Below, one piece after another: positions 1 to 64,000 of a stretch of DNA of 64,000 nt. Both the position numbers and the translations under genes were made by a program. Each line of letters starts with the position of its first letter. Position 1 is the stretch's first letter. The stretch comes from Bacteroidota bacterium (lineage in GTDB: Bacteria > Bacteroidota > Ignavibacteria > Kryptoniales > JAKASW01), in assembly GCA_021825585.1 (NCBI GenBank), contig JAKAGT010000001.1:124001-188000 (forward strand), given 5' to 3'. The notes under the pieces are model-generated. The model worked only from the letters and a program-made list of their open reading frames with translations, did not search any database and was not told where the DNA came from.

Positions 1-1019
1 TTGAACATGTATGCACCGTCGTACCGGACCTCTTCCATCAGGCTGAGAGTCTCCCTATGTTCGTCGTCCGTTTCGGTCGGGAAGCCCGCGATTATATCGG
101 TAGAAAGCGCTACTCCAGGAACCCGCGCACGGATTCTTTTCGCCAACTCCATGTAGTGGTCCCTTGTGTACGTTCTGTTCATTGCCTCAAGCACGCGGGT
201 CGACCCGGACTGGACAGGGAGATGTATATACTTGCACAGATTGTCATGAGCGGCAATCGTATCTATGAGCTTGTCCGATAGATCCTGCGGATGAGAGGTC
301 GTGAATCTTATTCTGACGGACGGTTCCACATTCGCCACCGCGGCCAGAAGGTCGGCAAAATCCTTCTCGCCATCGCGGTACGAGTTAACATTCTGACCGA
401 GGAGTGTTACCTCGCGGATACCCTGTCTCACAAGCTGTTCCACCTCGTTCACAACACCGGCCAAGGTCCGGCTTCGCTCGCGTCCCCTGGTGAACGGGAC
501 GATGCAAAAAGTACAAAACTTGTCACAGCCGCGCATCACTGAAATCCATGCTGAGATCCCCTCGGCCCTGAACGGTATGATATCATCGTATGTCTCGGTG
601 CGCGACAGCCTGACGCCCAGCCCCTGATTACCGGCCAGCGCGCCCTCGAGAAGCTGAGGGAGCCTGCGGTATTCATCCGGACCGACCACGACGTCGACTT
701 TCCTTCCGTCCAGGAGATTGGAGCGCAGCCGCTCAGCCATGCAGCCCAGGACCCCGACGACCAGGTTCGGCTTATCGGGTTTCTGACTTCTTATTGTACT
801 GAGCCTCTGCCTTATCTTCTCCTCCGCGTGTTCCCGAACGCTGCACGTGTTCAGAAGAACCACATCCGCATCATTCATGGTGTCTGTGGGCGAGTAGCCA
901 GATTTGCTCATTATGCCGAGGACAATCTCGGTGTCCGCGAGGTTCATCTGGCATCCATACGTCTCTATGTAAACCTTCAATCTGTTGTCAGAATTCATAT
1001 GCGCCAATTTGTCACTCAT
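1..1019 (-). CDS. miaB: tRNA-2-methylthio-N6-dimethylallyladenosine synthase MiaB (3' end beyond window)
   Basis: Radical-SAM methylthiotransferase that converts i6A37 to ms2i6A37 in tRNAs reading UNN codons. Translating the minus strand from the ATG at 1019 gives an N-terminal UPF0004 domain (YIETYGCQMNLADTE, then NTCSVREHAEEK and LGCMAER, whose cysteines bind the auxiliary cluster). The radical-SAM motif MRGCDKFCTFCIVPFTRG (CxxxCxxC) follows, then the GQNVNSY and TSHPQDLSD segments. About 339 codons are present against roughly 440 in the family, so the end of the SAM domain and the TRAM domain lie off the left edge. An in-frame ATG at 998 is an alternative start; neither start has a convincing Shine-Dalgarno. 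The long NTCSVRE and GCMAER matches favour MiaB over MtaB or RimO. Confidence 0.93.
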   Translation of the reverse strand, partial: MSDKLAHMNSDNRLKVYIETYGCQMNLADTEIVLGIMSKSGYSPTDTMNDADVVLLNTCSVREHAEEKIRQRLSTIRSQKPDKPNLVVGVLGCMAERLRSNLLDGRKVDVVVGPDEYRRLPQLLEGALAGNQGLGVRLSRTETYDDIIPFRAEGISAWISVMRGCDKFCTFCIVPFTRGRERSRTLAGVVNEVEQLVRQGIREVTLLGQNVNSYRDGEKDFADLLAAVANVEPSVRIRFTTSHPQDLSDKLIDTIAAHDNLCKYIHLPVQSGSTRVLEAMNRTYTRDHYMELAKRIRARVPGVALSTDIIAGFPTETDDEHRETLSLMEEVRYDGAYMF

Positions 1020-1917
1020 ATGTAAAATTTCGTCAACAATTTAATTCTGCATAGAGGAATAAACAAACCATCTGAAAATCGCCCGGCGGGATGCCCCAAT
1101 ATGCCTCAAAACGAACGAGTTGCATCTATATCCTGGCCGAAATCCGCACAGAAAAGCCCGGACGGCATGCGAGACGCTGTTGTCCCATCTGCTTGAGAAA
1201 TCCTCCAACACTATCGGCGGCGCGGTCGCCCGGTTCCGGATCAACCGCAATGGCTGTGCAGGGTCGCCAATTCTTTTCTTTAATGGATGTTGAAGCGTAA
1301 ACCGGCATTCAGTCCTCTGCATTTTTCTCCTTCATACTACCTACTTCATACTCACCGCCATTGTTTCTCAACTTTTACCTCAACCTTTTCCCCATTCATT
1401 GAAGATGACCTCTCTTACTGCATGCTTGCAATGCGTATCGGCGGTGCGACTTGACAAATTCCTGACGACCCGCTATACTTCCGCTACGACTACTTTCCGG
1501 GCTTCTGACGTTCGAGGGGAAATTGAAAAGATCCGGGAAGAAATGAGGAGGATTACCATTCGCCGGTCGTAGCGTAAACAGCGCACAGATGAACCGGAAT
1601 TGGAGACTGAGGAGAACGAACTGATCGTGACCTTAATCAGGGATGGTACTGCGGAAAAAGCGGAGTGGAGTATCTTCCACCGTGCTTTGCGGTGGTTTAC
1701 AGTTCGCAATCGTCAGAGAAGTTCTCGTAATTCAAAATTCTTGACGTATTGTGATCGGGGTTTCCCAGCAAATCTAAATTGCGAAAGCATTGTAGAAACC
1801 CACCTAACTCGCGGTGGTGTCGCCGCTTTCTCATGGATGACATGAAAACACATTCTTAGTTTTTATTGCGGGAGGAGAGAAGGTGAATTTTGTAAGGATA
1901 AATCTATGTAGGCGACA
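1020..1917. other. long intergenic region, no recognised gene
   Basis: About 900 bases between miaB (leftward) and the first propeller lipoprotein (rightward). It must hold the promoters of both. A pyrimidine-rich stretch near 1320-1400 resembles the low-complexity tracts elsewhere in the window. Small open frames exist, for example 1405-1572 (plus, 55 codons, ending in a charged helical segment GEIEKIREEMRRITI), but none has a ribosome site or a family I recognise. It could include decayed gene remnants. Confidence 0.6.
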
Positions 1918-3021
1918 ATGAAGAAGCATTTGAATTCACAAGGGATTTGGCTTGCGGTGTTCTTATTTACGAACCTGTTCACTTCCTGCAACAAGGACAG
2001 CAACCTGGTTGGTCCGGGAAAACCTCCTGTCTGGACTCAGGAACAACTGCAGAGTTTGCAGGTTCGAGGTGTATGTGCCACTGGCAATGTTATCATCGTG
2101 GGTGGTTATCCAATGAACACGTCATACGGTTATTTCTTTCGCTCGACTGACAACGGTGCCACGTGGGTAATGACAGACTCCTTCGGTGTAAATAACACTT
2201 CTCCCGGACTAAACTTCGTGATTTATCCGTCCTTCACGTTTCTTGTTGACGGTGCGGATATTCTTGCCGGTGTCGGGGGCGGGATGAACAGAGGTGATAT
2301 ATATCGCTCGACAGATGGAGGGATGACGTGGAGCGATAAGGGGATAAGCTGGCCTGAAAGTGGGGACGCCGACGCGAAGAATATCAATTCATTCTGTTCG
2401 ACTGGGGAAAACATATTCGCAGGAACCTTCCATGGCGTGTTCCGCTCGACGGATCGGGGTGCAACTTGGAAAGCCGCAAATGCGGGATTGACATGGCCGA
2501 TTGAGGGGCTCGCGTCAACTGGCTCAAGCTTATTCGCCTGTACAGAGGGTGAAGGGATCTTTCTTTCCGACGATGGGGGGACAAGTTGGCGGATAACGGA
2601 TACATCGAACTATATCTTTGTGTCGCTTGCGGCGATCAGAAATGAAGTTTTTGCCGGTGCATTCCAATTTTACGAAAGACCTTTGACTGGTGGGGCGTTT
2701 CTTTCTACTGATTATGGCGTTACCTGGGTGCATTCTGATTCCGGGCTCACAAACCACGCGGTCAATGTTCTCATTTCCAGCGGGACCGATCTCTATGCCG
2801 GAACAAACTCAGGGGTTTTTTTCTCCGCGAACGATGGAGGAACGTGGATGTTTGACTCTGCTGGATCAGCATCGGGTTCGACTGACGTCATCGCACTTGC
2901 GGTTAATGGTTCGCGCATCATAGAAGGGACCTTACAGGGCGTGTGGGTTCAACCGCTTCCAGTGTCGAACGATGTGATAACCGAAAGGAACCGGGTTGGC
3001 TTAACGGGGAAAGGAGGATGA
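1918..3021 (+). CDS. Asp-box (BNR/sialidase-type) beta-propeller lipoprotein, paralog 1
   Basis: Exported lipoprotein of 367 residues. A signal peptide ends in the lipobox FTSC, so the mature protein starts at Cys and is probably anchored in the outer membrane. The rest is built of Asp-box repeats S-x-D-x-G-x-x-W: FRSTDNGATW, YRSTDGGMTW, FRSTDRGATW, FLSDDGGTSW, FLSTDYGVTW and a weaker FFSANDGGTW. Each follows an LFAGT-type strand, as in sortilin/photosystem-stability-factor-like propellers. No enzyme residues can be assigned; a binding or adhesion role is inference. It is the first of three paralogs at 1.9, 3.8 and 5.0 kb. A purine-rich GGAGGAGAGAAGG near 1871 is far upstream of the ATG, so the start rests on the signal peptide. 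Confidence 0.85.
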   Translation: MKKHLNSQGIWLAVFLFTNLFTSCNKDSNLVGPGKPPVWTQEQLQSLQVRGVCATGNVIIVGGYPMNTSYGYFFRSTDNGATWVMTDSFGVNNTSPGLNFVIYPSFTFLVDGADILAGVGGGMNRGDIYRSTDGGMTWSDKGISWPESGDADAKNINSFCSTGENIFAGTFHGVFRSTDRGATWKAANAGLTWPIEGLASTGSSLFACTEGEGIFLSDDGGTSWRITDTSNYIFVSLAAIRNEVFAGAFQFYERPLTGGAFLSTDYGVTWVHSDSGLTNHAVNVLISSGTDLYAGTNSGVFFSANDGGTWMFDSAGSASGSTDVIALAVNGSRIIEGTLQGVWVQPLPVSNDVITERNRVGLTGKGG

Positions 3022-3044
3022 CATGCTAAAGTTCATATAACCAT

Positions 3045-3064
3045 GGGGGCGTTGGCGCGCCCCC
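3045..3064 (+). terminator. GC hairpin after propeller paralog 1
   Basis: Perfect 7-bp stem GGGGGCG/CGCCCCC with a 6-base loop, 24 bases after the stop codon. No U-tract follows, so it may act as a 3'-end stabiliser or a weak terminator. The same structure with matching flanks lies at 4924-4943, behind paralog 2. Confidence 0.6.
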
Positions 3065-3118
3065 ACAGCAGATAAGTAATAAAGAATCTAAACGAAGCAC
3101 AAAAAGGAGAACCTGTTT

Positions 3119-3685
3119 ATGCAAAGATTAATCATTCTCTTGCCGGTATTAATACTGTTGACTTTTTCCAACGTGCAATCTCAGACAACAGACGCCCCAT
3201 CGAATGGGAGCAAGGCGCTCCTTTTTGATTTTGCCGGACTCAGTAATCTCGGTGCTAATGCCTACAACGGCGGGATCGGCGGAAAGTACTTCCTTTCGGA
3301 TCAGACCGCTCTTCGTGCCATGTTGTTGTTCGGACTGGATAACAGGAGCCTGGCCGGCGCAAAAAACGATGACGTCCAATTCGGGCTCAGTGCCGGGCTG
3401 GAGTATCATCTCCCAATATCAACTCATGTAAGTCCATATGTCGGTGGTTTGTTGATCGCCAAAACCGAGGATACAAAGATGACGGGAGCGACATCCACCT
3501 CTACATCTGCTGGAGTGGCTGGGATCGCAGGAGTGGAGTATTTTTTCAATAAGAACATAAGCCTGGCTGCAGAGTATCAATTCGGCCTGACGGCGACGAA
3601 CACCACTCAATCTCCTGGAGATACCCAACAGGAGCTTCAAATTGGATTCCAGACGGCTAATCTGACGCTCGGCGTGTATTTCTAA
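3119..3685 (+). CDS. outer-membrane beta-barrel protein (OmpA/OmpW-like size)
   Basis: 188 residues with a clear signal peptide (LIILLPVLILLTFSNVQSQ) and a body of alternating amphipathic strands: GGIGGKYFLSDQTALRAML, FGLSAGLEYHLP, SPYVGGLLIAK, AGIAGVEYFFNKNISLAAEY and the terminal LTLGVYF. It ends in the aromatic residue used as an outer-membrane barrel signal. The length fits an eight-stranded barrel of the PF13505 kind. AAGGAGAA lies about seven bases before the ATG. It sits between propeller paralogs 1 and 2 on the same strand, so it may share a transcript with them and be their membrane partner, which is inference. Confidence 0.82.
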   Translation: MQRLIILLPVLILLTFSNVQSQTTDAPSNGSKALLFDFAGLSNLGANAYNGGIGGKYFLSDQTALRAMLLFGLDNRSLAGAKNDDVQFGLSAGLEYHLPISTHVSPYVGGLLIAKTEDTKMTGATSTSTSAGVAGIAGVEYFFNKNISLAAEYQFGLTATNTTQSPGDTQQELQIGFQTANLTLGVYF

Positions 3686-3766
3686 GAAGCTTCACCAATA
3701 ATAAAAGGGTGGCTTCCAATACGGGGACCACCACTATTATTGTAAAGTTAGTACCGGAGAAAAAAA

Positions 3767-4873
3767 ATGAAGAGTCGTATGATAAACAAGAGACTTTATT
3801 TCGCCCTGCTTGCTGGTATGTGCTTGCTTATCGGCTGTCACAACAATCTCATAGGTTCAGGCGGCTCTGTCTGGACACAGGGGACAGGAGTCATCAATGT
3901 GAACCATTTCTATGCGAGCGGTGGAAATCTCTTAGCAAGCACATACTGTGCTCCATGCTCGCAGGCTTACATCTTTCTGTCGACAGATGAGGGGGTGACT
4001 TGGAAGCTGGACACAACCTTTCATGTCTATAATCACTACGTTATGTGTTCCGACAGTATATGCGTCACAAACGGTCAATACCTTTCAGCGCCTATCACGT
4101 TTATGTCGGATGGCAAGTACGTTTTTGCAGGGGTGAGTGACTGTTTCAGAGGAGCGATATACAGGTCGTCCGACAATGGAATAACATGGAGCAACGAGGG
4201 AATAAGCTGGCCGGAGAACGACTCAAACCATTCAGAGGATATAAACTGCTTTTCGGTGTTGAACGGCAATATCTTTGCAGGGACCTATCATGGAATCTTT
4301 GTATCGACAGACGAGGGAAGTAGCTGGCGAGCCGACAACGCTGGTCTTCCGATTATATATACCGGGCACCCGCCGACTATAACCGATCTTGTTGTAGAGG
4401 GAGGAAATCTTTTCGCCTCAAGTGGGGGCTATAATATATACCGATCCATGAATGGCGGTGCAAGTTGGGCTGAAGTCGATTCGATAGATGGCTCGTTCCA
4501 CCGTCTCGCGGCGATAGGCTCGGAGGTCTTTGCGTCGGCATTCAATGTTCCGGACGAACCGGTGACCGGAGGTGTCTTTGCCTCCACAGACAATGGCAAG
4601 AGCTGGCAGCGTGCGGATGCCGATCTGCCAGACCATGGTGTTGGCGACATTTGTGCCAACGGATCTTACCTGTTTGCTGGAACTGAGACGGCAATCTTTT
4701 TTTCAGATGACCTGGGTGCAACATGGATAGATATCTCAAATGCCGCTCCTTTTAGTGGAGCAACCCCTACGGTCTGGTCGGACGGACCTTATTTGTTTGC
4801 CAATAGTGGTGGAGGCGTTTGGCGGTATCCGCTCTTTTTGCTGCCCGTTTTCTCTCAGAACAGGACAGATTAA
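3767..4873 (+). CDS. Asp-box beta-propeller lipoprotein, paralog 2
   Basis: 368 residues, signal peptide with lipobox LIGC, then a Gly/Ser-rich linker and six Asp-boxes: FLSTDEGVTW, YRSSDNGITW, FVSTDEGSSW, YRSMNGGASW, FASTDNGKSW and FFSDDLGATW. Alignment by eye to paralog 1 runs the full length (IYRS-D-G-TWS-GISWPE, GNIFAGTYHGIF, RLAAIGSEVFASAF). It carries an extra cysteine-containing loop (CAPCSQAY) and other cysteines near residues 90-120. GGAGAAAAAA stands just before the ATG. Mature product is probably outer-membrane-anchored; the function is unknown. Confidence 0.85.
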   Translation: MKSRMINKRLYFALLAGMCLLIGCHNNLIGSGGSVWTQGTGVINVNHFYASGGNLLASTYCAPCSQAYIFLSTDEGVTWKLDTTFHVYNHYVMCSDSICVTNGQYLSAPITFMSDGKYVFAGVSDCFRGAIYRSSDNGITWSNEGISWPENDSNHSEDINCFSVLNGNIFAGTYHGIFVSTDEGSSWRADNAGLPIIYTGHPPTITDLVVEGGNLFASSGGYNIYRSMNGGASWAEVDSIDGSFHRLAAIGSEVFASAFNVPDEPVTGGVFASTDNGKSWQRADADLPDHGVGDICANGSYLFAGTETAIFFSDDLGATWIDISNAAPFSGATPTVWSDGPYLFANSGGGVWRYPLFLLPVFSQNRTD

Positions 4874-4923
4874 AGTCCAAAGGAATTGAAAGGGGGGTAA
4901 TATGCTAAAGTTTATGTAACGAT

Positions 4924-4943
4924 GGGGGCGCTGGAACGCCCCC
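4924..4943 (+). terminator. GC hairpin after propeller paralog 2
   Basis: GGGGGCG/CGCCCCC stem with a 6-base loop of different sequence from the copy at 3045-3064. The flanks on both sides are also alike (ATGCTAAAGTT-AT-TAAC before, CCCAC...GATAAG after), so the 3' flank was duplicated together with the gene. The stem is kept while the loop has diverged. Confidence 0.6.
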
Positions 4944-5018
4944 ACGGTGGATAAGAAGACATGCGATAACCAGCCTGTTCTTGCAGGAATTAGTCCGCGT
5001 AACTAATTGGGAAGTAAT

Positions 5019-6020
5019 ATGAAATACATCGGGTTTTCATTTGCCTTGCTCCTGTTGGGGAGCTTGAGTGCTGGCTGCAATAATAATCCAACTGGCCCAG
5101 GTGGCTCCGCGTGGTCACAGTGCGAAGGTTTGCCAGACCTGCCTATCACAGGGTTCGCCGCAACTGGAAACAACCTTGTTGCGGGAAGTTACAATGCTCC
5201 GCTTTCGCAGGCTTATATCTTTATTTCTTTTAATAACGGGTTAAGCTGGTCTCTCGACACGACATTTCACACCAAGAATCATTCACCTGGTACCTATTAT
5301 TTTGTTGGTACACCCGTTACGTTTCTCTCCGACGCTGGCTACCTCTTTGCTGGGATAGCGGGGGATGGCGGCAACATGTATGTCTCCACAAACGGTGGAA
5401 GAACATGGGTGGAAAGAGATACTAACTTTGTTCAGTCTGTCTGGTGCCTGGCTGCATCTAGGGGAGCCGTCCTTGCAGGAACAGGCCAGGGAGTGTTTCG
5501 TTCGACAGACCATGGTACAAGTTGGATTGCCGCCAACAAAGGATTATCGTCCACGGTTAGCGGGCTTGCCGTTGTTGGGACGAGCATTTTTGCTTGCACG
5601 GAGGGCGAGGGCATTTACAAATCGGTGAATGGTGCAATGATCTGGGCAGAGGTCAACACAACGGAGTTTGATTTTCACAGTCTCGCGGCAATTGCGGGGC
5701 AGATTTTCGCCGGATTTCCCGGAGGTTACTCCAACGGTGGTGTTCTCGAGTCAGCAGATAATGGAGCAACCTGGAGGCTTGTAGATGCGGGGCTCGCAAA
5801 TTCTTCAGTCAATGTACTTTGTGTCAATGGTTCGAATCTCTTTGCCGGCACAAATGAGGGTGTTTTTCTCACTACTAATATGGGAGGATACTGGATGGAT
5901 ACTTCAACGGGGACATCAGTTGATTCGTCAGCAACGATTTCACTCTTTGTTAGCGGCTCATTTCTGTTCGCAGGAACGAACGACCGCGGTGCATGGAGGT
6001 ATCCGGTTTTTCTAAAATGA
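5019..6020 (+). CDS. Asp-box beta-propeller lipoprotein, paralog 3
   Basis: 333 residues from the ATG at 5019. An in-frame TTG at 5007 would add four residues ahead of a normal signal peptide and is less likely. The lipobox is SAGC, then NNNPTGPGGSAW. Asp-box units are FISFNNGLSW, YVSTNGGRTW, FRSTDHGTSW, YKSVNGAMIW (degenerate), LESADNGATW and FLTTNMGGYW. The C-terminal units are more decayed than in paralog 1. The CTEGEGI-KS segment matches paralog 1 closely. No hairpin of the 3045/4924 type follows this copy; instead the protease gene begins after 50 bases. Confidence 0.84.
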   Translation: MKYIGFSFALLLLGSLSAGCNNNPTGPGGSAWSQCEGLPDLPITGFAATGNNLVAGSYNAPLSQAYIFISFNNGLSWSLDTTFHTKNHSPGTYYFVGTPVTFLSDAGYLFAGIAGDGGNMYVSTNGGRTWVERDTNFVQSVWCLAASRGAVLAGTGQGVFRSTDHGTSWIAANKGLSSTVSGLAVVGTSIFACTEGEGIYKSVNGAMIWAEVNTTEFDFHSLAAIAGQIFAGFPGGYSNGGVLESADNGATWRLVDAGLANSSVNVLCVNGSNLFAGTNEGVFLTTNMGGYWMDTSTGTSVDSSATISLFVSGSFLFAGTNDRGAWRYPVFLK

Positions 6021-6070
6021 TGCGATCGTGTAAGAATATTCGTAGCACAAAACCATAGGAGGAAATAGCT

Positions 6071-9000
6071 ATGAAAAAGGTAAAGATAAAGCTGTCACTT
6101 TCGCTGGCCATATTTTTTCTGTTCCAAATCAGCACTGCTATGATTGCGCAAGGTCAGCAAATAATCCATGGCACCGCTCCCAGCAGCATTGCAAGATTCG
6201 GGCTAAAACCGATCTCACAGTTGGCTGGTACGGAGCGAATGAATCACCCCGCCGCAAGCGGCGGGGTATCTTCTGATGGTTTGGGTTCCACATCGCCGCA
6301 AGCGGCGGGGAATTCAACCCTGAGCGATTAAATCTTGCGATTTGTCTACCGCTGCGTAATGAGACAGCGCTCAGGCAATTGCTTGAACAGATATACAGTC
6401 CAACAAGTCCTGATTATCATCATTATCTCACTGTTCTCCAATTCACCTCACAATTCGGTCCGACAGATAAGGACTATCAAACAGTCATTGCCTTCGCAAA
6501 AGCAAATGGTATGACAGTCACGGGTACGTACCCGAACCGGATGACAGTGGATGTGAGTGCAACTGTCGCAAGTGTCGAAAAAGTCTTACATGTTACAATG
6601 AACCTGTACCAGCACCCTATGGAGGCGCGCAGATTTTACGCGCCAGATCGCGATCCCTCACTTAATTTAGCTGTTCCTATCTTAAGAATTAGCGGTCTGG
6701 ACAACTACTCGCGTCCGCACCCTCATTCTATTGCGACCCGAATCGAGAATGGTGGCACAATAATACCACAATCTGGTTCAGGACCCGGTGGTACTTATTG
6801 GGGGACGGATTTCAGAGCCGCGTATGTTCCTTCTGTGTCGCTTGATGGGTCGGGGCAGAAGTTGGGGCTACTTCAATTTGATGGCTTCAATCCTAACGAC
6901 ATTACCTACTATGAAAATTATAAGATTCCCCATCTTCCGAATGTCACATTAGACACCGTGCTTTTGGACAATTTCAACGGTCTGCCAATTGGCAATGATA
7001 ATTACGACAGAGAAGTATGTCTTGATATTGATATGGCGATCTCCATGGCGCCTGGACTGTCGGCAGTTGTAATATATGAAGCAGGTCCCAACGGGAACTA
7101 TGACGATATCATTACGCGTATGGCCACCGACGACATCTGCAAGCAGTTAAGTTCTTCCTGGGGTATCGGTGGGGAATTTACTGATAGCTATGCAGATCAG
7201 GTTTTTCAAGAGATGGCCACTCAGGGGCAGACTTTTTTCAACGCGTCGGGAGACATTGATGCAATAACCCATTCTACTTGGATAAGTGGAGGAGATACGG
7301 TTCATTCCTATTTCGATTTTCCCTCTGAAGACTCAAATATCATTCAAGTCGGTGGAACCACTTTGACCACGAGTGGACCAGCTGGTTCATGGTCTTCAGA
7401 AACTGTCTGGAATACTAATACATACTATGGGTATCCGACTAACGCATTCGTTGGAAGCACTGGCGGAGTAGGTACGTTATACTCTATCCCAAATTGGCAA
7501 CAAAACGCCAACTCATCCAACAATCAAGTCTCGTCGAGCTATCGGAACGTTCCTGATGTTGCATTGACCGCTGACAACATTTACGTCCGGTGTTCTCTGC
7601 TAGATGGTAGTGATTGGACCGTTATGGGCACGAGCGCCGCTGCTCCATTATGGGCAGGTTTTGTTGCCATGGTGAATCAGGAGGAGGCAGCAATCGGCAA
7701 AACCGGGGTGGGATTCATTGATCCAGCCATCTACAAAATCGCTGAGCTCGGCGAATATAACTCTGATTTTCACGACGTGACAAGCGGCAATAATGAATGG
7801 TCGGGTAGTGGGGGCGATTTCACTGCGTCCACGGGTTATGACCTCTGCACAGGTTGGGGAACTCCTAACGGCCAAAACTTGATAAGTGATCTTACACTGA
7901 ATTTGTACGTCCCGGGGCAGTACTCGACGATTGCTTCCGCTCTTTCCGCAGCTGTCAGTGGACAAACCGTGATTGTAAGTGGTGCGCAGACCGTGAGCAG
8001 CAATCTCACGGTTCCCAGCGGGGTGACGCTTCAAATCAATCCTGGCGCAACCATCACCTTCAGCGGCTACTACAAGCTACGCATCGAAGGAGCACTCTAC
8101 GCTAGCGGCTCATCAAGCAGCCCGATTACCTTCCAAGGCAGTGGCTCTCCAGGCTCGTGGTTCGGCATTGAATTCTACGACATCTCGCAAGGTTCGAGCC
8201 TCCGCTATTGCACCATAAAGGATGCTACCTATGGATTGAACCTGATCTCAAGCTATCTCCCTCCTAATCCTCTGGTTATCACAAACAATGACTACGGGGT
8301 AAACTGCACCAATTACAGCGACCCGAGTTTTATATCGACCGTTTTCAGCGGGAACAACTACGATGTCTACGGTGATGCTACCTCGACGATGCTGCTTGGA
8401 ACGTCGACCGGGCCGGGATATAACAGCTTCCGTAACCCCGGGATCTACCAGGTGTATTCAACTTATAGCGGTACCATCAGTGCCGAGGGGAACTGGTGGG
8501 GAAGCTCTTCGCCTTCTCCCTACGTTACCTCCAATGTGGATTATTCCAACTGGCTTTCCTCGGACCCGAATCCGGAGATGAAAGAGGTCGACGGAAAGCA
8601 CGTTGTCGTCGTTCAATCCGTATCGTCCTCTTCATCGGAGCCGCAAATCTCCCAGCCGAAGATCGCAAGCTCAGACACAAGCATCACAAAGCTCGACGCG
8701 GCGTACCGATTGTATCTCGGAGGAGATTATAAGGATGCGCTCCAGGCTTTTGAAACCGTGACGACGAGTTATCCGAATGACTTTGCGGCCTGCCGCGCGT
8801 TGGTTTTTACTGAGAGGTGCCTTGATAAGCTTGGTGAATCATCGGGTGTTCTCACAGAATTAAACGACGTCTCCGCTGCACGAACAGGCACAAAGGTAGG
8901 CACATTCGCTGAAGCGAGGCGGACATATCAGTATCTGGAGCGGGGGAAGTACCAGGAAGCGCTTGCGCAAGCCGTGCAGATTGCCGGTTCGAGCAGCGAC

Positions 9001-9465
9001 ACGGCTCTTGTGAAGTTCGCGCTTTATGATGCCGGGAGCATCGATTGGTATGATCTTGGCAACAAGAGAGATGGCGAGAAATACTATCGCCAGCTGATCT
9101 CACACTTCCCAGGCGATCCGCTCAGTGCTTCCGCACTTGTAGCCATGGGAGAGTCAACCTCACCATCTGCATCTCAGCAGCAAGCGGATACTTCAACGGT
9201 AGAGAAACGCGTCGCGCTCGGGAATTATCCCAATCCGTTCAATCCGACAACAGAGATCAGCTATCAGCTGCCACGGAACGGCCAGGTCACTCTGAAGGTT
9301 TATGATGTCCTGGGCCGGCTTGTGTCAACGCTGGTTGAAGGCTATCAATCGGCGGGTGTACACACCGTTCAGTTCAACGGCGACAATCTTGCCAGCGGCG
9401 TCTACTTCTACCAGCTCACTGCGCCGGGGCTTGAGAAGGTAAACAAGATGATCCTTATGAAGTGA
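6071..9465 (+). pseudogene. sedolisin (S53) protease with T9SS sorting domain, frame broken by a repeat insertion
   Basis: The first part (6071-6331) has a signal peptide and the start of a pro-kumamolisin propeptide, ending PISQLAGTERMN before running into repeat sequence and a stop. The second frame (open from about 6331, first ATG 6379) resumes exactly there with LNLAICLPLRNE and the rest of the propeptide. The peptidase domain has the tetrad intact in 6379-based numbering: E212 and D216 (REVCLDID), D292 (SGD), S419 (GTSAAAP). A parallel beta-helix-like region (about 510-720), a TPR-like helical region (about 775-930) and a type-A sorting domain (NYPNPFNPTTEISYQL to the end) follow. Without the insertion this would be a secreted, surface-attached acid protease of about 1,090 residues. 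As it stands, the downstream frame has no signal peptide. Confidence 0.88.
6242..6334. repeat. REP/MITE-like palindromic repeat pair inserted in the protease gene
   Basis: Contains two copies of CGCCGCAAGCGGCGGGG. The first extends to a perfect palindrome CCCCGCCGC-AA-GCGGCGGGG (6247-6266); the second is at 6294-6310. AATC occurs at 6242-6245 and again at 6331-6334, which looks like a 4-bp target duplication. Removing 89 bases (6246-6334) restores a single reading frame and a family-typical ERMNLAICLPLRN junction. The element has no coding capacity, so it would have been moved in trans. Confidence 0.8.
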
Positions 9466-9884
9466 TTCTGTACTGCACCTCCCGTCGAGAGTAACTGTTC
9501 GGGGCCCGATTAGCAGGAAGTCGGGCCTCGTCGTTATCCGACCTTCCTGAAGCCTCTCTGGATACAAGAGGTTTTCCAGGAGTATCCCAAGAACTCGCTA
9601 ATCTTGGGAATGTGCCTTGCAGACGGCCGGCAGCGGTCCAACTCTCAGCCACAGCCGCCATTTCGTCCACACCGGATGCCGCAACCACCTCGAATTGCCT
9701 CAAGTTTGAGTTCAGGCACTTTCAGCGCACAGGTCCCCTAAAGCAACAAGATGACGAGAAGAAACCCTTGGGAGGGGGGGCCCCGAAATTGGAATTGGCA
9801 GAATGGCAACGCATCTATGTAAGTGCGCCACGGTTTGTATTTTGGCAGTCTCTTAAATAACTTGCTTGAAAATCAGGAGAATGA
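9466..9884. other. intergenic region before ddl
   Basis: About 420 bases with a hairpin at 9503-9527 near its left end and the ddl ribosome site (CAGGAGA, 9874-9880) at its right end. A run of G and C (GGAGGGGGGGCCCC) is near 9771. No gene, tRNA or known element was recognised in the rest. Confidence 0.6.
9503..9527 (+). terminator. hairpin after the protease gene
   Basis: GGCCCGA/TCGGGCC stem of 7 bp with an 11-base loop, 38 bases after the stop of the sorting domain. It is followed by only a weakly T-rich TCGTCGTTAT, so termination strength is uncertain. Confidence 0.5.
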
Positions 9885-10904
9885 GTGAAAATCGCAGTTC
9901 TGTTGGGCGGGAGTTCACCGGAACGTTTCGTTTCAATAGCTTCCGGCAGAGGAATAGTGAAAGCTCTCAGGGAGCTGGGCCACGATGTTACCGTGGTCGA
10001 CCCCGCATTGGGAAACGACCAAATGCCTGAAGCCGACCTTCTTTCGCAGGGCGTGGGGACAATTCCACCCGGTGAAGAGACATTGAGAAAGCTGTCACAC
10101 AAGAACTACCTCGCTTCCGTCGATTCGCAGTTATTCGACGACGTCAATCTCGCCTTCATCATTCTTCACGGCAAATGGGGTGAAGACGGGATTATACAGT
10201 CGCTTCTTGAGCTTCGTTCGATCCCATACACCGGCTCAGGCGTCATGGCGAGTGCAATTGCGATGGACAAGGTGATGTCGAAGAAGCTGTTTGCCCATCA
10301 TGGAACACCTACCCCCGATTGGTTCGATTACAGGAAAGACTCCTCAGATCGTTCATCCTCGATCGAAGAGGGAATTTCGCGGATCGGATTCCCGAATGTA
10401 GTGAAGCCTAACGACCAGGGTTCGTCGGTTGCGATTACGATTGTGAAGGAAAAATCGGCGCTTGACGCTGCGTTGGATGACGCCGAGAAGTTTTCGCAGA
10501 CAGTTCTGGTCGAGAAATATATCGAGGGTGCCGAGCTTACGGTTGGAATCCTGGGCGACGAGCCGCTTCCTGTCATTGAAATCAGGCCCCACGACGGATT
10601 CTACGACTATGAACACAAGTATACGAAAGGTAGAACGGATTACCTTGTCCCGGCACCGATAGAAAAATCGTATGCCCTGGAACTCCAGGAGACCGCGCTG
10701 AGGACCTTCAGGTCGCTCGGCTGCAGGACATTCGGCCGGGTCGATTTCAAGGCGGGTCGTGATCACATCCCATACTGCCTCGAAGTGAATACAATTCCTG
10801 GAATGACCGAGACAAGCCTGGTGCCAAAAGCCGCGGCGGCGGCCGGCATTTCGTTCAACGAAGTGGTGAAGAGAATCGTCGAGCTGAGTCTGGAAGGGAA
10901 ATGA
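9885..10904 (+). CDS. ddl: D-alanine--D-alanine ligase
   Basis: ATP-grasp ligase that makes the D-Ala-D-Ala dipeptide for peptidoglycan. 339 residues. The N-terminus KIAVLLGGSSPERFVSIASG carries the GG-S-E signature of Ddl (GGxSxEhxVS), then LHGKWGEDG, PYTGSGVMASAIAMDK, VVKPNDQGSS (ATP-grasp), VEKYIEGAELTVGILG and the metal-binding end CLEVNTIPGMTETSLVPKAA. The start is GTG at 9885, fixed by CAGGAGA five bases upstream; the ATG at 9881 is out of frame. The stop overlaps the next start (ATGA), so it is co-translated with the ftsB-like gene. Confidence 0.95.
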   Translation: MKIAVLLGGSSPERFVSIASGRGIVKALRELGHDVTVVDPALGNDQMPEADLLSQGVGTIPPGEETLRKLSHKNYLASVDSQLFDDVNLAFIILHGKWGEDGIIQSLLELRSIPYTGSGVMASAIAMDKVMSKKLFAHHGTPTPDWFDYRKDSSDRSSSIEEGISRIGFPNVVKPNDQGSSVAITIVKEKSALDAALDDAEKFSQTVLVEKYIEGAELTVGILGDEPLPVIEIRPHDGFYDYEHKYTKGRTDYLVPAPIEKSYALELQETALRTFRSLGCRTFGRVDFKAGRDHIPYCLEVNTIPGMTETSLVPKAAAAAGISFNEVVKRIVELSLEGK

Positions 10905-11209
10905 ATCTTAAGTTCTTCGCAAAGTCTCTCAAGAAGATGAAGAGACAGAGCGTACTGATCCTCCTCATCTTATCGGTCGGACTGGTGTATATCCTTTTCG
11001 ACTCAAGGGGACTGATTCAGCGGCTGCGGCTTGCGGGCGATAAGGCCTCGCTGGAGAAGAAAATCGAGAAATTGCAGAAGGAAAATGCCTCCATGAGGGA
11101 GGAGATCCGGAAATTGCAGACGAGCAATCAGGAAATTGAACGGATAGCACGAGAGAAGTATTTTATGCATAGAAATGGCGAAAAAATCATCAAAGTTGAA
11201 CCTAAGTAG
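10901..11209 (+). CDS. FtsB/DivIC-like septum formation initiator
   Basis: 102 residues with the FtsB/DivIC plan: a short basic N-terminus, one membrane span (about residues 17-34, SVLILLILSVGLVYILF), then a coiled coil (LEKKIEKLQKENASMREEIRKLQ) and the family ending IERIAREKYFMHRNGEKIIKV. It would act in the divisome with FtsL/FtsQ partners. It starts inside the ddl stop (ATGA), and its 3' end overlaps the first 35 bases of rarA. Which of FtsB or DivIC it is cannot be told from sequence. Confidence 0.85.
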   Translation: MNLKFFAKSLKKMKRQSVLILLILSVGLVYILFDSRGLIQRLRLAGDKASLEKKIEKLQKENASMREEIRKLQTSNQEIERIAREKYFMHRNGEKIIKVEPK

Positions 11210-12599
11210 AGGGGCCCAACCCGCGGGATTTGGAGCTGGTTTGTCGGGACGGGATTCCGGACTCTTCGCGCCGCCGAAATCCGCAATTCCTCTTGCCGAG
11301 AGAATCCGCCCGGTGAATTTCGAAGACTTCGTCGGTCAGGAACACCTGGTCGGCGAGAGGGGAACGCTCCGGAAGATGCTGGACAGCGGGAACATCCGCT
11401 CCATGATACTTTGGGGACCGCCCGGCACCGGCAAGACCACGCTCGCCCGCCTGATATCGAGAAGACTCCAGGCCGATTTCTTTCAGGTCAATGCGGTCTC
11501 TTCCGGAGTCCATGAGCTGCGTGAAATCATCGCGGCGGCCGAAAAATCGCTGGAAATCGGAAGGCGAACCATCCTGTTCATCGACGAAATACATCGGTTC
11601 AACAAGGCGCAACAGGATGCGCTGCTGGAAAGTGTTGAAAACGGCTCGATAATTCTTATCGGTGCGACGACGGAAAACCCATCCTTCGAAGTCATCTCTC
11701 CCCTGCTTTCGAGAAGTCAGGTTTACGTCCTGGAGACTCTCGGGGAGAATGAGCTCCTCAAAATACTTCATCATACGATTCAACAGGATGACCTGCTCAA
11801 GAAATATCAGGAGCGGATCGGCGGACAGCCTCTGCTCTCGGAAGAAGCGGAACAGGAGATCGTCCGTCTGAGCGGAGGAGACGCAAGGGTTATGCTGAAT
11901 GCGCTCGAGGTTGCGGTAGACCTGGCGGGTCCAGATTCCGCCGCTGCACGGTCCGGGAATCCCCCTGTGCAGATAAGCCGGGACGTAATAAGAGAAGCGT
12001 ACCAGGTCAGACATTATAAATATGACCGGACCGGCGAGGAGCATTACAACACCATTTCCGCCTTCATAAAAAGCGTCCGCGGAAGCGATCCGGATGCGGC
12101 AGTCTACTACCTCGCCCGGATGCTGGAGGCGGGTGAGGATCCGAAGTTTATCGCAAGGAGGCTGATCATACTCGCTTCCGAAGATATCGGCAACGCGGAG
12201 CCGTACGCGCTGACGCTCGCCACGGCCTGCTTTACGGCGGTCGATTACATCGGAATGCCGGAAGCTCGTATCGTACTTGCACAGGCGACAACATACCTTT
12301 CAAGCTGCCCGAAGAGCAACGCGTCGTATATGTCGATTGAAAAAGCGGCGGCTGACGTCCGGGAGAAACCTTACCTTCCCGTCCCGCTTCACCTTAGAAA
12401 TGCTCCTACAAAGCTGATGGAAGAACTCGGCTACCACAAAGGGTACAAATATGCTCACGGGTTCCAGGACCATTTCGTGGAACAGCAATATCTCCCCGAC
12501 GAGATTAAGGACAACATCTATTACGATCCGACCGAGATCGGCAGGGAAGCAGTCTTAAAGAAATATCTTCAGTCAATCTGGAACAAAAGGAAAAAGTAG
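11175..12599 (+). CDS. rarA: replication-associated recombination protein A (AAA+ ATPase)
   Basis: 474 residues. RarA/MgsA acts at stalled replication forks with SSB. Visible motifs: PLAERIRPVNFEDFVGQEHL, Walker A WGPPGTGKTTLA, Walker B ILFIDEIHRFNKAQQDALL, sensor-1 GATTENPSFEV, then the clamp-loader-like LLSRSQVYVLE and the C-terminal tetramerisation part (HYNTISAFIKSVRGSDPDAA, LARMLEAGEDPKFIARRL, EDIGNA). The start at 11175 lies 35 bases inside the ftsB-like gene, leaving an N-terminal extension of about 35 residues before the conserved core. A later start is possible but no better ribosome site is visible. Confidence 0.95.
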   Translation: MAKKSSKLNLSRGAQPAGFGAGLSGRDSGLFAPPKSAIPLAERIRPVNFEDFVGQEHLVGERGTLRKMLDSGNIRSMILWGPPGTGKTTLARLISRRLQADFFQVNAVSSGVHELREIIAAAEKSLEIGRRTILFIDEIHRFNKAQQDALLESVENGSIILIGATTENPSFEVISPLLSRSQVYVLETLGENELLKILHHTIQQDDLLKKYQERIGGQPLLSEEAEQEIVRLSGGDARVMLNALEVAVDLAGPDSAAARSGNPPVQISRDVIREAYQVRHYKYDRTGEEHYNTISAFIKSVRGSDPDAAVYYLARMLEAGEDPKFIARRLIILASEDIGNAEPYALTLATACFTAVDYIGMPEARIVLAQATTYLSSCPKSNASYMSIEKAAADVREKPYLPVPLHLRNAPTKLMEELGYHKGYKYAHGFQDHFVEQQYLPDEIKDNIYYDPTEIGREAVLKKYLQSIWNKRKK

Positions 12600-12642
12600 T
12601 CTCCGCTACTTTCGAAGGGTCTCTTCGAGAAAGGATTTTTTA

Positions 12643-13593
12643 ATGAATTATATCATCGGCATCGACCTTGGCGGCACATACATCAAAGCGGGCGCGGTAT
12701 CGAAAGAAGGAGAGCTCCTTTATGAAGCTTCCTCAATCCCTTCAATGTCAGACGTAAATCCGAATGCCGTAGTCGGCCAGATCGAAAAGGCTGTAAACGA
12801 AGTCAAGTCGAAGTACAAAGGAGATAACCTTCTCGGTGTCGGGATAGGATCGCCGGGCCTGGTGGACCTGGACGGCGGTACGGTGAAATATCCGCCAAAT
12901 TTCGCAAACTGGACGGTCTTCAGACTCGGAGAGGAAACCGCGAAGAAGATCGGCGGACGGGTGGAAGTTGAAAACGACGCCAACGCGGCTGCAGTCGGAG
13001 AATTCAGGTTCGGTGCAGGCAAAGGTTTGAAGAACTTCATCATGATCACACTCGGCACAGGCGTAGGAGGCGGGTTCATAATTGACGGACAGGTCTTCCG
13101 CGGAGAGACCGGCGGCGCGGGCGAACTGGGCCATATCTCGATAAATTACGACGGCCCGCACTGTAAATGCGGAAATCGCGGCTGCGTCGAGGCGTATGTC
13201 GGACAGAAATACCTTTCCCACCGCGTGTTCGAACAGTTGAAGACCCATCCCGACTCGCTCATTAATAAGCTCATAGATGGCGACGAATCAAAGCTGGAAC
13301 CGAAGGTCATCAGCCAGGCAGCTGACAAGGGCGACAAGTTCGCTTTGCAGGTGTGGAAGGAGACGGGAATGTACATCGGCGTGGCCGTCGCAGCCGCATT
13401 CAACCTGTTCGACACCGCCAATCTCGTCGTGGGCGGAGGCGTTTCGAAAGCAGGCAGGGCGCTCTTCGATTCCATCGAGGAGACAATCAGGGAACGGGTT
13501 CTCCCGCCGCTGAGGCCGCGAATCAGAGTCGCTCCTGCAAAGCTGGAAAATTCGGCCGGGATAATCGGAGCCGCGGCACTTATTGCAGAATAA
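12643..13593 (+). CDS. ROK-family glucokinase
   Basis: 316 residues. Phosphorylates glucose (or a related sugar) with ATP in the cytoplasm. Motifs in order: phosphate-1 IGIDLGGTYIKAG, VENDANAAAVGEF, the phosphate-2 loop TLGTGVGGGFI, GGAGELGHI and the ROK zinc site CKCGNRGCVEAY, then the adenosine motif VVGGGVS. AAGGA lies just before the ATG. A small 6-bp hairpin (12612-12628) followed by a T-run sits between rarA and this start; it could damp read-through. Substrate within the ROK family is inferred as glucose. Confidence 0.9.
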   Translation: MNYIIGIDLGGTYIKAGAVSKEGELLYEASSIPSMSDVNPNAVVGQIEKAVNEVKSKYKGDNLLGVGIGSPGLVDLDGGTVKYPPNFANWTVFRLGEETAKKIGGRVEVENDANAAAVGEFRFGAGKGLKNFIMITLGTGVGGGFIIDGQVFRGETGGAGELGHISINYDGPHCKCGNRGCVEAYVGQKYLSHRVFEQLKTHPDSLINKLIDGDESKLEPKVISQAADKGDKFALQVWKETGMYIGVAVAAAFNLFDTANLVVGGGVSKAGRALFDSIEETIRERVLPPLRPRIRVAPAKLENSAGIIGAAALIAE

Positions 13594-13641
13594 AATCTTC
13601 TCTTTCAATCCGATGAGTCCCTCTTCTGATATCGATGTGTC

Positions 13642-16197
13642 GTGAGAATTACATCCCTCATAGTTGCAGTCATTCTTGCAGCATCGGCACTTCACGCGTC
13701 GGAGAGGACATCCTCGGATTTTCCGCCGTTTCCCGTCCAGGACACGACGAAGGCCGCGGCAGCTAAAGACACCACTGCCTCCAAATCGGCAATCGACACG
13801 GTTGTCACTTACAGCGCCGCCGACTCGATAGTCTATTCGATCTCAAACCATGAGATGTCCCTTTATAAGAAGGGCAACATGAAATACAGGGATTTCAAAT
13901 TGGACGCCGGGCAGATTGGAATAAACTGGACGACGGCGATCCTCAATGCCGAAGGGATAAAGGATACATCGGACAAAACAATCGAGAAGCCGGTCTTTAC
14001 TCAGGCCGGCGAGACGTACGACGGTTCGCATGTCGCTTATGACTTCAAGACTCAAAGAGGACGGATTAGTCTCGCGAACACGGAAATAGACAGGAGTTAT
14101 TACCATGGCGAGCTCATAAAGAAGTTCTCAAAAGACGCGATGTACATACAGAACGGCAGGTTTACGAGCTGCGACAAGAAGAACCCGGACTACTACTTCC
14201 AGAGCTCGAAGATGAAACTGGTCATCAACAAAACCATAATCGCCGAGCCAATAATAATGTATATCGACGGCGTCCCGGTCTTTGCCATACCTTTCGGCGT
14301 CTTCCCGGCAAAGTCCGGCAGGAGAAGCGGCATTATCACCCCTTCATTCGGAGAAACAGCCAACAGCGGGAGATACCTTTCCCATCTCGGCTATTTCTGG
14401 GCAATAAACGACTATTCCGACCTGACGACCACGATCGACTGGTATACGCGCGGCGGCTTCGACCTCAGAAGCGGGCTACGATATACTCTCAGATACTATT
14501 TTAATGGAAGCCTGTACGGGGCCTACAGTAACAGGTATAATGGCGAGCCGGGCGACCCGGGACGCACGGTCCAGAAGAACTGGGACCTGCAGTTTACCCA
14601 CGACCAAACCATCGATCCGACGACGAGACTAGTTGCCAACGTCAGCATGAGTTCCAACAACTACTTCCGTACGACAAGCATCAACTACGGCCAGATCCTG
14701 CAGCAGAACCTCGTGTCAGACGTGACCCTTTTCAAGACATGGGAGGGGGCAGGCAACAGCATTTCGATCAACGTCCACCGGGACCAGAACCTGGGAACCG
14801 GTTCGATCAGCGCGAACCTGCCGAACATTACGTTTTCCCATTCGCAGAGCTACCCGTTCAGGAGCGCCGCGCATGCCGATGCCTCGCCGAACCAGCTGGC
14901 GTGGTACGAGATGATCGGCTATTCCTACAACGGGCAGTTCCTGAATACAACATCAAAGACCGTCGATACCACAAGCCACACCATAACCCGGTCGAGCTCG
15001 TACGGTGCCGAGCATTCGATCTCCATAAGCGCGGCACCGAAGGCCGGCTACTTTACGATTTCGCCATTTGTTTCGGTCACAGACAAGATGTACGGTTCGC
15101 GGACGACATACGGCGACGCACCGAGCTCGACAGGCACAGACAGCATTTTCACACAGAAGGAAAGAGGTTTTTACAACATCGGTTATTTCAACACGGGACT
15201 TTCCGCCAGCACGCGGCTCTTCGGTCTCATGGAGCCGAACATGTTCGGCATCGCGGCATTCAGGCACACCTTCCAGCCAAGCCTCACTCTCTCGTATCAG
15301 CCTGATTTCTCAAGACCTTTCTGGAACTACTATGGACATTACGATTCACTGAACGGACACAGTGCCTCATACGACTACTACGCTAATACCGCTTTTGGCG
15401 GCGCACCGGCCGGGACATTTGCCGGGCTCAACCTCTCCATCAACAACAATTTCGAGATGAAAACCATGCCGGGCGACACCTCCCAGACTGAGAAGAAATA
15501 CCAGCTCCTTAACCTCGGGCTCGGTCTTTCTTACAACTTCGCTGCGCAAGGCCAGGCCCTGCCGCTCTCGGAGCTCAGCATGAACTACAGGACGAACGTA
15601 GGAGGAAAAATCGACATCGGCGGCAGCAGCTCGTTTAACTTCTATCAATACGACGCGGCACTTGGAAGGCGAATAAACAGGTTCCTCTGGTCCGAGGGAC
15701 AGCTTCCCGACATGACAAACTTCAGCCTGAGCGTTTCAACCTCCCTGCAGGGGCCGAGGAAGAAACAGGAAGGATCGAACCAGACCGCTTCACAACAGAG
15801 CGACTCGCTGAAGTCGCTTCAGCAGTATGACGCCTTCTATAATGAAACCCCAAAGCCCGATCTGAACATTCCGTGGAACCTGGACCTGGGTTTGGATTAC
15901 GGTATCTCAAAACCCACTCCGGCGACCGTCAGCAAATACGCTACACTTCGTTTCAATCTCGGCTTTAACCTGACAGAGAACTGGAAGATCGGGTTCACCG
16001 GTGGATACGATTTGATACAGCACCAAATGACGATTCCGACGGTCACCGTCTATCGCGACCTTCATTGCTGGGAGATGAATCTGACCTGGAACCCTATCGG
16101 CTACTATCGGGGTTTCAATCTTGTAATAAGAATCAAGGCCTCCCAGCTCCGGGACATCAAGATTACAAAGAGAGAGGATACAATAGTTGGATACTGA
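13642..16197 (+). CDS. lptD: LPS-assembly outer-membrane protein LptD-like (OstA family)
   Basis: 851 residues from a GTG at 13642. Signal peptide, an Ala/Lys/Thr-rich linker, then an OstA-like jelly-roll region (DGSHVAYDFKTQRGRISLANTEI, GRFTSCDKKNPDYYFQSSKMKL, YIDGVPVFAIPFGVFP) and the LptD barrel opening GRRSGIITPSFGETANSGRYL. The C-terminal half is alternating beta-strands of an outer-membrane barrel. The product would insert lipopolysaccharide in the outer leaflet with LptE. The C-terminal KITKREDTIVGY lacks the usual final aromatic-only strand but ends in Tyr. The last 11 bases overlap the next gene. Confidence 0.88.
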   Translation: MRITSLIVAVILAASALHASERTSSDFPPFPVQDTTKAAAAKDTTASKSAIDTVVTYSAADSIVYSISNHEMSLYKKGNMKYRDFKLDAGQIGINWTTAILNAEGIKDTSDKTIEKPVFTQAGETYDGSHVAYDFKTQRGRISLANTEIDRSYYHGELIKKFSKDAMYIQNGRFTSCDKKNPDYYFQSSKMKLVINKTIIAEPIIMYIDGVPVFAIPFGVFPAKSGRRSGIITPSFGETANSGRYLSHLGYFWAINDYSDLTTTIDWYTRGGFDLRSGLRYTLRYYFNGSLYGAYSNRYNGEPGDPGRTVQKNWDLQFTHDQTIDPTTRLVANVSMSSNNYFRTTSINYGQILQQNLVSDVTLFKTWEGAGNSISINVHRDQNLGTGSISANLPNITFSHSQSYPFRSAAHADASPNQLAWYEMIGYSYNGQFLNTTSKTVDTTSHTITRSSSYGAEHSISISAAPKAGYFTISPFVSVTDKMYGSRTTYGDAPSSTGTDSIFTQKERGFYNIGYFNTGLSASTRLFGLMEPNMFGIAAFRHTFQPSLTLSYQPDFSRPFWNYYGHYDSLNGHSASYDYYANTAFGGAPAGTFAGLNLSINNNFEMKTMPGDTSQTEKKYQLLNLGLGLSYNFAAQGQALPLSELSMNYRTNVGGKIDIGGSSSFNFYQYDAALGRRINRFLWSEGQLPDMTNFSLSVSTSLQGPRKKQEGSNQTASQQSDSLKSLQQYDAFYNETPKPDLNIPWNLDLGLDYGISKPTPATVSKYATLRFNLGFNLTENWKIGFTGGYDLIQHQMTIPTVTVYRDLHCWEMNLTWNPIGYYRGFNLVIRIKASQLRDIKITKREDTIVGY

Positions 16198-16720
16198 CAT
16201 AAAAATTCGACGCGCAAAAGTAAGCGACGTACAGCAAATAGTCTCACTTATAAATTCGTATGCCGAAAAGGGGGAAATGCTTTTCAGGTCACAGAGCCAG
16301 GTGCTTCAGCAGGTCAGGAATTACTTCGTCGCAGCCGTACCGGCAGGCTCTTCACCAGATTCGGAATCACAGGAGACGGTTCTCGCCTGCGGTTCGCTCG
16401 ACATAACCTGGAACGATCTTGCCGAACTCCGGTCGCTGGCGGTCAAAGAGGACAGCCAGAGTCGCGGGTTGGGGAGCAGGGTGGTCGAGGCTTTGATGGA
16501 CGATGCAGTGGAGCTTGGTCTCAAGCACGTTTTTGCTTTGACCTACAAGCCTCATTTCTTCGAAAGGCTGGGCTTCAAGATAATCGACAAGCAGCAACTC
16601 CCCCACAAGGTGTGGAGCATCTGCATAGATTGCCTGAAATTTCCGGTGTGTGACGAGGTCGCGATGCAAATCGAAGTGGAAGAATGGGTCGTGCGACGGG
16701 CCGCTTCACATGCCAGATGA
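16187..16720 (+). CDS. short ArgA-like N-acetyltransferase (GNAT; probable N-acetylglutamate synthase)
   Basis: 177 residues, TTG start at 16187 with AGAGAGGA about nine bases upstream. One GNAT domain: IRRAKVSDVQQIVSLINSYAEKGEMLFRS, LRSLAVKEDSQSRGLGSRVVEALM (acetyl-CoA P-loop), FALTYKPHFFERLGF, and the family ending HKVWSICIDCLKFPVCDEVAM. That last stretch is typical of short stand-alone N-acetylglutamate synthases, the first step of arginine synthesis. No other arginine genes are nearby, so the pathway role rests on the motif pattern. Confidence 0.8.
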   Translation: MDTDIKIRRAKVSDVQQIVSLINSYAEKGEMLFRSQSQVLQQVRNYFVAAVPAGSSPDSESQETVLACGSLDITWNDLAELRSLAVKEDSQSRGLGSRVVEALMDDAVELGLKHVFALTYKPHFFERLGFKIIDKQQLPHKVWSICIDCLKFPVCDEVAMQIEVEEWVVRRAASHAR

Positions 16721-16726
16721 GGGAAA

Positions 16727-17842
16727 TTACTTCGCTATCTCTCCCACTGTGGCAGAAGCAAATCTCTTTCTCCGCAATCGGAAGGCCTCGATTACGTAAA
16801 CCATCCCTATCATAAGAGACATCACGACAGCGGCTAGTGCAACGGCTACTACCGGATGTGTCCCCCCCGGAATCAGCTGTGCAAGCCCGATATTCACGGG
16901 AGACCCGTACACAATCATAAGATGCACGACATAGACTGTCAGCGAACTCTTCCCTATCGCCGGAAGGATACGTGGGAAACTCCGTATACGGAGGCTTGCG
17001 TAGCCGACCGCCGCAGCCACAAGCGTCACCAATCCGAACCTGAGCAGATTTACCGCGGGGAGCGCCTTCCAGTACAAGTCATACGGGGAGACGAATGCAA
17101 ATTGTATCGGGAAAAAGATCACGAATAAAATTACCGAAACAACGGAAGTCTTCATGAAACTTCTCGACAACGAAAACGCCCTGGTTTCGGCCGGAAGCGA
17201 TATCGCTGCCGCACCGAAGGCAGCACCGGCAAAAAGAAAGGCGGAAAAGGGGAAGAAGGTGAAGAACGAGCCGGATCTATAGGTCAGGTAGGAGTAGATG
17301 AAAGGAGACATGAACTTTTCCCACAAAACCGGTTCTATTACCGGGGCGATTGCCAACGACAGGAATGCCGCGATAACGTATGAGCGAAGAAGCATCTCCT
17401 TCCTCTTCACAATGAGCGCGATTACAAGGATTACGAGAAGCGACAGCGATATGATTTGCAGCGCGTCCGCCAGATAGAAGATTTTCCATTCATCCGCCGT
17501 CACGTCTGAAGGATTGTACAGCAGCTGCAATGGAAAATGAAGCAAGTAGCCGAGTGATAGAAGCGTGACAATTCTCCTGACCCTGCGAAACCTGGATTTT
17601 CTGCTCACCTGCAGCAGACCGCCGTTGTCTTTGACGCTCGCTACAACGAAAGCCAGCCCCGCGGAAAAGAAGAAGAAAGGCGCGGTCAGTCCCCTGAAAA
17701 AAGTCCAAAACTGAAATATTATGCTGGATCCGTCCTTATAAACCGGGCTCAACACGGCGTCTATCGTATGGCCCTCTATCATTAGAAGTACACCAATTGC
17801 ACGAAGCATATCCAACAACACAAGTCTATTTTTGTTCTGCAT
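16727..17842 (-). CDS. integral membrane acyltransferase (acyltransferase-3/HGSNAT-like)
   Basis: 371 residues with about ten membrane spans. The N-terminus RLVLLDMLRAIGVLLMIEGHT has the D-x-LR-x(n)-H arrangement of acyltransferase-3/HGSNAT-like enzymes, followed by FFRGLTAPFFFFSAGLAF. The late IGKSSLTVYVVHLMIVYGSP is the conserved last-helix motif. It probably moves an acyl group to an envelope sugar or lipid; the acceptor cannot be told. It converges on the argA-like gene with a gap of only six bases. Confidence 0.75.
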   Translation of the reverse strand: MQNKNRLVLLDMLRAIGVLLMIEGHTIDAVLSPVYKDGSSIIFQFWTFFRGLTAPFFFFSAGLAFVVASVKDNGGLLQVSRKSRFRRVRRIVTLLSLGYLLHFPLQLLYNPSDVTADEWKIFYLADALQIISLSLLVILVIALIVKRKEMLLRSYVIAAFLSLAIAPVIEPVLWEKFMSPFIYSYLTYRSGSFFTFFPFSAFLFAGAAFGAAAISLPAETRAFSLSRSFMKTSVVSVILFVIFFPIQFAFVSPYDLYWKALPAVNLLRFGLVTLVAAAVGYASLRIRSFPRILPAIGKSSLTVYVVHLMIVYGSPVNIGLAQLIPGGTHPVVAVALAAVVMSLMIGMVYVIEAFRLRRKRFASATVGEIAK

Positions 17843-17995
17843 CCTAGATACCTGGTTTCTCTAATAACTCACAGGGCTGAACTGTCAGACGTGTGGGGAA
17901 ATAAAAGGTTGAAGTGCAAAGCAGGCCAAACTGCTTTCGCTTATCTTTTCTGTAAACCCGACAACAGCCCGAACTCTAAAACTCCTGACTACTTT

Positions 17996-18505
17996 CTATT
18001 CTGCGGTGACACCCTTCGATTTGAGAAACTGTTCAAATCCCATCTTTTTATAGAAGTCACCGCCGATGTATTCCAAAACATTCAGGAACTTGGCAGGTCC
18101 CATATACCCGGGAGCGGCAGTAATCGGCTGCCCGCTCGACTCAAGAAAAATCGTGGTAGGATAGCCGTTCACCCGAAAAGCAGATGCAATCTGAGCGTCG
18201 GTTATTTGGGTGGTATCGATCGTTTCCTCCGCGTTGCTTTCCGCATTGAGCTTAACGAGGACGAAATTCCTGACGAGATAATCCTTCACGCCCTGATCAG
18301 AGTAAGTATCGCTCTCCATCTTCTTGCACCAGCCGCACCAATCGGTATATACATCTATTAAGACCTTCTTGTTGGTTGCCTTCGCTTCCTTGACGCCTTC
18401 GGTGAAGTTTGTCCACTTCAAGTCTGAGCTTTCCTTCGTCCCGCTTTTCGGTCCGGCGCCTGTCAAAAGCAGGCTGCTCAACAAAAGGATTAACATCGAA
18501 TTCAT
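17996..18505 (-). CDS. exported thioredoxin-fold protein
   Basis: 169 residues with a signal peptide (MNSMLILLLSSLLLTGAG) and a thioredoxin-7/DUF255-like domain: KKVLIDVYTDWCGWCKKMESDTY with CxxC active site CGWC, and the cis-Pro loop VNGYPTTIFL. It would act as a periplasmic disulfide oxidoreductase. GAGG stands about seven bases before the ATG. The gene is 17 bases after the Eis-like gene and so probably last in a GT9-acetyltransferase-thioredoxin operon. About 150 bases of unassigned sequence separate it from the acyltransferase gene downstream. Confidence 0.85.
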   Translation of the reverse strand: MNSMLILLLSSLLLTGAGPKSGTKESSDLKWTNFTEGVKEAKATNKKVLIDVYTDWCGWCKKMESDTYSDQGVKDYLVRNFVLVKLNAESNAEETIDTTQITDAQIASAFRVNGYPTTIFLESSGQPITAAPGYMGPAKFLNVLEYIGGDFYKKMGFEQFLKSKGVTAE

Positions 18506-18522
18506 AAAAGCCTCTTCCAGGT

Positions 18523-19761
18523 TCAGAAAATATCGTACTGATAAATAAACGGTGCGGGTGCCTTAAAAAGTTCATCGAGTTTCTGAATGATACCCAGCTC
18601 CCCGCTGGCGAAACCATATTTCAAAGCATCACTCGGCTTCAGAAATCCCGAATAAATCTGTGAAAATATCCCTATTTCGGTCTCAAATTGCAATGGACGT
18701 CTTGTCTCCTCGACAGTGGTCTCTCCGTTATGGACATGCACATTCAGATTTTGTGAATTTTGGGGGAGATTCCCGTCATTTATTCGGATGACAAAATCCA
18801 TCGGCAGTTCAAGGGAGTGGCGCAGGTTTCGGAGGGAGTCGGGCACATTTATTACCCTCAGCATGAAACCTGACGCAAGCGTGGAGAAAGTCTTGTACTC
18901 GAAGAACAATCTTCGATAGTCACGCTCTCTGGGCTCCTTCAGAAAAGAGTGGAGCGGGTAATCGGCGGGAGCCAGGAATCTTATTTTAGTGACCTGTTCA
19001 CCGAGCGCAGCGAGGAACCCCCACAAGCTGCGATGCGCGGCAGCATCCAGCCCCACGAATTCCTTTATGTTAATAGCCTGCTCTCCCGGCTGTCCGATTA
19101 CGGTGGTTGCCTCCTTGTAAAACTCAAGGACGACATAGCCTTTCACTTCGCCGGTATCATAGACATAGGCATCTTTGAACTTCGGCAGCACAACCAGGTC
19201 CCAGAAACCGTCGTTTCGTACCGGAGTGAAACTGCCGTGGGTCTGCACTTCCTGAAGCAGTACCTTTTTCACTTTTCCCTTGTCAGCCTTAGTGAACGGC
19301 CGAACAAACGAGCGTTCCTCGAAATTCATCAGGTTACCCGGCGAGAACTCATACTGCATCATGTTACCTACGTATGCATAGCCGAACTTCTTGTAAAAGT
19401 GCTGCTTGAACGGAAAGAGCATCGAGACAGGATAGCCCATTTCGTACATCTTCCTAAGAGCCTCCTCCATCAAGGCTTCTGCTATGCCGCGCCTCCGAAC
19501 TTCAGGCTGAACTGCAACGGCGGCAATGCCGGCCATCGTGGTCTTGACACCACGAGTGCAAATCTCAAACGGAGTTATCCTCAGGCAGCCCGCAATCTTC
19601 TCGCTCAGCCCCTTCTCCTCGATAACGTACATATTGGAAATAGAGTAGCGGGGGTTGTTCTCGATACTCACGCGGACTATTGCCGTGTCCTCAAGAAATG
19701 ATTTCGATAGCAGCGTAGCTATTGCATCAGCGTCGCTGCCCGTCGCCTGCCGAATTATCAT
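18523..19761 (-). CDS. Eis-like GNAT acetyltransferase with SCP2-type C-terminus
   Basis: 412 residues, the size of Eis (about 400). N-terminal GNAT domain: IRQATGSDADAIATLLSKSF and the acetyl-CoA loop AAVAVQPEVRRRGIAEALMEEAL, then FPFKQHFYKKFGYAYVG. A second degenerate GNAT domain and a C-terminal sterol-carrier-like domain follow. The chain ends in Phe (YQYDIF); in Eis enzymes the terminal carboxylate takes part in catalysis, so this ending fits. Substrate unknown (amines or aminoglycosides in known members). Its start lies inside the end of the GT9 gene by 35 bases. Confidence 0.8.
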   Translation of the reverse strand: MIIRQATGSDADAIATLLSKSFLEDTAIVRVSIENNPRYSISNMYVIEEKGLSEKIAGCLRITPFEICTRGVKTTMAGIAAVAVQPEVRRRGIAEALMEEALRKMYEMGYPVSMLFPFKQHFYKKFGYAYVGNMMQYEFSPGNLMNFEERSFVRPFTKADKGKVKKVLLQEVQTHGSFTPVRNDGFWDLVVLPKFKDAYVYDTGEVKGYVVLEFYKEATTVIGQPGEQAINIKEFVGLDAAAHRSLWGFLAALGEQVTKIRFLAPADYPLHSFLKEPRERDYRRLFFEYKTFSTLASGFMLRVINVPDSLRNLRHSLELPMDFVIRINDGNLPQNSQNLNVHVHNGETTVEETRRPLQFETEIGIFSQIYSGFLKPSDALKYGFASGELGIIQKLDELFKAPAPFIYQYDIF

Positions 19762-20842
19762 ATGCTGCTTCCGTTTTGTTGAGCATTTCCTTTATGGCAT
19801 CAAAAACCGACCGTACGACAATCCCTTCATCCCCGCTTCCGAAAGTACAAACATGCGGATCTCCGGGACATTTGCCGCTGCAAAAACCTTCGGGAGGAAG
19901 AACCACTTTCGAAGTATTTCCAACCGGTCCCCATAATTTCGGCGAACAAGCCGTCAATGGACAGAACATGGAAACCGTACCGGTACCGACTGCGGATGCT
20001 ATTTGCATCGGACCCGTGCTTGACGAGGCTAATACACTTATCCGGGACAGTACCGCCGTAAGTTCGCGGAGCGAGAGTTCACCAAAGGAAGTTTTCACAT
20101 CGTGGAAACACATCCGGGCGAATTCGTCCTCAAGCACCCTTTCCTGTTCGCTTCCGGTGACCAGAACCTGGATGCCGCTCGCCGACAACTGACCCGCGAG
20201 CTCAACGTATCTTTTCACTTCCCAATTTGGCGCGGAGCGACCACTTCCCGGATGGATTCCAACAATTGGTTTACCCGCATCGAGCCCTTTTTCTTCCAGG
20301 AAGCTCAATGCGGCATTTCTCTCTTCGTCCGAGACAAAGACTTCGGGCTTCAGCCAGAGATTATTTGCGCCTATCTTCTTTGCAAGGTCGAGCATATACT
20401 CCGACTCGTGCCTCAATGGGTTGTACTTACGCCGGGAAACGCCATGCATGAAAGTGATTACTTCGTAAAGGATATGTCCCACTCCGACACGATACGGGAT
20501 TCCCGAGAGAAACAACATGTACGCTGTTCGCTTCGTCGGCATGAGAAGGAGCGCGGTATCGAATTCAAACGACTGAATCTCCCGAACCTTGGCAAAGAAA
20601 CCGTCCTTGCCAGCGCCTTCCTGACCCGGATTATCAGCTATGATTACATCTATATACGGATTGCCATTCAATAAAGGGCCGGCGTAGGAGGATACGAGCG
20701 CACCCACGAAGCAGCCCGGGAAGGAATCCTTCAGAGTGTGATACACGGGTGTCGAGAGGACAACGTCACCCACCCTGTCAGGTCTCACAACAAGAATTCT
20801 AGCATGGTTTCTTTTCAAGAAGCTCGGCAAAATCCGACTCAC
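19727..20842 (-). CDS. glycosyltransferase family 9 (heptosyltransferase-like)
   Basis: 371 residues, GTG start. GT9 enzymes add ADP-heptose or similar sugars to the lipopolysaccharide core. Features: RILVVRPDRVGDVVLSTPVYHTL (the D-x-x-GD-V motif), GIHPGSGRSAPNW in the second Rossmann domain and SSSTGPMQIASAVGTGTVSMF, the donor-binding segment. A late cysteine-bearing loop (SGKCPGDPHVC) is also seen in the family. It is first in a three-gene leftward set. With lptD at 13.6 kb it fits an LPS-making cell, though the acceptor is unknown. Confidence 0.88.
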   Translation of the reverse strand: MSRILPSFLKRNHARILVVRPDRVGDVVLSTPVYHTLKDSFPGCFVGALVSSYAGPLLNGNPYIDVIIADNPGQEGAGKDGFFAKVREIQSFEFDTALLLMPTKRTAYMLFLSGIPYRVGVGHILYEVITFMHGVSRRKYNPLRHESEYMLDLAKKIGANNLWLKPEVFVSDEERNAALSFLEEKGLDAGKPIVGIHPGSGRSAPNWEVKRYVELAGQLSASGIQVLVTGSEQERVLEDEFARMCFHDVKTSFGELSLRELTAVLSRISVLASSSTGPMQIASAVGTGTVSMFCPLTACSPKLWGPVGNTSKVVLPPEGFCSGKCPGDPHVCTFGSGDEGIVVRSVFDAIKEMLNKTEAAYDNSAGDGQRR

Positions 20843-21047
20843 TAGGTTGTATTGTCAATATAAGAATTCGGACCGTTGATTTCAGGCATTTCACACGGAC
20901 TTTCTCATCCGTCCCGAAAGAACATCGAAAACAGCGCAATAAGGGCGAAAAGTCACCATGAATTATCTCGTTTTGACCCGATTTTATCCCGTCCACCCGA
21001 TCTTTTCTACCGGTCCCGACCGGGAGGACATTCCAGACTTTTTTCCC

Positions 21048-21076
21048 TTGCATTAACTAATACGCAAATATATATT
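21048..21076 (+). promoter_or_regulatory. possible promoter of the 21.1-kb RNA
   Basis: TTGCAT (21048-21053), 17-base spacer, TATATT (21071-21076), giving a start near 21083. The -10 box matches five of six sigma-70 consensus positions, the -35 box only three. A TAAGTTTG matching the Bacteroidota -7 pattern TAnnTTTG lies at 21084-21091, so the true start could be somewhat later. Confidence 0.4.
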
Positions 21077-21082
21077 ACCAGC

Positions 21083-21183
21083 GTAAGTTTGAATGAGTTT
21101 CGACGAGGATCCCACCCTACCCCAAGAATCCTCGGACTATCCGTACCGACCTGCTGGCTACCCCACAGCGGGTCGGTTTTTTT
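21083..21183 (+). ncRNA. putative small RNA or leader attenuator with two C-rich hairpin loops
   Basis: About 100 bases ending in a strong terminator. Hairpin 1: CGAGGAT (21104-21110) pairs with ATCCTCG (21128-21134), loop rich in C. Hairpin 2 is the terminator (21145-21177). Both loops expose the same CTACCCCA word (21118-21125 and 21158-21165). It matches no riboswitch class I know. It is either a free small RNA or an attenuator for the M24 peptidase gene, whose ATG is 46 bases beyond the T-run. Confidence 0.5.
21145..21183 (+). terminator. strong intrinsic terminator upstream of the M24 gene
   Basis: ACCGACCTGCTG (21145-21156) pairs with CAGCGGGTCGGT (21166-21177), 12 pairs with one G-U, loop of nine bases, followed by seven T. 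It points in the same direction as the gene that follows, and the gene on its left reads the other way. It therefore must end a transcript that begins inside this intergenic region. Confidence 0.85.
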
Positions 21184-21229
21184 ATTAACAGGTTACTTTT
21201 CATATCTTGTGTAAAATCCCGGAGGAACC

Positions 21230-22408
21230 ATGGATGTACAAAAGATTCAAGCCGCAATCGCCTCGTTGGGGATGGACGGCTGGCTGTTTTTCGATTTTCA
21301 TAACCGCGACCACCTGGGCCTTAAGATCCTGGGAATGGATCCGCACGCCATGGCGACACGGCGATGGTTCTACTTCATACCAGTGAAGGGAGAACCGGTC
21401 AAACTCGCCCATAGAGTCGAGCCCGTAAAACTCGACCACCTTCCGGGAAAGAAACTGGTGTATTCGACCTGGCGCGAGCTTCACACAAATCTCGGGGAGA
21501 TGCTCGGGAAACCATCGAAGATCGCCATGCAATATTCACCGATGAATCAGATTCCTTACGTATCAATCGCCGACGGCGGAACCGTCGAACTGGTGAGGAG
21601 CCTCGGGCACGAAATCGTATCGTCAGCCGACCTCGTTCAGCTATTCGAGGCCCTGCTGGACGAGAAAGCGGTCAAGTCACACTTCAAGGCCGGCAGGCTG
21701 GTCGATCAGATTCTCGACGAAGCTTTTCAGGAAGTGCGAAAGTCTCTGAAGAATAAGAATTACAAGACCGAATACGAAATACAACAGTTTATCGGTAAGA
21801 GGTTCAAAGCCAACGGCCTCGTCACCGACGATCTTCCAATAGTCGGGACAAACGATCACCCCGCCAACCCGCACTTCGCCCCCACGCCAAAGGGATCACG
21901 GAGGATCAAACCAGGCGACAGGCTCCTCATAGACCTCTGGGCAAAACTCGACAAACCGGGATCGATCTATTATGACATTACATGGTGCGCTTTTATCGGC
22001 GATGAACCGCCTGAAGAATACATCAAGACTTTCAATGTCGTGAGAGATGCGAGGCGGGCCGGGTTCAAGTTCCTGAGCGAACGGCTGAGCGACGGGAGGC
22101 AGGCAGCGGGACGCGATGTGGACGACGTATGCAGGGGCGTCGTAGTGCAGAGCGGATACGGGGACTATTTCACGCACCGGACCGGCCACTCGATCGGCGA
22201 GGAAGTCCACGGTAACGGGGCAAACATCGACAACTTCGAAACCCAGGACACCCGCCTGCTTGTTCCGGGATGCCTGTTCTCCCTGGAACCGGGTATATAT
22301 ATCGAAGGCAAATTGGGTGTCAGGTCGGAGCTTAACGTGTTCATCGATAGTTCAAACAGGGCTGTCGTTACCGGAAGAGAGCAGCAGGAGCTGGTACTAA
22401 TTCACTAG
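21230..22408 (+). CDS. M24 family metallopeptidase (Xaa-Pro dipeptidase/aminopeptidase-like)
   Basis: 392 residues. Creatinase-type N-terminal domain, then the pita-bread catalytic domain with the five-ligand metal site spread over LLIDLWAK and YYDITW (two Asp), HRTGHSIGEEVHG (His), LEPGIYIEG (Glu) and VRSELNVFI (Glu). It would cleave peptides or dipeptides with proline in the second position in the cytoplasm; no signal peptide is seen. CGGAGGAACC just before the ATG is a strong ribosome site. Expression may be tied to the terminator upstream. Confidence 0.88.
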   Translation: MDVQKIQAAIASLGMDGWLFFDFHNRDHLGLKILGMDPHAMATRRWFYFIPVKGEPVKLAHRVEPVKLDHLPGKKLVYSTWRELHTNLGEMLGKPSKIAMQYSPMNQIPYVSIADGGTVELVRSLGHEIVSSADLVQLFEALLDEKAVKSHFKAGRLVDQILDEAFQEVRKSLKNKNYKTEYEIQQFIGKRFKANGLVTDDLPIVGTNDHPANPHFAPTPKGSRRIKPGDRLLIDLWAKLDKPGSIYYDITWCAFIGDEPPEEYIKTFNVVRDARRAGFKFLSERLSDGRQAAGRDVDDVCRGVVVQSGYGDYFTHRTGHSIGEEVHGNGANIDNFETQDTRLLVPGCLFSLEPGIYIEGKLGVRSELNVFIDSSNRAVVTGREQQELVLIH

Positions 22409-22543
22409 GAAGGTGAAAGGTTAAAAGGAATTGTCATTGCCGGCGAGAGGTCCTAAGTTCACGTATTGTTTTTGACTTTTTACTCTTGAATTCCGACGCT
22501 TGACCTTTTCCCTTTTACCTCCCCGCTATTAAATTAACAGGTC
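22409..22543. repeat. low-complexity intergenic tract between the M24 gene and radA
   Basis: 135 bases of degenerate words such as GAAAGGTTAAAAGGAA and, on the other strand, GGAAAAGGTCAAGCG and GTAAAAAGTCAAAA. Similar A/G-rich words appear inside rdgB (24433-24459). No gene; it probably also carries the radA ribosome site (CAGGTC just before the ATG). Confidence 0.5.
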
Positions 22544-23902
22544 ATGTCCAAGCAGACAATCAGATTCGCATGTCAGAATTGCGGATATGTTTCACCACGG
22601 TGGACGGGGCGCTGCCCCGAATGTGGTGAGTGGAACAGCTTCGTCGAAGAGCTTATAAACGAGCCCCGGAGCAAATCCGAAATCAGGAATTCGAAATCGG
22701 AAATTGAAATCGCTCCGTTAAGCGAAGTGGAGGTTGCCGAGGGAGAGCGCCTTTCCACCGGAATCGAGGAATTCGACAGGGTGCTCGGCGGCGGTCTCAT
22801 GCCGGGTTCGATCATCCTCGTCGCCGGCGATCCGGGAGTCGGCAAGTCTACGCTCCTCATGCAGCTCGCGCGAAACGAGAAACTCGGCAAGATCCTATAC
22901 GTCACCGGGGAGGAGTCACGCGCCCAGATTCGGGTCAGGGCGCACAGGCTCGGAATCACCAATCTGGACAACATGTACGTGCTCGCCGAGACCGACCTCG
23001 ACGTCGTCATGAAGGCGGTCTCGCAATTCAACCCGCCAGTCCTGATCGTAGATTCGATTCAGACGGTCTATCATCCAGAGGTCATGTCCGCACCAGGAAC
23101 CGTCAGCCAGGTACGTGAATGCTCCGCGCGACTCGCACAGCTCGCAAAGATGACGGGGACAACTGTCTTCGTTGTCGGTCACGTTACGAAAGAAGGCATT
23201 GCCGCAGGCCCGAAGGTACTTGAACACATTGTGGATGCGGTCTTGCAGCTTGAGGGCGAGCGCCACTATTCGTTCAGGATTTTGCGCGCGTACAAGAACC
23301 GCTTCGGCTCGATAAACGAAATCGGCATATTCGAGATGCGCGAGAACGGCATGATCGAGGTTGAAAATCCGTCCGAGATTTTCCTGTCGGAGAGGAGCTT
23401 TGGCGCCAGTGGCTCCAGCGTCACCGCAGCGATGGAGGGAACGCGCCCGATCCTTCTTGAAATACAGGCGCTTGTGACGCCCACCGGATATTCGGTCCCA
23501 CAGAGGACCGCGACGGGCTTCGATTACAGAAGACTCAGCATAATCCTTGCGGTCATCGAGAAGCGTATGGGAATGAAGCTCGGAGGATTCGACGTGTTTT
23601 TGAACGTCGCGGGGGGAGTAAAAATCGACGAGCCAGCGGTCGATTTGGCCGCCGCGATTTCCGTTATTTCCAGTTACAGGGATATCCCCGTAGACTCCAG
23701 TACGCTGGTACTGGGAGAAGTCGGCTTGGCCGGAGAAGTGAGAAGCGTAAGCCAGATAGAGCGGCGGGTGAAAGAGGCCGCGAAGCTCGGGTTCACAAGA
23801 GCCGTCGTCCCTCATGGAAACTTCAAGGGGGCGAAATCGGATCTCGGGATTGAAATCATCGAAGTTCAGAAGCTGTCGGAGGCAGTCAAACTCCTTGTAT
23901 AG
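22544..23902 (+). CDS. radA: DNA repair protein RadA (Sms)
   Basis: 452 residues, the usual length. RadA is a RecA-like branch-migration helicase acting in recombination repair. Zinc finger C10-x2-C13 and C24-x2-C27 (CQNCGYVSPRWTGRCPECG), Walker A GDPGVGKST (95-103), Walker B VLIVDSIQTVY, the RadA signature KNRFGSINEIGIFEM, and a C-terminal Lon-protease-like domain (NVAGGVKIDEPAVDLAAA). The linker after the zinc finger (residues about 42-55, bases 22671-22712) holds a repetitive SKSEI-RNSKSEIE made of GAAATC-like DNA words, which looks like an inserted low-complexity repeat kept in frame. Confidence 0.96.
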   Translation: MSKQTIRFACQNCGYVSPRWTGRCPECGEWNSFVEELINEPRSKSEIRNSKSEIEIAPLSEVEVAEGERLSTGIEEFDRVLGGGLMPGSIILVAGDPGVGKSTLLMQLARNEKLGKILYVTGEESRAQIRVRAHRLGITNLDNMYVLAETDLDVVMKAVSQFNPPVLIVDSIQTVYHPEVMSAPGTVSQVRECSARLAQLAKMTGTTVFVVGHVTKEGIAAGPKVLEHIVDAVLQLEGERHYSFRILRAYKNRFGSINEIGIFEMRENGMIEVENPSEIFLSERSFGASGSSVTAAMEGTRPILLEIQALVTPTGYSVPQRTATGFDYRRLSIILAVIEKRMGMKLGGFDVFLNVAGGVKIDEPAVDLAAAISVISSYRDIPVDSSTLVLGEVGLAGEVRSVSQIERRVKEAAKLGFTRAVVPHGNFKGAKSDLGIEIIEVQKLSEAVKLLV

Positions 23903-23974
23903 CGGCCGCCTTTCGAATTCGCGGTACCCGCAGGAGAAAAATTTCAGAATCATTCACATGAGTGTTATGGAAGC

Positions 23975-24238
23975 ATGAAGATTATCGGACTTATCGGATT
24001 AATCGCAATCGTAGCATGCTGGATTCCTCAGACATTTGAGGTATTGAGGACCGGGCGTGCAAGCATGAAGTTATCATTTCTAATCCTCTACTTCGTGGGA
24101 AGCATCGCGCTCACGATCTACGCCATCGGCGATCCCATCTTCATCACCCTCAACCTGCTCACAACGGTTGGAAGCGCGATTAACCTGTACTTCAAAATAT
24201 TCCCCAGGAAACCAGAACTGTCATCCGTACCTAAATGA
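23975..24238 (+). CDS. SemiSWEET-like / PQ-loop small membrane protein
   Basis: 87 residues with three membrane spans and the PQ motif near the end of the first (IVACWIPQTFEVLRTG), followed by SFLILYFVGSIALTIYAIG and FITLNLLTTVGSAINLYFK. This is the length and plan of bacterial SemiSWEET sugar transporters, which work as dimers; short LAB_N-type lipid-A-related proteins look similar and cannot be excluded. Its stop overlaps the rdgB start (ATGA), so the two are translated together. Confidence 0.75.
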   Translation: MKIIGLIGLIAIVACWIPQTFEVLRTGRASMKLSFLILYFVGSIALTIYAIGDPIFITLNLLTTVGSAINLYFKIFPRKPELSSVPK

Positions 24239-24882
24239 AAATCGTTTTGGCCACACACAATCGTCACAAGGTCGAAGAAATCAGGCATATCCTTTCCGAC
24301 CTTCCCGTCGAACTTCTTTCGCTCGACAACTTTCCCGAAATCGGCGAGATAATCGAAGACGGTGATACACTGGAGGAGAACGCCAGAAAAAAAGCGCGGA
24401 CCGTTTACGATTTAATTCAAAAGTATCCGCCTATGGCGGAAAAAGGAAAAAGTCAAAACATCCTTTCGCTGGCAGACGACACCGGGCTGGAAGTGGACGC
24501 GCTCGGCGGGAGGCCCGGAGTCTACTCGGCACGCTACTCCGGTGAAAACGCCACTTACCGCGAGAACAATGAAAAGCTCCTGGGCGAACTGGGGGACACC
24601 CCGCTGGAGAAGCGGACGGCAAGATTTCGCTGTGTCATTTCAATCATCGGAAATGGCGTCGATGAGGTCGCCGTGGGAGAAGTGCCGGGGAGAATACTGA
24701 GCCGGGAACGAGGCAGCAACGGATTCGGGTACGATCCTCTTTTCCTGCCCGACGGCTTCGATATTTCTTACGCCGAAATGGAAACCGCCCTGAAGAACAA
24801 GCTCAGCCATAGAGCCCGCGCACTCGAAGAGGCAAAGAAAATACTCAAGCGGCTGAGTGCTCAGAAGACTTCGTCGGATTGA
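24235..24882 (+). CDS. rdgB: XTP/dITP diphosphatase (RdgB/HAM1)
   Basis: 215 residues. Removes non-canonical purine triphosphates (dITP, XTP) from the nucleotide pool. Motifs: KIVLATHNRHKVEEIRHIL, EDGDTLEENARKKA, LADDTGLEVDALGGRPGVYSARYSG, and GSNGFGYDPLFL near the C-terminus, SHRARAL after it. It is longer than the usual 195-200 residues; the extra piece is PMAEKGKSQN just before LADDTGL (bases 24433-24459), encoded by an A-rich repeat-like stretch. Co-translated with the SemiSWEET-like gene. Confidence 0.95.
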   Translation: MKIVLATHNRHKVEEIRHILSDLPVELLSLDNFPEIGEIIEDGDTLEENARKKARTVYDLIQKYPPMAEKGKSQNILSLADDTGLEVDALGGRPGVYSARYSGENATYRENNEKLLGELGDTPLEKRTARFRCVISIIGNGVDEVAVGEVPGRILSRERGSNGFGYDPLFLPDGFDISYAEMETALKNKLSHRARALEEAKKILKRLSAQKTSSD

Positions 24883-24960
24883 CCCTCTTCGATTCATTAA
24901 ACATCAGCGACCGGATCGGAGCCACCCCGTCCGCTGCAGACCAGAGACTGAGGAGATACG

Positions 24961-25812
24961 ATGCGCAACCTGTTCATGTTCCTATGTATATCGACAGCGA
25001 TTATATTCCCGATCCAGGCAGGAACCGGGATTGTCTACGGCTCAAACCCGAAGGCTGGACATTACGTGCATGTCAACGGCATCGAGCTTTATTACGAGGT
25101 GTACGGAAAAGGGCATCCCCTTCTCCTGATGCACGGCAACGGCGGGTCGATACATTCAATGCGCTACCAGATACCCGTGCTTGCGAAACATTTCGAGGTG
25201 ATAGCCGTCGACAGCCGGGCGCAGGGGAGATCAACGGACTCCGACGCCCCGCTCACATTTACGCTGATGGCTTCCGACATGGCGGGACTGCTCGACTCGC
25301 TCCATATCGACAGTGCCTATGTCGTTGGGTGGAGCGACGGCGCGATCATCGGCCTCAAGCTGGCGCTCGACTACCCGCGGAAAGTCGCAAAGCTAGTGGC
25401 AGACGGCGCAAATTTCGTTGCAGACTCTACGGCACTTCCTGAAAGCATGCTCAGGGAGATGGCGACAACGTCTTTCTCGAAACTCAGTCCTGCCACTCAA
25501 CGGGATATCGCAAAGCATTCGTTCTTCCCCAAACAGGCCGGGATCATTTTCGACAAACTCAACGAGCTTGACCTTAAGCATCCGAACTTCACTCTCGATC
25601 AGCTCCATTCCATCGGAGCGCCGACACTCGTTATGGCCGGAGACCATGACCTGATAAAACTCGGCCACACGGTCAGGCTCTTTCAAAACCTTCCGCACGC
25701 AGAGTTGTGCATTGTCCCCGGCGCCCATCACAATCTTCTTCAGACAAAATCCGCTCTTGCAAACTGGATTATCCTAGACTTTCTGGAGAAGCCCTTCGTG
25801 GACATGAAATGA
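24961..25812 (+). CDS. exported alpha/beta hydrolase
   Basis: 283 residues with a signal peptide (FMFLCISTAIIFPIQAG). Alpha/beta-hydrolase fold: the oxyanion region LLMHGNGGS, SRAQGRSTDSD, nucleophile elbow VGWSDGAIIG (Ser), Asp in VMAGDHDLIK and His in PGAHHNLL complete the triad. Probably a periplasmic esterase or related hydrolase; substrate unknown. AGGAGATACG before the ATG is a good ribosome site. About 70 bases separate it from the NAGPA-domain gene, possibly the same operon. Confidence 0.85.
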   Translation: MRNLFMFLCISTAIIFPIQAGTGIVYGSNPKAGHYVHVNGIELYYEVYGKGHPLLLMHGNGGSIHSMRYQIPVLAKHFEVIAVDSRAQGRSTDSDAPLTFTLMASDMAGLLDSLHIDSAYVVGWSDGAIIGLKLALDYPRKVAKLVADGANFVADSTALPESMLREMATTSFSKLSPATQRDIAKHSFFPKQAGIIFDKLNELDLKHPNFTLDQLHSIGAPTLVMAGDHDLIKLGHTVRLFQNLPHAELCIVPGAHHNLLQTKSALANWIILDFLEKPFVDMK

Positions 25813-25885
25813 CCGACGGTTTCGGAGTTCCTGAACAGAATCGATACCGGACATTTAAGATTTCTAACCAGCAAACAGGTTAATT

Positions 25886-27061
25886 ATGCGCAAATTGCAT
25901 CTCCTCGTTCTTCCGGTGGCCCTGCTATGTACAACAACAGCCGGCAGTCTGTACGGCCAATCGCTCGATACTTTGAGCGCGTCGGAGTTGGCCCCCGGAG
26001 TTGTTCACTATTCCATCGTGTCCCGGCATATCCCTCTCACGATAAACGTCGTTAAAGTGAACCTCGATGTGAGCGGAGTCTCTCTTCGCGTTGTCAAAGC
26101 CTCCAAAGACGGGATGGAGACACTCGACGCCCGGGAAAAGACGAGCGAAATGATGGAGGAGGCAAACACCGACAGCACCCGGGCGATCGCCGCAATTAAC
26201 GGCGGCTTTTTCGACATCGTCAACGGCCGCCCAATGGACCTGCAAATCGAAGATGGAATGATCGGCAAGCTGCCCGAAGTCCTGCCGGTAAGATCCTCCT
26301 TTCTTTACGGCGCTGACCGGAAAGCTGTGATCGGCCGCTTCAACGTGAACATAGAACTCGCTACTCGAGATACCGTTTTTCACATCGACGATCTGAACGG
26401 GGTCTGCCGTCATGACCAGACGATTCTGTTCGACAGATTCTACAGGAAGAGAACGGGGAGCAATCTTTACGGTGCAGGAGTTTTCCTGAAACCGCTGACC
26501 AATCCTGAAGTCGGCGGGGCAATAAAATGCCTTGTCGACACACTCGTAAGACTGTCGGGCGATTACGCGATTCCCAGTGCTGGGTTTGTCCTCGTTGCGC
26601 GCGGAGCAGCCGGCGCGGCCGTCCGGGAAATGATCGCCAGTCACGATACTGTCCGGCTTATCGCGAGATTCACGCCTGATCTGAAAAGCGTAACGCAGGC
26701 ACTTGCGGGCTGGCCCGGAATTGTCCGCAACGGGATGAACGTAGCGGAGTCGGAGGCAAAATCCGAAGAGACCATTCCGGGTTTTGCGGAACACAGGCAT
26801 CCGCGTACATCCATCGGAATTTCTAAAGACGGAACGGTAGTTATCTTGGCGGTTGTGGACGGGAGGACGAGAAAGAGCGCGGGCGTGTCGCTGCCGGAGC
26901 TCGCGAACCTGATGATAGGCTTCGGTGCGTACGACGCCATAAACATGGACGGCGGGGGATCATCAACGATGGCTATAGAGGGTAAAGTGGTCAACGCCCC
27001 TTCCGATGCGGCGGGCGAGCGCCCGGTGTCGGATGCGCTTGTTGTGACGGCAGCAAAATAG
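25886..27061 (+). CDS. exported phosphodiester glycosidase (NAGPA domain) protein
   Basis: 391 residues with a signal peptide ending near SLYGQ. The body matches the phosphodiester-glycosidase (NAGPA/DUF2233) family: AAINGGFFDIVNGRPMDLQI, HPRTSIGISKDGTVVILAVVDGR and the C-terminal AINMDGGGSSTMAIEGKVVNAPSD. Members cleave sugar-phosphate diesters in the mammalian homologue and act on cell-wall or exopolysaccharide material in bacteria. The actual substrate here is unknown. Confidence 0.87.
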   Translation: MRKLHLLVLPVALLCTTTAGSLYGQSLDTLSASELAPGVVHYSIVSRHIPLTINVVKVNLDVSGVSLRVVKASKDGMETLDAREKTSEMMEEANTDSTRAIAAINGGFFDIVNGRPMDLQIEDGMIGKLPEVLPVRSSFLYGADRKAVIGRFNVNIELATRDTVFHIDDLNGVCRHDQTILFDRFYRKRTGSNLYGAGVFLKPLTNPEVGGAIKCLVDTLVRLSGDYAIPSAGFVLVARGAAGAAVREMIASHDTVRLIARFTPDLKSVTQALAGWPGIVRNGMNVAESEAKSEETIPGFAEHRHPRTSIGISKDGTVVILAVVDGRTRKSAGVSLPELANLMIGFGAYDAINMDGGGSSTMAIEGKVVNAPSDAAGERPVSDALVVTAAK

Positions 27062-27094
27062 CATTTCCCCGGCGGCGGGTTGGAAATTCGATAT

Positions 27095-27121
27095 GTAGGT
27101 CGGCCGGCCGGGCCGACCTAC
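27095..27121. repeat. perfect inverted repeat between convergent genes
   Basis: GTAGGTCGGCC and GGCCGACCTAC, 11-bp arms with a 5-base spacer, 33 bases after the NAGPA gene and 52 bases after the end of the convergent lipoprotein gene. It has no T-run on either side. It could be a bidirectional transcription end, or a mobile palindromic repeat. Confidence 0.65.
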
Positions 27122-27173
27122 GCTTCCCCGATTTCGAAAATTCCTTAAAGGAGTCGCTTCCGGCTCCAGAACC

Positions 27174-28517
27174 TCAAATGTTCGAGTCGATGAGGCACAT
27201 GATTTGGGTCGCCGCATCAAGCTGGGCAACGTTCATCCCATTCATTCCATGCATCATGGTACCGACGGAATTATAGAACGTAACATACGCAGTGACGATC
27301 GCCGATGCACTCGTCGCGCTGCTTACGGACGACTGGAGCATGGTGCGTAGTCCGCCTGTAGCGGTTATAGTTCCGTCCATGCTTCCGATCGCCGACGAAT
27401 TCGATCCGGCCATGGCCTCCAGCTGTGCCAGGACGGTATTGTGATAGCTGGCAAACGCCGCCGCCATATCGTCAGGCGTAACGGCTGCTTCAAGCATCAC
27501 GACGAGTGTGTTGTTTGCCGCGGTGACAAGGGCAATTTGGGATTGCGTCGCGCCTCCGGCGGAGAATTCAGTCGAGATCGCCTGCCCCATGAGTACGGCG
27601 CGGATTAAAGAGGACGACTGTTCAACTGAAAACTGAGCATTTGTAGACATAGTTGATGAGAAATTGACAAGGGCGGCCGATGATGCCTGCTCGGCCTTTG
27701 CGCACACATTCAGAGCTATACCGGTAGCGACATACGCCGCGATGCTCCCTGTGTAGTAAGACTGAAGCGCCAGGTAATCACCCAGCGAGTCTCCCGCCGC
27801 GGTATAAAGTGAGGATTCGAGGGCTATCTGGACCTGAGTCCTTGAGGCGGCTGCCGTTTGGAGTTGAGCTTGTGACGCGCCGAGCTGCAGGAAGGCGCTC
27901 GCTCGCGCATCTCCTTCCGCCTCCAGAGCAGTGGCAAGCTGAGCAACAGCGCCCGCATTTCCCATTACCGACACAGCCACCGTCGGACTCACGTAGAGCT
28001 GAATGTCTGAGGTGGACACTTCACCGCTCTTTCCATCCTGAAAGACCTTGGCAAATATCTGTGCCTGAACGGTAGTCTGGTCGGTCAAAGGCTGACACTC
28101 GACGGTGGTCCCCTGCGCTACCGCCGCGCTGACGACCGCCTCCCATTGACTCGTTCCCTGAGTCGCCACAACCACCAGATTGCTGACGCCAGTCAGGTCA
28201 GTGCTGACCGAGAAATGGCCGCTGGCATCCGTTTTGGAAGAAGCAACCGAAACCGTCTTCAGTGACCCGTCAGCCTGTACCTGGGCGAGGATCACGGTGG
28301 CTCCCTGGATTCCCGCCCCGTCAGTCGATGAGGCCTCGCCGCGCTTTGCAAGTCCCTGCTGACCGTACACTTCACCCGTGACAGTCGACATCTGCTGAGT
28401 ACTGACAGGATTCCCGCTGTTGCTCTTACTGCAACCGATGAAAGCAGCAGAAAGGAAAAGAGCCATCACTGTAAGGCTCAAACGAACATTTATATCTCGA
28501 TTCCAAACGGTCAACAT
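27174..28517 (-). CDS. lipoprotein with N-terminal carboxypeptidase-regulatory-like domain, function unknown
   Basis: 447 residues. Lipobox FIGC, then a Ser/Asn linker and an Ig-like segment of the CarboxypepD-regulatory type (TVTGEVYGQ..., GATVILAQVQADGSLKTVSV, TDASGHFSVSTDL). From about residue 190 it becomes Ala/Ser/Gln-rich and helical, with no family I recognise. AAGGAGG lies seven bases before the ATG, a strong ribosome site. It is transcribed alone, convergent with the NAGPA gene. Confidence 0.75.
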   Translation of the reverse strand: MLTVWNRDINVRLSLTVMALFLSAAFIGCSKSNSGNPVSTQQMSTVTGEVYGQQGLAKRGEASSTDGAGIQGATVILAQVQADGSLKTVSVASSKTDASGHFSVSTDLTGVSNLVVVATQGTSQWEAVVSAAVAQGTTVECQPLTDQTTVQAQIFAKVFQDGKSGEVSTSDIQLYVSPTVAVSVMGNAGAVAQLATALEAEGDARASAFLQLGASQAQLQTAAASRTQVQIALESSLYTAAGDSLGDYLALQSYYTGSIAAYVATGIALNVCAKAEQASSAALVNFSSTMSTNAQFSVEQSSSLIRAVLMGQAISTEFSAGGATQSQIALVTAANNTLVVMLEAAVTPDDMAAAFASYHNTVLAQLEAMAGSNSSAIGSMDGTITATGGLRTMLQSSVSSATSASAIVTAYVTFYNSVGTMMHGMNGMNVAQLDAATQIMCLIDSNI

Positions 28518-28787
28518 AACTCATCCTCCTTCGTGACCAGTCTTAGAGTATAAGACGACATTGATATTCACACCAGCCGCCCAAGGGGGGTTAGTTATTA
28601 AACATGCGATGCTGGTTCAAGAGTTCCCAACTTTGGCGGGAGATGCGAGTCTCTTTGGAAGGGACCCGTTTCGTACCACGGTGGCTTTCCGCAGCTTGTT
28701 AGAGTAGATTTACTCGGCTGAGGCAGACGGCGATCGCATTGCAATTTCTCCATCCCAAAAGTAAATTGAGAAAAATGTGAGTCGGGA

Positions 28788-29513
28788 ATGCCAAGTCAAT
28801 CTGCAAATGGAAATAAAAAAGTGTTTGTCTCAATTGCCGGAAACATCGGCAGCGGAAAATCTTCACTCACGAAACTATTGAGCAATCACTTCGGCTGGAT
28901 TCCTTTTTATGAATCCGTCGACAATAACCCTTACCTGAGCGATTTCTACGGCGATATGAAGCGATGGTCTTTCCATCTCCAGGTATATTTCCTTTCCAAC
29001 CGTTTCAAAAACCACAAGCAGATAGTGGAGATGCCCGAGCCGGTCATTCAGGATCGTTCCATTTACGAGGACGTCGAGATCTTCGCCCGGAATCTTCACG
29101 AGATGGGAAACATGGACGCGCGGGACTACGAGAACTACCGCGAACTCTTCGGGATCATGATCGATTACCTCAAGCCGCCCGATCTGCTGATTTATCTCCG
29201 CGCGAATGTCGACACGCTGGTCAGACAGATCAGGCTGCGGGGCAGAAGCTACGAACAGAGCATCAGCCGGGAATATCTGGAACGGTTGAACGCGAGCTAC
29301 GAGGACTGGATAAAAAGATACGCCGCCGAATCGGAACGTTCCGATCCCGGCAGGGGCAAACTCCTCATCATCGAATCGGACAAGATTGATTTTGTAAAGA
29401 ACGGGCACCACCTTGATGATATCATAAAAAATGTGGAAATGGCACTTTACCCCTCTTCGGAGACCCAACAGAATCGGTCGGAGTCAATGAAGGCCTCACG
29501 TCTTTCAAAGTGA
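28788..29513 (+). CDS. deoxynucleoside kinase
   Basis: 241 residues of the dNK family (deoxyadenosine/deoxyguanosine/deoxycytidine kinases), salvaging deoxynucleosides. P-loop SIAGNIGSGKSSLTKLLS, WIPFYESVDNNPYLSDFY with the catalytic Glu, QDRSIYEDVEIFA (the DRS motif) and the lid RQIRLRGRSYEQ. Base specificity cannot be read off. It is followed after 18 bases by the amidohydrolase gene and may be co-transcribed with it and recG. The 270 bases upstream hold no gene. Confidence 0.92.
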   Translation: MPSQSANGNKKVFVSIAGNIGSGKSSLTKLLSNHFGWIPFYESVDNNPYLSDFYGDMKRWSFHLQVYFLSNRFKNHKQIVEMPEPVIQDRSIYEDVEIFARNLHEMGNMDARDYENYRELFGIMIDYLKPPDLLIYLRANVDTLVRQIRLRGRSYEQSISREYLERLNASYEDWIKRYAAESERSDPGRGKLLIIESDKIDFVKNGHHLDDIIKNVEMALYPSSETQQNRSESMKASRLSK

Positions 29514-29531
29514 ACTCCGTATCATGCCGAG

Positions 29532-31166
29532 ATGCCGTTGACATCTGACCTCTTATTCAGGAATGGAAACTTCTGGACCGGCAATGCCCGGAGTCAATCT
29601 GCTGATTTTCTCACGTGTGATGACGGCTTAATCACTTCTGTCGGCAGCGGGGACGGGTCGTCCGGAACGCACGATTCGCGAAAGATCATAGACTTGGACG
29701 GTCACTTCACAATGCCCGGCTTTATAGATTCACACACTCATTTTAGATCCGGGGGAGCCTCGCTCCGACAAATAAACCTGCGCGAGACAGCTAGCGAGTC
29801 GGAGTTTTCCCGGTCTGTACGCCGGTATGCCGCTTCTCATCCGCCCGGCAAATGGATAGCCGGCGGGAACTGGGATCATGAGGCCTGGAGGAGCAAGAGC
29901 CTCCCGACAAAAGAGCTGATCGACGAGTTTACTCCGTCGACGCCCGTCTTCCTCGACCGTTATGATACTCACATGGCACTGGTCAACAGTGTAGCGCTGA
30001 GACTCGCCGGGATCGACCGGAACACACCGGATCCACGAGGCGGAATCATTGTCCGGGACAACGCCGGAGAGCCGACCGGGATAGTGAAAGATGCCGCGAG
30101 AGAAATGGTACTGAAGCTGATCCCCAAACCATCGTTCGGCGATTTGCTTGACGACGCAAGGACCGCCCTGAGACATGCCCGGGGCCTGGGCCTTACTTCG
30201 GTGCACGAGATCGGCACCGAACGCGATCTGGAGGCCTATGTGGAATTGAGAAAGCTCGAAGAGCTGACGGCACGCATCTACCACGTTCTCCCCCTAAGCA
30301 GTTTCTCGAGGATTCCCGAACTTGACGCCTCCATGGTTCCGAATGACAACTTCATACGAATAGGCGCCTTGAAGGCATTTGCGGACGGTTCTCTCGGAGC
30401 CGGAACGGCGTGGTTCTTCGATCCGTACGATGACGACGAAGGTAATTACGGCATCTCCTCGGATTCGTTATCAAGCGGCAGGCTTGAAGAATGGGCTGTC
30501 GAGGCCGACAAGAACCGGCTTCATCTGGCCGTCCACGCCATCGGCGACAGGGCGGTAAGTGAGGTTCTCGGTCTCTTCGAACGAATCCAGAAGACCAATC
30601 CGACATGGGACAGAAGATTCAGAATTGAACACGCTCAACACGTCAGGCCTCAGGATTTCATTCGCATGAAGCGCCTCAACGTGATTGCGTCCGTCCAGCC
30701 ATATCATTGCATCGACGACGGGCGATGGGCAGTCAGGAAGATAGGGGAAAACCGCGCTAAAACAACATACGCGTTCAAGACGATGTCAGATCGGAACATT
30801 CCGCTCGCCTTCGGCACCGACTGGCCTGTCGCCCCACTGAACCCGATGGAGGGAATTCACGCCGCCGTAACAAGACAGACTATCGATGGGAAAACTCCAG
30901 GCGGCTGGGTGCCCGAACAGAAGGTCTCCGTTGAATGTGCGCTGAGTGCCTACACACAAGGTGGTGCATTTGCCTCATGTTCTGAAGATGTGAAGGGGAC
31001 ACTTGAACCCGGAAAGCTCGCCGACATAGTCGTCCTTTCCGATAATCCGTTTCTCGTTTCTCACGATCAATTGAAAGATATCAAAGTTCTGATGACTATT
31101 GTCGGCGGAAAGATCGTTTTTGCGGAAGGAAAATTTTCGGATTACCATGACGACAGATCCATTTGA
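29532..31166 (+). CDS. amidohydrolase 3 family protein (YtcJ-like)
   Basis: 544 residues, metal-dependent hydrolase. The first metal motif is GFIDSHTHFRSGG. Later ones are HLAVHAIGDRAV, RIEHAQHV, and the final Asp in LAFGTDWPVAPLNP; the C-terminal GKLADIVVLSDNPF closes the composite beta domain. No signal peptide, so cytoplasmic. Family members hydrolyse amides or imidates of many kinds; substrate unknown. Its 3' end overlaps the recG start. Confidence 0.88.
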   Translation: MPLTSDLLFRNGNFWTGNARSQSADFLTCDDGLITSVGSGDGSSGTHDSRKIIDLDGHFTMPGFIDSHTHFRSGGASLRQINLRETASESEFSRSVRRYAASHPPGKWIAGGNWDHEAWRSKSLPTKELIDEFTPSTPVFLDRYDTHMALVNSVALRLAGIDRNTPDPRGGIIVRDNAGEPTGIVKDAAREMVLKLIPKPSFGDLLDDARTALRHARGLGLTSVHEIGTERDLEAYVELRKLEELTARIYHVLPLSSFSRIPELDASMVPNDNFIRIGALKAFADGSLGAGTAWFFDPYDDDEGNYGISSDSLSSGRLEEWAVEADKNRLHLAVHAIGDRAVSEVLGLFERIQKTNPTWDRRFRIEHAQHVRPQDFIRMKRLNVIASVQPYHCIDDGRWAVRKIGENRAKTTYAFKTMSDRNIPLAFGTDWPVAPLNPMEGIHAAVTRQTIDGKTPGGWVPEQKVSVECALSAYTQGGAFASCSEDVKGTLEPGKLADIVVLSDNPFLVSHDQLKDIKVLMTIVGGKIVFAEGKFSDYHDDRSI

Positions 31167-33315
31167 TGTCAAGCGACGGGTAGCCGAGATGGAAGTCCAG
31201 TACATCAAGGGTGTCGGACCGAAACGCTCCGAGGCTCTTGCGGAGGCGGGGGTCAAAACCGCTCTCGACCTGCTGTATTACTTCCCCAGGAAATATCTCG
31301 ACAGGAGCAGGATCCTCAAGATCAGGGACGCGCATTCTGCCCTGCTTCTGCCGGATGAGGTGACGTTTGTGGGAAGAATAAAATCCATTTACCAGTCCAG
31401 GAAGGGCGCCAGGCGCTTTCTGTTCATCACGCTTGCCGACGAGACCGGGACCTTGAGATGTGTCTGGTTCAACGGTGTACAATACTTCATCAGGGCATTC
31501 AAGGAAGGCGAGCCCGTCGCTTTCTCCGGAAAAGTGACTCCGTACCAGGACAGGCCGTGCCTCATACATCCCGAGTACGACCATCTCGAAGAAGAATCCG
31601 ATGAAGAGTTCCTCCACACGGGAGGCATCATACCCGTCTATCCGCTGACAGAGGGTCTCAAGCAGGTCGGCCTCGATTCGCGAGGCTTCCGGAAAATTAT
31701 GCGGAATGTGGTGGAGCTGGCCGAAGATTACGGACTCCCGCAGGATGCGATGTCTAAGGAGATCCTCTCCGTCAACTCACTCATGAACCTCAAAGAAGCC
31801 CTGAAAGCCATACACTTCCCTGAAAACGAACAGCAGCTCAAGCTCTCGTTGCGGCGATTCAAATTCGAGGAGCTTTTCTATCTCCAGCTTCTCCTTGCTA
31901 TAAGAAGAAATGCTATCAGACACGCAAGCGGAATCTCGATGAGAGATTCGGGTGAGCTTGTCAGAAGACTTGTCAACGACCTCCTCCCTTTCAAGCTGAC
32001 CGGCTCGCAGAAAAAGGTATTGAACGAGATACTAAGCGACATTCGCCTCGCTCACCCTATGCACAGGCTCCTACAGGGCGATGTCGGGAGCGGGAAAACA
32101 ATCGTCGCACTCATAACCATGCTCATCACCGTCGAAAGCGGATATCAGGCCGCGTTCATGGCTCCAACGGAGATTCTGGCCGCCCAGCACTTCGCGAACA
32201 TCAGGCAGTATCTCGACCTGCTGGGAGTTCAATCGGCAATCCTCGTCGGAGGACAGAAGAAGAGCGAACGCGGGCAGATATATCACGACATAGAAACCGG
32301 AAGGGCGTCCGTGGTCATCGGCACGCACGCGATCATTCAGGAAGGGGTAAAGTTTAGCAATTTGGGGCTAATTGTGGTGGACGAGCAGCATCGCTTCGGT
32401 GTCGTCCAGCGGATGGCGCTGCAGGAGAAGGGCGAAAACCCGCATTTGCTCGTCATGACCGCCACCCCCATTCCACGCACCCTTTCACTCACTATATACG
32501 GTGACCTCGACGTGTCGGTGATCGACGAGATGCCGACGGGGAGAAAAGGCATTAAGACGGCACTCCGCGGCGAATCGCACAGGGACAAAGTTTATAAGTT
32601 CATCCGCGAACAGGTCCTCGCGGGGAGACAGGTCTTCATCGTTTATCCGCTGGTAAACGAAACCGAGAAATCGGATTTGAAAGCAGCCACTCAGAGCTTC
32701 GTTAATCTCAGGGATGAGACATTCAGGGGATTCAAGGTCGGTCTAATACACGGGCAAATGACCGAAACCGAGAAGAACGATGTCATGGCGGCATTTAAGA
32801 AGAACGCAATCAACATACTCGTGGCGACGACGGTCATCGAAGTCGGAATCGATATTCCGAATGCCACGGTCATGATAATCGAACACGCGGAACGGTTCGG
32901 ACTGAGCCAGTTGCACCAATTGAGAGGCAGAATCGGACGCGGCATACACCAGTCTTACTGCATACTGATGACCGACGACAAGCATCTGGACGAGAAGAAA
33001 ATTCAAACAAGGGAAGACGCCGCGGCATACCAGCGGCTGAAGCTTTTTACATCGACCACCGACGGATTCAAGATCGCGGAGTACGACCTCATGCTGAGAG
33101 GGCCCGGCGAGTTCTTCGGGACGAAACAGAGCGGGCTCCCCCCGCTGAGACTGGCAGACCTCATGAAGGACAGGGACATAATCGTTCAGGCGAGGAAATC
33201 GGCGTTCCACGTCGCCGAGGAGGACCCCCACCTTAGAGATAGTCGGCACGCGGGCATACGCGAGGTTCTCGAGAAGAACTACAAGGAAAGTTTCGAGTTC
33301 CTTCAGGCTAGTTGA
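31147..33315 (+). CDS. recG: ATP-dependent DNA helicase RecG
   Basis: 722 residues from the ATG at 31147, which overlaps the end of the amidohydrolase gene by 20 bases. The open frame continues upstream, but the added 16 residues are amidohydrolase sequence in another frame. Wedge/OB domain at the N-terminus (IKGVGPKRSEALAEAGVKTALDLLYYFPRKYLDRS), Walker A LLQGDVGSGKTIVAL, DEQH box VVDEQHRFGVVQR, motif III MTATPIPRTLSLTIYGDLD, VIEVGIDIPNATVM, HQLRGRIGRG and the RecG ending GEFFGTKQSGLP. Remodels stalled replication forks and Holliday junctions. Confidence 0.96.
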   Translation: MTTDPFDVKRRVAEMEVQYIKGVGPKRSEALAEAGVKTALDLLYYFPRKYLDRSRILKIRDAHSALLLPDEVTFVGRIKSIYQSRKGARRFLFITLADETGTLRCVWFNGVQYFIRAFKEGEPVAFSGKVTPYQDRPCLIHPEYDHLEEESDEEFLHTGGIIPVYPLTEGLKQVGLDSRGFRKIMRNVVELAEDYGLPQDAMSKEILSVNSLMNLKEALKAIHFPENEQQLKLSLRRFKFEELFYLQLLLAIRRNAIRHASGISMRDSGELVRRLVNDLLPFKLTGSQKKVLNEILSDIRLAHPMHRLLQGDVGSGKTIVALITMLITVESGYQAAFMAPTEILAAQHFANIRQYLDLLGVQSAILVGGQKKSERGQIYHDIETGRASVVIGTHAIIQEGVKFSNLGLIVVDEQHRFGVVQRMALQEKGENPHLLVMTATPIPRTLSLTIYGDLDVSVIDEMPTGRKGIKTALRGESHRDKVYKFIREQVLAGRQVFIVYPLVNETEKSDLKAATQSFVNLRDETFRGFKVGLIHGQMTETEKNDVMAAFKKNAINILVATTVIEVGIDIPNATVMIIEHAERFGLSQLHQLRGRIGRGIHQSYCILMTDDKHLDEKKIQTREDAAAYQRLKLFTSTTDGFKIAEYDLMLRGPGEFFGTKQSGLPPLRLADLMKDRDIIVQARKSAFHVAEEDPHLRDSRHAGIREVLEKNYKESFEFLQAS

Positions 33316-33387
33316 GCCGCCGAAAGCTCCGGCTCAATCGTGGAAGAGACAGAGCATTCAGGGGCCGCAACTTGAGGAGCCGCGGCC
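33312..33387. terminator. two hairpins between convergent recG and DUF4097-like genes
   Basis: First: TTGAGCCG (33312-33319) pairs with CGGCTCAA (33330-33337) and includes the recG stop codon. Second: GGCCGC (33363-33368) pairs with GCGGCC (33382-33387), extendable by wobble pairs. No T-runs follow; placement between two convergent stops suggests a shared termination region. Confidence 0.5.
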
Positions 33388-33415
33388 TCTCTGGAGTGGT
33401 GATCTCACGCAGCCA

Positions 33416-34126
33416 TCACTCGTGGGGCGCTACCTGGAAGTAAACGCTCCCGATTCCCGTAGAGGCGTTAATTGAGGGCCCGCCTCCGTTCATCCTTCCC
33501 TTCAGGTGGTCGCTCTTGTTCACGTAAGACTTGAAGCACGGCTCGCAGAACATGTATAGGGGTGAAACCTGTACGTTACCCGCCCCGCGCGTAACGGCAT
33601 CGATGTCAGCGCCGTAATTGCATGGGATCTTCACCGACACGCTTCCCATTTCGGTCGACAGATCGGCACTCTTTGTATTGGCCGAAATCTCGGCATCGAT
33701 GTTACCTATTCTGGTAGCAGTCGAGAATGAGTAGGAGGAATCCCATGGGACCAGGATGAGGAAGTCGATTTTTCCCATTCTGTTATTGTATCCTTCATCG
33801 CCCCTTTCAAACCACGCTTTCAGCGTCACCTGGTCTGCGAAATAATCATGCGTAAAACGAAAGTCTGCTGTGTTCTCCCCTGTTCCTTCCATCCGCAACT
33901 CCACCTTGATGTCCCGCCCTTCATATCCTCTGATGGTCACATTTCCATACTCTGTATCGAGCAATATCGTGCTGCCGGAGCTGATTTTCAGCGTCTTCTG
34001 AATAGTCTCCGTGCTCGTCATTTTTCCGGTATTTGTTGGGTCGTAAGTACCATTCCATGCAAACCCCTGAAGCATTCCAAGCCACATCATCGTCTGTGTG
34101 AGCAATGCCATTGTCAGCGTGTTCAT
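33416..34126 (-). CDS. exported DUF4097-like beta-helix protein
   Basis: 236 residues from the ATG at 34126, chosen because GGGAGGAG stands five bases upstream and a signal peptide (MNTLTMALLTQTMMWLGMLQ) begins there; the longer frame has a basic, unlikely N-terminus. The body has DUF4097-type strands: ILLDTEYGNVTIRGYEGRDIKVELRMEG, TRIGNIDAEISANTKSADLSTEMGSVSVKIP, and INASTGIGSVYFQV. Such proteins are called putative adhesins or are found beside envelope-stress genes; here it stands alone. Confidence 0.75.
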   Translation of the reverse strand: MNTLTMALLTQTMMWLGMLQGFAWNGTYDPTNTGKMTSTETIQKTLKISSGSTILLDTEYGNVTIRGYEGRDIKVELRMEGTGENTADFRFTHDYFADQVTLKAWFERGDEGYNNRMGKIDFLILVPWDSSYSFSTATRIGNIDAEISANTKSADLSTEMGSVSVKIPCNYGADIDAVTRGAGNVQVSPLYMFCEPCFKSYVNKSDHLKGRMNGGGPSINASTGIGSVYFQVAPHE

Positions 34127-34317
34127 AACTCCTCCCTTTCGTTTCCTGTTGCACCGAAGCAAACGGCTCGTTGTGTATCTACGACGAACGGAGAATTAAG
34201 TTCCATCCCCATCACATTCCGTAGCGGTTGGGAAATCTTGACTGAAAGGGAAATCGGGATTAAGTTAATAATGAGATCCGCAAAACGTAATTTCACCGGA
34301 ATCCGCAGAGGGGTTAA

Positions 34318-35334
34318 ATGTACAGAAGTTCTTACCGAATGACAAAAGTCGGTTCACTTAACAACTTAAGATTAGTTAAAGAAGAAATCGGACGACCGGG
34401 AGATAACGAAGTCTGCATAGAGATCAGGTCGATCGGCCTTAACTTCGCCGACGTGTTTACAATTCTCGGACTTTATAAGGCAGCACCGAAAAAAGACTTC
34501 ATACCGGGGCTCGAATTCAGCGGAAACGTAATCGACAAGGGGAGCATGGTGACGGATTTCGCTATCGGCGATCGTATCATGGGTTCGGTCCGCTTCGGCG
34601 CCTACACCAGTCACCTCAACATAGACAGGAGGTACGTTACTCGAATCCCGGACGGCTGGTCTTACGAGGAAGGAGCTTCTTTCATCGTACAGGCTTTGAC
34701 GGCATACTACGCACTCCTTCCGCTCGGCAATTTAAGAGAGGGACAGAGGGTGCTGATACACAGCGGAGCGGGCGGAGTCGGGATTTACGCTAACCGCATC
34801 GCGAAGAAATTTTCCGCCTATACTATCGGCACAGTCGGGAACGAGTCAAAGGTAGACTTGCTGAAGTCCGAGGGATTTGACGATATTATTGTCAGGAACG
34901 GCAATTTCAGAAATGAACTCGCACAAACCCTTTCCGGCAGGAAATTGGATCTCGTATTGGACGCGATAGGCGGGAAGATACAGAAAGACAGTTTCGATTT
35001 CCTTGCGACAACCGGCCGCATGGTGGCATACGGCCTCTCGCAATTTGCCTCACCAGGCAGGAGACCGAACTACATCAAGCTTGCGCTGCAGTTTATTACG
35101 ATGCCCCGCTACCACACCCTTAATCTGATCGAGTCCAACAGGTCGATCCTCGGCTTCAATCTGATTTGGCTCTACGACCGGGTCGACATGCTGAGGATTC
35201 TCCTCGATGAGATTCAGGAATTGCATCTTGAGAAACCCTACGTTGGAAAAGTGTTCGCTTTCGACAGGCTTAAAGAAGCGGTCATGGTGTTCCAGTCCGG
35301 GGCAACGACCGGAAAAGTGGTAGTGAATGTCTGA
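34318..35334 (+). CDS. MDR-family zinc-free oxidoreductase (quinone reductase/VAT-1-like)
   Basis: 338 residues. GroES-like domain then a Rossmann domain with VLIHSGAGGVGIYANRIAKKF, the NADPH-binding motif of quinone-reductase-like MDR enzymes. The N-terminal GLNFADVFTILGLYK and PGLEFSGNVIDKG lack the Cys/His zinc ligands of alcohol dehydrogenases. The C-terminal RLKEAVMVFQSGATTGKVVV is typical. GAGGGG sits before the ATG at 34318; the ATG at 34339 is an alternative. Substrate unknown. Confidence 0.87.
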   Translation: MYRSSYRMTKVGSLNNLRLVKEEIGRPGDNEVCIEIRSIGLNFADVFTILGLYKAAPKKDFIPGLEFSGNVIDKGSMVTDFAIGDRIMGSVRFGAYTSHLNIDRRYVTRIPDGWSYEEGASFIVQALTAYYALLPLGNLREGQRVLIHSGAGGVGIYANRIAKKFSAYTIGTVGNESKVDLLKSEGFDDIIVRNGNFRNELAQTLSGRKLDLVLDAIGGKIQKDSFDFLATTGRMVAYGLSQFASPGRRPNYIKLALQFITMPRYHTLNLIESNRSILGFNLIWLYDRVDMLRILLDEIQELHLEKPYVGKVFAFDRLKEAVMVFQSGATTGKVVVNV

Positions 35335-35423
35335 CGATTACTCTTCCCGTCTTCGCGGTGTCCCGGCCATGCCGATAAATAAACGGTCTTTCCCTTCCCA
35401 GCTAGAGGAGATATAGAACTGTA

Positions 35424-36218
35424 ATGCAGAAGCTTTTCACATCAGATAACTACGACACTCCCGACGACTCACCGCGAGCCATCGGAGACATACTGGCGCT
35501 CAACACGCGGGTGTATTTCATGAGCAAATACATTTCCATCGTCCTCAGATGCAGGAAGGAAGCGATGGAGGGGAGATACGACAGGGAGGCCTGGGTACAA
35601 TCTTCGATAGACATTTTCAGGCTGATAGAGAGCTGCGGCGGTAGATTTCACATCGTCGGTCTTGACAACATACGCAAGAGTTCGGGACCGGCTGTCTTCG
35701 TAAGCAACCATATGAGCACGCTCGAGACGATGGTATTCCCGGGAATAATCGCTTCCGAAAAGGAAGCTACTTTCGTAGTCAAGGAGAGCCTCGTACGGCA
35801 CCCGTTCTTCGGCGCCATCATGCGCTCAAGGAATCCTATCGTCCTCGGAAGGGAAAACTCGAGGGAAGACCTGATGGTCGTGCTGAGCAAGGGACAGGAG
35901 CTGTTGTCTGCCGGAACTTCCGTGATCATATTTCCACAAAGCACACGGATGGTGAAGTTCATGCCGGAGAAATTCAATTCGCTCGGAGTAAAACTTGCTG
36001 CAAATGCAAAAGTGCAGGTGATCCCGGTCGCGATAAAAACCGACTTTTGGGGAATGGGAAAGCATCTGAAAGATCTCGGGCCGATCAGGAGAAAGGAGCC
36101 GATTTACATGACGTTCGGCGAGCCTATGACAATTTCAGGTACCGGCAAGCAGGAAAACGTCCGCATAATAGATTTCGTCATTTCGCATCTGCGGGAGTGG
36201 GGCGGAGAGGTAGCATAG
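35424..36218 (+). CDS. PlsC-like lysophospholipid acyltransferase with variant motif
   Basis: 264 residues. Acyltransferase motif I reads VSNHMSTLE, that is H96-x4-E101 where PlsC proteins normally have H-x4-D; motif III reads FPQSTR in place of FPEGTR. Both changes keep the general pattern, and I recall similar NHMSTLE sequences in other bacterial acyltransferases annotated as PlsC-like, so this looks like a subfamily and not decay. It would acylate lysophosphatidate or another lysolipid at the inner membrane. A hairpin overlaps its stop codon. Confidence 0.8.
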   Translation: MQKLFTSDNYDTPDDSPRAIGDILALNTRVYFMSKYISIVLRCRKEAMEGRYDREAWVQSSIDIFRLIESCGGRFHIVGLDNIRKSSGPAVFVSNHMSTLETMVFPGIIASEKEATFVVKESLVRHPFFGAIMRSRNPIVLGRENSREDLMVVLSKGQELLSAGTSVIIFPQSTRMVKFMPEKFNSLGVKLAANAKVQVIPVAIKTDFWGMGKHLKDLGPIRRKEPIYMTFGEPMTISGTGKQENVRIIDFVISHLREWGGEVA

Positions 36219-36242
36219 CCCGCCGGCAGAGATAAGCGGGCT
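36217..36242. terminator. hairpin at the plsC-like stop codon
   Basis: AGCCCGC (36217-36223) pairs with GCGGGCT (36236-36242), 12-base loop; it starts inside the stop codon. A T-rich AAATTTTTCC comes 12 bases later. It separates plsC from the convergent permease gene. Confidence 0.45.
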
Positions 36243-36321
36243 TGAAGCCGAACAAATTTTTCCAACTGAAGTAGTGCTCCCGCCTCTGGAGCGTCTTCAC
36301 TACGGAGGCCCTGCCCGAAGT

Positions 36322-37377
36322 CTAGTAGATGGCGTTGAATATATATCCGACGATTATGATGCCGGCCGCGACCGTGCCGACGAAAACGAGTATCAGCTGA
36401 ATCTTCAATACTTTCCGTAGGATGATCGTCTCCGGAAACGACAGCCCGATTACCGACATCATGAAGGCGAGTACCGTACCCAATGAAGCTCCCTTTTCCA
36501 TAAGTGCCTGTACTATCGGGATGATGCCTGCGGCGTTCGAATAAAGCGGGACCCCTATCAGCACCGACACCGGCACAGCCCACCATGCCGACTTCCCCAT
36601 TATTCCCGCCATGAAATCTGCCGGGACAAAACCGTGAATCCAGGCGCCCACTGCGATTCCAACGAGCACATAAGGCCAGACTTTTCCCACTATCTCCGCC
36701 ACAGCAAGGAACCCCATGTCGATCCGCTCATGAAAAGCCGGTCTTGATTCCGATCGTTCCCCGGCGGCTGAGTTTAGCTTGAAGACCCACTCTTCCACGA
36801 ACCTTTCCATTTTCATTTTCCCGATCACGACGCCGGAAAATATGGCCACAACGAGTCCGGTCGATATGTACAGCAGCGCAGTCTTCCAGCCGAAGAGTCC
36901 CAGGAGAAGCACTACCGCTATTTCGTTTATCATCGGGGCGGCGACCAGAAAAGAAAACGTGACACCGAGGGGAACGCCGGCTTCAACGAAGCCGATGAAT
37001 AGCGGAACTGCCGAACATGAACAGAACGGTGTCACAATTCCCAGGAGCGAAGCCAGTACATTTCCCACGAACGTCTTTTTCCCGCCGAGGATTCTCCGCG
37101 TATTCTCGGCTGAGAAGTACGTCCTGACGATTCCGATTACAAAGACAACCAGGAGAAGGAGCATCAGCACTTTCGGCGCCTCGAAAAAGAAGAACCTCAG
37201 GGTTTCGCTCAATCTGGAATCGTGATTCAAACCCGCAAACCTGAAAAGGAGCCAATCCACGCCGTTTTGAAGCTGGAGGTAAACGATGATCCACACGACC
37301 ATACTGATTGCGATAAGGAGAAATCGCCTGACGATCCTGCCGGAGGAAGCGGCGGGAGAAGTTACTTCAATTGCCAA
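36322..37377 (-). CDS. ArsP/DUF318-type permease
   Basis: 351 residues with about nine membrane spans and the PF03773 signature: LLGIVTPFCSCSAVPLFIGFVEAGVPLGVTFSFLVAAPMINEIAVVLL (the cysteine-rich CSCS segment) and YSNAAGIIPIVQALMEKGASLGTVLAFMMSVIGLSFPE. Characterised relatives export trivalent organoarsenicals. Here the gene follows arsR and a small thioredoxin, which supports a metal(loid) or thiol-linked efflux role. It is 15 bases downstream of the thioredoxin gene. Confidence 0.86.
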   Translation of the reverse strand: MAIEVTSPAASSGRIVRRFLLIAISMVVWIIVYLQLQNGVDWLLFRFAGLNHDSRLSETLRFFFFEAPKVLMLLLLVVFVIGIVRTYFSAENTRRILGGKKTFVGNVLASLLGIVTPFCSCSAVPLFIGFVEAGVPLGVTFSFLVAAPMINEIAVVLLLGLFGWKTALLYISTGLVVAIFSGVVIGKMKMERFVEEWVFKLNSAAGERSESRPAFHERIDMGFLAVAEIVGKVWPYVLVGIAVGAWIHGFVPADFMAGIMGKSAWWAVPVSVLIGVPLYSNAAGIIPIVQALMEKGASLGTVLAFMMSVIGLSFPETIILRKVLKIQLILVFVGTVAAGIIIVGYIFNAIY

Positions 37378-37392
37378 TTGCCTCGGGCCTCT

Positions 37393-37644
37393 TCAACTAC
37401 CCTCGTCTCCGAACCTGGTCACCATATCTTTCAGGACTTCAACCTTCGGCACCATTCCCTGAAAGAGGACCTTCCCATCAATGACGAGAGCAGGAGTGCT
37501 CATCACGCCATAGGACGCGATATCCTGAAAGGACTGTACTTTCTCAATTTCTGCCTTTACGTCCAATTCATCGAGAGCGACCACCATTCTCTTTTCCAGC
37601 GTTTGGCAGTTCACGCACCCCGAGCCTAGAATCTTGATTTTCAT
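37393..37644 (-). CDS. small thioredoxin-like redox protein (redox-active disulfide protein 2 type)
   Basis: 83 residues: MKIKILGSGCVNCQTLEKRM (CxxC as CVNC), FQDIASYGVMSTPALVIDGKVLFQG with cis-Pro. This small cytoplasmic family is commonly found between ArsR regulators and DUF318 permeases. It probably supplies a redox or metal-handling step for the permease, which is inference. GGGAG stands eight bases before the ATG. Second gene of the arsR operon. Confidence 0.87.
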   Translation of the reverse strand: MKIKILGSGCVNCQTLEKRMVVALDELDVKAEIEKVQSFQDIASYGVMSTPALVIDGKVLFQGMVPKVEVLKDMVTRFGDEGS

Positions 37645-37711
37645 AATTGAGCTCCCTGACCAACTAACTATACATTGCTGCGCGGGTTATCGACACGATG
37701 GACCAAGAATG

Positions 37712-38059
37712 CTACACTCCGCAGAGCTTTTCCTTGTCGATAGTCCTCGCTTTTTCCGCATCGGACTTCGCGGTTTTATCACCATCGAACCATCTGGACA
37801 CAAGCGAGAGGACTTCGCGAGTGTGAGGATCTCCTGAAGCCTTGGAAAGGCCGTAGTAAATCCATTTCCCATCTTTGGAGTCCGTAAGGAGGCCTGCATC
37901 TCTAAGGATCGACAGGTGTTTCGATACCGTAGATGTAGCAAGTTCAAGAATGCTCGTTATTTCGCACACGCATAATGGGCGCAGTTCAAGCATTTTGAGT
38001 ATTCTTACCCTGTTCCTGTCCGACAATGCGCGGAAAATTTTTACTGACCCGGCGTCCAT
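37712..38059 (-). CDS. ArsR-family metal(loid)-responsive repressor
   Basis: 115 residues. Winged-helix ArsR fold with the metal-site motif RPLCVCEITSIL (CVC, as in ELCVCDL of arsenite sensors) followed by the recognition helix ATSTVSKHLSILRDAGLL and wing SKDGKWIYYGLSK. It should repress its own operon until the metal(loid) binds the cysteines. A perfect palindrome lies three bases before its start codon, listed separately. A further Cys is near the C-terminus (EKLCGV). Confidence 0.9.
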   Translation of the reverse strand: MDAGSVKIFRALSDRNRVRILKMLELRPLCVCEITSILELATSTVSKHLSILRDAGLLTDSKDGKWIYYGLSKASGDPHTREVLSLVSRWFDGDKTAKSDAEKARTIDKEKLCGV

Positions 38060-38062
38060 TTC

Positions 38063-38108
38063 ATTTCGATATCTATCGAAATATAAAAAGGAAACCCGGA
38101 GAAATCAA
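38063..38108 (-). promoter_or_regulatory. ars promoter and operator palindrome
   Basis: On the minus strand: -35 TTGATT (38103-38108), 17-base spacer, -10 TATATT (38080-38085). The palindrome ATTTCGATA-N2-TATCGAAAT (38063-38082) covers the downstream edge of the -10 and the start region. This is where an ArsR dimer would block polymerase. The mRNA would start near 38073, giving a leader of about 14 bases with no Shine-Dalgarno. Confidence 0.75.
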
Positions 38109-38142
38109 ACAACTGTTCCGGGCTTACCGCAAAAGAAGTTTC

Positions 38143-39165
38143 TTATTTGGAACGGTACAGCTTCGTTACCGCGGGCACGAGATACTCTGCAAAGGCTCTT
38201 TCAAAATCATAAGCGGGCTTCCATCCCCAGTCTCCCCTCGCGCGGGAATCGTCTACGTCTTCAGGCCAGGTATCGAGAATCGCCTGCCTCTTCAAATCAG
38301 GATTGAAGTTTATCGAGGCCGACGGGAAAGCTCCCTTCACATGCGCCTTCAGCTCTCCGGCTGACGGGCTGAACGACCCGACGTTGTAAATCTGCGTCGT
38401 GAGTTTCTCCTTCGAAGCGGCTTCGAGCATAAGGAGAGCGCCGACTCCGTCAGGCATAGCCATGAACGGGATCCTGGTGTCTTCTCTGACAAAACAATTG
38501 TACGTCTCCCCGCTTGCAGCATGATGGATCATCTCCGGTGCAAAGTCACTTGTGCCTCCGGTCGGAAGTGTGACCGCACTTATGAGCCCCGGAAACCTCA
38601 CGCATCGAAAGTCGACTCTTCCTCCCATCGGTTCTGCGTCAAGCTGTCTGTAGAAATTCGTATAGTATCTCCCGAGTCGTTCACAATAAAGCTTGTTGAT
38701 GCCGTACATCGTACGCGGCTCCGTCCATTCGTCTTCTTTGATCTTCTGCGCCTTGTGTTTCACAGAAAGGTCGGGAAGTCCGTAGACCGCTATCGAGCTC
38801 GGGTAAATCACCTTGACTTCTTTGCCCTGCAGCCGGGATTGGGTTATGGCCATCTCCAGGAGGTTCAGCGTACCGTCCACATTCACCTTATGTGCTATCG
38901 TGGGCTGGCGCTCGGCACGTGTCGAGAGAAGCGCAGCGAGGTGATAAATGGTGTCGAAATCGTATCCGGTGGAGAGTGATTCTATAAACCGGCTGTCGAG
39001 AATATCCCCCGTATACATTCTGTGACATTTCGCCCGCGTTGTTTCGTCGAGCGGATTTAGATCCAGTGCGATTACCTTGACCCCGTCGTACTCGGCGAAG
39101 TGGGAGATGAGGCCGTGACCGATTTCCCCGTTAGCGCCGGTAATCAATATTGTTTTTGAACCCAT
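38143..39165 (-). CDS. tdh: SDR-type L-threonine 3-dehydrogenase
   Basis: 340 residues, extended short-chain dehydrogenase. NAD motif ILITGANGEIGHGL, active-site YGINK (YxxxK) preceded by YPSSIAVYG, and the segments LPTGGTSDFAPEMIHHAASG and REDTRIPFMAMPDGVGALLMLEA, which mark the threonine-dehydrogenase branch and not UDP-galactose epimerases. It oxidises threonine to 2-amino-3-ketobutyrate. The partner Kbl is not in the window. ACTCC before the start (GGAG on the minus strand) is the ribosome site. Confidence 0.87.
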   Translation of the reverse strand: MGSKTILITGANGEIGHGLISHFAEYDGVKVIALDLNPLDETTRAKCHRMYTGDILDSRFIESLSTGYDFDTIYHLAALLSTRAERQPTIAHKVNVDGTLNLLEMAITQSRLQGKEVKVIYPSSIAVYGLPDLSVKHKAQKIKEDEWTEPRTMYGINKLYCERLGRYYTNFYRQLDAEPMGGRVDFRCVRFPGLISAVTLPTGGTSDFAPEMIHHAASGETYNCFVREDTRIPFMAMPDGVGALLMLEAASKEKLTTQIYNVGSFSPSAGELKAHVKGAFPSASINFNPDLKRQAILDTWPEDVDDSRARGDWGWKPAYDFERAFAEYLVPAVTKLYRSK

Positions 39166-39481
39166 TATTACTCCTTAGAAAATTGTCGTTCCTTCTGTTT
39201 GAAGCACACCACTCGTTCTCTAATAGGGACTAGCCCGAGTCCCGCTCTCGATAGACCGGACAAATTATAACAAGGTGGCCAAGATAAGCAACCCAGAAAA
39301 GCGGTCGGACCGGACGGTCAATTCCAGAGATGTAGTACTGCGTCCGCTCTTTCGTGGTTTCGTGGCGTCGATTTCACTCCTGATTTGGAATTCTTCCTCG
39401 CACCACTAATGAAACAATGGGGCACCTTATATGGATTTAGTTTGTTAGAACAGCTAGCTTATAGGAGTCCTTCATACGCAA
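39166..39481. other. divergent intergenic region before the ECF sigma gene
   Basis: 316 bases between tdh (leftward) and the ECF sigma gene (rightward). It must contain both promoters. A small imperfect symmetric stretch, CGGTCGGACCGGACGG, occurs near 39312-39327. No gene was recognised. Confidence 0.55.
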
Positions 39482-40072
39482 ATGACACTATTTCAGGATG
39501 CATATGTACCGGGATTAGCTACTTCGGGTACGGAGCGGGGCCTTGTCGAACGCGTAAGGGCTGGAGACCAATCCGCGATTGAAGAGTTATTTTACGCGTA
39601 CTACAAGGGTCTATGTCGTTTCACACTTGGAATGACACATTCCCGCGATGATGTTGAGGACCTCGTCCAGGACATTTTTGTCAGGATTTGGATAAACAGG
39701 GAAATCTGGGACCCCAAGGGATCCGTTAAAGCTTACTTATTCAGGGCCGCCCGCAATCAAGCGCTCAATTTTATAAAAAACAGGACCTCTCATCAACTGT
39801 CTGCACCGGATGGGGAGGACGAGCTTCCATCGCCGCAGGATACGGACCCTTCCAATTACCTCGACCACAAAGATACACATGCTGTCGTGAACAATGCCAT
39901 ATCAAAACTCCCTAAAAAATGCAGGCTCGTGTTTGTCCTTAACAGGCAGGAGGAACTGTCTTATTCTGAAATAGCCGACGTGTTGGGCATATCGGAAAGG
40001 ACGGTCGAGAACCAAATTTCCCGCGCACTAAGGATACTGAGAAAAAGTCTTCGCCCTTTAACAAATCAGTAG
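39482..40072 (+). CDS. ECF RNA polymerase sigma factor (FecI-type)
   Basis: 196 residues. Region 2: GDQSAIEELFYAYYKGLCRFTLGMTHSRDDVEDLVQDIFVRIWINR; region 4: ISKLPKKCRLVFVLNRQEELSYSEIADVLGISERTVENQISRALRILR with the helix-turn-helix. This is the Bacteroidota FecI-like type. With the FecR gene 83 bases downstream and the STN-bearing TonB receptor after it, it should be released when the receptor binds its ligand. GGAG is 15 bases before the ATG, somewhat far, so the exact start is less certain. Confidence 0.93.
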   Translation: MTLFQDAYVPGLATSGTERGLVERVRAGDQSAIEELFYAYYKGLCRFTLGMTHSRDDVEDLVQDIFVRIWINREIWDPKGSVKAYLFRAARNQALNFIKNRTSHQLSAPDGEDELPSPQDTDPSNYLDHKDTHAVVNNAISKLPKKCRLVFVLNRQEELSYSEIADVLGISERTVENQISRALRILRKSLRPLTNQ

Positions 40073-40155
40073 AAATGGAGTAGGGGTTAACCCCTTCATA
40101 GTTGTATTAGTCTAAGAACCACGGCTTTCCGTCTTCAGACACAAAGAAGCGAGGT

Positions 40156-41244
40156 ATGGTGACTAGACACAGGATGGTTTCTCTTGCGCGCTACCTTTCC
40201 GGGGAATGTAGCGAAGCGGAACGGGAGAAAATTGAAAGATGGCTGCACGCCAGCAATAAGAATCAAAGGCTCTTCAATAGTCTGAAAGCGATCTGGGATT
40301 CTGCGGCAGGAGAGGAAGACGAATGGCGGTCGAAACGAGCTATTACTTCCCTCCGGTTGAGATTAAAGGAATCAGAGTCGCAATCGGCCTCCGAACGTCC
40401 GGGAAATCTCAGAGTACTTCGGATACAACCGCGCGAAATCCATGGCCATCATTTCTCGCTGAGAACAGCTGCCGGCATAGCAGCAACCGTTGTTTTCGTC
40501 GTGGGGACCATTTACCTGTCGGGAGGATTAAAGAAAAAAGTCCTTGAAGACCGGGCCCCCTCGGCTCACGGCACCAGTGTTTACGAAGAAATATCAACCA
40601 AACCAGGCGAACAGGCGACGCTCACTCTTTCTGACGGGACCAGGATTCTGCTCAATTCCGCGAGCCGTTTGCGCTACATCCATGACACGCATGGAAACCG
40701 GGATTTTTACCTTATTGGAGAAGCATATTTCATCGTAGGTCCGGGGCACAAGGCACCGCTCGTGGTGAAAACGAACCTGGCGGTGGTCAGGGACATCGGC
40801 ACAAAATTCGACGTCAGCGCCTGGCCGGATGATAATCAGACACGTGTAGCCGTCACCCAGGGGAAAGTCATCGTTCATCCGAACCGCCCCGTTAAAGACA
40901 AAAGCACCATGGTTGCCTCGGGGCAATTCACGGCGGTGACATCGCAAGGACACCTTTTGACACCGGCATATACGAACGTAGACAGGATAATCTCATGGAC
41001 GAGGGGAAGGCTGGTATTCTTCAACGATCCGATGTCGGACGTCATTAAACAGCTGCAGAGAAGATATGGGATCAAATGTTTCCTGGCAGATGCCTCGATT
41101 GGAGCCAGGACCCTGACTGCAACTTTCGACGACCGGGTATCGGCTAAGGAAGTACTCGACATAATAGCACTCTCTTTGAAGCTAAGATACACGACTTCAA
41201 AAGATTCCGTTCTGTTCATTCCAACAAAGAGCAATTCGATGTAA
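40156..41244 (+). CDS. FecR-family anti-sigma regulator
   Basis: 362 residues. Cytoplasmic N-terminal part LARYLSGECSEAEREKIERWL, one membrane span (TAAGIAATVVFVVGTIYLSG, about residues 97-116), then the periplasmic FecR domain (KPGEQATLTLSDGTRILLNSASRLRY, GEAYFIV, DIGTKFDVSAWPDDNQTRVAVTQGKV) and a C-terminal DUF4974/STN-like part (LVFFNDPMSDVIKQLQRRYGI). It links the receptor signal to the sigma factor. Next gene after 20 bases. Confidence 0.93.
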   Translation: MVTRHRMVSLARYLSGECSEAEREKIERWLHASNKNQRLFNSLKAIWDSAAGEEDEWRSKRAITSLRLRLKESESQSASERPGNLRVLRIQPREIHGHHFSLRTAAGIAATVVFVVGTIYLSGGLKKKVLEDRAPSAHGTSVYEEISTKPGEQATLTLSDGTRILLNSASRLRYIHDTHGNRDFYLIGEAYFIVGPGHKAPLVVKTNLAVVRDIGTKFDVSAWPDDNQTRVAVTQGKVIVHPNRPVKDKSTMVASGQFTAVTSQGHLLTPAYTNVDRIISWTRGRLVFFNDPMSDVIKQLQRRYGIKCFLADASIGARTLTATFDDRVSAKEVLDIIALSLKLRYTTSKDSVLFIPTKSNSM

Positions 41245-41264
41245 AAAAACAAATCAAGAGGAGA

Positions 41265-44200
41265 ATGATCATGAGAAATGCTCTCAATTTCCTGCTACTC
41301 ACGGCCGCGCTCGTGCTTTGTGCGAGAACACCGGGGGTAGATGCTCAGATTCCAGCGACGACCTCTCAACTCTCTACTTTTGAAGGTTGGAAGGAAGTCC
41401 GCCCCGCACCCGCGGATAGGAGCGAGACCCGGTATCTCCAAAATTCACTATCCGTAAATCTCACAAATGTTCCACTGTCGAGGGCTTTGGACGAAATTTC
41501 TTCGAAGACGGGAATCCGCTTTTCTTACAGCAAGGAAGTGGTTCCAATCGCCAGAGAAGTAAGCGTCAATGTCCAGGATGCCACGGTAGAGGAAACCCTT
41601 AACCAAACCCTGGCGGGCACCGACCTCAGCTGGGTACCGATGGAAAACAATCAAGTGGTAATAACAGAGCTGCCGCAGGCCCAACAAGGCCAGGGGACTG
41701 TTAAAGGAAAAGTCGTCGATCAGGCCGGCAACCCTGTCGCATTTGCGAACATTCTCGTTATGGGGACGACTCTCGGAGCTTCTGCGAACGTGAACGGAGA
41801 CTACGTGATCAACAACGTCCCTGCCGGGCCGCACGAATTAAGGGCCAGCGCGGTCGGCTATACCACCATCATGGCACATATTACAGTGAGTAACCAGGAG
41901 ACGGCGACACAGGACTTCACGCTTGCCCAGGATCTACTCGGCATGCGCGAGGTGGTCGTAACCGGGACAACTATCCCCGTTACGAAATTAAATGCCACAA
42001 ATTCCATCAGCACTGTGAGTCCGAAGGAACTCACGATGGCAATGCCATTCAGCACGACTGAATTCCTGAAGTATGTTCCGGGCTTCACGAGGGTTGAGAG
42101 TTCGGGCGGCTATGTCAACGAGAATTATACCATGCGCGGTATCTACTCGACAATCTTCATCAATTTCATGGAGGACGGGCTTCCATGCTTCCCGACGCAG
42201 AATATTTTCTTCATGAACACGGACAACCTATTCAGGATTGACGACAATATTCAGCGAGTCGAGGTAGTGCGCGGCGGCAGCGCAGGTACGTTTGGTTCGA
42301 ATACACCTGCTGCGGTGATCAACTTAATATCCAAAACCGGCGGCCCCACCCTCGCAGGTAAAACACAAGTTCAGGTCGGAACACAGGGCCTTGCTAAGGT
42401 CGATTTCAATGTCAACGGACCGATGGGACCTGAATGGCGCTTCGACGCCGGCGGCTTCTACCTGTACGATCATGGCGTGAGGAATCCGGGATATCCTGGC
42501 AACCAAGGTGGCGAACTTCAAGCTAACGTTACTCGTCTGCTCAGTAATGGTTATATCAGGGTATACGGAAAGTACATCAATGATCAGAGCCAGTTCATTC
42601 TCGACCTGCCACACGGAAATCCGGCTGACCCAACTCAATTCGTGCCGGGCTTCGGAGTTTATGGCTCGTTCAACTCTCCGGAAGGTCTTAACGTTTCTGT
42701 ACCTACACCTGATGGTGCACTGACGCTTCCTCTTGGGCACGGGCTCTACACAAACGCTGGCTGGCTAACGGGTGACATAAATCTAAATTTCCCGGACGGC
42801 TGGAACGTCAAGAATCAAACGCAGGTTATGAGCAACTACCAGGAATGGAACGCGATAATACCCGGCAACGCGGAGCCTATCAACTATTGGGAAAGCAGCG
42901 AGTTAAGCTCGTTGCAAGGGGCGGGACTTATACCCACAAACGCCACGAATGTCCTCTGGAACCTCACTTACACGAACGAGTTAAATCCCAACGGCACGCA
43001 CGTCGCGTTTCCGAACGGAGCGTACAGCCCGCTCAATAACCTGATATCTCCCGGAAACGAGTGGCATGTCGCAAAGCCCATGTCAGCCTTCCAGGAGCAA
43101 TTGACGATCAACAAGTCTCTCGATCTTGGAGGAGACTTCCTGTACCACCATGACCTCAGCTTAATACTCTACTGGTCAAACTATTCGATGGGGAACAACT
43201 GGTATTTTCCAACAATCCTCACCGATGTTCAGGACATTACGCATTTCGTTGATGCGGCAGTGAGTTACACCGATCCTGCTACGGGCGCTACGAAGACTCT
43301 TAACGTAACTCAAAACGGATTCACCAACTATATGTCATACTTCGTGAATGGCTATGGATACGGGTCCATATTGGATGGGGTGTTAAGCGATCAGATGATG
43401 GTTACAGACAGGCTGCGCCTCAACCTTGCAGCACGCTGGGAGGGCGATGGCTTTGTTCAAACCACCGAGAACAATTCTACCGTTCAGCCCAACGGTGCAC
43501 CGGTTGATTCCACAACTCCCCCGTATGCGCGCATTACCTGGGGGAACGGCAGCTACCGTCACATGAGCACAACGCTGCACGACTGGGCTTTTTCTGCCGG
43601 ACTCAATTATGACATCATACCCGAAGAATTTGCTTTTTATGCTAACTTGAGCCGCGGTTACGAAATGCCATCGCTCGATAACCTGCTGCAGAGTGTGCCG
43701 GCGCAAATTGCTCTGTTCCAGGATGAGCACACACTTCAGTATGAGGGCGGATTCAAATATTACAGCGATGTATTCGCCTTCAATGTCGATGCTTTCTTTG
43801 CTAACCTGACAAATATCACCAGCCAGGGCGCAGTCAATACTCCGAGCGGAGGAGTTGTGTGGGTGACAAACTATGGTCTCAACCAAAACGCTTATGGAAT
43901 TGAGGCGGATCTGACATATGTGCCGGTAACAGGATTGTTCCTGCGAGGAAACTGGACTCTCTTGAAAGCAACTTATGCAAGCAACGGCAGTTTCGCACTA
44001 AACGGAATCCCGAATTCAATCGGCGACCTACTGGGTACCTATACGCTTGGCAATTGGACCCTTGAGGCAGATTGGCATTATGTCGGCAACCGGATAGGCG
44101 GATTGAATTTCGGCGGCTACACGAGCTCCGGACAAGCCGTCTTCGTCGTCGGAACGGCGCTTCCGGCTTACACTTACATGAACACCGGCCTATCCTACTA

Positions 44201-44363
44201 CGTATCTTCAGAGGCCATAACTCTTACACTCGGCGTGACGAACATTTACCAGAGCCAGGGTCTCGAAGAAGGGAACCCGAGGGCGAGCGCCGTCGGCCCT
44301 TACTTCCTCGCCCGGCCCATACTTCCAAGAAGGCTGACGTTCAGCGTAGGATATCAGTTCTAG
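41265..44363 (+). CDS. TonB-dependent receptor with STN and carboxypeptidase-regulatory domains
   Basis: 1,032 residues; signal peptide. Domains: STN signalling domain (about 60-135, VNLTNVPLSRALDEISSKTGI), CarboxypepD-regulatory-like (about 145-225, GKVVDQAGNPVAFANILVMG), plug (about 225-370, EVVVTGT..., VEVVRGGSAGTFGSNTPAAVINLI) and a 22-strand-type barrel ending LTFSVGYQF. The STN domain is what FecR senses, so ligand uptake and gene induction are coupled. No SusD partner is encoded. Ligand is inferred from the two glycosidase genes downstream. An ATG at 41271 is an equal alternative start; AAGAGGAG precedes both. Confidence 0.93.
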   Translation: MIMRNALNFLLLTAALVLCARTPGVDAQIPATTSQLSTFEGWKEVRPAPADRSETRYLQNSLSVNLTNVPLSRALDEISSKTGIRFSYSKEVVPIAREVSVNVQDATVEETLNQTLAGTDLSWVPMENNQVVITELPQAQQGQGTVKGKVVDQAGNPVAFANILVMGTTLGASANVNGDYVINNVPAGPHELRASAVGYTTIMAHITVSNQETATQDFTLAQDLLGMREVVVTGTTIPVTKLNATNSISTVSPKELTMAMPFSTTEFLKYVPGFTRVESSGGYVNENYTMRGIYSTIFINFMEDGLPCFPTQNIFFMNTDNLFRIDDNIQRVEVVRGGSAGTFGSNTPAAVINLISKTGGPTLAGKTQVQVGTQGLAKVDFNVNGPMGPEWRFDAGGFYLYDHGVRNPGYPGNQGGELQANVTRLLSNGYIRVYGKYINDQSQFILDLPHGNPADPTQFVPGFGVYGSFNSPEGLNVSVPTPDGALTLPLGHGLYTNAGWLTGDINLNFPDGWNVKNQTQVMSNYQEWNAIIPGNAEPINYWESSELSSLQGAGLIPTNATNVLWNLTYTNELNPNGTHVAFPNGAYSPLNNLISPGNEWHVAKPMSAFQEQLTINKSLDLGGDFLYHHDLSLILYWSNYSMGNNWYFPTILTDVQDITHFVDAAVSYTDPATGATKTLNVTQNGFTNYMSYFVNGYGYGSILDGVLSDQMMVTDRLRLNLAARWEGDGFVQTTENNSTVQPNGAPVDSTTPPYARITWGNGSYRHMSTTLHDWAFSAGLNYDIIPEEFAFYANLSRGYEMPSLDNLLQSVPAQIALFQDEHTLQYEGGFKYYSDVFAFNVDAFFANLTNITSQGAVNTPSGGVVWVTNYGLNQNAYGIEADLTYVPVTGLFLRGNWTLLKATYASNGSFALNGIPNSIGDLLGTYTLGNWTLEADWHYVGNRIGGLNFGGYTSSGQAVFVVGTALPAYTYMNTGLSYYVSSEAITLTLGVTNIYQSQGLEEGNPRASAVGPYFLARPILPRRLTFSVGYQF

Positions 44364-44428
44364 AAACAGCAGCAGAGGCACAGCGTCATAGCCGGACGAA
44401 GTGCTCATAATGGTCCAACTGATGATCT

Positions 44429-44452
44429 AGGCGGGATGGCGACATCCCGCCT
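44429..44452 (+). terminator. perfect GC hairpin with GCGA loop between receptor and GH65 genes
   Basis: AGGCGGGATG (44429-44438), loop GCGA, CATCCCGCCT (44443-44452): ten perfect pairs closed by a GNRA-type tetraloop, 65 bases after the receptor stop. No T-run follows. It could end part of the transcripts or protect the receptor mRNA, giving more receptor than enzyme. Confidence 0.65.
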
Positions 44453-44480
44453 GGTCAATTGATTCACTCGGAGGCGAAAG

Positions 44481-46673
44481 ATGCTTAATAAAAAACTTAT
44501 CCCGTTTTCAGCTGTTCTATGTCTTGCTTTGGCCGGCGCCGTTACGGCCCGGCCGTCCGAGCCCGCGCATGTGAACAGGAGTTTCATTTTGTCGGCCGAC
44601 AAGGTTTCTGCAAAGTACACCGCAACATATGTCGGCAACGGCAACATTGGTGTTTCTTCATCTCAGCTCGGCACGCTGCCGACACGGTCGTATGCGGCAT
44701 GGATATACGAACATCACCCGGGCGACGTGGCTCGAAATGCGTCACTCCCCGGATGGGATGCCGTGAATTTCTTCAATGGTAAGAACTGGCTGAATGATGC
44801 CAGGATATCCGGCAACGTCCTGCGCGGCTATCGACAGACCCTGGATATGTACAACGGAATCCTCGAGACGCGTTACAACTGGAACGACCGCGGGAGGATG
44901 ACCGAAATCGAATCAGGGATTTTTGTTTCCCGCCCAAATCCGAATCTCGCAGTCACGAGGTTCGAAGTGACGCCGCGTTACTCCGGCAAGGTGAAGGTTG
45001 ACTTTTCGATACATGAATGGCCCGAGCCGAAAAGGATGGAGCTCGCAAAGATAGCGGATATAAAAGTCAAGATGGTCAACGGCCTTCCCGATGTGTGGTA
45101 CCCGGGACACATGAAGGTGGAGCAGCATTCAGCAGTCAGCCGCCAGCAATCGGCGGAAGAATCGCTGGTCGCGGTGCCGGACGGTGATACTTCACGAGTG
45201 GCGATTGCGGCCGATATTTCATGGTCGGAGAACGTCGGCTCACCCGTTATCAAAACGGACACACCGGATGGTCACACCTCCGTGACTGTCACTTTCGATG
45301 CCAAAGCGGGAGAACACTACACGTTTTACAAGTATGTCGGGATCGTGTCTTCGCGAGAATCTGGCAATCCGCTGTCTCAGGCCGGGCAAGTCGCCTCAGC
45401 CGCGGCGTCTGAAGGCTATGAGAAGGCTCTGATGGATAACGAAGATGCGTGGCACAAATTGTGGGAGACAGACATAATTCTTAAGGGTGATCCACAACTC
45501 CAGAAGGTCATACACTCATCGATATTCTATCTCCTCTGCAGCTCCAGGGCGGGTAGCGATTTCGGCATACCACCGATGGGACTTTCGAGCGACGGGTATT
45601 ACGGGCACATCTTCTGGGATTCCGACACGTGGATGTTCCCGCCGCTGCTTCTGATGCATCCCGACATAGCAAGGTCGCTCGTCATGTTCAGGCACCATGC
45701 CCTCCCGGCCGCGGAGGCCAATGCAAAACTCAACGGCTACAAGGGCGCCATGTATCCGTGGGAATCCGACGAGAATGGCAACGAGGCCTGCCCTAAATTT
45801 GCGTACCAGAATGCGCTTTACGAGAACCATGTTACGGGCGACGTCGCCTTTGCACAGTGGCAGTATTTCCTCGCCACGGAAGACACCGCATGGCTGAGGA
45901 GCTATGGCTATCCGGTAATCAAGGAGACCGCCGACTTCTGGGTTAGCAGGTCCACTTACGACCCCGCTGACGGGAAGTACAACATCAATCACGTCGTTTC
46001 CGTCGACGAAGGGCTGGTCGGGGTGAACAACGATGCGTATACAAATCTGGTGGCGATCAGGAATCTCCAGATAGCGGACAAGGCGGCTTCCCTGCTCCGC
46101 GAACAGCCGAACCCGAAGTGGCGGAATGTTGCAGATAAGATTTACATCCCATACGACAGCACCAGGCACTGCTATCTTACTTATGAGAATGCGCCGCCTC
46201 AATCGCTCGGCGCGGTAGTCCCACTCCTCTATTACCCCCTGGAACTCAAGGTTGCAAACGGCGTAAAGGCGAACGATCTTGAGAACGCTCTCAGCTTTGC
46301 AAGGAAAACCGGCGGCGGAGTAATGATGGGAATTACGCTCTACCAGAACGTCGCTGCCGAGATTCAAAACAGGAAATTATTCGACGATTTCTTCCGGATG
46401 AGTTTCAAGCCTTACATAAGAGGTTCGTTCAATGTATTTTCCGAAACGCCCCAGAACATGTCCACGAACTTCCTGACCGGTGCGGGCGGTTTCATGCAGC
46501 AGGTCCTCTTCGGTTATACCGGGCTTAGAATAACCGAGAAGGGACTCGTGCAGGGGTACAAGCCGATGCTCCCGCCGGGAGTGAGCGAAGTGACAATTCG
46601 GAATATTCACTTCAGAGGAAAACTGTACGACGTCACCGTCAAGAACGGGAAGACGACGTTAGCTGTCCAATAG
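44481..46673 (+). CDS. exported glycoside hydrolase family 65 enzyme (acid-trehalase-like)
   Basis: 730 residues with a signal peptide (ending near VTARPS). N-terminal beta-sandwich, then the (alpha/alpha)6 barrel: GYYGHIFWDSDTWMFPPLL, AMYPWESDENGNEACP, HVTGDVAFAQWQYFLATED and HVVSVDEGLVGVNNDAYTN, in which E510 corresponds to the catalytic Glu of the GPDE motif. GH65 contains trehalose, kojibiose and maltose phosphorylases and the fungal acid trehalase. Export from the phosphate-poor periplasm or surface suggests a hydrolase. Residues 216-225 (SAVSRQQSAE) come from a repeat-like AGCAGTCAGC stretch. GGAGG lies eight bases before the ATG. Confidence 0.87.
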   Translation: MLNKKLIPFSAVLCLALAGAVTARPSEPAHVNRSFILSADKVSAKYTATYVGNGNIGVSSSQLGTLPTRSYAAWIYEHHPGDVARNASLPGWDAVNFFNGKNWLNDARISGNVLRGYRQTLDMYNGILETRYNWNDRGRMTEIESGIFVSRPNPNLAVTRFEVTPRYSGKVKVDFSIHEWPEPKRMELAKIADIKVKMVNGLPDVWYPGHMKVEQHSAVSRQQSAEESLVAVPDGDTSRVAIAADISWSENVGSPVIKTDTPDGHTSVTVTFDAKAGEHYTFYKYVGIVSSRESGNPLSQAGQVASAAASEGYEKALMDNEDAWHKLWETDIILKGDPQLQKVIHSSIFYLLCSSRAGSDFGIPPMGLSSDGYYGHIFWDSDTWMFPPLLLMHPDIARSLVMFRHHALPAAEANAKLNGYKGAMYPWESDENGNEACPKFAYQNALYENHVTGDVAFAQWQYFLATEDTAWLRSYGYPVIKETADFWVSRSTYDPADGKYNINHVVSVDEGLVGVNNDAYTNLVAIRNLQIADKAASLLREQPNPKWRNVADKIYIPYDSTRHCYLTYENAPPQSLGAVVPLLYYPLELKVANGVKANDLENALSFARKTGGGVMMGITLYQNVAAEIQNRKLFDDFFRMSFKPYIRGSFNVFSETPQNMSTNFLTGAGGFMQQVLFGYTGLRITEKGLVQGYKPMLPPGVSEVTIRNIHFRGKLYDVTVKNGKTTLAVQ

Positions 46674-46736
46674 CGGCGGGCATCGAAAGCGAACCGCGAG
46701 TTATCTATGCTGATGAGAAAGGAGAACTGAAAGCGG

Positions 46737-48767
46737 ATGAAACGAATTTCGAAAGTCCTCTCGGGTTTGGCAACGGGCATTTGCTTCGGCTGGTTAGTGC
46801 TGCTCACCTCGTCCCATGCCGCGCTGTGTCAGTCCGAAGGAGTGTACGGGCATACCACCGTCAGGGTGTTAGTACGTCCTACGCTCGACTCGCTGATCGC
46901 AAAGGAAGATACCGACCACGATAAAAGAATAACGATCGACGATCCGCACATTCCCGGTACGGATAAGGGCAACAGGAGATTCTGGATGGATGCCCTCGAC
47001 GGGAAAAAGTACGAGGTGGACGAGACTTACTATCTCGCCAACCTGCTCGAGGATCTGAAGCTTGCCGAGGACGAGGGGAGAGATACGCTCACGCTGACCA
47101 CTTCCGACATCTTTGAGCCGCCTGTCGAGCGCATAGCAAACTCCATAAAGAACCTGTATTGGGCCGGTCTGACCAGACGAATCGACGAAGGCGGCATCGA
47201 GAAGATATTCAAGGACGAGAAAGTCAAGACGATCGACGGGTTCAACTATGTCTACGTCCCGCACGGTGATTTCACGGGGTACGATTATTTTTCGGAAATT
47301 GCCAGCAAGCAGCCTGACTTTAAAATGAAAGTCGTGATGCTTCCTGAAAAAGTCACGCCGAAGTATGTGGAGAGTCTTAACGACAGACCCGGCATCCTGA
47401 GCCTGAAGCTTCACAGGGAACCCGGCGGCAAGATCGAAGCCGCCCCATTCGTGGTACCGGGCGGCAGATTCAACGAGATGTACGGCTGGGACAGTTACTT
47501 CATCACGCTGGGACTCCTTCAGGACGGGAAGATCGGCTTGGCGAAATCCATGGTCGACAATTTCATCTACGAGATAGACAACTACGGCAAAATCCTGAAC
47601 GCAAACAGGACTTATTATCTCACAAGGTCACAGCCGCCTTTCTTCACCTCGATGGCGCTCGCGGTGTACGACAGGCTCCCGAAGGATGTACAGAGTAAGG
47701 CATGGCTGAAGGAAGTCCTCGAAGCTGCGATCAAGCAATATACAAATTACTGGATGGGTCCCGAACACCTGACGAAGACCGGGCTCAGCAGGTACTACGA
47801 CGACGGCATCGGCCCGCCTCCTGAAGTCGAGCCGCACAGGTACGATTATCTCTATGCCGAATACGCGAAGAAATACGGCCTGACGGAGGAGAAATTCAAA
47901 AGCGAATACCTTTCCGGAAAGCTGAAAGTGCCCGCACTCGATAGATTCTTCAGGAACGACCGCGCAATGCGCGAGTCGGGAAACGATGCAAGTTACAGGC
48001 TGCAATACGACTGCACAGACCTTGTGACGGTGGACCTCAACTCTCTCCTGTATAAAGAGGAAACCAACATTGCAAATATCATATCCGATGATTTCGGAGG
48101 TGAGGTGAGGCTGAGCAACGGCAAAGTTGAAAAGAGCTCGACGTGGTATGAGAAGGCCGAGAAACGGAAGAAGCTGATGACAAAGTACATGTGGAATGCA
48201 AAGGCAGGAATGTTCTTCGATTACAACTTTGTCAAAGGGAAACAGACCGGATATGTGGCGGCAACGACATTCTATCCGCTGTGGGCAAAACTCGCCACGA
48301 AGAAGCAGGCGGATGCGTTGGTAAAGGACGCATTGCCGCTGCTCGAAATGCCGGGTGGAATTGTAGGCTCGACCGAGAAATCGCGGGGCCCGATTTCCAA
48401 GGACAGGCCGCAAACACAGTGGGATTATCCTTTCGGCTGGTCACCGCAGCAGATGCTGACATGGGTCGGATTGAAGAATTACGGCTACATGAAGCTTGCA
48501 AGAAGGTTGGCGTACAAATGGCTCTACACGCTTACCGTAAATGCTTACAACTATAACGGTACGGTCGCGGAGAAATACGATGTGGTCGACAGGTCATCCC
48601 AGGTGTTCGCCGAATATGGAAACGTTGGGACGAAGTTTTCTTACATTACCACTCAGGGCTTCGGCTGGACGAACGCATCTTACGTAGTCGGACTGACGTT
48701 TCTGACCAAGAAATTAGTGGAGGAGCTCGACAGGCTGATTCCGCCGGAATGGGTATTCGGAGAATAG
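46737..48767 (+). CDS. exported GH37 trehalase resembling fungal neutral trehalase
   Basis: 676 residues with a signal peptide. Trehalase signatures PGGRFNEMYGWDSYF (241-255) and QWDYPFGWSPQQ (561-572); catalytic Asp417 in ESGNDASYR and Glu612 in EKYDV. It is longer than E. coli TreA (about 565), and the extra parts resemble yeast Nth1 as I remember it: DTDHDKRITIDD (58-69), an EF-hand-like Ca loop, then NRRFW...YYLANLLEDL, YVPHGD, SLNDRPGIL and the insert GIGPPPEVEP...LDRFFRNDRAMRESG. It splits trehalose into two glucoses outside the cytoplasm. It follows the GH65 gene by 63 bases. Confidence 0.92.
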   Translation: MKRISKVLSGLATGICFGWLVLLTSSHAALCQSEGVYGHTTVRVLVRPTLDSLIAKEDTDHDKRITIDDPHIPGTDKGNRRFWMDALDGKKYEVDETYYLANLLEDLKLAEDEGRDTLTLTTSDIFEPPVERIANSIKNLYWAGLTRRIDEGGIEKIFKDEKVKTIDGFNYVYVPHGDFTGYDYFSEIASKQPDFKMKVVMLPEKVTPKYVESLNDRPGILSLKLHREPGGKIEAAPFVVPGGRFNEMYGWDSYFITLGLLQDGKIGLAKSMVDNFIYEIDNYGKILNANRTYYLTRSQPPFFTSMALAVYDRLPKDVQSKAWLKEVLEAAIKQYTNYWMGPEHLTKTGLSRYYDDGIGPPPEVEPHRYDYLYAEYAKKYGLTEEKFKSEYLSGKLKVPALDRFFRNDRAMRESGNDASYRLQYDCTDLVTVDLNSLLYKEETNIANIISDDFGGEVRLSNGKVEKSSTWYEKAEKRKKLMTKYMWNAKAGMFFDYNFVKGKQTGYVAATTFYPLWAKLATKKQADALVKDALPLLEMPGGIVGSTEKSRGPISKDRPQTQWDYPFGWSPQQMLTWVGLKNYGYMKLARRLAYKWLYTLTVNAYNYNGTVAEKYDVVDRSSQVFAEYGNVGTKFSYITTQGFGWTNASYVVGLTFLTKKLVEELDRLIPPEWVFGE

Positions 48768-48866
48768 CCTTCGTGCAGTTTGACCGACGGAAGCCAAATT
48801 CATCAACGGTTTGCTTCACTGCAGGAGCAGGAGTTAACTTTATTTGGCTAGTTTGAGGAGACGGTA

Positions 48867-49142
48867 ATGCTATCTACAGCCGAATGCATCAAGAGAGCGA
48901 TTGACATTTCAAAACGCTATGGCGTTTCAAGGCTCGTGCTCTTCGGGAGTGCACTGGAAAACCCGGAGACAGCGAGAGATTTGGACCTGGCTTGCGAAGG
49001 GGTAAATGACTGGCACTTCTTTAAGCTCGCCGCAGAATTAGAAGAAGAGCTGAATGTGCCGGTTGACCTGGTTCCACTGGAGGACTCCGATTTCGGAAGG
49101 CATGTTAGAAAAATCGGCAAAGTGTTGTATGAGCAAGCCTGA
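48867..49142 (+). CDS. MNT-type nucleotidyltransferase antitoxin (MntA-like)
   Basis: 91 residues: minimal nucleotidyltransferase with VLFGSALENPETARDLDLA (GSx9DxD) and the third acidic residue in VPVDLVPLED. In HEPN/MNT (type VII) modules this protein adds AMP to a tyrosine of the HEPN toxin. It overlaps the following HEPN gene by 14 bases, the usual arrangement. GAGGAGACGG precedes the ATG. Confidence 0.85.
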   Translation: MLSTAECIKRAIDISKRYGVSRLVLFGSALENPETARDLDLACEGVNDWHFFKLAAELEEELNVPVDLVPLEDSDFGRHVRKIGKVLYEQA

Positions 49143-49596
49143 TATTTTAGAGGAGATAAGAATTGAATTGAAGAGCCTCAGAATTATCGTCGATGAGCTC
49201 CATTCACTATCAGAGGAACATACAGACTCCGAACCCTCTCTGAGAGAAAAGACAGCCGCCGGGAGTTTTCTTGCTCAATTCTATAATGGCGTAGAGAATA
49301 TTCTCAAGAGAATCTCCCGATTGAGGGATGTTGAACTGCCCACTGGTGGTATGTCGCACGTGGAGCTATTCAAGAAATTCTGTGAACCTCTTTTTAAAAA
49401 CCTTTCTCTGGTTTTTGACGGCAAATTAGAAGATGAGTTTGGAAATTACAGAAGATTCCGGCATATCGTCTATCACGGATATGGTTTCCAGTTGAAATGG
49501 GAGATGATGAAATTCGGAGTCGAACAAATCGGTACGGTCTTCGAGCAGTTTTCGAAGAGAGTAAGTGAGTTCATCGATGAGGAAGCGAACCCGTGA
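49129..49596 (+). CDS. HEPN-domain toxin (HepT-like)
   Basis: 155 residues from the ATG at 49129; the open frame extends upstream, but only through sequence of the MNT gene. All-helical. The motif RHIVYHGY is exactly R-x4-H-x-Y, the HepT ribonuclease motif whose Tyr is AMPylated by MntA. Length is slightly above usual HepT (about 140). The pair probably acts as a toxin-antitoxin or anti-phage module. Confidence 0.83.
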   Translation: MSKPDILEEIRIELKSLRIIVDELHSLSEEHTDSEPSLREKTAAGSFLAQFYNGVENILKRISRLRDVELPTGGMSHVELFKKFCEPLFKNLSLVFDGKLEDEFGNYRRFRHIVYHGYGFQLKWEMMKFGVEQIGTVFEQFSKRVSEFIDEEANP

Positions 49597-49937
49597 GAGT
49601 ACGTCACAACATCGACGAATCCTCGCAGCCGCTTACTGAAATATCTCAGGAAGTTCGCAAAGTTGCCATTTCAGCACGGCGACCCGTTCGCTAAGGAGCT
49701 TCAGGTTGCGGCTCTTTGCTCGGCCGCCCGCGGTAGATAAGTAGAGAACTTCGAGGCGGGCTTGTAGAACAGCCCGCTGACTGTCGCATCTTCTATTGTC
49801 AGCGTCACAGTGGTCGGTACAATTATGTACCAAGCCTCATTGCCCCCGTAAATTCCATATACCCGGAACATTCCGTTGAACACCGGTTTGGATGACAAAT
49901 ATATATCGCAACTTTAAACCGTCGGAGGTTAATTCGT
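49597..49937. other. intergenic region between the HEPN gene and the NmrA remnant
   Basis: 341 bases. A minus-strand open frame (49701-49898) has a plausible protein-like composition (FRVYGIYGGNEAWYIIVP) but no start signal and no family I recognise. It may be the tail of a lost gene. GGAGG at 49924-49928 is the ribosome site of the next gene. Confidence 0.5.
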
Positions 49938-50216
49938 ATGTCGGAATCTGTAAGTGTCCTAGTTGCCGGTGCCACCGGCGAGGAGACAGCCGTCACCCTT
50001 TCGAAAGCCATGGGAAAACCGATTCGGTACGAAGGTTTTCCCGCGGAAAACCTGAGGGCACAAAATCCGGATTTGGCGGTAATGATGGAATGGCAGGCAA
50101 AGAACAATTACACTGCCGACATTGGAGCGCTTCGTCGTGATTTCCCGGAAGTCGGATGGCGCACGTTGGAAGGGTGGGCACGGGAAGTGGACTGGAAAAC
50201 GCTGTTAGGTTCGTGA
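49938..50216 (+). pseudogene. miniature NmrA-like NAD(P)-binding protein with its middle deleted
   Basis: 92 residues in one open frame. The first 14 (MSESVSVLVAGATG) are the opening strand and glycine motif of an NmrA-like Rossmann protein. From EETAVTLSKAMGKPIRYEGFP on, the sequence is the C-terminal part of the same family (RAQNPDLAVMMEWQAKNNYTADI, ALRRDFPEVGWRTLEGWARE). About 180-200 residues normally between them are missing, and the junction keeps the frame. The ribosome site (GGAGG, nine bases before ATG) is intact. It cannot bind dinucleotide as usual; a decayed gene is most likely. Confidence 0.75.
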
Positions 50217-50324
50217 AAAATCGATAGCATCGAGAAACGGGGACAGCGCGAGCTTGGGATTCATTCGCGCATTACAATCAAGTCCGGGGTGGCGATACGC
50301 TTCTTGCAATCTCAAGTCGGACAA

Positions 50325-50921
50325 CTAGTCGGCAACTTCCTTCAAGAGAATCTGTTCGTATGTTTCCAGGCTGTGGCTCTTAAGGCTGTCATCAAATTCT
50401 TTCAACCATTTACGAATGTAGTCCGCATCGTGTCGCTTGTTCTTCCGCATTATTGATCGCACATCTTCGATATCCCTTGGCCTGCCGGAAAATATTTTGT
50501 GAATTATGATATCCTCCGGGGTGGCGAAGGCAACATCAACTTCATCGAGTCTTATCTTACGCGCATGTTCTATCGCCTGCCTTTCATACTGCGTGAAGGA
50601 GAAAACAAAATCTATCCGAATCCCTGTCTGTGAGTCCTTTACAGGAAGCACAGAAGTCTTTTTCACAAAGTCCTGCGGCTTTTCCGTCAACATAGCCAAG
50701 TGGAGCTTGTTTACGACTGGGATTAGAGATGCCAAACCGTCTGCGTCAAGCGCAAGCGTTACGTCAATATCCTTGGTCAACCGCGGCTCCCCGTAAATGA
50801 GGACAGCCTGTCCGCCGATGATCATATACTGAATCGACGACTCATCCAGCGCGGATGCTAATTGCTCAAGAAGTTTCGTGAACTTTGTTGAGTATTCTTG
50901 CGAGCCTGATGTCATCCTCAA
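50325..50921 (-). CDS. nucleotidyltransferase of the DUF6036/AbiEii-like type
   Basis: 198 residues. IQYMIIGGQAVLIYGEPRLTKDIDVTL holds GG-x(n)-D-x-D of a nucleotidyltransferase, RIDFVFSFTQYE the third acidic residue, then FATPEDIIIHKIFSGRPRDIEDVRSIM, which is typical of AbiEii-like proteins. Its start overlaps the upstream 69-residue gene by 56 bases, so the true start may be slightly later. Probably half of a toxin-antitoxin-like pair with that small gene. Confidence 0.8.
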   Translation of the reverse strand: MRMTSGSQEYSTKFTKLLEQLASALDESSIQYMIIGGQAVLIYGEPRLTKDIDVTLALDADGLASLIPVVNKLHLAMLTEKPQDFVKKTSVLPVKDSQTGIRIDFVFSFTQYERQAIEHARKIRLDEVDVAFATPEDIIIHKIFSGRPRDIEDVRSIMRKNKRHDADYIRKWLKEFDDSLKSHSLETYEQILLKEVAD

Positions 50922-51075
50922 TACCCTCTAATGGATCTTTAAGCGGAAAAATTCCAAGAATCCTCGCTTCCTCATACATCGCTTCATATAACCTGAAGTT
51001 CTCAGCAACGTTCACCGGGGTGTTTCTCTCCAGTTCCCGCTCGAACTCCTCCCAGTATTCTCTGTCCTTTATCAT
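50866..51075 (-). CDS. small acidic protein paired with the nucleotidyltransferase
   Basis: 69 residues, charged and helical: MIKDREYWEEFERELERNTP, NFRLYEAMYEEARILGIFP, DDIRLARILNKVHET. I do not recognise a named family. Small genes of this kind commonly precede DUF6036-type nucleotidyltransferases with overlap, as here, so it is probably the partner (antitoxin or regulator). A promoter should lie in 51076-51120. Confidence 0.65.
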   Translation of the reverse strand: MIKDREYWEEFERELERNTPVNVAENFRLYEAMYEEARILGIFPLKDPLEGIEDDIRLARILNKVHETS

Positions 51076-51111
51076 TTCAGTACAACTTAAAACAATTCAT
51101 CAAGAGTTCTA

Positions 51112-51238
51112 AACGCTATCCCGTGCTATCCTGTCTCCCGTATCCAGCTTCCCGTCTCCGTTCTCCGTTTCCTGTCCACGTCCTACCGACCTTCCACTCC
51201 CTCCCTCTCACCTCTTGCCTCTGGCTTCCTGCTTCCAG
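51112..51238. repeat. polypyrimidine intergenic tract
   Basis: About 125 bases made almost only of C and T on the plus strand, with degenerate units such as CCCGTCTCC, CCGTTCTCC and CTTCCTGCTTCC. It sits right after the stop of the aldehyde dehydrogenase gene. Such tracts may form unusual structures in DNA or slip during replication. Confidence 0.7.
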
Positions 51239-51239
51239 C

Positions 51240-52739
51240 TCATCTCGGTACCACCGTATCATACCACGCCCGTTTCTGCCGGGGAACACCGTCGTCGATA
51301 TGGATATGCTTCATTTCCATGTACTCCTCGACGCCTGTCCGACCGAACTCCCTTCCGATTCCGCTCTGCTTGTAGCCGCCGAACGGCGCCCGTTCATTGA
51401 GCAGGTGCCATTCGTTTATCCATACTGTGCCAGCCTTCAGACTGTTCGCGATCCATTTCGCGCGCCGCAGATCCCTGCTCCACACACCAGCGGCAAGTCC
51501 GTAGACGGTATCGTTGGCAAGCGATACGGCTTCGTCATCGGTGGAAAACTTGCTCACTACAAGAACCGGCCCAAATATTTCTTCCTGGGCAATCTTCGAA
51601 CGGTTGTTCACATCGACGAAGATGGTCGGCTCGACGAAGTTACCCTTCGATAGTTCACCCGATCTCGCCACGCCTCCGCCGAGTACCATCTTGAATCCGT
51701 CCTTCCTGCCGCTTTCGATATACCCTGCAACCCTTTCCACCTGCTTCCTGGAAATCAGTGGACCGATATCCGTTGAAGGCTCCATCGGATTGCCTGCTTT
51801 CATTCGCTTCGCTCTTTCCACAAGCGTCCTTACGAAATCATCATATATACTCTCGTGAACGAGGAGTCTCGTGGCGGCTTCGCAGCACTGGCCCGAATGG
51901 TAAAACATCCCGTAAAGGCTCCCGTCAACTGCGACATCCATGTCGGCATCGTCCAGCACGATGTTTGCAGATTTTCCACCGCATTCGAGCGTGAGCCTCT
52001 TCAGGTCGTTTGCGGCAATCTGCATTATCTTCTTCCCTACCGCGGTTGAGCCGGTAAAAGCAATCTTGTCGACGTCCGGATGCCTGACCAGCGTTTCGCC
52101 GGCATCCTGCCCGTAACCGGGAAGGATATTAACGACCCCTGGAGGCAGATCAACCTCGTCGATAATGCCTGCAAGCTCCATGGCAGTTACCGGGGTAAGC
52201 TCAGACGGTTTTAGAACCACCGTGCATCCGGCCGCGAGTGCAGGTCCAAGCTTCCACGCAGCCATCTTCAACGGAAAATTCCACGGGATGATAGCGCCCA
52301 CAACTCCGACAGGCTCGTATCTTAAAATGTTCCTTGCAAAACCGGGTTTCGAAATCTCCGACATCTCACGCTCGTTCACGGCTGCGGCCAATTTTGAGAA
52401 GACATTGAAAGCTCTGGCGCTTAACGCCACGTCATCCTTCGCCTTCCTGATCGTCGATCCGGAATCGAGGACTTCAAGCTCCACCAACTCTGCAGACTTC
52501 TCGTTTATCTTCTCGCCGATCTTCTTCAAATAGCTGGCCTGCACTTCTCCCGACAAATCGCTCCATACACCCGAATCAAACGCCCTTCGCGCCGCAGATA
52601 CGGCGGAATCGATATCGTCCGGCGAGGCGACTTCAAATTTTCCGACAACCGAACCGTCAAAGGGATTCAGGGTGCTCTCGACACGTCCTTTCCTGGAGGC
52701 AACGAACTTCCCATCTATGTAGAGCTTGTATTCTCGCAT
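51240..52739 (-). CDS. aldehyde dehydrogenase (betaine-aldehyde/aromatic type)
   Basis: 499 residues, NAD(P)-dependent. [16 protein letters not shown]-type segment reads [33 protein letters not shown], then [11 protein letters not shown], catalytic Glu in [16 protein letters not shown] and catalytic Cys in [21 protein letters not shown] and the ending [18 protein letters not shown] are canonical. It oxidises an aldehyde to its acid. It is the last gene of the catabolic cluster, 69 bases after the membrane protein. Exact substrate unknown. Confidence 0.93.
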
Positions 52740-52808
52740 ATATTCCTCCCAGCTTTAGGTTCGAAACATAACCGGTGAACGACCGCTTGCCGGCGCGGAG
52801 GCAAAGCT

Positions 52809-53297
52809 CTAGCGTGTGCCCATCATGGTCAGGATCAGGATAATTACGACGAGCACCCAATTGAGCACGAAGAAGAGTGTCTGCTTGCTATTAAGGGCGG
52901 CCGTTTTTTCGTTTATATCCTCAGGCGGATTAATTTGGTTCATCTGGTCCAGAAGTATGGCGCGCTGCCTGGCGGTCCTCGGACTTACCACCATCCCTAT
53001 CACAAGGAGCACGATGAAAGCTAATATCTTGAGTCCGAGCCAGCCCGCGCTCCCAAAGAGATTGGCAAACCCGATGTTTAATACGATCATATTGGCAATT
53101 CCGCTGAGTATCAGAACGAGAGCGCCGAACGGCGAAAGTAATCCGACACTGCGGAGGAGTTTAGCCGAGTGCTGTTTCATGCGCAGATCGTTCTCCCATC
53201 TGAAGTTGGCTTCTATTATCGGTCCGGCAAAAAGAAGCGTAAAAATCATGCCCACTCCGATAAGATGAAATAACAAGGATATGGCGATCCAGTTCAT
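52809..53297 (-). CDS. four-span membrane protein (DUF2269/CopD-like)
   Basis: 162 residues with four membrane spans: WIAISLLFHLIGVGMIFTLLFAG, LLSPFGALVLILSGIANMIV, GLKILAFIVLLVIGMVV and FVLNWVLVVIILILTMM. The overall plan resembles DUF2269/CopD-type small membrane proteins, but no diagnostic metal ligand stands out. The gene is 18 bases after the truncated thiolase and 69 bases before the aldehyde dehydrogenase gene. Function unknown. Confidence 0.7.
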   Translation of the reverse strand: MNWIAISLLFHLIGVGMIFTLLFAGPIIEANFRWENDLRMKQHSAKLLRSVGLLSPFGALVLILSGIANMIVLNIGFANLFGSAGWLGLKILAFIVLLVIGMVVSPRTARQRAILLDQMNQINPPEDINEKTAALNSKQTLFFVLNWVLVVIILILTMMGTR

Positions 53298-53315
53298 TTT
53301 AATTTTTCTCCTCGG

Positions 53316-53570
<255 letters not shown>

Positions 53571-53630
53571 TCAATCAGTGACAACAACAGCCAGGAATAC
53601 AAGTCTTTGCAGAAGAATCCTCGCTCACCT

Positions 53631-54155
53631 TCAATGCCCATTCCGTGATTGAACCAGCTTGACAAGGCCGGAAATATTCGTCCTGTCCAGAAGCCCATAC
53701 AGCGGCTGGGTCCCTGAGATTCCGCTGCCGGTTATCTCGATAAGAAACCTGTTTGCAACCTGGAACTGCAGCTTGCCCTGGTGGGAAACGCTGTCGTAAG
53801 ACTCGAGTATCTTGAGCCCGTTGTAAAAAACGGTCCTCTCGTATCCCGTCTCGGATTTCTTGTCGACGTCGCCCATCATGGAGATATATGACGGGAGATT
53901 GAGCATGTCCGTTATTTTTACCGAGATTGTTCCTTTCGTCGAGTCGCCCGAAGAGACATACCTTACCTGCGCCCACGAGGTTGCAAAACCCATCATTGAA
54001 GATGTCTCTCCCGTCGGCTTTCCACGCTGGTATGCCTCATAGTCGCCGTTTGGGAGATAACCCTCCAGCGTCTCGAAATGCACAATTTGAAACTGTGCCC
54101 GGAGAATGGCGGGCATGGCCAGGATGAGAACTATCGGCAGATACTTTGCGCGCAT
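53631..54155 (-). CDS. exported protein of unknown function in the CoA-catabolism cluster
   Basis: 174 residues from the ATG at 54155, which has AAGAGGGG upstream and begins a signal peptide (MRAKYLPIVLILAMPAILRAQ). The longer frame only adds residues that overlap the dehydrogenase gene. The body is mixed beta (FQIVHFETLEGYLPNGDYEAYQRG, YISMMGDVDKKSETGYERTVFYNG, LQFQVANRFLIEITGSG). I do not recognise the family. It lies 13 bases after the 3-hydroxyacyl-CoA dehydrogenase gene and so is probably in the same transcript. Confidence 0.7.
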   Translation of the reverse strand: MRAKYLPIVLILAMPAILRAQFQIVHFETLEGYLPNGDYEAYQRGKPTGETSSMMGFATSWAQVRYVSSGDSTKGTISVKITDMLNLPSYISMMGDVDKKSETGYERTVFYNGLKILESYDSVSHQGKLQFQVANRFLIEITGSGISGTQPLYGLLDRTNISGLVKLVQSRNGH

Positions 54156-54168
54156 TTCGCCCCTCTTC

Positions 54169-55374
54169 CTAGTAGGATAATAAGAGACTCGGTCTGTATG
54201 CGTCACCGTAGGCGCGGCGCAGAATCTGGAGAAACTCAGCGATCAGGTATCTTCCGACGGTGTCGGCGAGTTCAAGCGGACCCTTCGGAAAATTCGTCCC
54301 CAGCTTCATCGCCAGATCAATATCTTCTGCACTAGCTATTCCCTGTTCAAGCATGAAGTGTGCCTCGTTCACAATCATTGACACAGTCTGTGCGAGAACA
54401 AGATGCTGCGTATCATTCAAAGGAGACGTCGCGTCCAGTTTCGCGGAGATCTTACGCGCCATCTCGCGGAATGATTCGCTGACAAGCGAATTTCTTCTCT
54501 CGATTTTCAGAGCGGCACGCGGAGTCTTTTCTGTGTAGTTGTAAAAGCCAGAACCGGTCTTCCTTCCCAGAAGTCCCGATTCGACCATCTTCTGTTGGAG
54601 GAGCACGGGCCTGAACCTCGGCTCGTGGAAAAACTGTTCGTAAATTGATTTGGACACGAGGAAATTCACGTCGACTCCGACGAGATCAAGAAGCCTGAAT
54701 GGCCCCATGGGGAAGTTTGCAGACTCGAAGGCAAAATCTATTTCCTCGACTCCACCGACCCTTTCGGCAAGAAACCGGAGTGGTTCCAGGTAGTAATGCC
54801 GCGCACAGCGATTCACGACAAACCCCGGCGTGTCGCGAGTAACGACCGGAGTCTTTCCAAGCTGCCTGACGCTCTGGGAGAGCTCCTGCACCACTGCCTC
54901 AGAATTGAAATCGGTTGTGACGACCTCGACAAGCTTCATCTTGTGAGCCGGGTTGAAGAAGTGAAGGCCGGCGACCCGCTCTTTGCCGGAGCAGACATTG
55001 GCGATTGCACCGATTGACAGGCTGGATGTATTCGAAGTGATCGGTACCTCGGGCCTGCATATTCTGTCGAGCTTCGAAAACAACGCCTTCTTGTCATCGA
55101 GGTTCTCGGTGATAGCCTCAACGACCAGGTGAACTTCCGAAAAATCGGAAAGCTCAGTACGGGGATGTATTCGCGCTATCGAGGCCTGTGCGTCCTCCGG
55201 CCTTATTCTGTGTTTCTCGACCTCGCGCTGGAACTCTTTGCTGATGCTATCGAGCGAAAGCGCGACGTTTTCCTTCGACACATCGTAGATCAGCACCTCC
55301 CATCCGCTGCGGGCGAATGAGATGGCGATCCCGCTTCCCATGGTACCGGTTCCTGCTATGCCGACCGCTCTCAT
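54169..55374 (-). CDS. 3-hydroxyacyl-CoA dehydrogenase
   Basis: 401 residues, NAD-binding N-terminus VGIAGTGTMGSGIAISFARSGWEVLIYDVS, then VEAITENLDDKKALFSKLD, TSNTSSLSIGAIA and the active-site region AGLHFFNPAHKMKLVEVV with the catalytic His. The C-terminal helical domains have DTPGFVVNRC, GPFRLLDLVGVDV and a duplicated second copy (GTNFPKGPLELADTVG). It oxidises 3-hydroxyacyl-CoA, as PaaH or Hbd does. Its ATG overlaps the PaaA-like stop by one base (TGATG), a translational-coupling arrangement. Confidence 0.93.
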   Translation of the reverse strand: MRAVGIAGTGTMGSGIAISFARSGWEVLIYDVSKENVALSLDSISKEFQREVEKHRIRPEDAQASIARIHPRTELSDFSEVHLVVEAITENLDDKKALFSKLDRICRPEVPITSNTSSLSIGAIANVCSGKERVAGLHFFNPAHKMKLVEVVTTDFNSEAVVQELSQSVRQLGKTPVVTRDTPGFVVNRCARHYYLEPLRFLAERVGGVEEIDFAFESANFPMGPFRLLDLVGVDVNFLVSKSIYEQFFHEPRFRPVLLQQKMVESGLLGRKTGSGFYNYTEKTPRAALKIERRNSLVSESFREMARKISAKLDATSPLNDTQHLVLAQTVSMIVNEAHFMLEQGIASAEDIDLAMKLGTNFPKGPLELADTVGRYLIAEFLQILRRAYGDAYRPSLLLSY

Positions 55375-56243
55375 CAGCCCGATATAACTCCGTCTTCTTC
55401 AATCTTCTCCCACTCGGGTTTCCAATCCGGCAGCCTGAGGCCCCACTCGCTGCACTTCAGCCTCACCTCGTCGCGGAACGACGCCCGAACTTCTTCGTTG
55501 TCTCTCTGCTTGAGCCCGTAACCCTTGTAAACCTGGTTCTTACGCGTTTTAGGCCTGCCGAATATATTCATCGTACGCGGATACCATTTGTTCAGCGCGG
55601 TCTGCGCTTCTTCCTTCGTAGACCGGTCGAGAGCCATCTTCTTTACCCAGTAGTCGCCGTGGTTGACGTGCATCATCTCCTCCTTGAAGATGCGTTCGAT
55701 TTCCCTTTTCCACGGACCGTATGATGATTTCCTCACATCTTCAAGCTGGTGCCCGGCACCCCGGTCCATACAGAACTGGAACATCACAAAATCCGCCCAC
55801 GTGTCGATCGGGTAATAAAAAATGTTGACGCGCCTGTCGTCTGCCGCCCTCTTGTTCTTCAAATCATCGCCCCTCAAATCAACACGGAAGTTGTAATCGT
55901 GCTTTGCAACGTGAGAATCGGAATCAATCCCTAATTCTTCGAGGAGTCTGTACATGGCACGCGCATGTCGCACTTCATCTTTTACGATGTTCGCCACCGC
56001 AAGTTTTTCCTCGGTTGACGGCGCCCGCATGATCCACGGCACGTACCCGAAGGCCCCGGCTAATTCCGAATCCGCCTGCTGCAGCATGAGATTCGCAAGG
56101 TTATCGAAATAGTCGTCGCTCATCTCGTCGGGGGCCTCTATCGCCTGACCTGCGCGGATTTTTTCCCACATCCGTTTTTCACGATCGCTGTTCGGTAATT
56201 TCGACGGATTCTTGATCGAAAAGTCACTGTCTGCTGTCATCAT
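55374..56243 (-). CDS. PaaA/PaaC-family ring-oxygenase subunit (phenylacetyl-CoA epoxidase type)
   Basis: 289 residues, ferritin-like di-iron fold. Visible metal motifs: KDEVRHARAMYRLLEELG (E-x2-H) and FKEEMMHVNHGDYW (E-x3-H-like), with Glu ligands in QQADSELAGAFGY. Segment RAPSTEEKLAVANIVKDE matches the family. In known systems PaaA works with PaaB, C and E to epoxidise phenylacetyl-CoA with O2; none of these is in the window. It may serve another CoA-ester epoxidation. AGGAGGAG just before the ATG is a strong ribosome site. Confidence 0.82.
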   Translation of the reverse strand: MMTADSDFSIKNPSKLPNSDREKRMWEKIRAGQAIEAPDEMSDDYFDNLANLMLQQADSELAGAFGYVPWIMRAPSTEEKLAVANIVKDEVRHARAMYRLLEELGIDSDSHVAKHDYNFRVDLRGDDLKNKRAADDRRVNIFYYPIDTWADFVMFQFCMDRGAGHQLEDVRKSSYGPWKREIERIFKEEMMHVNHGDYWVKKMALDRSTKEEAQTALNKWYPRTMNIFGRPKTRKNQVYKGYGLKQRDNEEVRASFRDEVRLKCSEWGLRLPDWKPEWEKIEEDGVISG

Positions 56244-56325
56244 TCTCCTCCTTCCATGTGTGCGCGGAGAGAATCTTCAGCATCTCGCGCGATAATCCCG
56301 TTCCGTCAATTTAATACAGACGACG

Positions 56326-57126
56326 TCATTTCCCTTTGAAGACCGGAAGACGTTTGTCTATAAAAGCCCGCATTGCTTCCTGCACATCGGCCGTCTGACC
56401 GGCAATTTCCTGCATACTTGCCTCGTAATCAAGACTCTGCTCCAGCGACGAGCCGAAGGATCTATTCAACATTCTCTTTATCAGCGAGTAAGCCTTCGTC
56501 GGTCCGCTCGCAAACTTCTCAAGAATTGCCCGTGTCTCTTCATCGAACCTCTCATCAGGAAAAACACGGTTCACAAGCCCAAGGTTCAATGCCTCTTCCG
56601 ATGAAACTTCGTTTCCGAGTGCGGCGAGTTCGAAAGCCTTGCTGTAACCCAGCATGTGAGGAAGAAAAAACGACGAGCCCGAATCCGGCACCAGCCCGAT
56701 TCTCACGAATGCCTGTATGAACTTCGCACCCGAGCTCATAACCTTGAAATCGCAGGCAAGTGCGAGACTCATGCCGGCCCCTGCGGCAACCCCGTTAATC
56801 GCTGCGACGACCGGTTTCTCCATGCCGACGATCAGTTTTATCATCGGGTTGTACCGCCGCCTCAGGGAATCGGAAAACGAGCTCCCCGGTCGTATATCTT
56901 TCAAATCCTGCCCGGCAGAGAACGCCCGCCCCTGTCCTGTGATCGCGACACACCTGATATCCTGATCCCTCGCAAGAGTTCCGAGTGCCGACTGCATTTC
57001 GGCGGTCATCTTTTCATCGATTGAATTGAGGGAATCGGGCCTGTTCAGGGTGAGCCTGCCGATTCCGTTTTCGATGTCCAACAAGATCGTTTCGAACCCG
57101 GTTTTCTTCGCAGAAGTATTAGCCAT
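56326..57126 (-). CDS. enoyl-CoA hydratase/isomerase, PaaG-like
   Basis: 266 residues of the crotonase family: ENGIGRLTLNRPDSLNSID, oxyanion segments GRAFSAGQDLKDI and INGVAAGAGMSLALACDFKVM, and FVRIGLVPDSGSSFFLPHMLGYSKAFELA. The SAGQDL and PDSGSSFFLP patterns are those of PaaG-like isomerases, which turn the ring epoxide into an oxepin in the phenylacetate pathway. Its start overlaps the pseudouridine-synthase gene by eight bases. 82 bases separate it from the PaaA-like gene. Confidence 0.88.
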   Translation of the reverse strand: MANTSAKKTGFETILLDIENGIGRLTLNRPDSLNSIDEKMTAEMQSALGTLARDQDIRCVAITGQGRAFSAGQDLKDIRPGSSFSDSLRRRYNPMIKLIVGMEKPVVAAINGVAAGAGMSLALACDFKVMSSGAKFIQAFVRIGLVPDSGSSFFLPHMLGYSKAFELAALGNEVSSEEALNLGLVNRVFPDERFDEETRAILEKFASGPTKAYSLIKRMLNRSFGSSLEQSLDYEASMQEIAGQTADVQEAMRAFIDKRLPVFKGK

Positions 57127-57916
57127 TACTCACTGCCGTTCGGCCGCTAACCCGGACCAGCGGCATCGTCTGTGACCTGAATTTCCGAAGGTAGTTCAGA
57201 ACGGAACGCATATCTTTTGGCAGCTCGGACCTGAAAACCACCTGGTTGCCGGTCTTTGGATGATTGAAAGAAACAGATTCGGCGTGGAGTGCAGTCCTGG
57301 CGAGCAGCGGCTTCTCGTCCCCCTCGGAGAAATACCTCTTCTTTACCTGTGACAGGAAAAACGGACCTCCGTCGCCGTAAACCTTGTCGCACATGATGGG
57401 AAGCCCCGCAGTCGCCAGATGAACTCTGATCTGATGCATGCGTCCGCTTTCGGGCTCCGCTTCCAGCAGAGCATAGCCGTCGAACAATTCGACGATTCTG
57501 TAATTAGTTACGGAAGGCTTCCCGTGTTTCCTGTTTACCTTCATGACGCCCGGATGGGTTTGACTCGGAGAGATCGGGATATCTATCTTCCCCTCCATTT
57601 CAGCCGGCGATCCGGTCACAATGGCCAAGTAGGTCTTTTCCACCTGCCTCTCTTCGAATTGCGAATTCAGCGCCGAATGCGTTTCGGGATCCTTCGCGAA
57701 TATTATCACCCCGCTCGTCTCTTTGTCTAACCTGTGAACGACAAATATGTCTCCTAACTCCTCTTTCAGCATGTGGTAAAGATTCGGGAGCGATTGATTG
57801 AACCTGTCCGGAAGAACGAGAAGATGGGCCGGCTTGTCGATTACGATTACGCTCTCATCTTCGAAGATGATCGAACCGTTTTTGGATTTCAAGATGATAT
57901 CTAGTTTTCTTTTCAT
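57119..57916 (-). CDS. RluA-family pseudouridine synthase
   Basis: 265 residues from the ATG at 57916 (a GTG at 57961 in the same frame would add 15). Catalytic motif VVHRLDKETSGVIIFAK with the essential Asp, and ESGRMHQIRVHLATAGLPIMCDKVYG, the RluA C-terminal signature. It would modify uridines in rRNA or tRNA. Its place between two enoyl-CoA hydratase genes, with an eight-base overlap on one side, is unrelated to their chemistry and probably reflects shared transcription only. No S4 domain is seen. Confidence 0.9.
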   Translation of the reverse strand: MKRKLDIILKSKNGSIIFEDESVIVIDKPAHLLVLPDRFNQSLPNLYHMLKEELGDIFVVHRLDKETSGVIIFAKDPETHSALNSQFEERQVEKTYLAIVTGSPAEMEGKIDIPISPSQTHPGVMKVNRKHGKPSVTNYRIVELFDGYALLEAEPESGRMHQIRVHLATAGLPIMCDKVYGDGGPFFLSQVKKRYFSEGDEKPLLARTALHAESVSFNHPKTGNQVVFRSELPKDMRSVLNYLRKFRSQTMPLVRVSGRTAVSNG

Positions 57917-57945
57917 TCTCTCAATTCCCGACGGAGGGCGCTTAG

Positions 57946-58719
57946 CTACTTCCCTTTCCACTGCGGCTTTCGTTTTTCAATGAATGCCCTCATCCCTTCT
58001 TTCTGATCTTCAGTGGAAAAAAGCATGCAGAAATTCTTTCTCTCGAACTCGAGCCCGTCTTTGAGTGAAATGTCGAACGCTTTCAGGATGGATTCTTTGG
58101 CGAGCTTCACTGCCAGGGGAGGTTTCGAAGCTATAAGCCTGGCAAGACTCTTCGTCTCTTCCAGACACATTTCGGCCGGCACAACTTTGTTCACGAGCCC
58201 CCATTGCAGCGCCTCTTCCGCATTTATTGCAGCGCCGGTGAGCACCATTTCCATCGCCTTCTGCTTGCCAACCACCCGCGGAAGACGCTGTGTCCCACCT
58301 GCACCGGGCATCACGCCGATATTAATTTCGGGCTGCCCGAATTTCGCGGTCTCGCCTGCAATAATTATGTCGCACATCATTGCAAGTTCGCAGCCGCCTC
58401 CGAGCGCGAAACCGTTCACCGCTGCTATCAACGGTTTCCCGATGCGCTTCATTTTATCCCACACGCTGAAGCTGTCCCGCTCCAGCATCTCGACCGTACC
58501 GGCAGATTCCATCTCCTTTATGTCGGCTCCCGCCGCGAACGCCTTTTCGTTGCCGGTGATGATAATCGCGTTAACACTCCGGTCGGAATCGAGCTGGTCG
58601 AGACAGGCCGCTAGCTCAGTCATCATGTGATGATTCAGTGCGTTGAGGGCGTCGGGACGATTCAGTTGGATTATCGCTATCGGAACTTCTTTGGTGAGAA
58701 CAATATTTTCAAATTCCAT
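57946..58719 (-). CDS. enoyl-CoA hydratase, PaaF/crotonase-like
   Basis: 257 residues from the ATG at 58719, preceded by GGAG; the longer open frame carries an unrelated hydrophobic start. MEFENIVLTKEVPIAIIQLNRPDALNALN, EKAFAAGADIKEM, NGFALGGGCELAMMCDIIIA with the first catalytic region, then EINIGVMPGAGGTQRLPR with the catalytic Glu pattern of hydratases. It hydrates 2-enoyl-CoA to 3-hydroxyacyl-CoA, the step before the dehydrogenase at 54.2 kb. First gene of the leftward catabolic cluster. Confidence 0.92.
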   Translation of the reverse strand: MEFENIVLTKEVPIAIIQLNRPDALNALNHHMMTELAACLDQLDSDRSVNAIIITGNEKAFAAGADIKEMESAGTVEMLERDSFSVWDKMKRIGKPLIAAVNGFALGGGCELAMMCDIIIAGETAKFGQPEINIGVMPGAGGTQRLPRVVGKQKAMEMVLTGAAINAEEALQWGLVNKVVPAEMCLEETKSLARLIASKPPLAVKLAKESILKAFDISLKDGLEFERKNFCMLFSTEDQKEGMRAFIEKRKPQWKGK

Positions 58720-59293
58720 CGTCGCTCCGGTGTTGGTGTGCAAACTTGCCCGCCGAAATCTCCCTCCTCTGTGCTCCGACGAGCAAGCGAGAAAATTTAG
58801 AACCGGCAGTAGAAAGAAACAAGTGGCACATACCCCGGCAAGGTAATCGCTCACTCAAAGGGTTGGCTCTCGACCCCATGCTTCTTCTGCGCTCAGATGA
58901 ATTGCTCGCAAAAATACCTTTCATTCATCTTTCAGCCCGGCTGTTCTCACAAAGGAACTCACTGGTTTTCAGGTCCTTTGAAAGCTTGAAAATCCCCCTC
59001 TTTCCCCATTTTGTAAAGGGGGAGGGGTCAGGCTTCGCTTTTGCCAACACCCCCTCTTTGAAAAAGAGGGGAATGGGGAGATTTATTATGCTTAACTGTA
59101 CCACTATATTTAGAAACCCCTCTTCACCCTCCCATAACTGAGGCATTGCCCGGCGAAGGTCGGATGACGCACGTAGAGACATTGATGTGCTATATACTAA
59201 AACAGCGCGATGTGAACTTTTCCTTCAGGGCAAATCCGGCTGCGGGGCTTGGCGTTCTCGCGCGCCCATCCCGCGGAGGGAATGCGTGCGACG
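58720..59293. other. gene-free region upstream of the catabolic cluster
   Basis: 574 bases that should hold the cluster's promoter. It contains the C/T- and A/G-rich hairpin repeats at 58993-59080. No coding frame here is convincing. Confidence 0.6.
58993..59080. repeat. two related CCCCTCTTT/AAAGAGGGG hairpin repeats
   Basis: Copy A (58993-59032): CCCCCTCTTTCCCC...GTAAAGGGGGAGGGG. Copy B (59049-59080): perfect CCCCTCTTT (59051-59059) and AAAGAGGGG (59063-59071) with a 3-base loop, then AATGGGGAG. The two copies share unit and order, separated by about 16 bases. They look like a dispersed intergenic repeat and not gene-specific regulation. Confidence 0.65.
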
Positions 59294-60780
59294 CTAAATC
59301 CGCCAACCCAGTGAAAGGTTCCAAACCGTGGGGAGCTGGTAAACGACGTCGCCGGTGACGTTGTTTATGTAAAACACGTTTCTCTTGTCGTAGAGATTGA
59401 TTATCGTCCCCGTTGCCGTGAAACCGATGCCGGATATGTTCACATCGTATGAACAGCTGATGTCCAGGCTTTGATAACCGGACAAACGCGCCGCGTCGAG
59501 TTTTCCGAATGCAACCTGGCTGCTCAATTGCTGGTTGACGTAGTTCGGGAGATGATACGGATCGGGCGTGATGATGCCGTAAAAACCGGTGATGGGCGTA
59601 TACGGGAGGCCGCTCGTGATCTTCCATCTTGCCCGCAGCCATAATCTACTCGCGGGCTGGTAACCCGCCGATAGGTTGAGCTGATGGCGAAGATCAAAGC
59701 GGGGATAGTATGTCGTCCCGTCGAATGTCCTGGTTGTCCTTCCGAAGGAGTAGTTCCCCTCGAGGTAATACCTTTCCGTCTCGTACCTGAAACTCATGTC
59801 CAGTCCGTATGATTCTCCGGATCCGATATAGAAATCCGGTTCCCAGCTGTAGACTTTGTCCCTGTTGACGGCGATCAGCCGGGAGAAGTCCTTATAGTAC
59901 GCCTCGAACTTCAGAGTGGTCAGGACATTGGGCGAAAGATTGACGCCGACGATATAGTGTGACGCGGCCTCGTCGCCGAGGGTGTCCGGCACAGGTGCGA
60001 GAAGGCCGAACGGGCTGAAAACCATGTTTTCGTCGTTGAGGCCGATCAGCCTTTGATGATATATCCCATAGGCGGCATATACCGAAACCGGCCGGCTTAC
60101 TATATATGAGACAGAAATCCTCGGCTCGGCGAGGTAGCCGTAGCCTCCACCGGCAATGTCCGCAAACATCCGCTGAAGGTCCGTCCTTAATCCGGTTTCA
60201 ATCGAAAGTCTGGAGCCGATCTTGAAACTGTATGTGGCCCAGAAATCAGGTTCGACCTGGGTTTCGGACTGGATGATCGTGCTTCCGTACGTGTTTGCGA
60301 AGCTGTAGGCGTATGACGGGAAGTTGAAAAGGAACCCAAAGGTTATCTCGTTCCTCGAAGCGGTATAGGAAGTAATGCTCCCGTAAACGGCGGGATTGGA
60401 TATCTGCGAAAGCTGGTAGTTGAAGACATTGGACTGCTTCGGCAGCTGTTCGGCTTTGTACGAGGACATCGAAACTTCGAACTTCATGTTATACTGATCG
60501 CCGAATAAATAGTTACCCGAGAGAGCGCCGGAATAGTTGCTCCAGCTGAAGTCCGGCTCATCCGGGCTGCTCGAAGCGATCCTGTCCGCGCTTGTCAGGA
60601 ACTCTGCGCTTATGTGCCCGGTCCCGTAGAAGTTCGTCGTAAGCTTTCCGAACCCGTCGTAGAAATCGAAGGGTAGTCCGAGCGAAAAAAAATTGTTGAG
60701 TGCGTTCGCATACAGCGGACGCCGGTAGAAAAGGACGAAGCTGCTGTTCCCTTTCGAGAAGAGAGGAAGTGGTGTCGCTA
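59294..60780 (-). pseudogene. TonB-dependent receptor, C-terminal barrel part only
   Basis: About 495 residues of outer-membrane barrel, opening LPLFSKGNSSFVLFYRR and GLPFDFYDGFGKLTTNFY and continuing to the usual C-terminal strands (GYQPASRLWLRARWKITSGLPYTPI, IGFTATGTIINLYDKRNVFYI, WNLSLGWRI). Signal peptide, plug and first barrel strands are absent. Upstream the DNA changes, in a different frame, into the 5' end of a propeller gene. An ATG at 60808 opens the frame (MALAGGHH), but those residues are propeller DNA misread. The product would not be exported. Confidence 0.8.
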
Positions 60781-60795
60781 ACGCGTGATGACCTC

Positions 60796-61265
60796 CAGCT
60801 AACGCCATGATCGGTGGACAAGGAGACCGAGTCTAGTCCACCGACACAGAGGGCACCGTCGTGAAGTATGATGGCTGAGCAGGCACCGCCCGTCGGCTCA
60901 CTTTTTCTCCAGCTTGCCCCATGATCCTCGGAGACATACAAACCGTTATACAAACTTCCCGTGTAGATGTAGCCTGAGGTGTCTATGGCTAAACAAGATA
61001 GGTTTGACCAGTTTAAGCCGATGTCTATCGGGGTCCATGTTTTCCCCAGATCCTTGGACCGATATATCCCAGAAAATTCGGAGATGGCATAGCAGTTACC
61101 CCCTGTTTCGGCCTTCACGATTTCGACGTTACCTGCGTACGGTCCTCCGGCAAACCGACTCCACGTAGTCTGAGGAAACAAACCGTCCGGCCAAATAAAT
61201 TGTGCTAGGCACGCAACCAACAATAGCCTTATGAGTTCGAAGGATCTCACCACTTGAATAACCAC
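60796..61265 (-). pseudogene. Asp-box propeller protein, N-terminal part only
   Basis: About 157 residues: N-terminal hydrophobic signal segment (LIRLLLVACLAQFIWPDGLFPQ), then repeats YRSKDLGKTW, YVSEDHGASW and LSTDHGVSW. After Trp157 (base 60795) the frame runs out of frame into the receptor barrel fragment and ends at 60558. Related in style to the lipoproteins at 1.9-6.0 kb, but closer to secreted propellers, with no lipobox. The two halves together look like a deletion or recombination product. Confidence 0.78.
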
Positions 61266-61422
61266 TCGAATTGATGCGAGAGTCGGGGATTCGAATTAAT
61301 GGAGCGAGCCGCGGAAGAGGTCTCGCCCTCATTCCTTAAAGTAATTTTTTCCGAACCGTAGTCAGCGATCAATCTAAATACCCGAGAATCTCAGTAAGCG
61401 AATCCGGCATGTCGTGTCGGAT

Positions 61423-62163
61423 CTAAGAATTCTTGCTCTGCGTATCCGGATTTCCCCGTTCCCCGAAAATCGCCGTACCTACCCTTACCATTGTCGCCCC
61501 CTCTTCGACCGCAATCTCGAAGTCGCCGGACATTCCCATCGACAGCTCGGCCATATCGACGCCGGCGATCGCCTCTTCCCTGACCCGCGTGAAGAGTTCT
61601 CTGAGCGTAACAAAACATTTTCTGACCGCCGCCATGTCGTCGGTGAGAGCACCGATGGTCATCAAGCCCTTGATTCTCAGTGTCTGGAAGCTGGAAAGTG
61701 AGCGTATCAGCTCGAGCGCCTCCGCCGGTTCGACACCGCTTTTGCTCGCTTCGCCGGAAGTGTTCACCTCGACGAGTATGTGCCTTGCTTCGCCGCGCTT
61801 CTGGAGCTGTTTCTCCAGCTCGACCCCAACTTCGAGACGGTCGACGGAGTGTATGTATTTCGTCGGCACCTCGAGAAGCTTCTTTACCTTATTCGTCTGC
61901 AGGTGGCCGATGAAGTGCCACTCCGCTTTTCTTTCCTTGAGCTGTTCGAACTTCGGGACAATTTCCTGCACCCTGTTCTCGCCAAACCTGTAAAGTCCCG
62001 CGTCCATCGCTTCGGCGATCTTCTCCGCGGAGAAGGTTTTCGAAACGGCAATCAGCTTTACTTCCCGGCCCGGATCGCCCGAACGAAGCAACGCCTCAGA
62101 AATTCTACGGCTTATTCCGGCGACATTTCCCGTTATCGAACTTAATCCCTGCACACCCGCCAA
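61423..62163 (-). CDS. YggS/PLPBP-family PLP-binding protein
   Basis: 246 residues. Single-domain alanine-racemase-like barrel that keeps pyridoxal-phosphate balance. KLIAVSKTFSAEKIAEAMDAG contains the PLP lysine, RFGENRVQEIVPKFEQL, EWHFIGHLQTNKVK, the HSVDR segment and the ending ELSMGMSGDFEIAVEEGATMVRVGTAIFG. The length and motifs match the family throughout. Starts about 40 bases downstream of the metallopeptidase gene, likely in the same transcript. Confidence 0.95.
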   Translation of the reverse strand: MAGVQGLSSITGNVAGISRRISEALLRSGDPGREVKLIAVSKTFSAEKIAEAMDAGLYRFGENRVQEIVPKFEQLKERKAEWHFIGHLQTNKVKKLLEVPTKYIHSVDRLEVGVELEKQLQKRGEARHILVEVNTSGEASKSGVEPAEALELIRSLSSFQTLRIKGLMTIGALTDDMAAVRKCFVTLRELFTRVREEAIAGVDMAELSMGMSGDFEIAVEEGATMVRVGTAIFGERGNPDTQSKNS

Positions 62164-62200
62164 CGCTATCTAACCTCTAAACCTTCCCGGCCCTTTGCCT

Positions 62201-63193
62201 TCAGTCCCGGCTGAATTTCTTTGAAAGATAGACCGAAATACCGATTATCTTTTCCTCTTCATCGCCCTGTCGAGTCTTCAAATCGTATGTCTTGCAGATG
62301 CTCTCAAGCTGGCGCAGTACCTTCCTCGCCGAATAGTGCGGCACGTTCAGTTCATCGGACATCTTCGATACGATAAGAGGAGAGAATTTGTGCACCAGTT
62401 TCCAGGCATCGCGCAGGTTTCTCCTGCTGTGAAAGCCGTTCGGGAATATTCTTTTCATCGCATCTACGTCTTCAATCAGCTGCTCGGAAGGACTGACATC
62501 TTCGTAATCCGCACCGTAGAACTCTCGTACGGTCATCTTCACTTTCTCAATCGGGACGTCGCGCTTGGTCCTAATGTTGACCGGGGATTCGCGTCCGATG
62601 CCCTTCATCTTCTTATCCACGTAAAGAAGTTTCTCGAGCGCGGGTGTCTTCGCGTAAACGCGCCGCCAATTACTTCCCGGGGTCAGCCACACGGCAAATG
62701 TCTCGGCCCAGTCTTCGTCGGGATGCTTCTGCGCGTAATAGTCGGGCAAGTGCTTCACGTGCCGTTTGCTCCACGGATTGAAACGGTAGTTTTCCCTGTA
62801 CTTCCTGTCGAAATCCCCGAAGAGCCTTCTCCACTCGGGTTCCAGATACAACTTGTAGGCGTAATTGATCGCGTGGCCGAACTCGTGGCGCAGACCCATC
62901 TTTATCTCGCCTTCGTCTTCCACGCCATCGTATGCCATCTCATCTTCGATCCCCATCAATGTCTCGTTTTGAAACCAAAACGGAATCTCTATGGAAATGC
63001 TCTTGTTGACGCATCCCCAACCGGTACCGAAATAGTATTCGGGCCTGAACCTGATGTGCTTGTGTGATACTTCAGCTTCGACTTGTCTTATTAGTTTTGA
63101 GAAAGCACCGTTTATTTTAGGCTGTAATTCGCAAATTGGAACGTCCAAATACCTTAATTTCTCGAGTGTTTCCTGCAGTTCAACCTTCGTCAT
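62201..63193 (-). CDS. putative zinc metallopeptidase with a helix-turn-helix-like C-terminus
   Basis: 330 residues, no signal peptide. Zinc motif RHEFGHAINYAY (HExxH) near residue 105 and a second conserved segment HPDEDWAETFAVWL with a probable third ligand, as in putative zinc-binding peptidases of the Peptidase_Mx (PF15887) type. The last 70 residues (PLIVSKMSDELNVPHYSARKVLRQLESI) look like a helix-turn-helix that I would not expect in that family. Substrate unknown. A hairpin and T-run lie in its leader. Confidence 0.7.
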   Translation of the reverse strand: MTKVELQETLEKLRYLDVPICELQPKINGAFSKLIRQVEAEVSHKHIRFRPEYYFGTGWGCVNKSISIEIPFWFQNETLMGIEDEMAYDGVEDEGEIKMGLRHEFGHAINYAYKLYLEPEWRRLFGDFDRKYRENYRFNPWSKRHVKHLPDYYAQKHPDEDWAETFAVWLTPGSNWRRVYAKTPALEKLLYVDKKMKGIGRESPVNIRTKRDVPIEKVKMTVREFYGADYEDVSPSEQLIEDVDAMKRIFPNGFHSRRNLRDAWKLVHKFSPLIVSKMSDELNVPHYSARKVLRQLESICKTYDLKTRQGDEEEKIIGISVYLSKKFSRD

Positions 63194-63210
63194 TTACTAA
63201 GAATCCTTCC

Positions 63211-63241
63211 AAAAAATCCTAATTGGGCCTTTTGGGGCCCA
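63211..63241 (-). terminator. terminator-like hairpin in the leader of the metallopeptidase gene
   Basis: On the minus strand TGGGCC and GGCCCA pair (63224-63229 with 63236-63241) and six T follow seven bases later (63211-63216), just before the ribosome site GGAAGGA. It could attenuate transcription into the gene. The stem is short, so this is tentative. Confidence 0.35.
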
Positions 63242-63426
63242 CAGTTTCTCATTTGTGCCGAGTAAATAACACCACCTCAGGGGAAAAAGCAAGTCATTTT
63301 TCGTCGGCTCATTTTCCCTTCTCCCACCCATCACAGCCTCTGGAACTTTAGGACAGCAGAATCCATTTGTATTTCCAACTCCCCATTGGAATATTACTGG
63401 ACGAACTAAAGCCGGACGCAATTATA

Positions 63427-63825
63427 ATGAATCTTCTGATCGCTGTTCTTGTTCTGTTTTCATCCCCCAAAGGGCCGGAGGCTTATTACTATAACGGGAA
63501 ATATATCGTGAAGCTCGGTATAATCGAGTGTCCTAATACGGGCAGCGCGACATTCAGACTGCTTATCAAGTCGCCTTATGAGCTATTCGATGCAACCGTA
63601 GATTCGAATGCTGTCCGGATGTGCTTGCCGGATGCCTCCTTGAGAAAGGTCCTCGGACTGGCCGGGAGATGGTACATCATCACGTTCGATGCGAAACTGA
63701 AAGTCGGGTCAACGCGGCATCTTCTCAGCCTGGAGAGTTACACCAGAAGAATTCACAAGAGACATTTCATTATAGATGTTGAAGGAACGGAACGATTACA
63801 AAAGCCCCTTGGAGTGAAGAGATGA
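63427..63825 (+). CDS. exported protein of unknown function
   Basis: 132 residues from the ATG at 63427, where a signal peptide-like start (MNLLIAVLVLFSSPKG) begins; the longer frame is less likely. The body appears beta-rich (YYYNGKYIVKLGIIECPNTG, TFRLLIKSPYELFDATVD, RWYIITFDAKLKV). I do not recognise the family. Its stop overlaps the start of the next exported protein (ATGA), so they are co-translated. Confidence 0.65.
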   Translation: MNLLIAVLVLFSSPKGPEAYYYNGKYIVKLGIIECPNTGSATFRLLIKSPYELFDATVDSNAVRMCLPDASLRKVLGLAGRWYIITFDAKLKVGSTRHLLSLESYTRRIHKRHFIIDVEGTERLQKPLGVKR

Positions 63826-64000
63826 GAAGTACATTACTATTACTTGCGGCGGTGGTTGGACTGGCACAAGCGCAGGATCGCGGAGCGATCAGGCTGAACA
63901 AACCGTACAAATGGGAGATGAACACGATACAGTCTCATCAGCCGCTCGCAAAAACCATCACAACCCAGTCGCTGGTGTGGACCACGCTCGGCCCCGCGCC
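63822..64000 (+). CDS. exported protein, 5' end only (cut by window edge)
   Basis: About 59 codons visible: signal peptide MRSTLLLLAAVVGLAQAQ and then DRGAIRLNKPYKWEMNTI, QSHQPLAKTITTQSLVWTTLG. The family cannot be told from this part. It begins within the stop of the preceding gene. Confidence 0.7.
   Translation, partial: MRSTLLLLAAVVGLAQAQDRGAIRLNKPYKWEMNTIQSHQPLAKTITTQSLVWTTLGPA

Follow-up and report, generated by a model that had tools for sequence, protein, structure and literature searches.

In the window, the whole stretch of 64,000 nucleotides that was analysed, positions 21048 to 21183 of the forward strand hold a promoter-like pair (TTGCAT and TATATT, 17 nucleotides apart) and a predicted RNA of about 100 nucleotides folded into two hairpins. 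The unit is flanked by a glycosyltransferase family 9 (GT9) gene on one side and an M24-family metallopeptidase (M24) gene on the other. The features of the locus are as follows:

19727-20842, minus strand: GT9 gene, the divergent neighbour, outside the RNA unit (Pfam PF01075, E 1.6e-18)
21048-21053, plus strand: -35 element TTGCAT; CTTGCATT is present in 12 of 12 genus loci
21071-21076, plus strand: -10 element TATATT, separated from the -35 element by a 17-nt spacer; TATATT in 9 of 12 genus loci, TAAATT in 3 of 12
21083-21183, plus strand: predicted transcript of about 101 nt, placed from promoter and terminator, with its start estimated about 7 nt past the -10 element
21099-21182, plus strand: conserved core of 84 nt, identical in 11 of 12 genus loci
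21104-21134, plus strand: hairpin 1, 7 bp, with a 17-nt C-rich loop at 21111-21127
21135-21144, plus strand: 10-nt linker between hairpins 1 and 2, invariant in 12 loci
21145-21177, plus strand: hairpin 2, the terminator stem, 12 bp, with a 9-nt loop at 21157-21165
21177-21183, plus strand: terminator T-run of seven T; at least six T in all 13 aligned rows
21203-21208, plus strand: -10-like TATCTT of M24, past the terminator, a putative promoter element
21230-22408, plus strand: M24 gene, 392 aa, the neighbour downstream, outside the RNA unit (Pfam PF00557, E 2.6e-36)

Each hairpin loop carries a single copy of the motif CUACCCCA, located at 21117-21124 in hairpin 1 and at 21158-21165 in hairpin 2, which bears out the twin loops described in the first-pass annotation. 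The predicted mean unpaired probability reaches 0.90 in loop 1 and 0.97 in loop 2, and is 0.56 in the linker. The fold energy of the RNA is -33.4 kcal/mol, compared with -24.2 (sd 3.2) in 200 shuffles (z -2.86), two of which fold equally well, and the predicted ensemble contains no alternative fold competing with the 12-bp terminator. The same annotation had placed a promoter-like pair for an RNA of about 100 bases, and its elements are common to 12 of 12 genus loci. It had also correctly set a terminator 46 bases before M24 and pointing the same way, with the T-run ending at 21183 and the ATG at 21230, and no gene before the RNA on that strand, the preceding GT9 gene lying on the other. A generic scanner lists neither element here: the promoter matches the consensus at 8 of 12 positions (3 of 6 in the -35 element), and the scanner's terminator loop limit is 8 versus a loop of 9. 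Across the 12 genus loci the spacing between the -35 and -10 elements is constant; the sequences of the spacer, the leader and the region before the promoter have diverged. In the 1.264 Mb of its own genome, both strands included, TTGCATTAAC occurs once. Judged from these sequence features and from conservation, the RNA is very probably an independent gene, ancestral in the genus, with a sigma-70-type promoter and a terminator of its own, and the earlier proposal of a free, terminated small RNA with its own promoter gains support.

A DNA search of 61 genomes returned 20 with matches, comprising 12 of the 13 genomes of the genus and eight others whose matches were confined to the M24 coding part. 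All 12 readable genus loci (12 of 13 genomes) have the RNA ahead of M24 and pointing the same way. In the thirteenth genome (G004), M24 begins at residue 174, near a contig end that cuts the gene and leaves the locus unreadable. GT9 stands on the other side of the RNA in 11 loci and is unseen in the short flank of G003. Eleven of the 12 genomes contain one strong match each, and the genome of the window (G000) contains two. The second copy (G000:C81:9429-9513) has one inserted and one changed base and a similar promoter. No M24 appears among the larger frames of its 11.8-kb contig, where the frame list was inspected and seven frames were searched in Pfam. It might be a duplicated or acquired copy, or the contig might belong to another strain, since contamination of the G000 assembly is put at 4%. 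The contig of this second copy also holds a MerT-type and a MerR-type gene (L021, 4666-5564).

Outside the genus, the sister family retains M24 in 7 of 7 genomes, and the RNA was found in none of them; the gene ending shortly before M24 there is presumably a fumarase. A covariance search of 391 genomes of the class and 395 of the phylum yielded no convincing relative outside the genus, with at most 11 candidates per genome scored under strict filters, settings at which strongly diverged relatives could be missed. When up to 150 candidates each were scored in 20 genomes of the order, only weak matches appeared beyond the true copies, the best at 17.8 bits. Two higher-scoring candidates, G053 (20.7 bits) and G340 (21.2 bits), were dropped as chance, neither CUACCCCA loop being kept. 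A third, G683 (25.6 bits), was dropped likewise as another terminator-like hairpin just past a 427-aa frame, which we take to encode adenosylhomocysteinase. Twelve of 13 genus genomes contain the pattern CTACCCCA-N{20-48}-CTACCCCA; of the remaining 378 genomes of the class, four do (G125, G140, G163 and G321), with unrelated sequence between the motifs, and these four were judged chance occurrences. Plasmid and phage records gave no match, and neither did viral contigs searched with an 18-mer of loop 1. A 15-mer of loop 2 hit viral contigs 15 times, but none of the hits extends to other parts of the RNA (best RNA-model score 12.9 bits), and they were rejected. In a named genome collection, a 19-mer of the core matched nine contigs, which were taken as contigs of nine genus genomes. 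As far as these searches reach, the RNA family is limited to one genus. Within the window, Rfam 15 reports no family above its gathering threshold, a loose threshold gives Hrs13 as the best match (12.4 bits versus 52 required, E 1.4), and no tRNA or tmRNA is present. Within the literature collection searched, no paper mentions both Kryptonia and small RNA, and a search on CUACCCC gave no bacterial small RNA among the matches listed.

The core is extremely conserved within the genus, with 82 of 84 columns invariant and a mean identity of 99.6% over 12 genomes. In the same 12 genomes, SRP RNA has 89 of 99 columns invariant and a mean identity of 96.0%. The mean for tmRNA is 80.2% over 11 genomes, G009 having no full-length match, G004 being omitted for its unreadable RNA locus and one of two G002 copies being used. 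The tmRNA matches of G000, G007 and G011 (L156, L157 and L155) are about 55 nt longer than the other full-length ones, at 418-421 nt versus 352-366. The genus comparison of M24 gives a mean identity of 81.5% for the protein and 74.5% for the DNA, falling to 36.7% (range 25-69%) at fourfold-degenerate sites. Conservation of the core is uniform, without periodicity, and every part, including both stem arms and the linker, is more constrained than SRP RNA. The only non-identical core, that of G011, carries one compensated pair in the terminator stem, U-A changed to A-U. Because 82 of 84 core positions are invariant in 12 genomes, the locus rises above chance. For 84 bases that stay nearly frozen against a diverged background, we see no reasonable explanation other than selection on the RNA, and the locus is very probably a real regulatory RNA.

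The stems were also assessed for covariation in an alignment of 7 sequences, 4 of them distinct (A3). One of 19 pairs is changed on both sides and 18 never vary, only one covarying because almost nothing varies, and the covariation value is matched or exceeded by 132 of 500 shuffles. The structure is backed by its energy, its terminator form and the compensated pair, and not by covariation statistics. Invariance of a pair does not argue for pairing, yet it shows that the stem letters themselves matter. The first-pass annotation had counted a lack of stem covariation against the RNA; with so little variation in the stems, the answer to this is an awkward one.

Two readings of how the RNA acts rank highest, trans pairing by the loops first and protein binding second. 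In the former, an independent small RNA would act in trans, its C-rich loops pairing with mRNAs; this statement as a whole has about an even chance of being right. The RNA would be transcribed from its own promoter and ended by its own terminator, and the two single-stranded C-rich loops at the stem ends would bind G-rich stretches in a small set of mRNAs. Pairing would proceed without Hfq, like that of the C-rich-loop RNAs sX13 and LhrC, possibly with help from an RNA-binding protein of the RRM type. The stems may also be recognised, since they are invariant, either by a protein or by opening and pairing over a longer stretch. The promoter elements in 12 of 12 loci, the terminator in the same 12, the conservation of the core beyond that of SRP RNA, tmRNA and M24, the loops predicted to be unpaired, the copy without M24, the failure to find Hfq where an RRM protein is found, and the layout resembling sX13 and LhrC speak for an independent RNA that pairs in trans. 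Hfq was found in none of the 13 genus genomes by a search that was positive in 5 of 14 control genomes, including E. coli and B. subtilis. An RRM protein is present once in each of the 13 genomes and also in 2 of the 14 controls. The genus protein is a candidate helper by its likeness to the RbpB-FopS pair in Bacteroides. This glycine-rich protein is 126 aa long in G000 (L221:1453-1833), and Hfq was not found in the same 13 genomes. Against trans pairing, searches of start regions, of the exact 8-mer across the genus (47 of 91 sites) and of genes near the locus gave no target. In addition, an RNA that acts by pairing alone should have stems that change over time in a compensated way, and here only 1 of 19 pairs has changed.

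The loops had been likened in the first-pass annotation to C-rich loops that pair with G-rich ribosome sites. In the own genome, 1036 start regions were predicted, about a quarter of the genome, by a simple frame caller that chose starts partly by their Shine-Dalgarno match. GGGGTAG and TGGGGTA each occur once in these regions, compared with 1.45 and 1.20 in shuffles, a chance level. GGGG is found in 64 of the 1036, below the 109 in shuffles, a deficit that may partly stem from shuffling AGGAGG-type sites. GGAGG is found in 147 versus 60 in shuffles, an excess inflated by the Shine-Dalgarno-based choice of starts; AGGAGG-type sites are not complementary to CUACCCCA. Loop duplex energies in the start regions are no better than those in coding pieces. 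When the RNA was scanned in 90 windows of seven bases, two came out as commoner at starts, AACTTAC in the leader and GTCCGAG at the end of hairpin 1 and in the linker, and neither lies in a loop. M24 itself was considered as a pairing target; for each loop, 11 of the 12 genomes show weaker pairing with it than with the median of 25 windows of coding sequence.

Across the 13 genus genomes, TGGGGTAG followed by ATG within 18 nt gives 97 matches at 91 distinct sites, some sites matching more than one ATG. The inspection covered 47 of the 91 sites. Most of the 47 fall inside a long frame on either strand; four, each from a single species and with differing flanks, sit where a long frame begins: G000:C6 (207-aa frame), G006:C10 (429 aa), G001:C2 (501 aa) and G004:C62 (374 aa). 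No group of matching start regions from several species is present among the 47 of 91 sites inspected. A stretch like TTGAACGGGTTGGGGTAGTTCTG recurs antisense within long frames (L084, L086, L098, L099, L127 and L128; G011, G012, G002 and G009), with several copies in G012, and is probably a repeated protein family. An apparent avoidance of TGGGGTAG in the own genome (36 sites versus 132 for the reversed pattern) was dropped, as sub-words in 1.264 Mb predict 6.3 occurrences and 6 are seen; the same sub-word objection applies to the genus-wide reversed-pattern control for TGGGGTAG with ATG (230 versus 97). No conserved start-region site was detected in 97 genes close to the locus that have orthologs in one or more of G005, G007, G010 and G011, and the one shared 6-mer lies within coding sequence. 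The best single candidate, a cheR methyltransferase start with GGGGGTAGG (C26:102936), was rejected, since the starts of three orthologs carry none of the 6-mers complementary to the loops. The tests run, which covered 1036 start regions of the own genome and the exact 8-mer genus-wide, lend no support to pairing with G-rich ribosome sites, and the RNA is unlikely to act broadly against such sites. It may still have a few special targets, use weaker seeds or bind elsewhere than at starts.

In the second reading, the CUACCCCA loops and the fixed stems would form a surface for one protein, as a sponge or as part of a stable ribonucleoprotein, and pairing with mRNAs would not be the function. This is considered possible, though unlikely. 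The repeated loop motif, the constraint beyond SRP RNA on all parts including the stem arms and the linker, the absence of any sign of mRNA targets in the searches run, and the RRM protein in 13 of 13 genomes are consistent with it. It is opposed by the number of motif copies per RNA, just two, and by the distribution of the RRM protein, which is not specific to the genus (2 of 14 controls positive), while the RNA is. A bolder version, which we hold to be doubtful, has nearly every nucleotide selected in a genus-specific, perhaps near-essential ribonucleoprotein component or global regulator whose loops are read by a protein and pair with no mRNA. The RNA would then be young, absent from the sister family and yet more constrained than SRP RNA.

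Recent spread of a small mobile or gene-converted element could also give an appearance of conservation, and the second copy in G000, whose contig also carries genes of the mercury-resistance type, fits such an origin. The RNA nevertheless occupies the same place in 12 of 12 loci whose neighbours have diverged, the M24 proteins being 75-91% identical pairwise and the GT9 proteins 62-79% identical to that of the own genome (11 loci). The leader and promoter spacer have diverged as well, strong matches number one per genome in 11 of 12 and two in G000, and nothing matched in plasmid or phage records, nor the loop 1 18-mer in viral contigs. Mobility is therefore a highly improbable explanation of the conservation.

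Equally far down stands the proposal that the RNA is an attenuator or riboswitch-like leader of M24. The first-pass annotation had raised it, with a signal sensed for the peptidase gene, and had taken a lasting position upstream of M24 as its sign and movement as the sign of a free small RNA. The position does hold, before M24 and in the same orientation, in 12 of 12 readable genus loci; one copy lies elsewhere, without M24, and 7 of 7 M24 genes of the sister family are without the RNA. Past the terminator, all 12 genus loci conserve a separate TAWYTT element for M24, and its distance from the ATG is constant to within 1 nt. TTGA[AC][TC] precedes this element by 17 nt in 9 of 12 loci, the own genome not among the nine, and we infer that M24 is transcribed from the TAWYTT element. 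From the core end, or terminator, to the M24 start codon the length varies between 47 and 223 nt across genus loci, and the ensemble offers no fold that competes with the 12-bp terminator. With these observations against it, the attenuator proposal is unsupported; the RNA is very probably not an attenuator of M24, and its constant place is read as shared synteny. Finally, that the conserved stretch encodes a small peptide is barely credible: an ATG at 21093 of the window opens a short frame through the RNA, but this start is missing in most aligned loci, which largely refutes the idea, a single inserted base interrupts the core of the C81 copy, and conservation is uniform, without periodicity.

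The locus is thus best described as a putative new small RNA family of one genus, with strong comparative evidence of function. An uncultured group, recorded as Candidatus Kryptoniota or Bacteroidetes bacterium, gains a small RNA with clear boundaries and no Rfam family, in genomes where Hfq was not found and an RRM protein was. In small RNAs it is common for the seed to be kept and for the remainder to drift. In the alpha-r14 RNAs, the motif is kept while the stems differ (PMC10746234). The present RNA keeps nearly everything, and from its partner one would learn what is able to freeze a small RNA over its full length. The locus also provides a single-locus test of small RNA use by Hfq-less bacteria in this part of the tree.

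Four known systems come closest to the RNA. The sX13 RNA of Xanthomonas has three stem-loops with C-rich apical loops containing CCCC and is Hfq-independent; it is restricted to a single bacterial family, and the mRNAs it represses are rich in GGGG close to their starts (PMC3771888). The present RNA shares with this description CCCC in both hairpin loops and a narrow taxon range, and it may likewise act without Hfq, which was not found in 13 of 13 genus genomes. It differs in having two predicted hairpins instead of three and in the motif context CUACCCCA. Over the predicted starts of the own genome as a whole there is no sign of GGGG enrichment (64 versus 109 in shuffles, 1036 regions); sequence kinship to sX13 was judged through Rfam only. 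LhrC of Listeria, as outlined in PMC4132741, is about 110 nt long, exists in five copies and carries UCCC in a loop, the linker and the terminator loop, with Hfq dispensable for its lapB target. The present RNA is of similar length and likewise places C-rich motifs in the loops of its first hairpin and of its terminator. However, UCCC is confined to the margin of loop 1 (21110-21113), loop 2 and the linker having none, and most genomes hold one copy. The alpha-r14 or NfeR1 'cuckoo' RNAs of alpha-proteobacteria consist of three hairpins that repeat an ultraconserved anti-Shine-Dalgarno motif, CCUCCUCCC, on drifting stems (PMC10746234). One motif is likewise repeated in the unpaired parts of successive hairpins in the present RNA, but CCUCCUCCC is absent, CUACCCCA is not complementary to AGGAGG and the stems are frozen. 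The FopS RNAs of Bacteroides form a 14-member family that is bound by the RRM-type protein RbpB and uses an extended seed to bind close to start codons (PMC11697453). Here too a small RNA occurs in a bacterium of the wider group with an RRM protein in 13 of 13 genomes, a putative binder, although it is mostly single-copy with its motifs in loops. In conclusion, by the features tested the RNA belongs to none of sX13, LhrC and alpha-r14, and the likeness is one of layout and probable working, not of descent.
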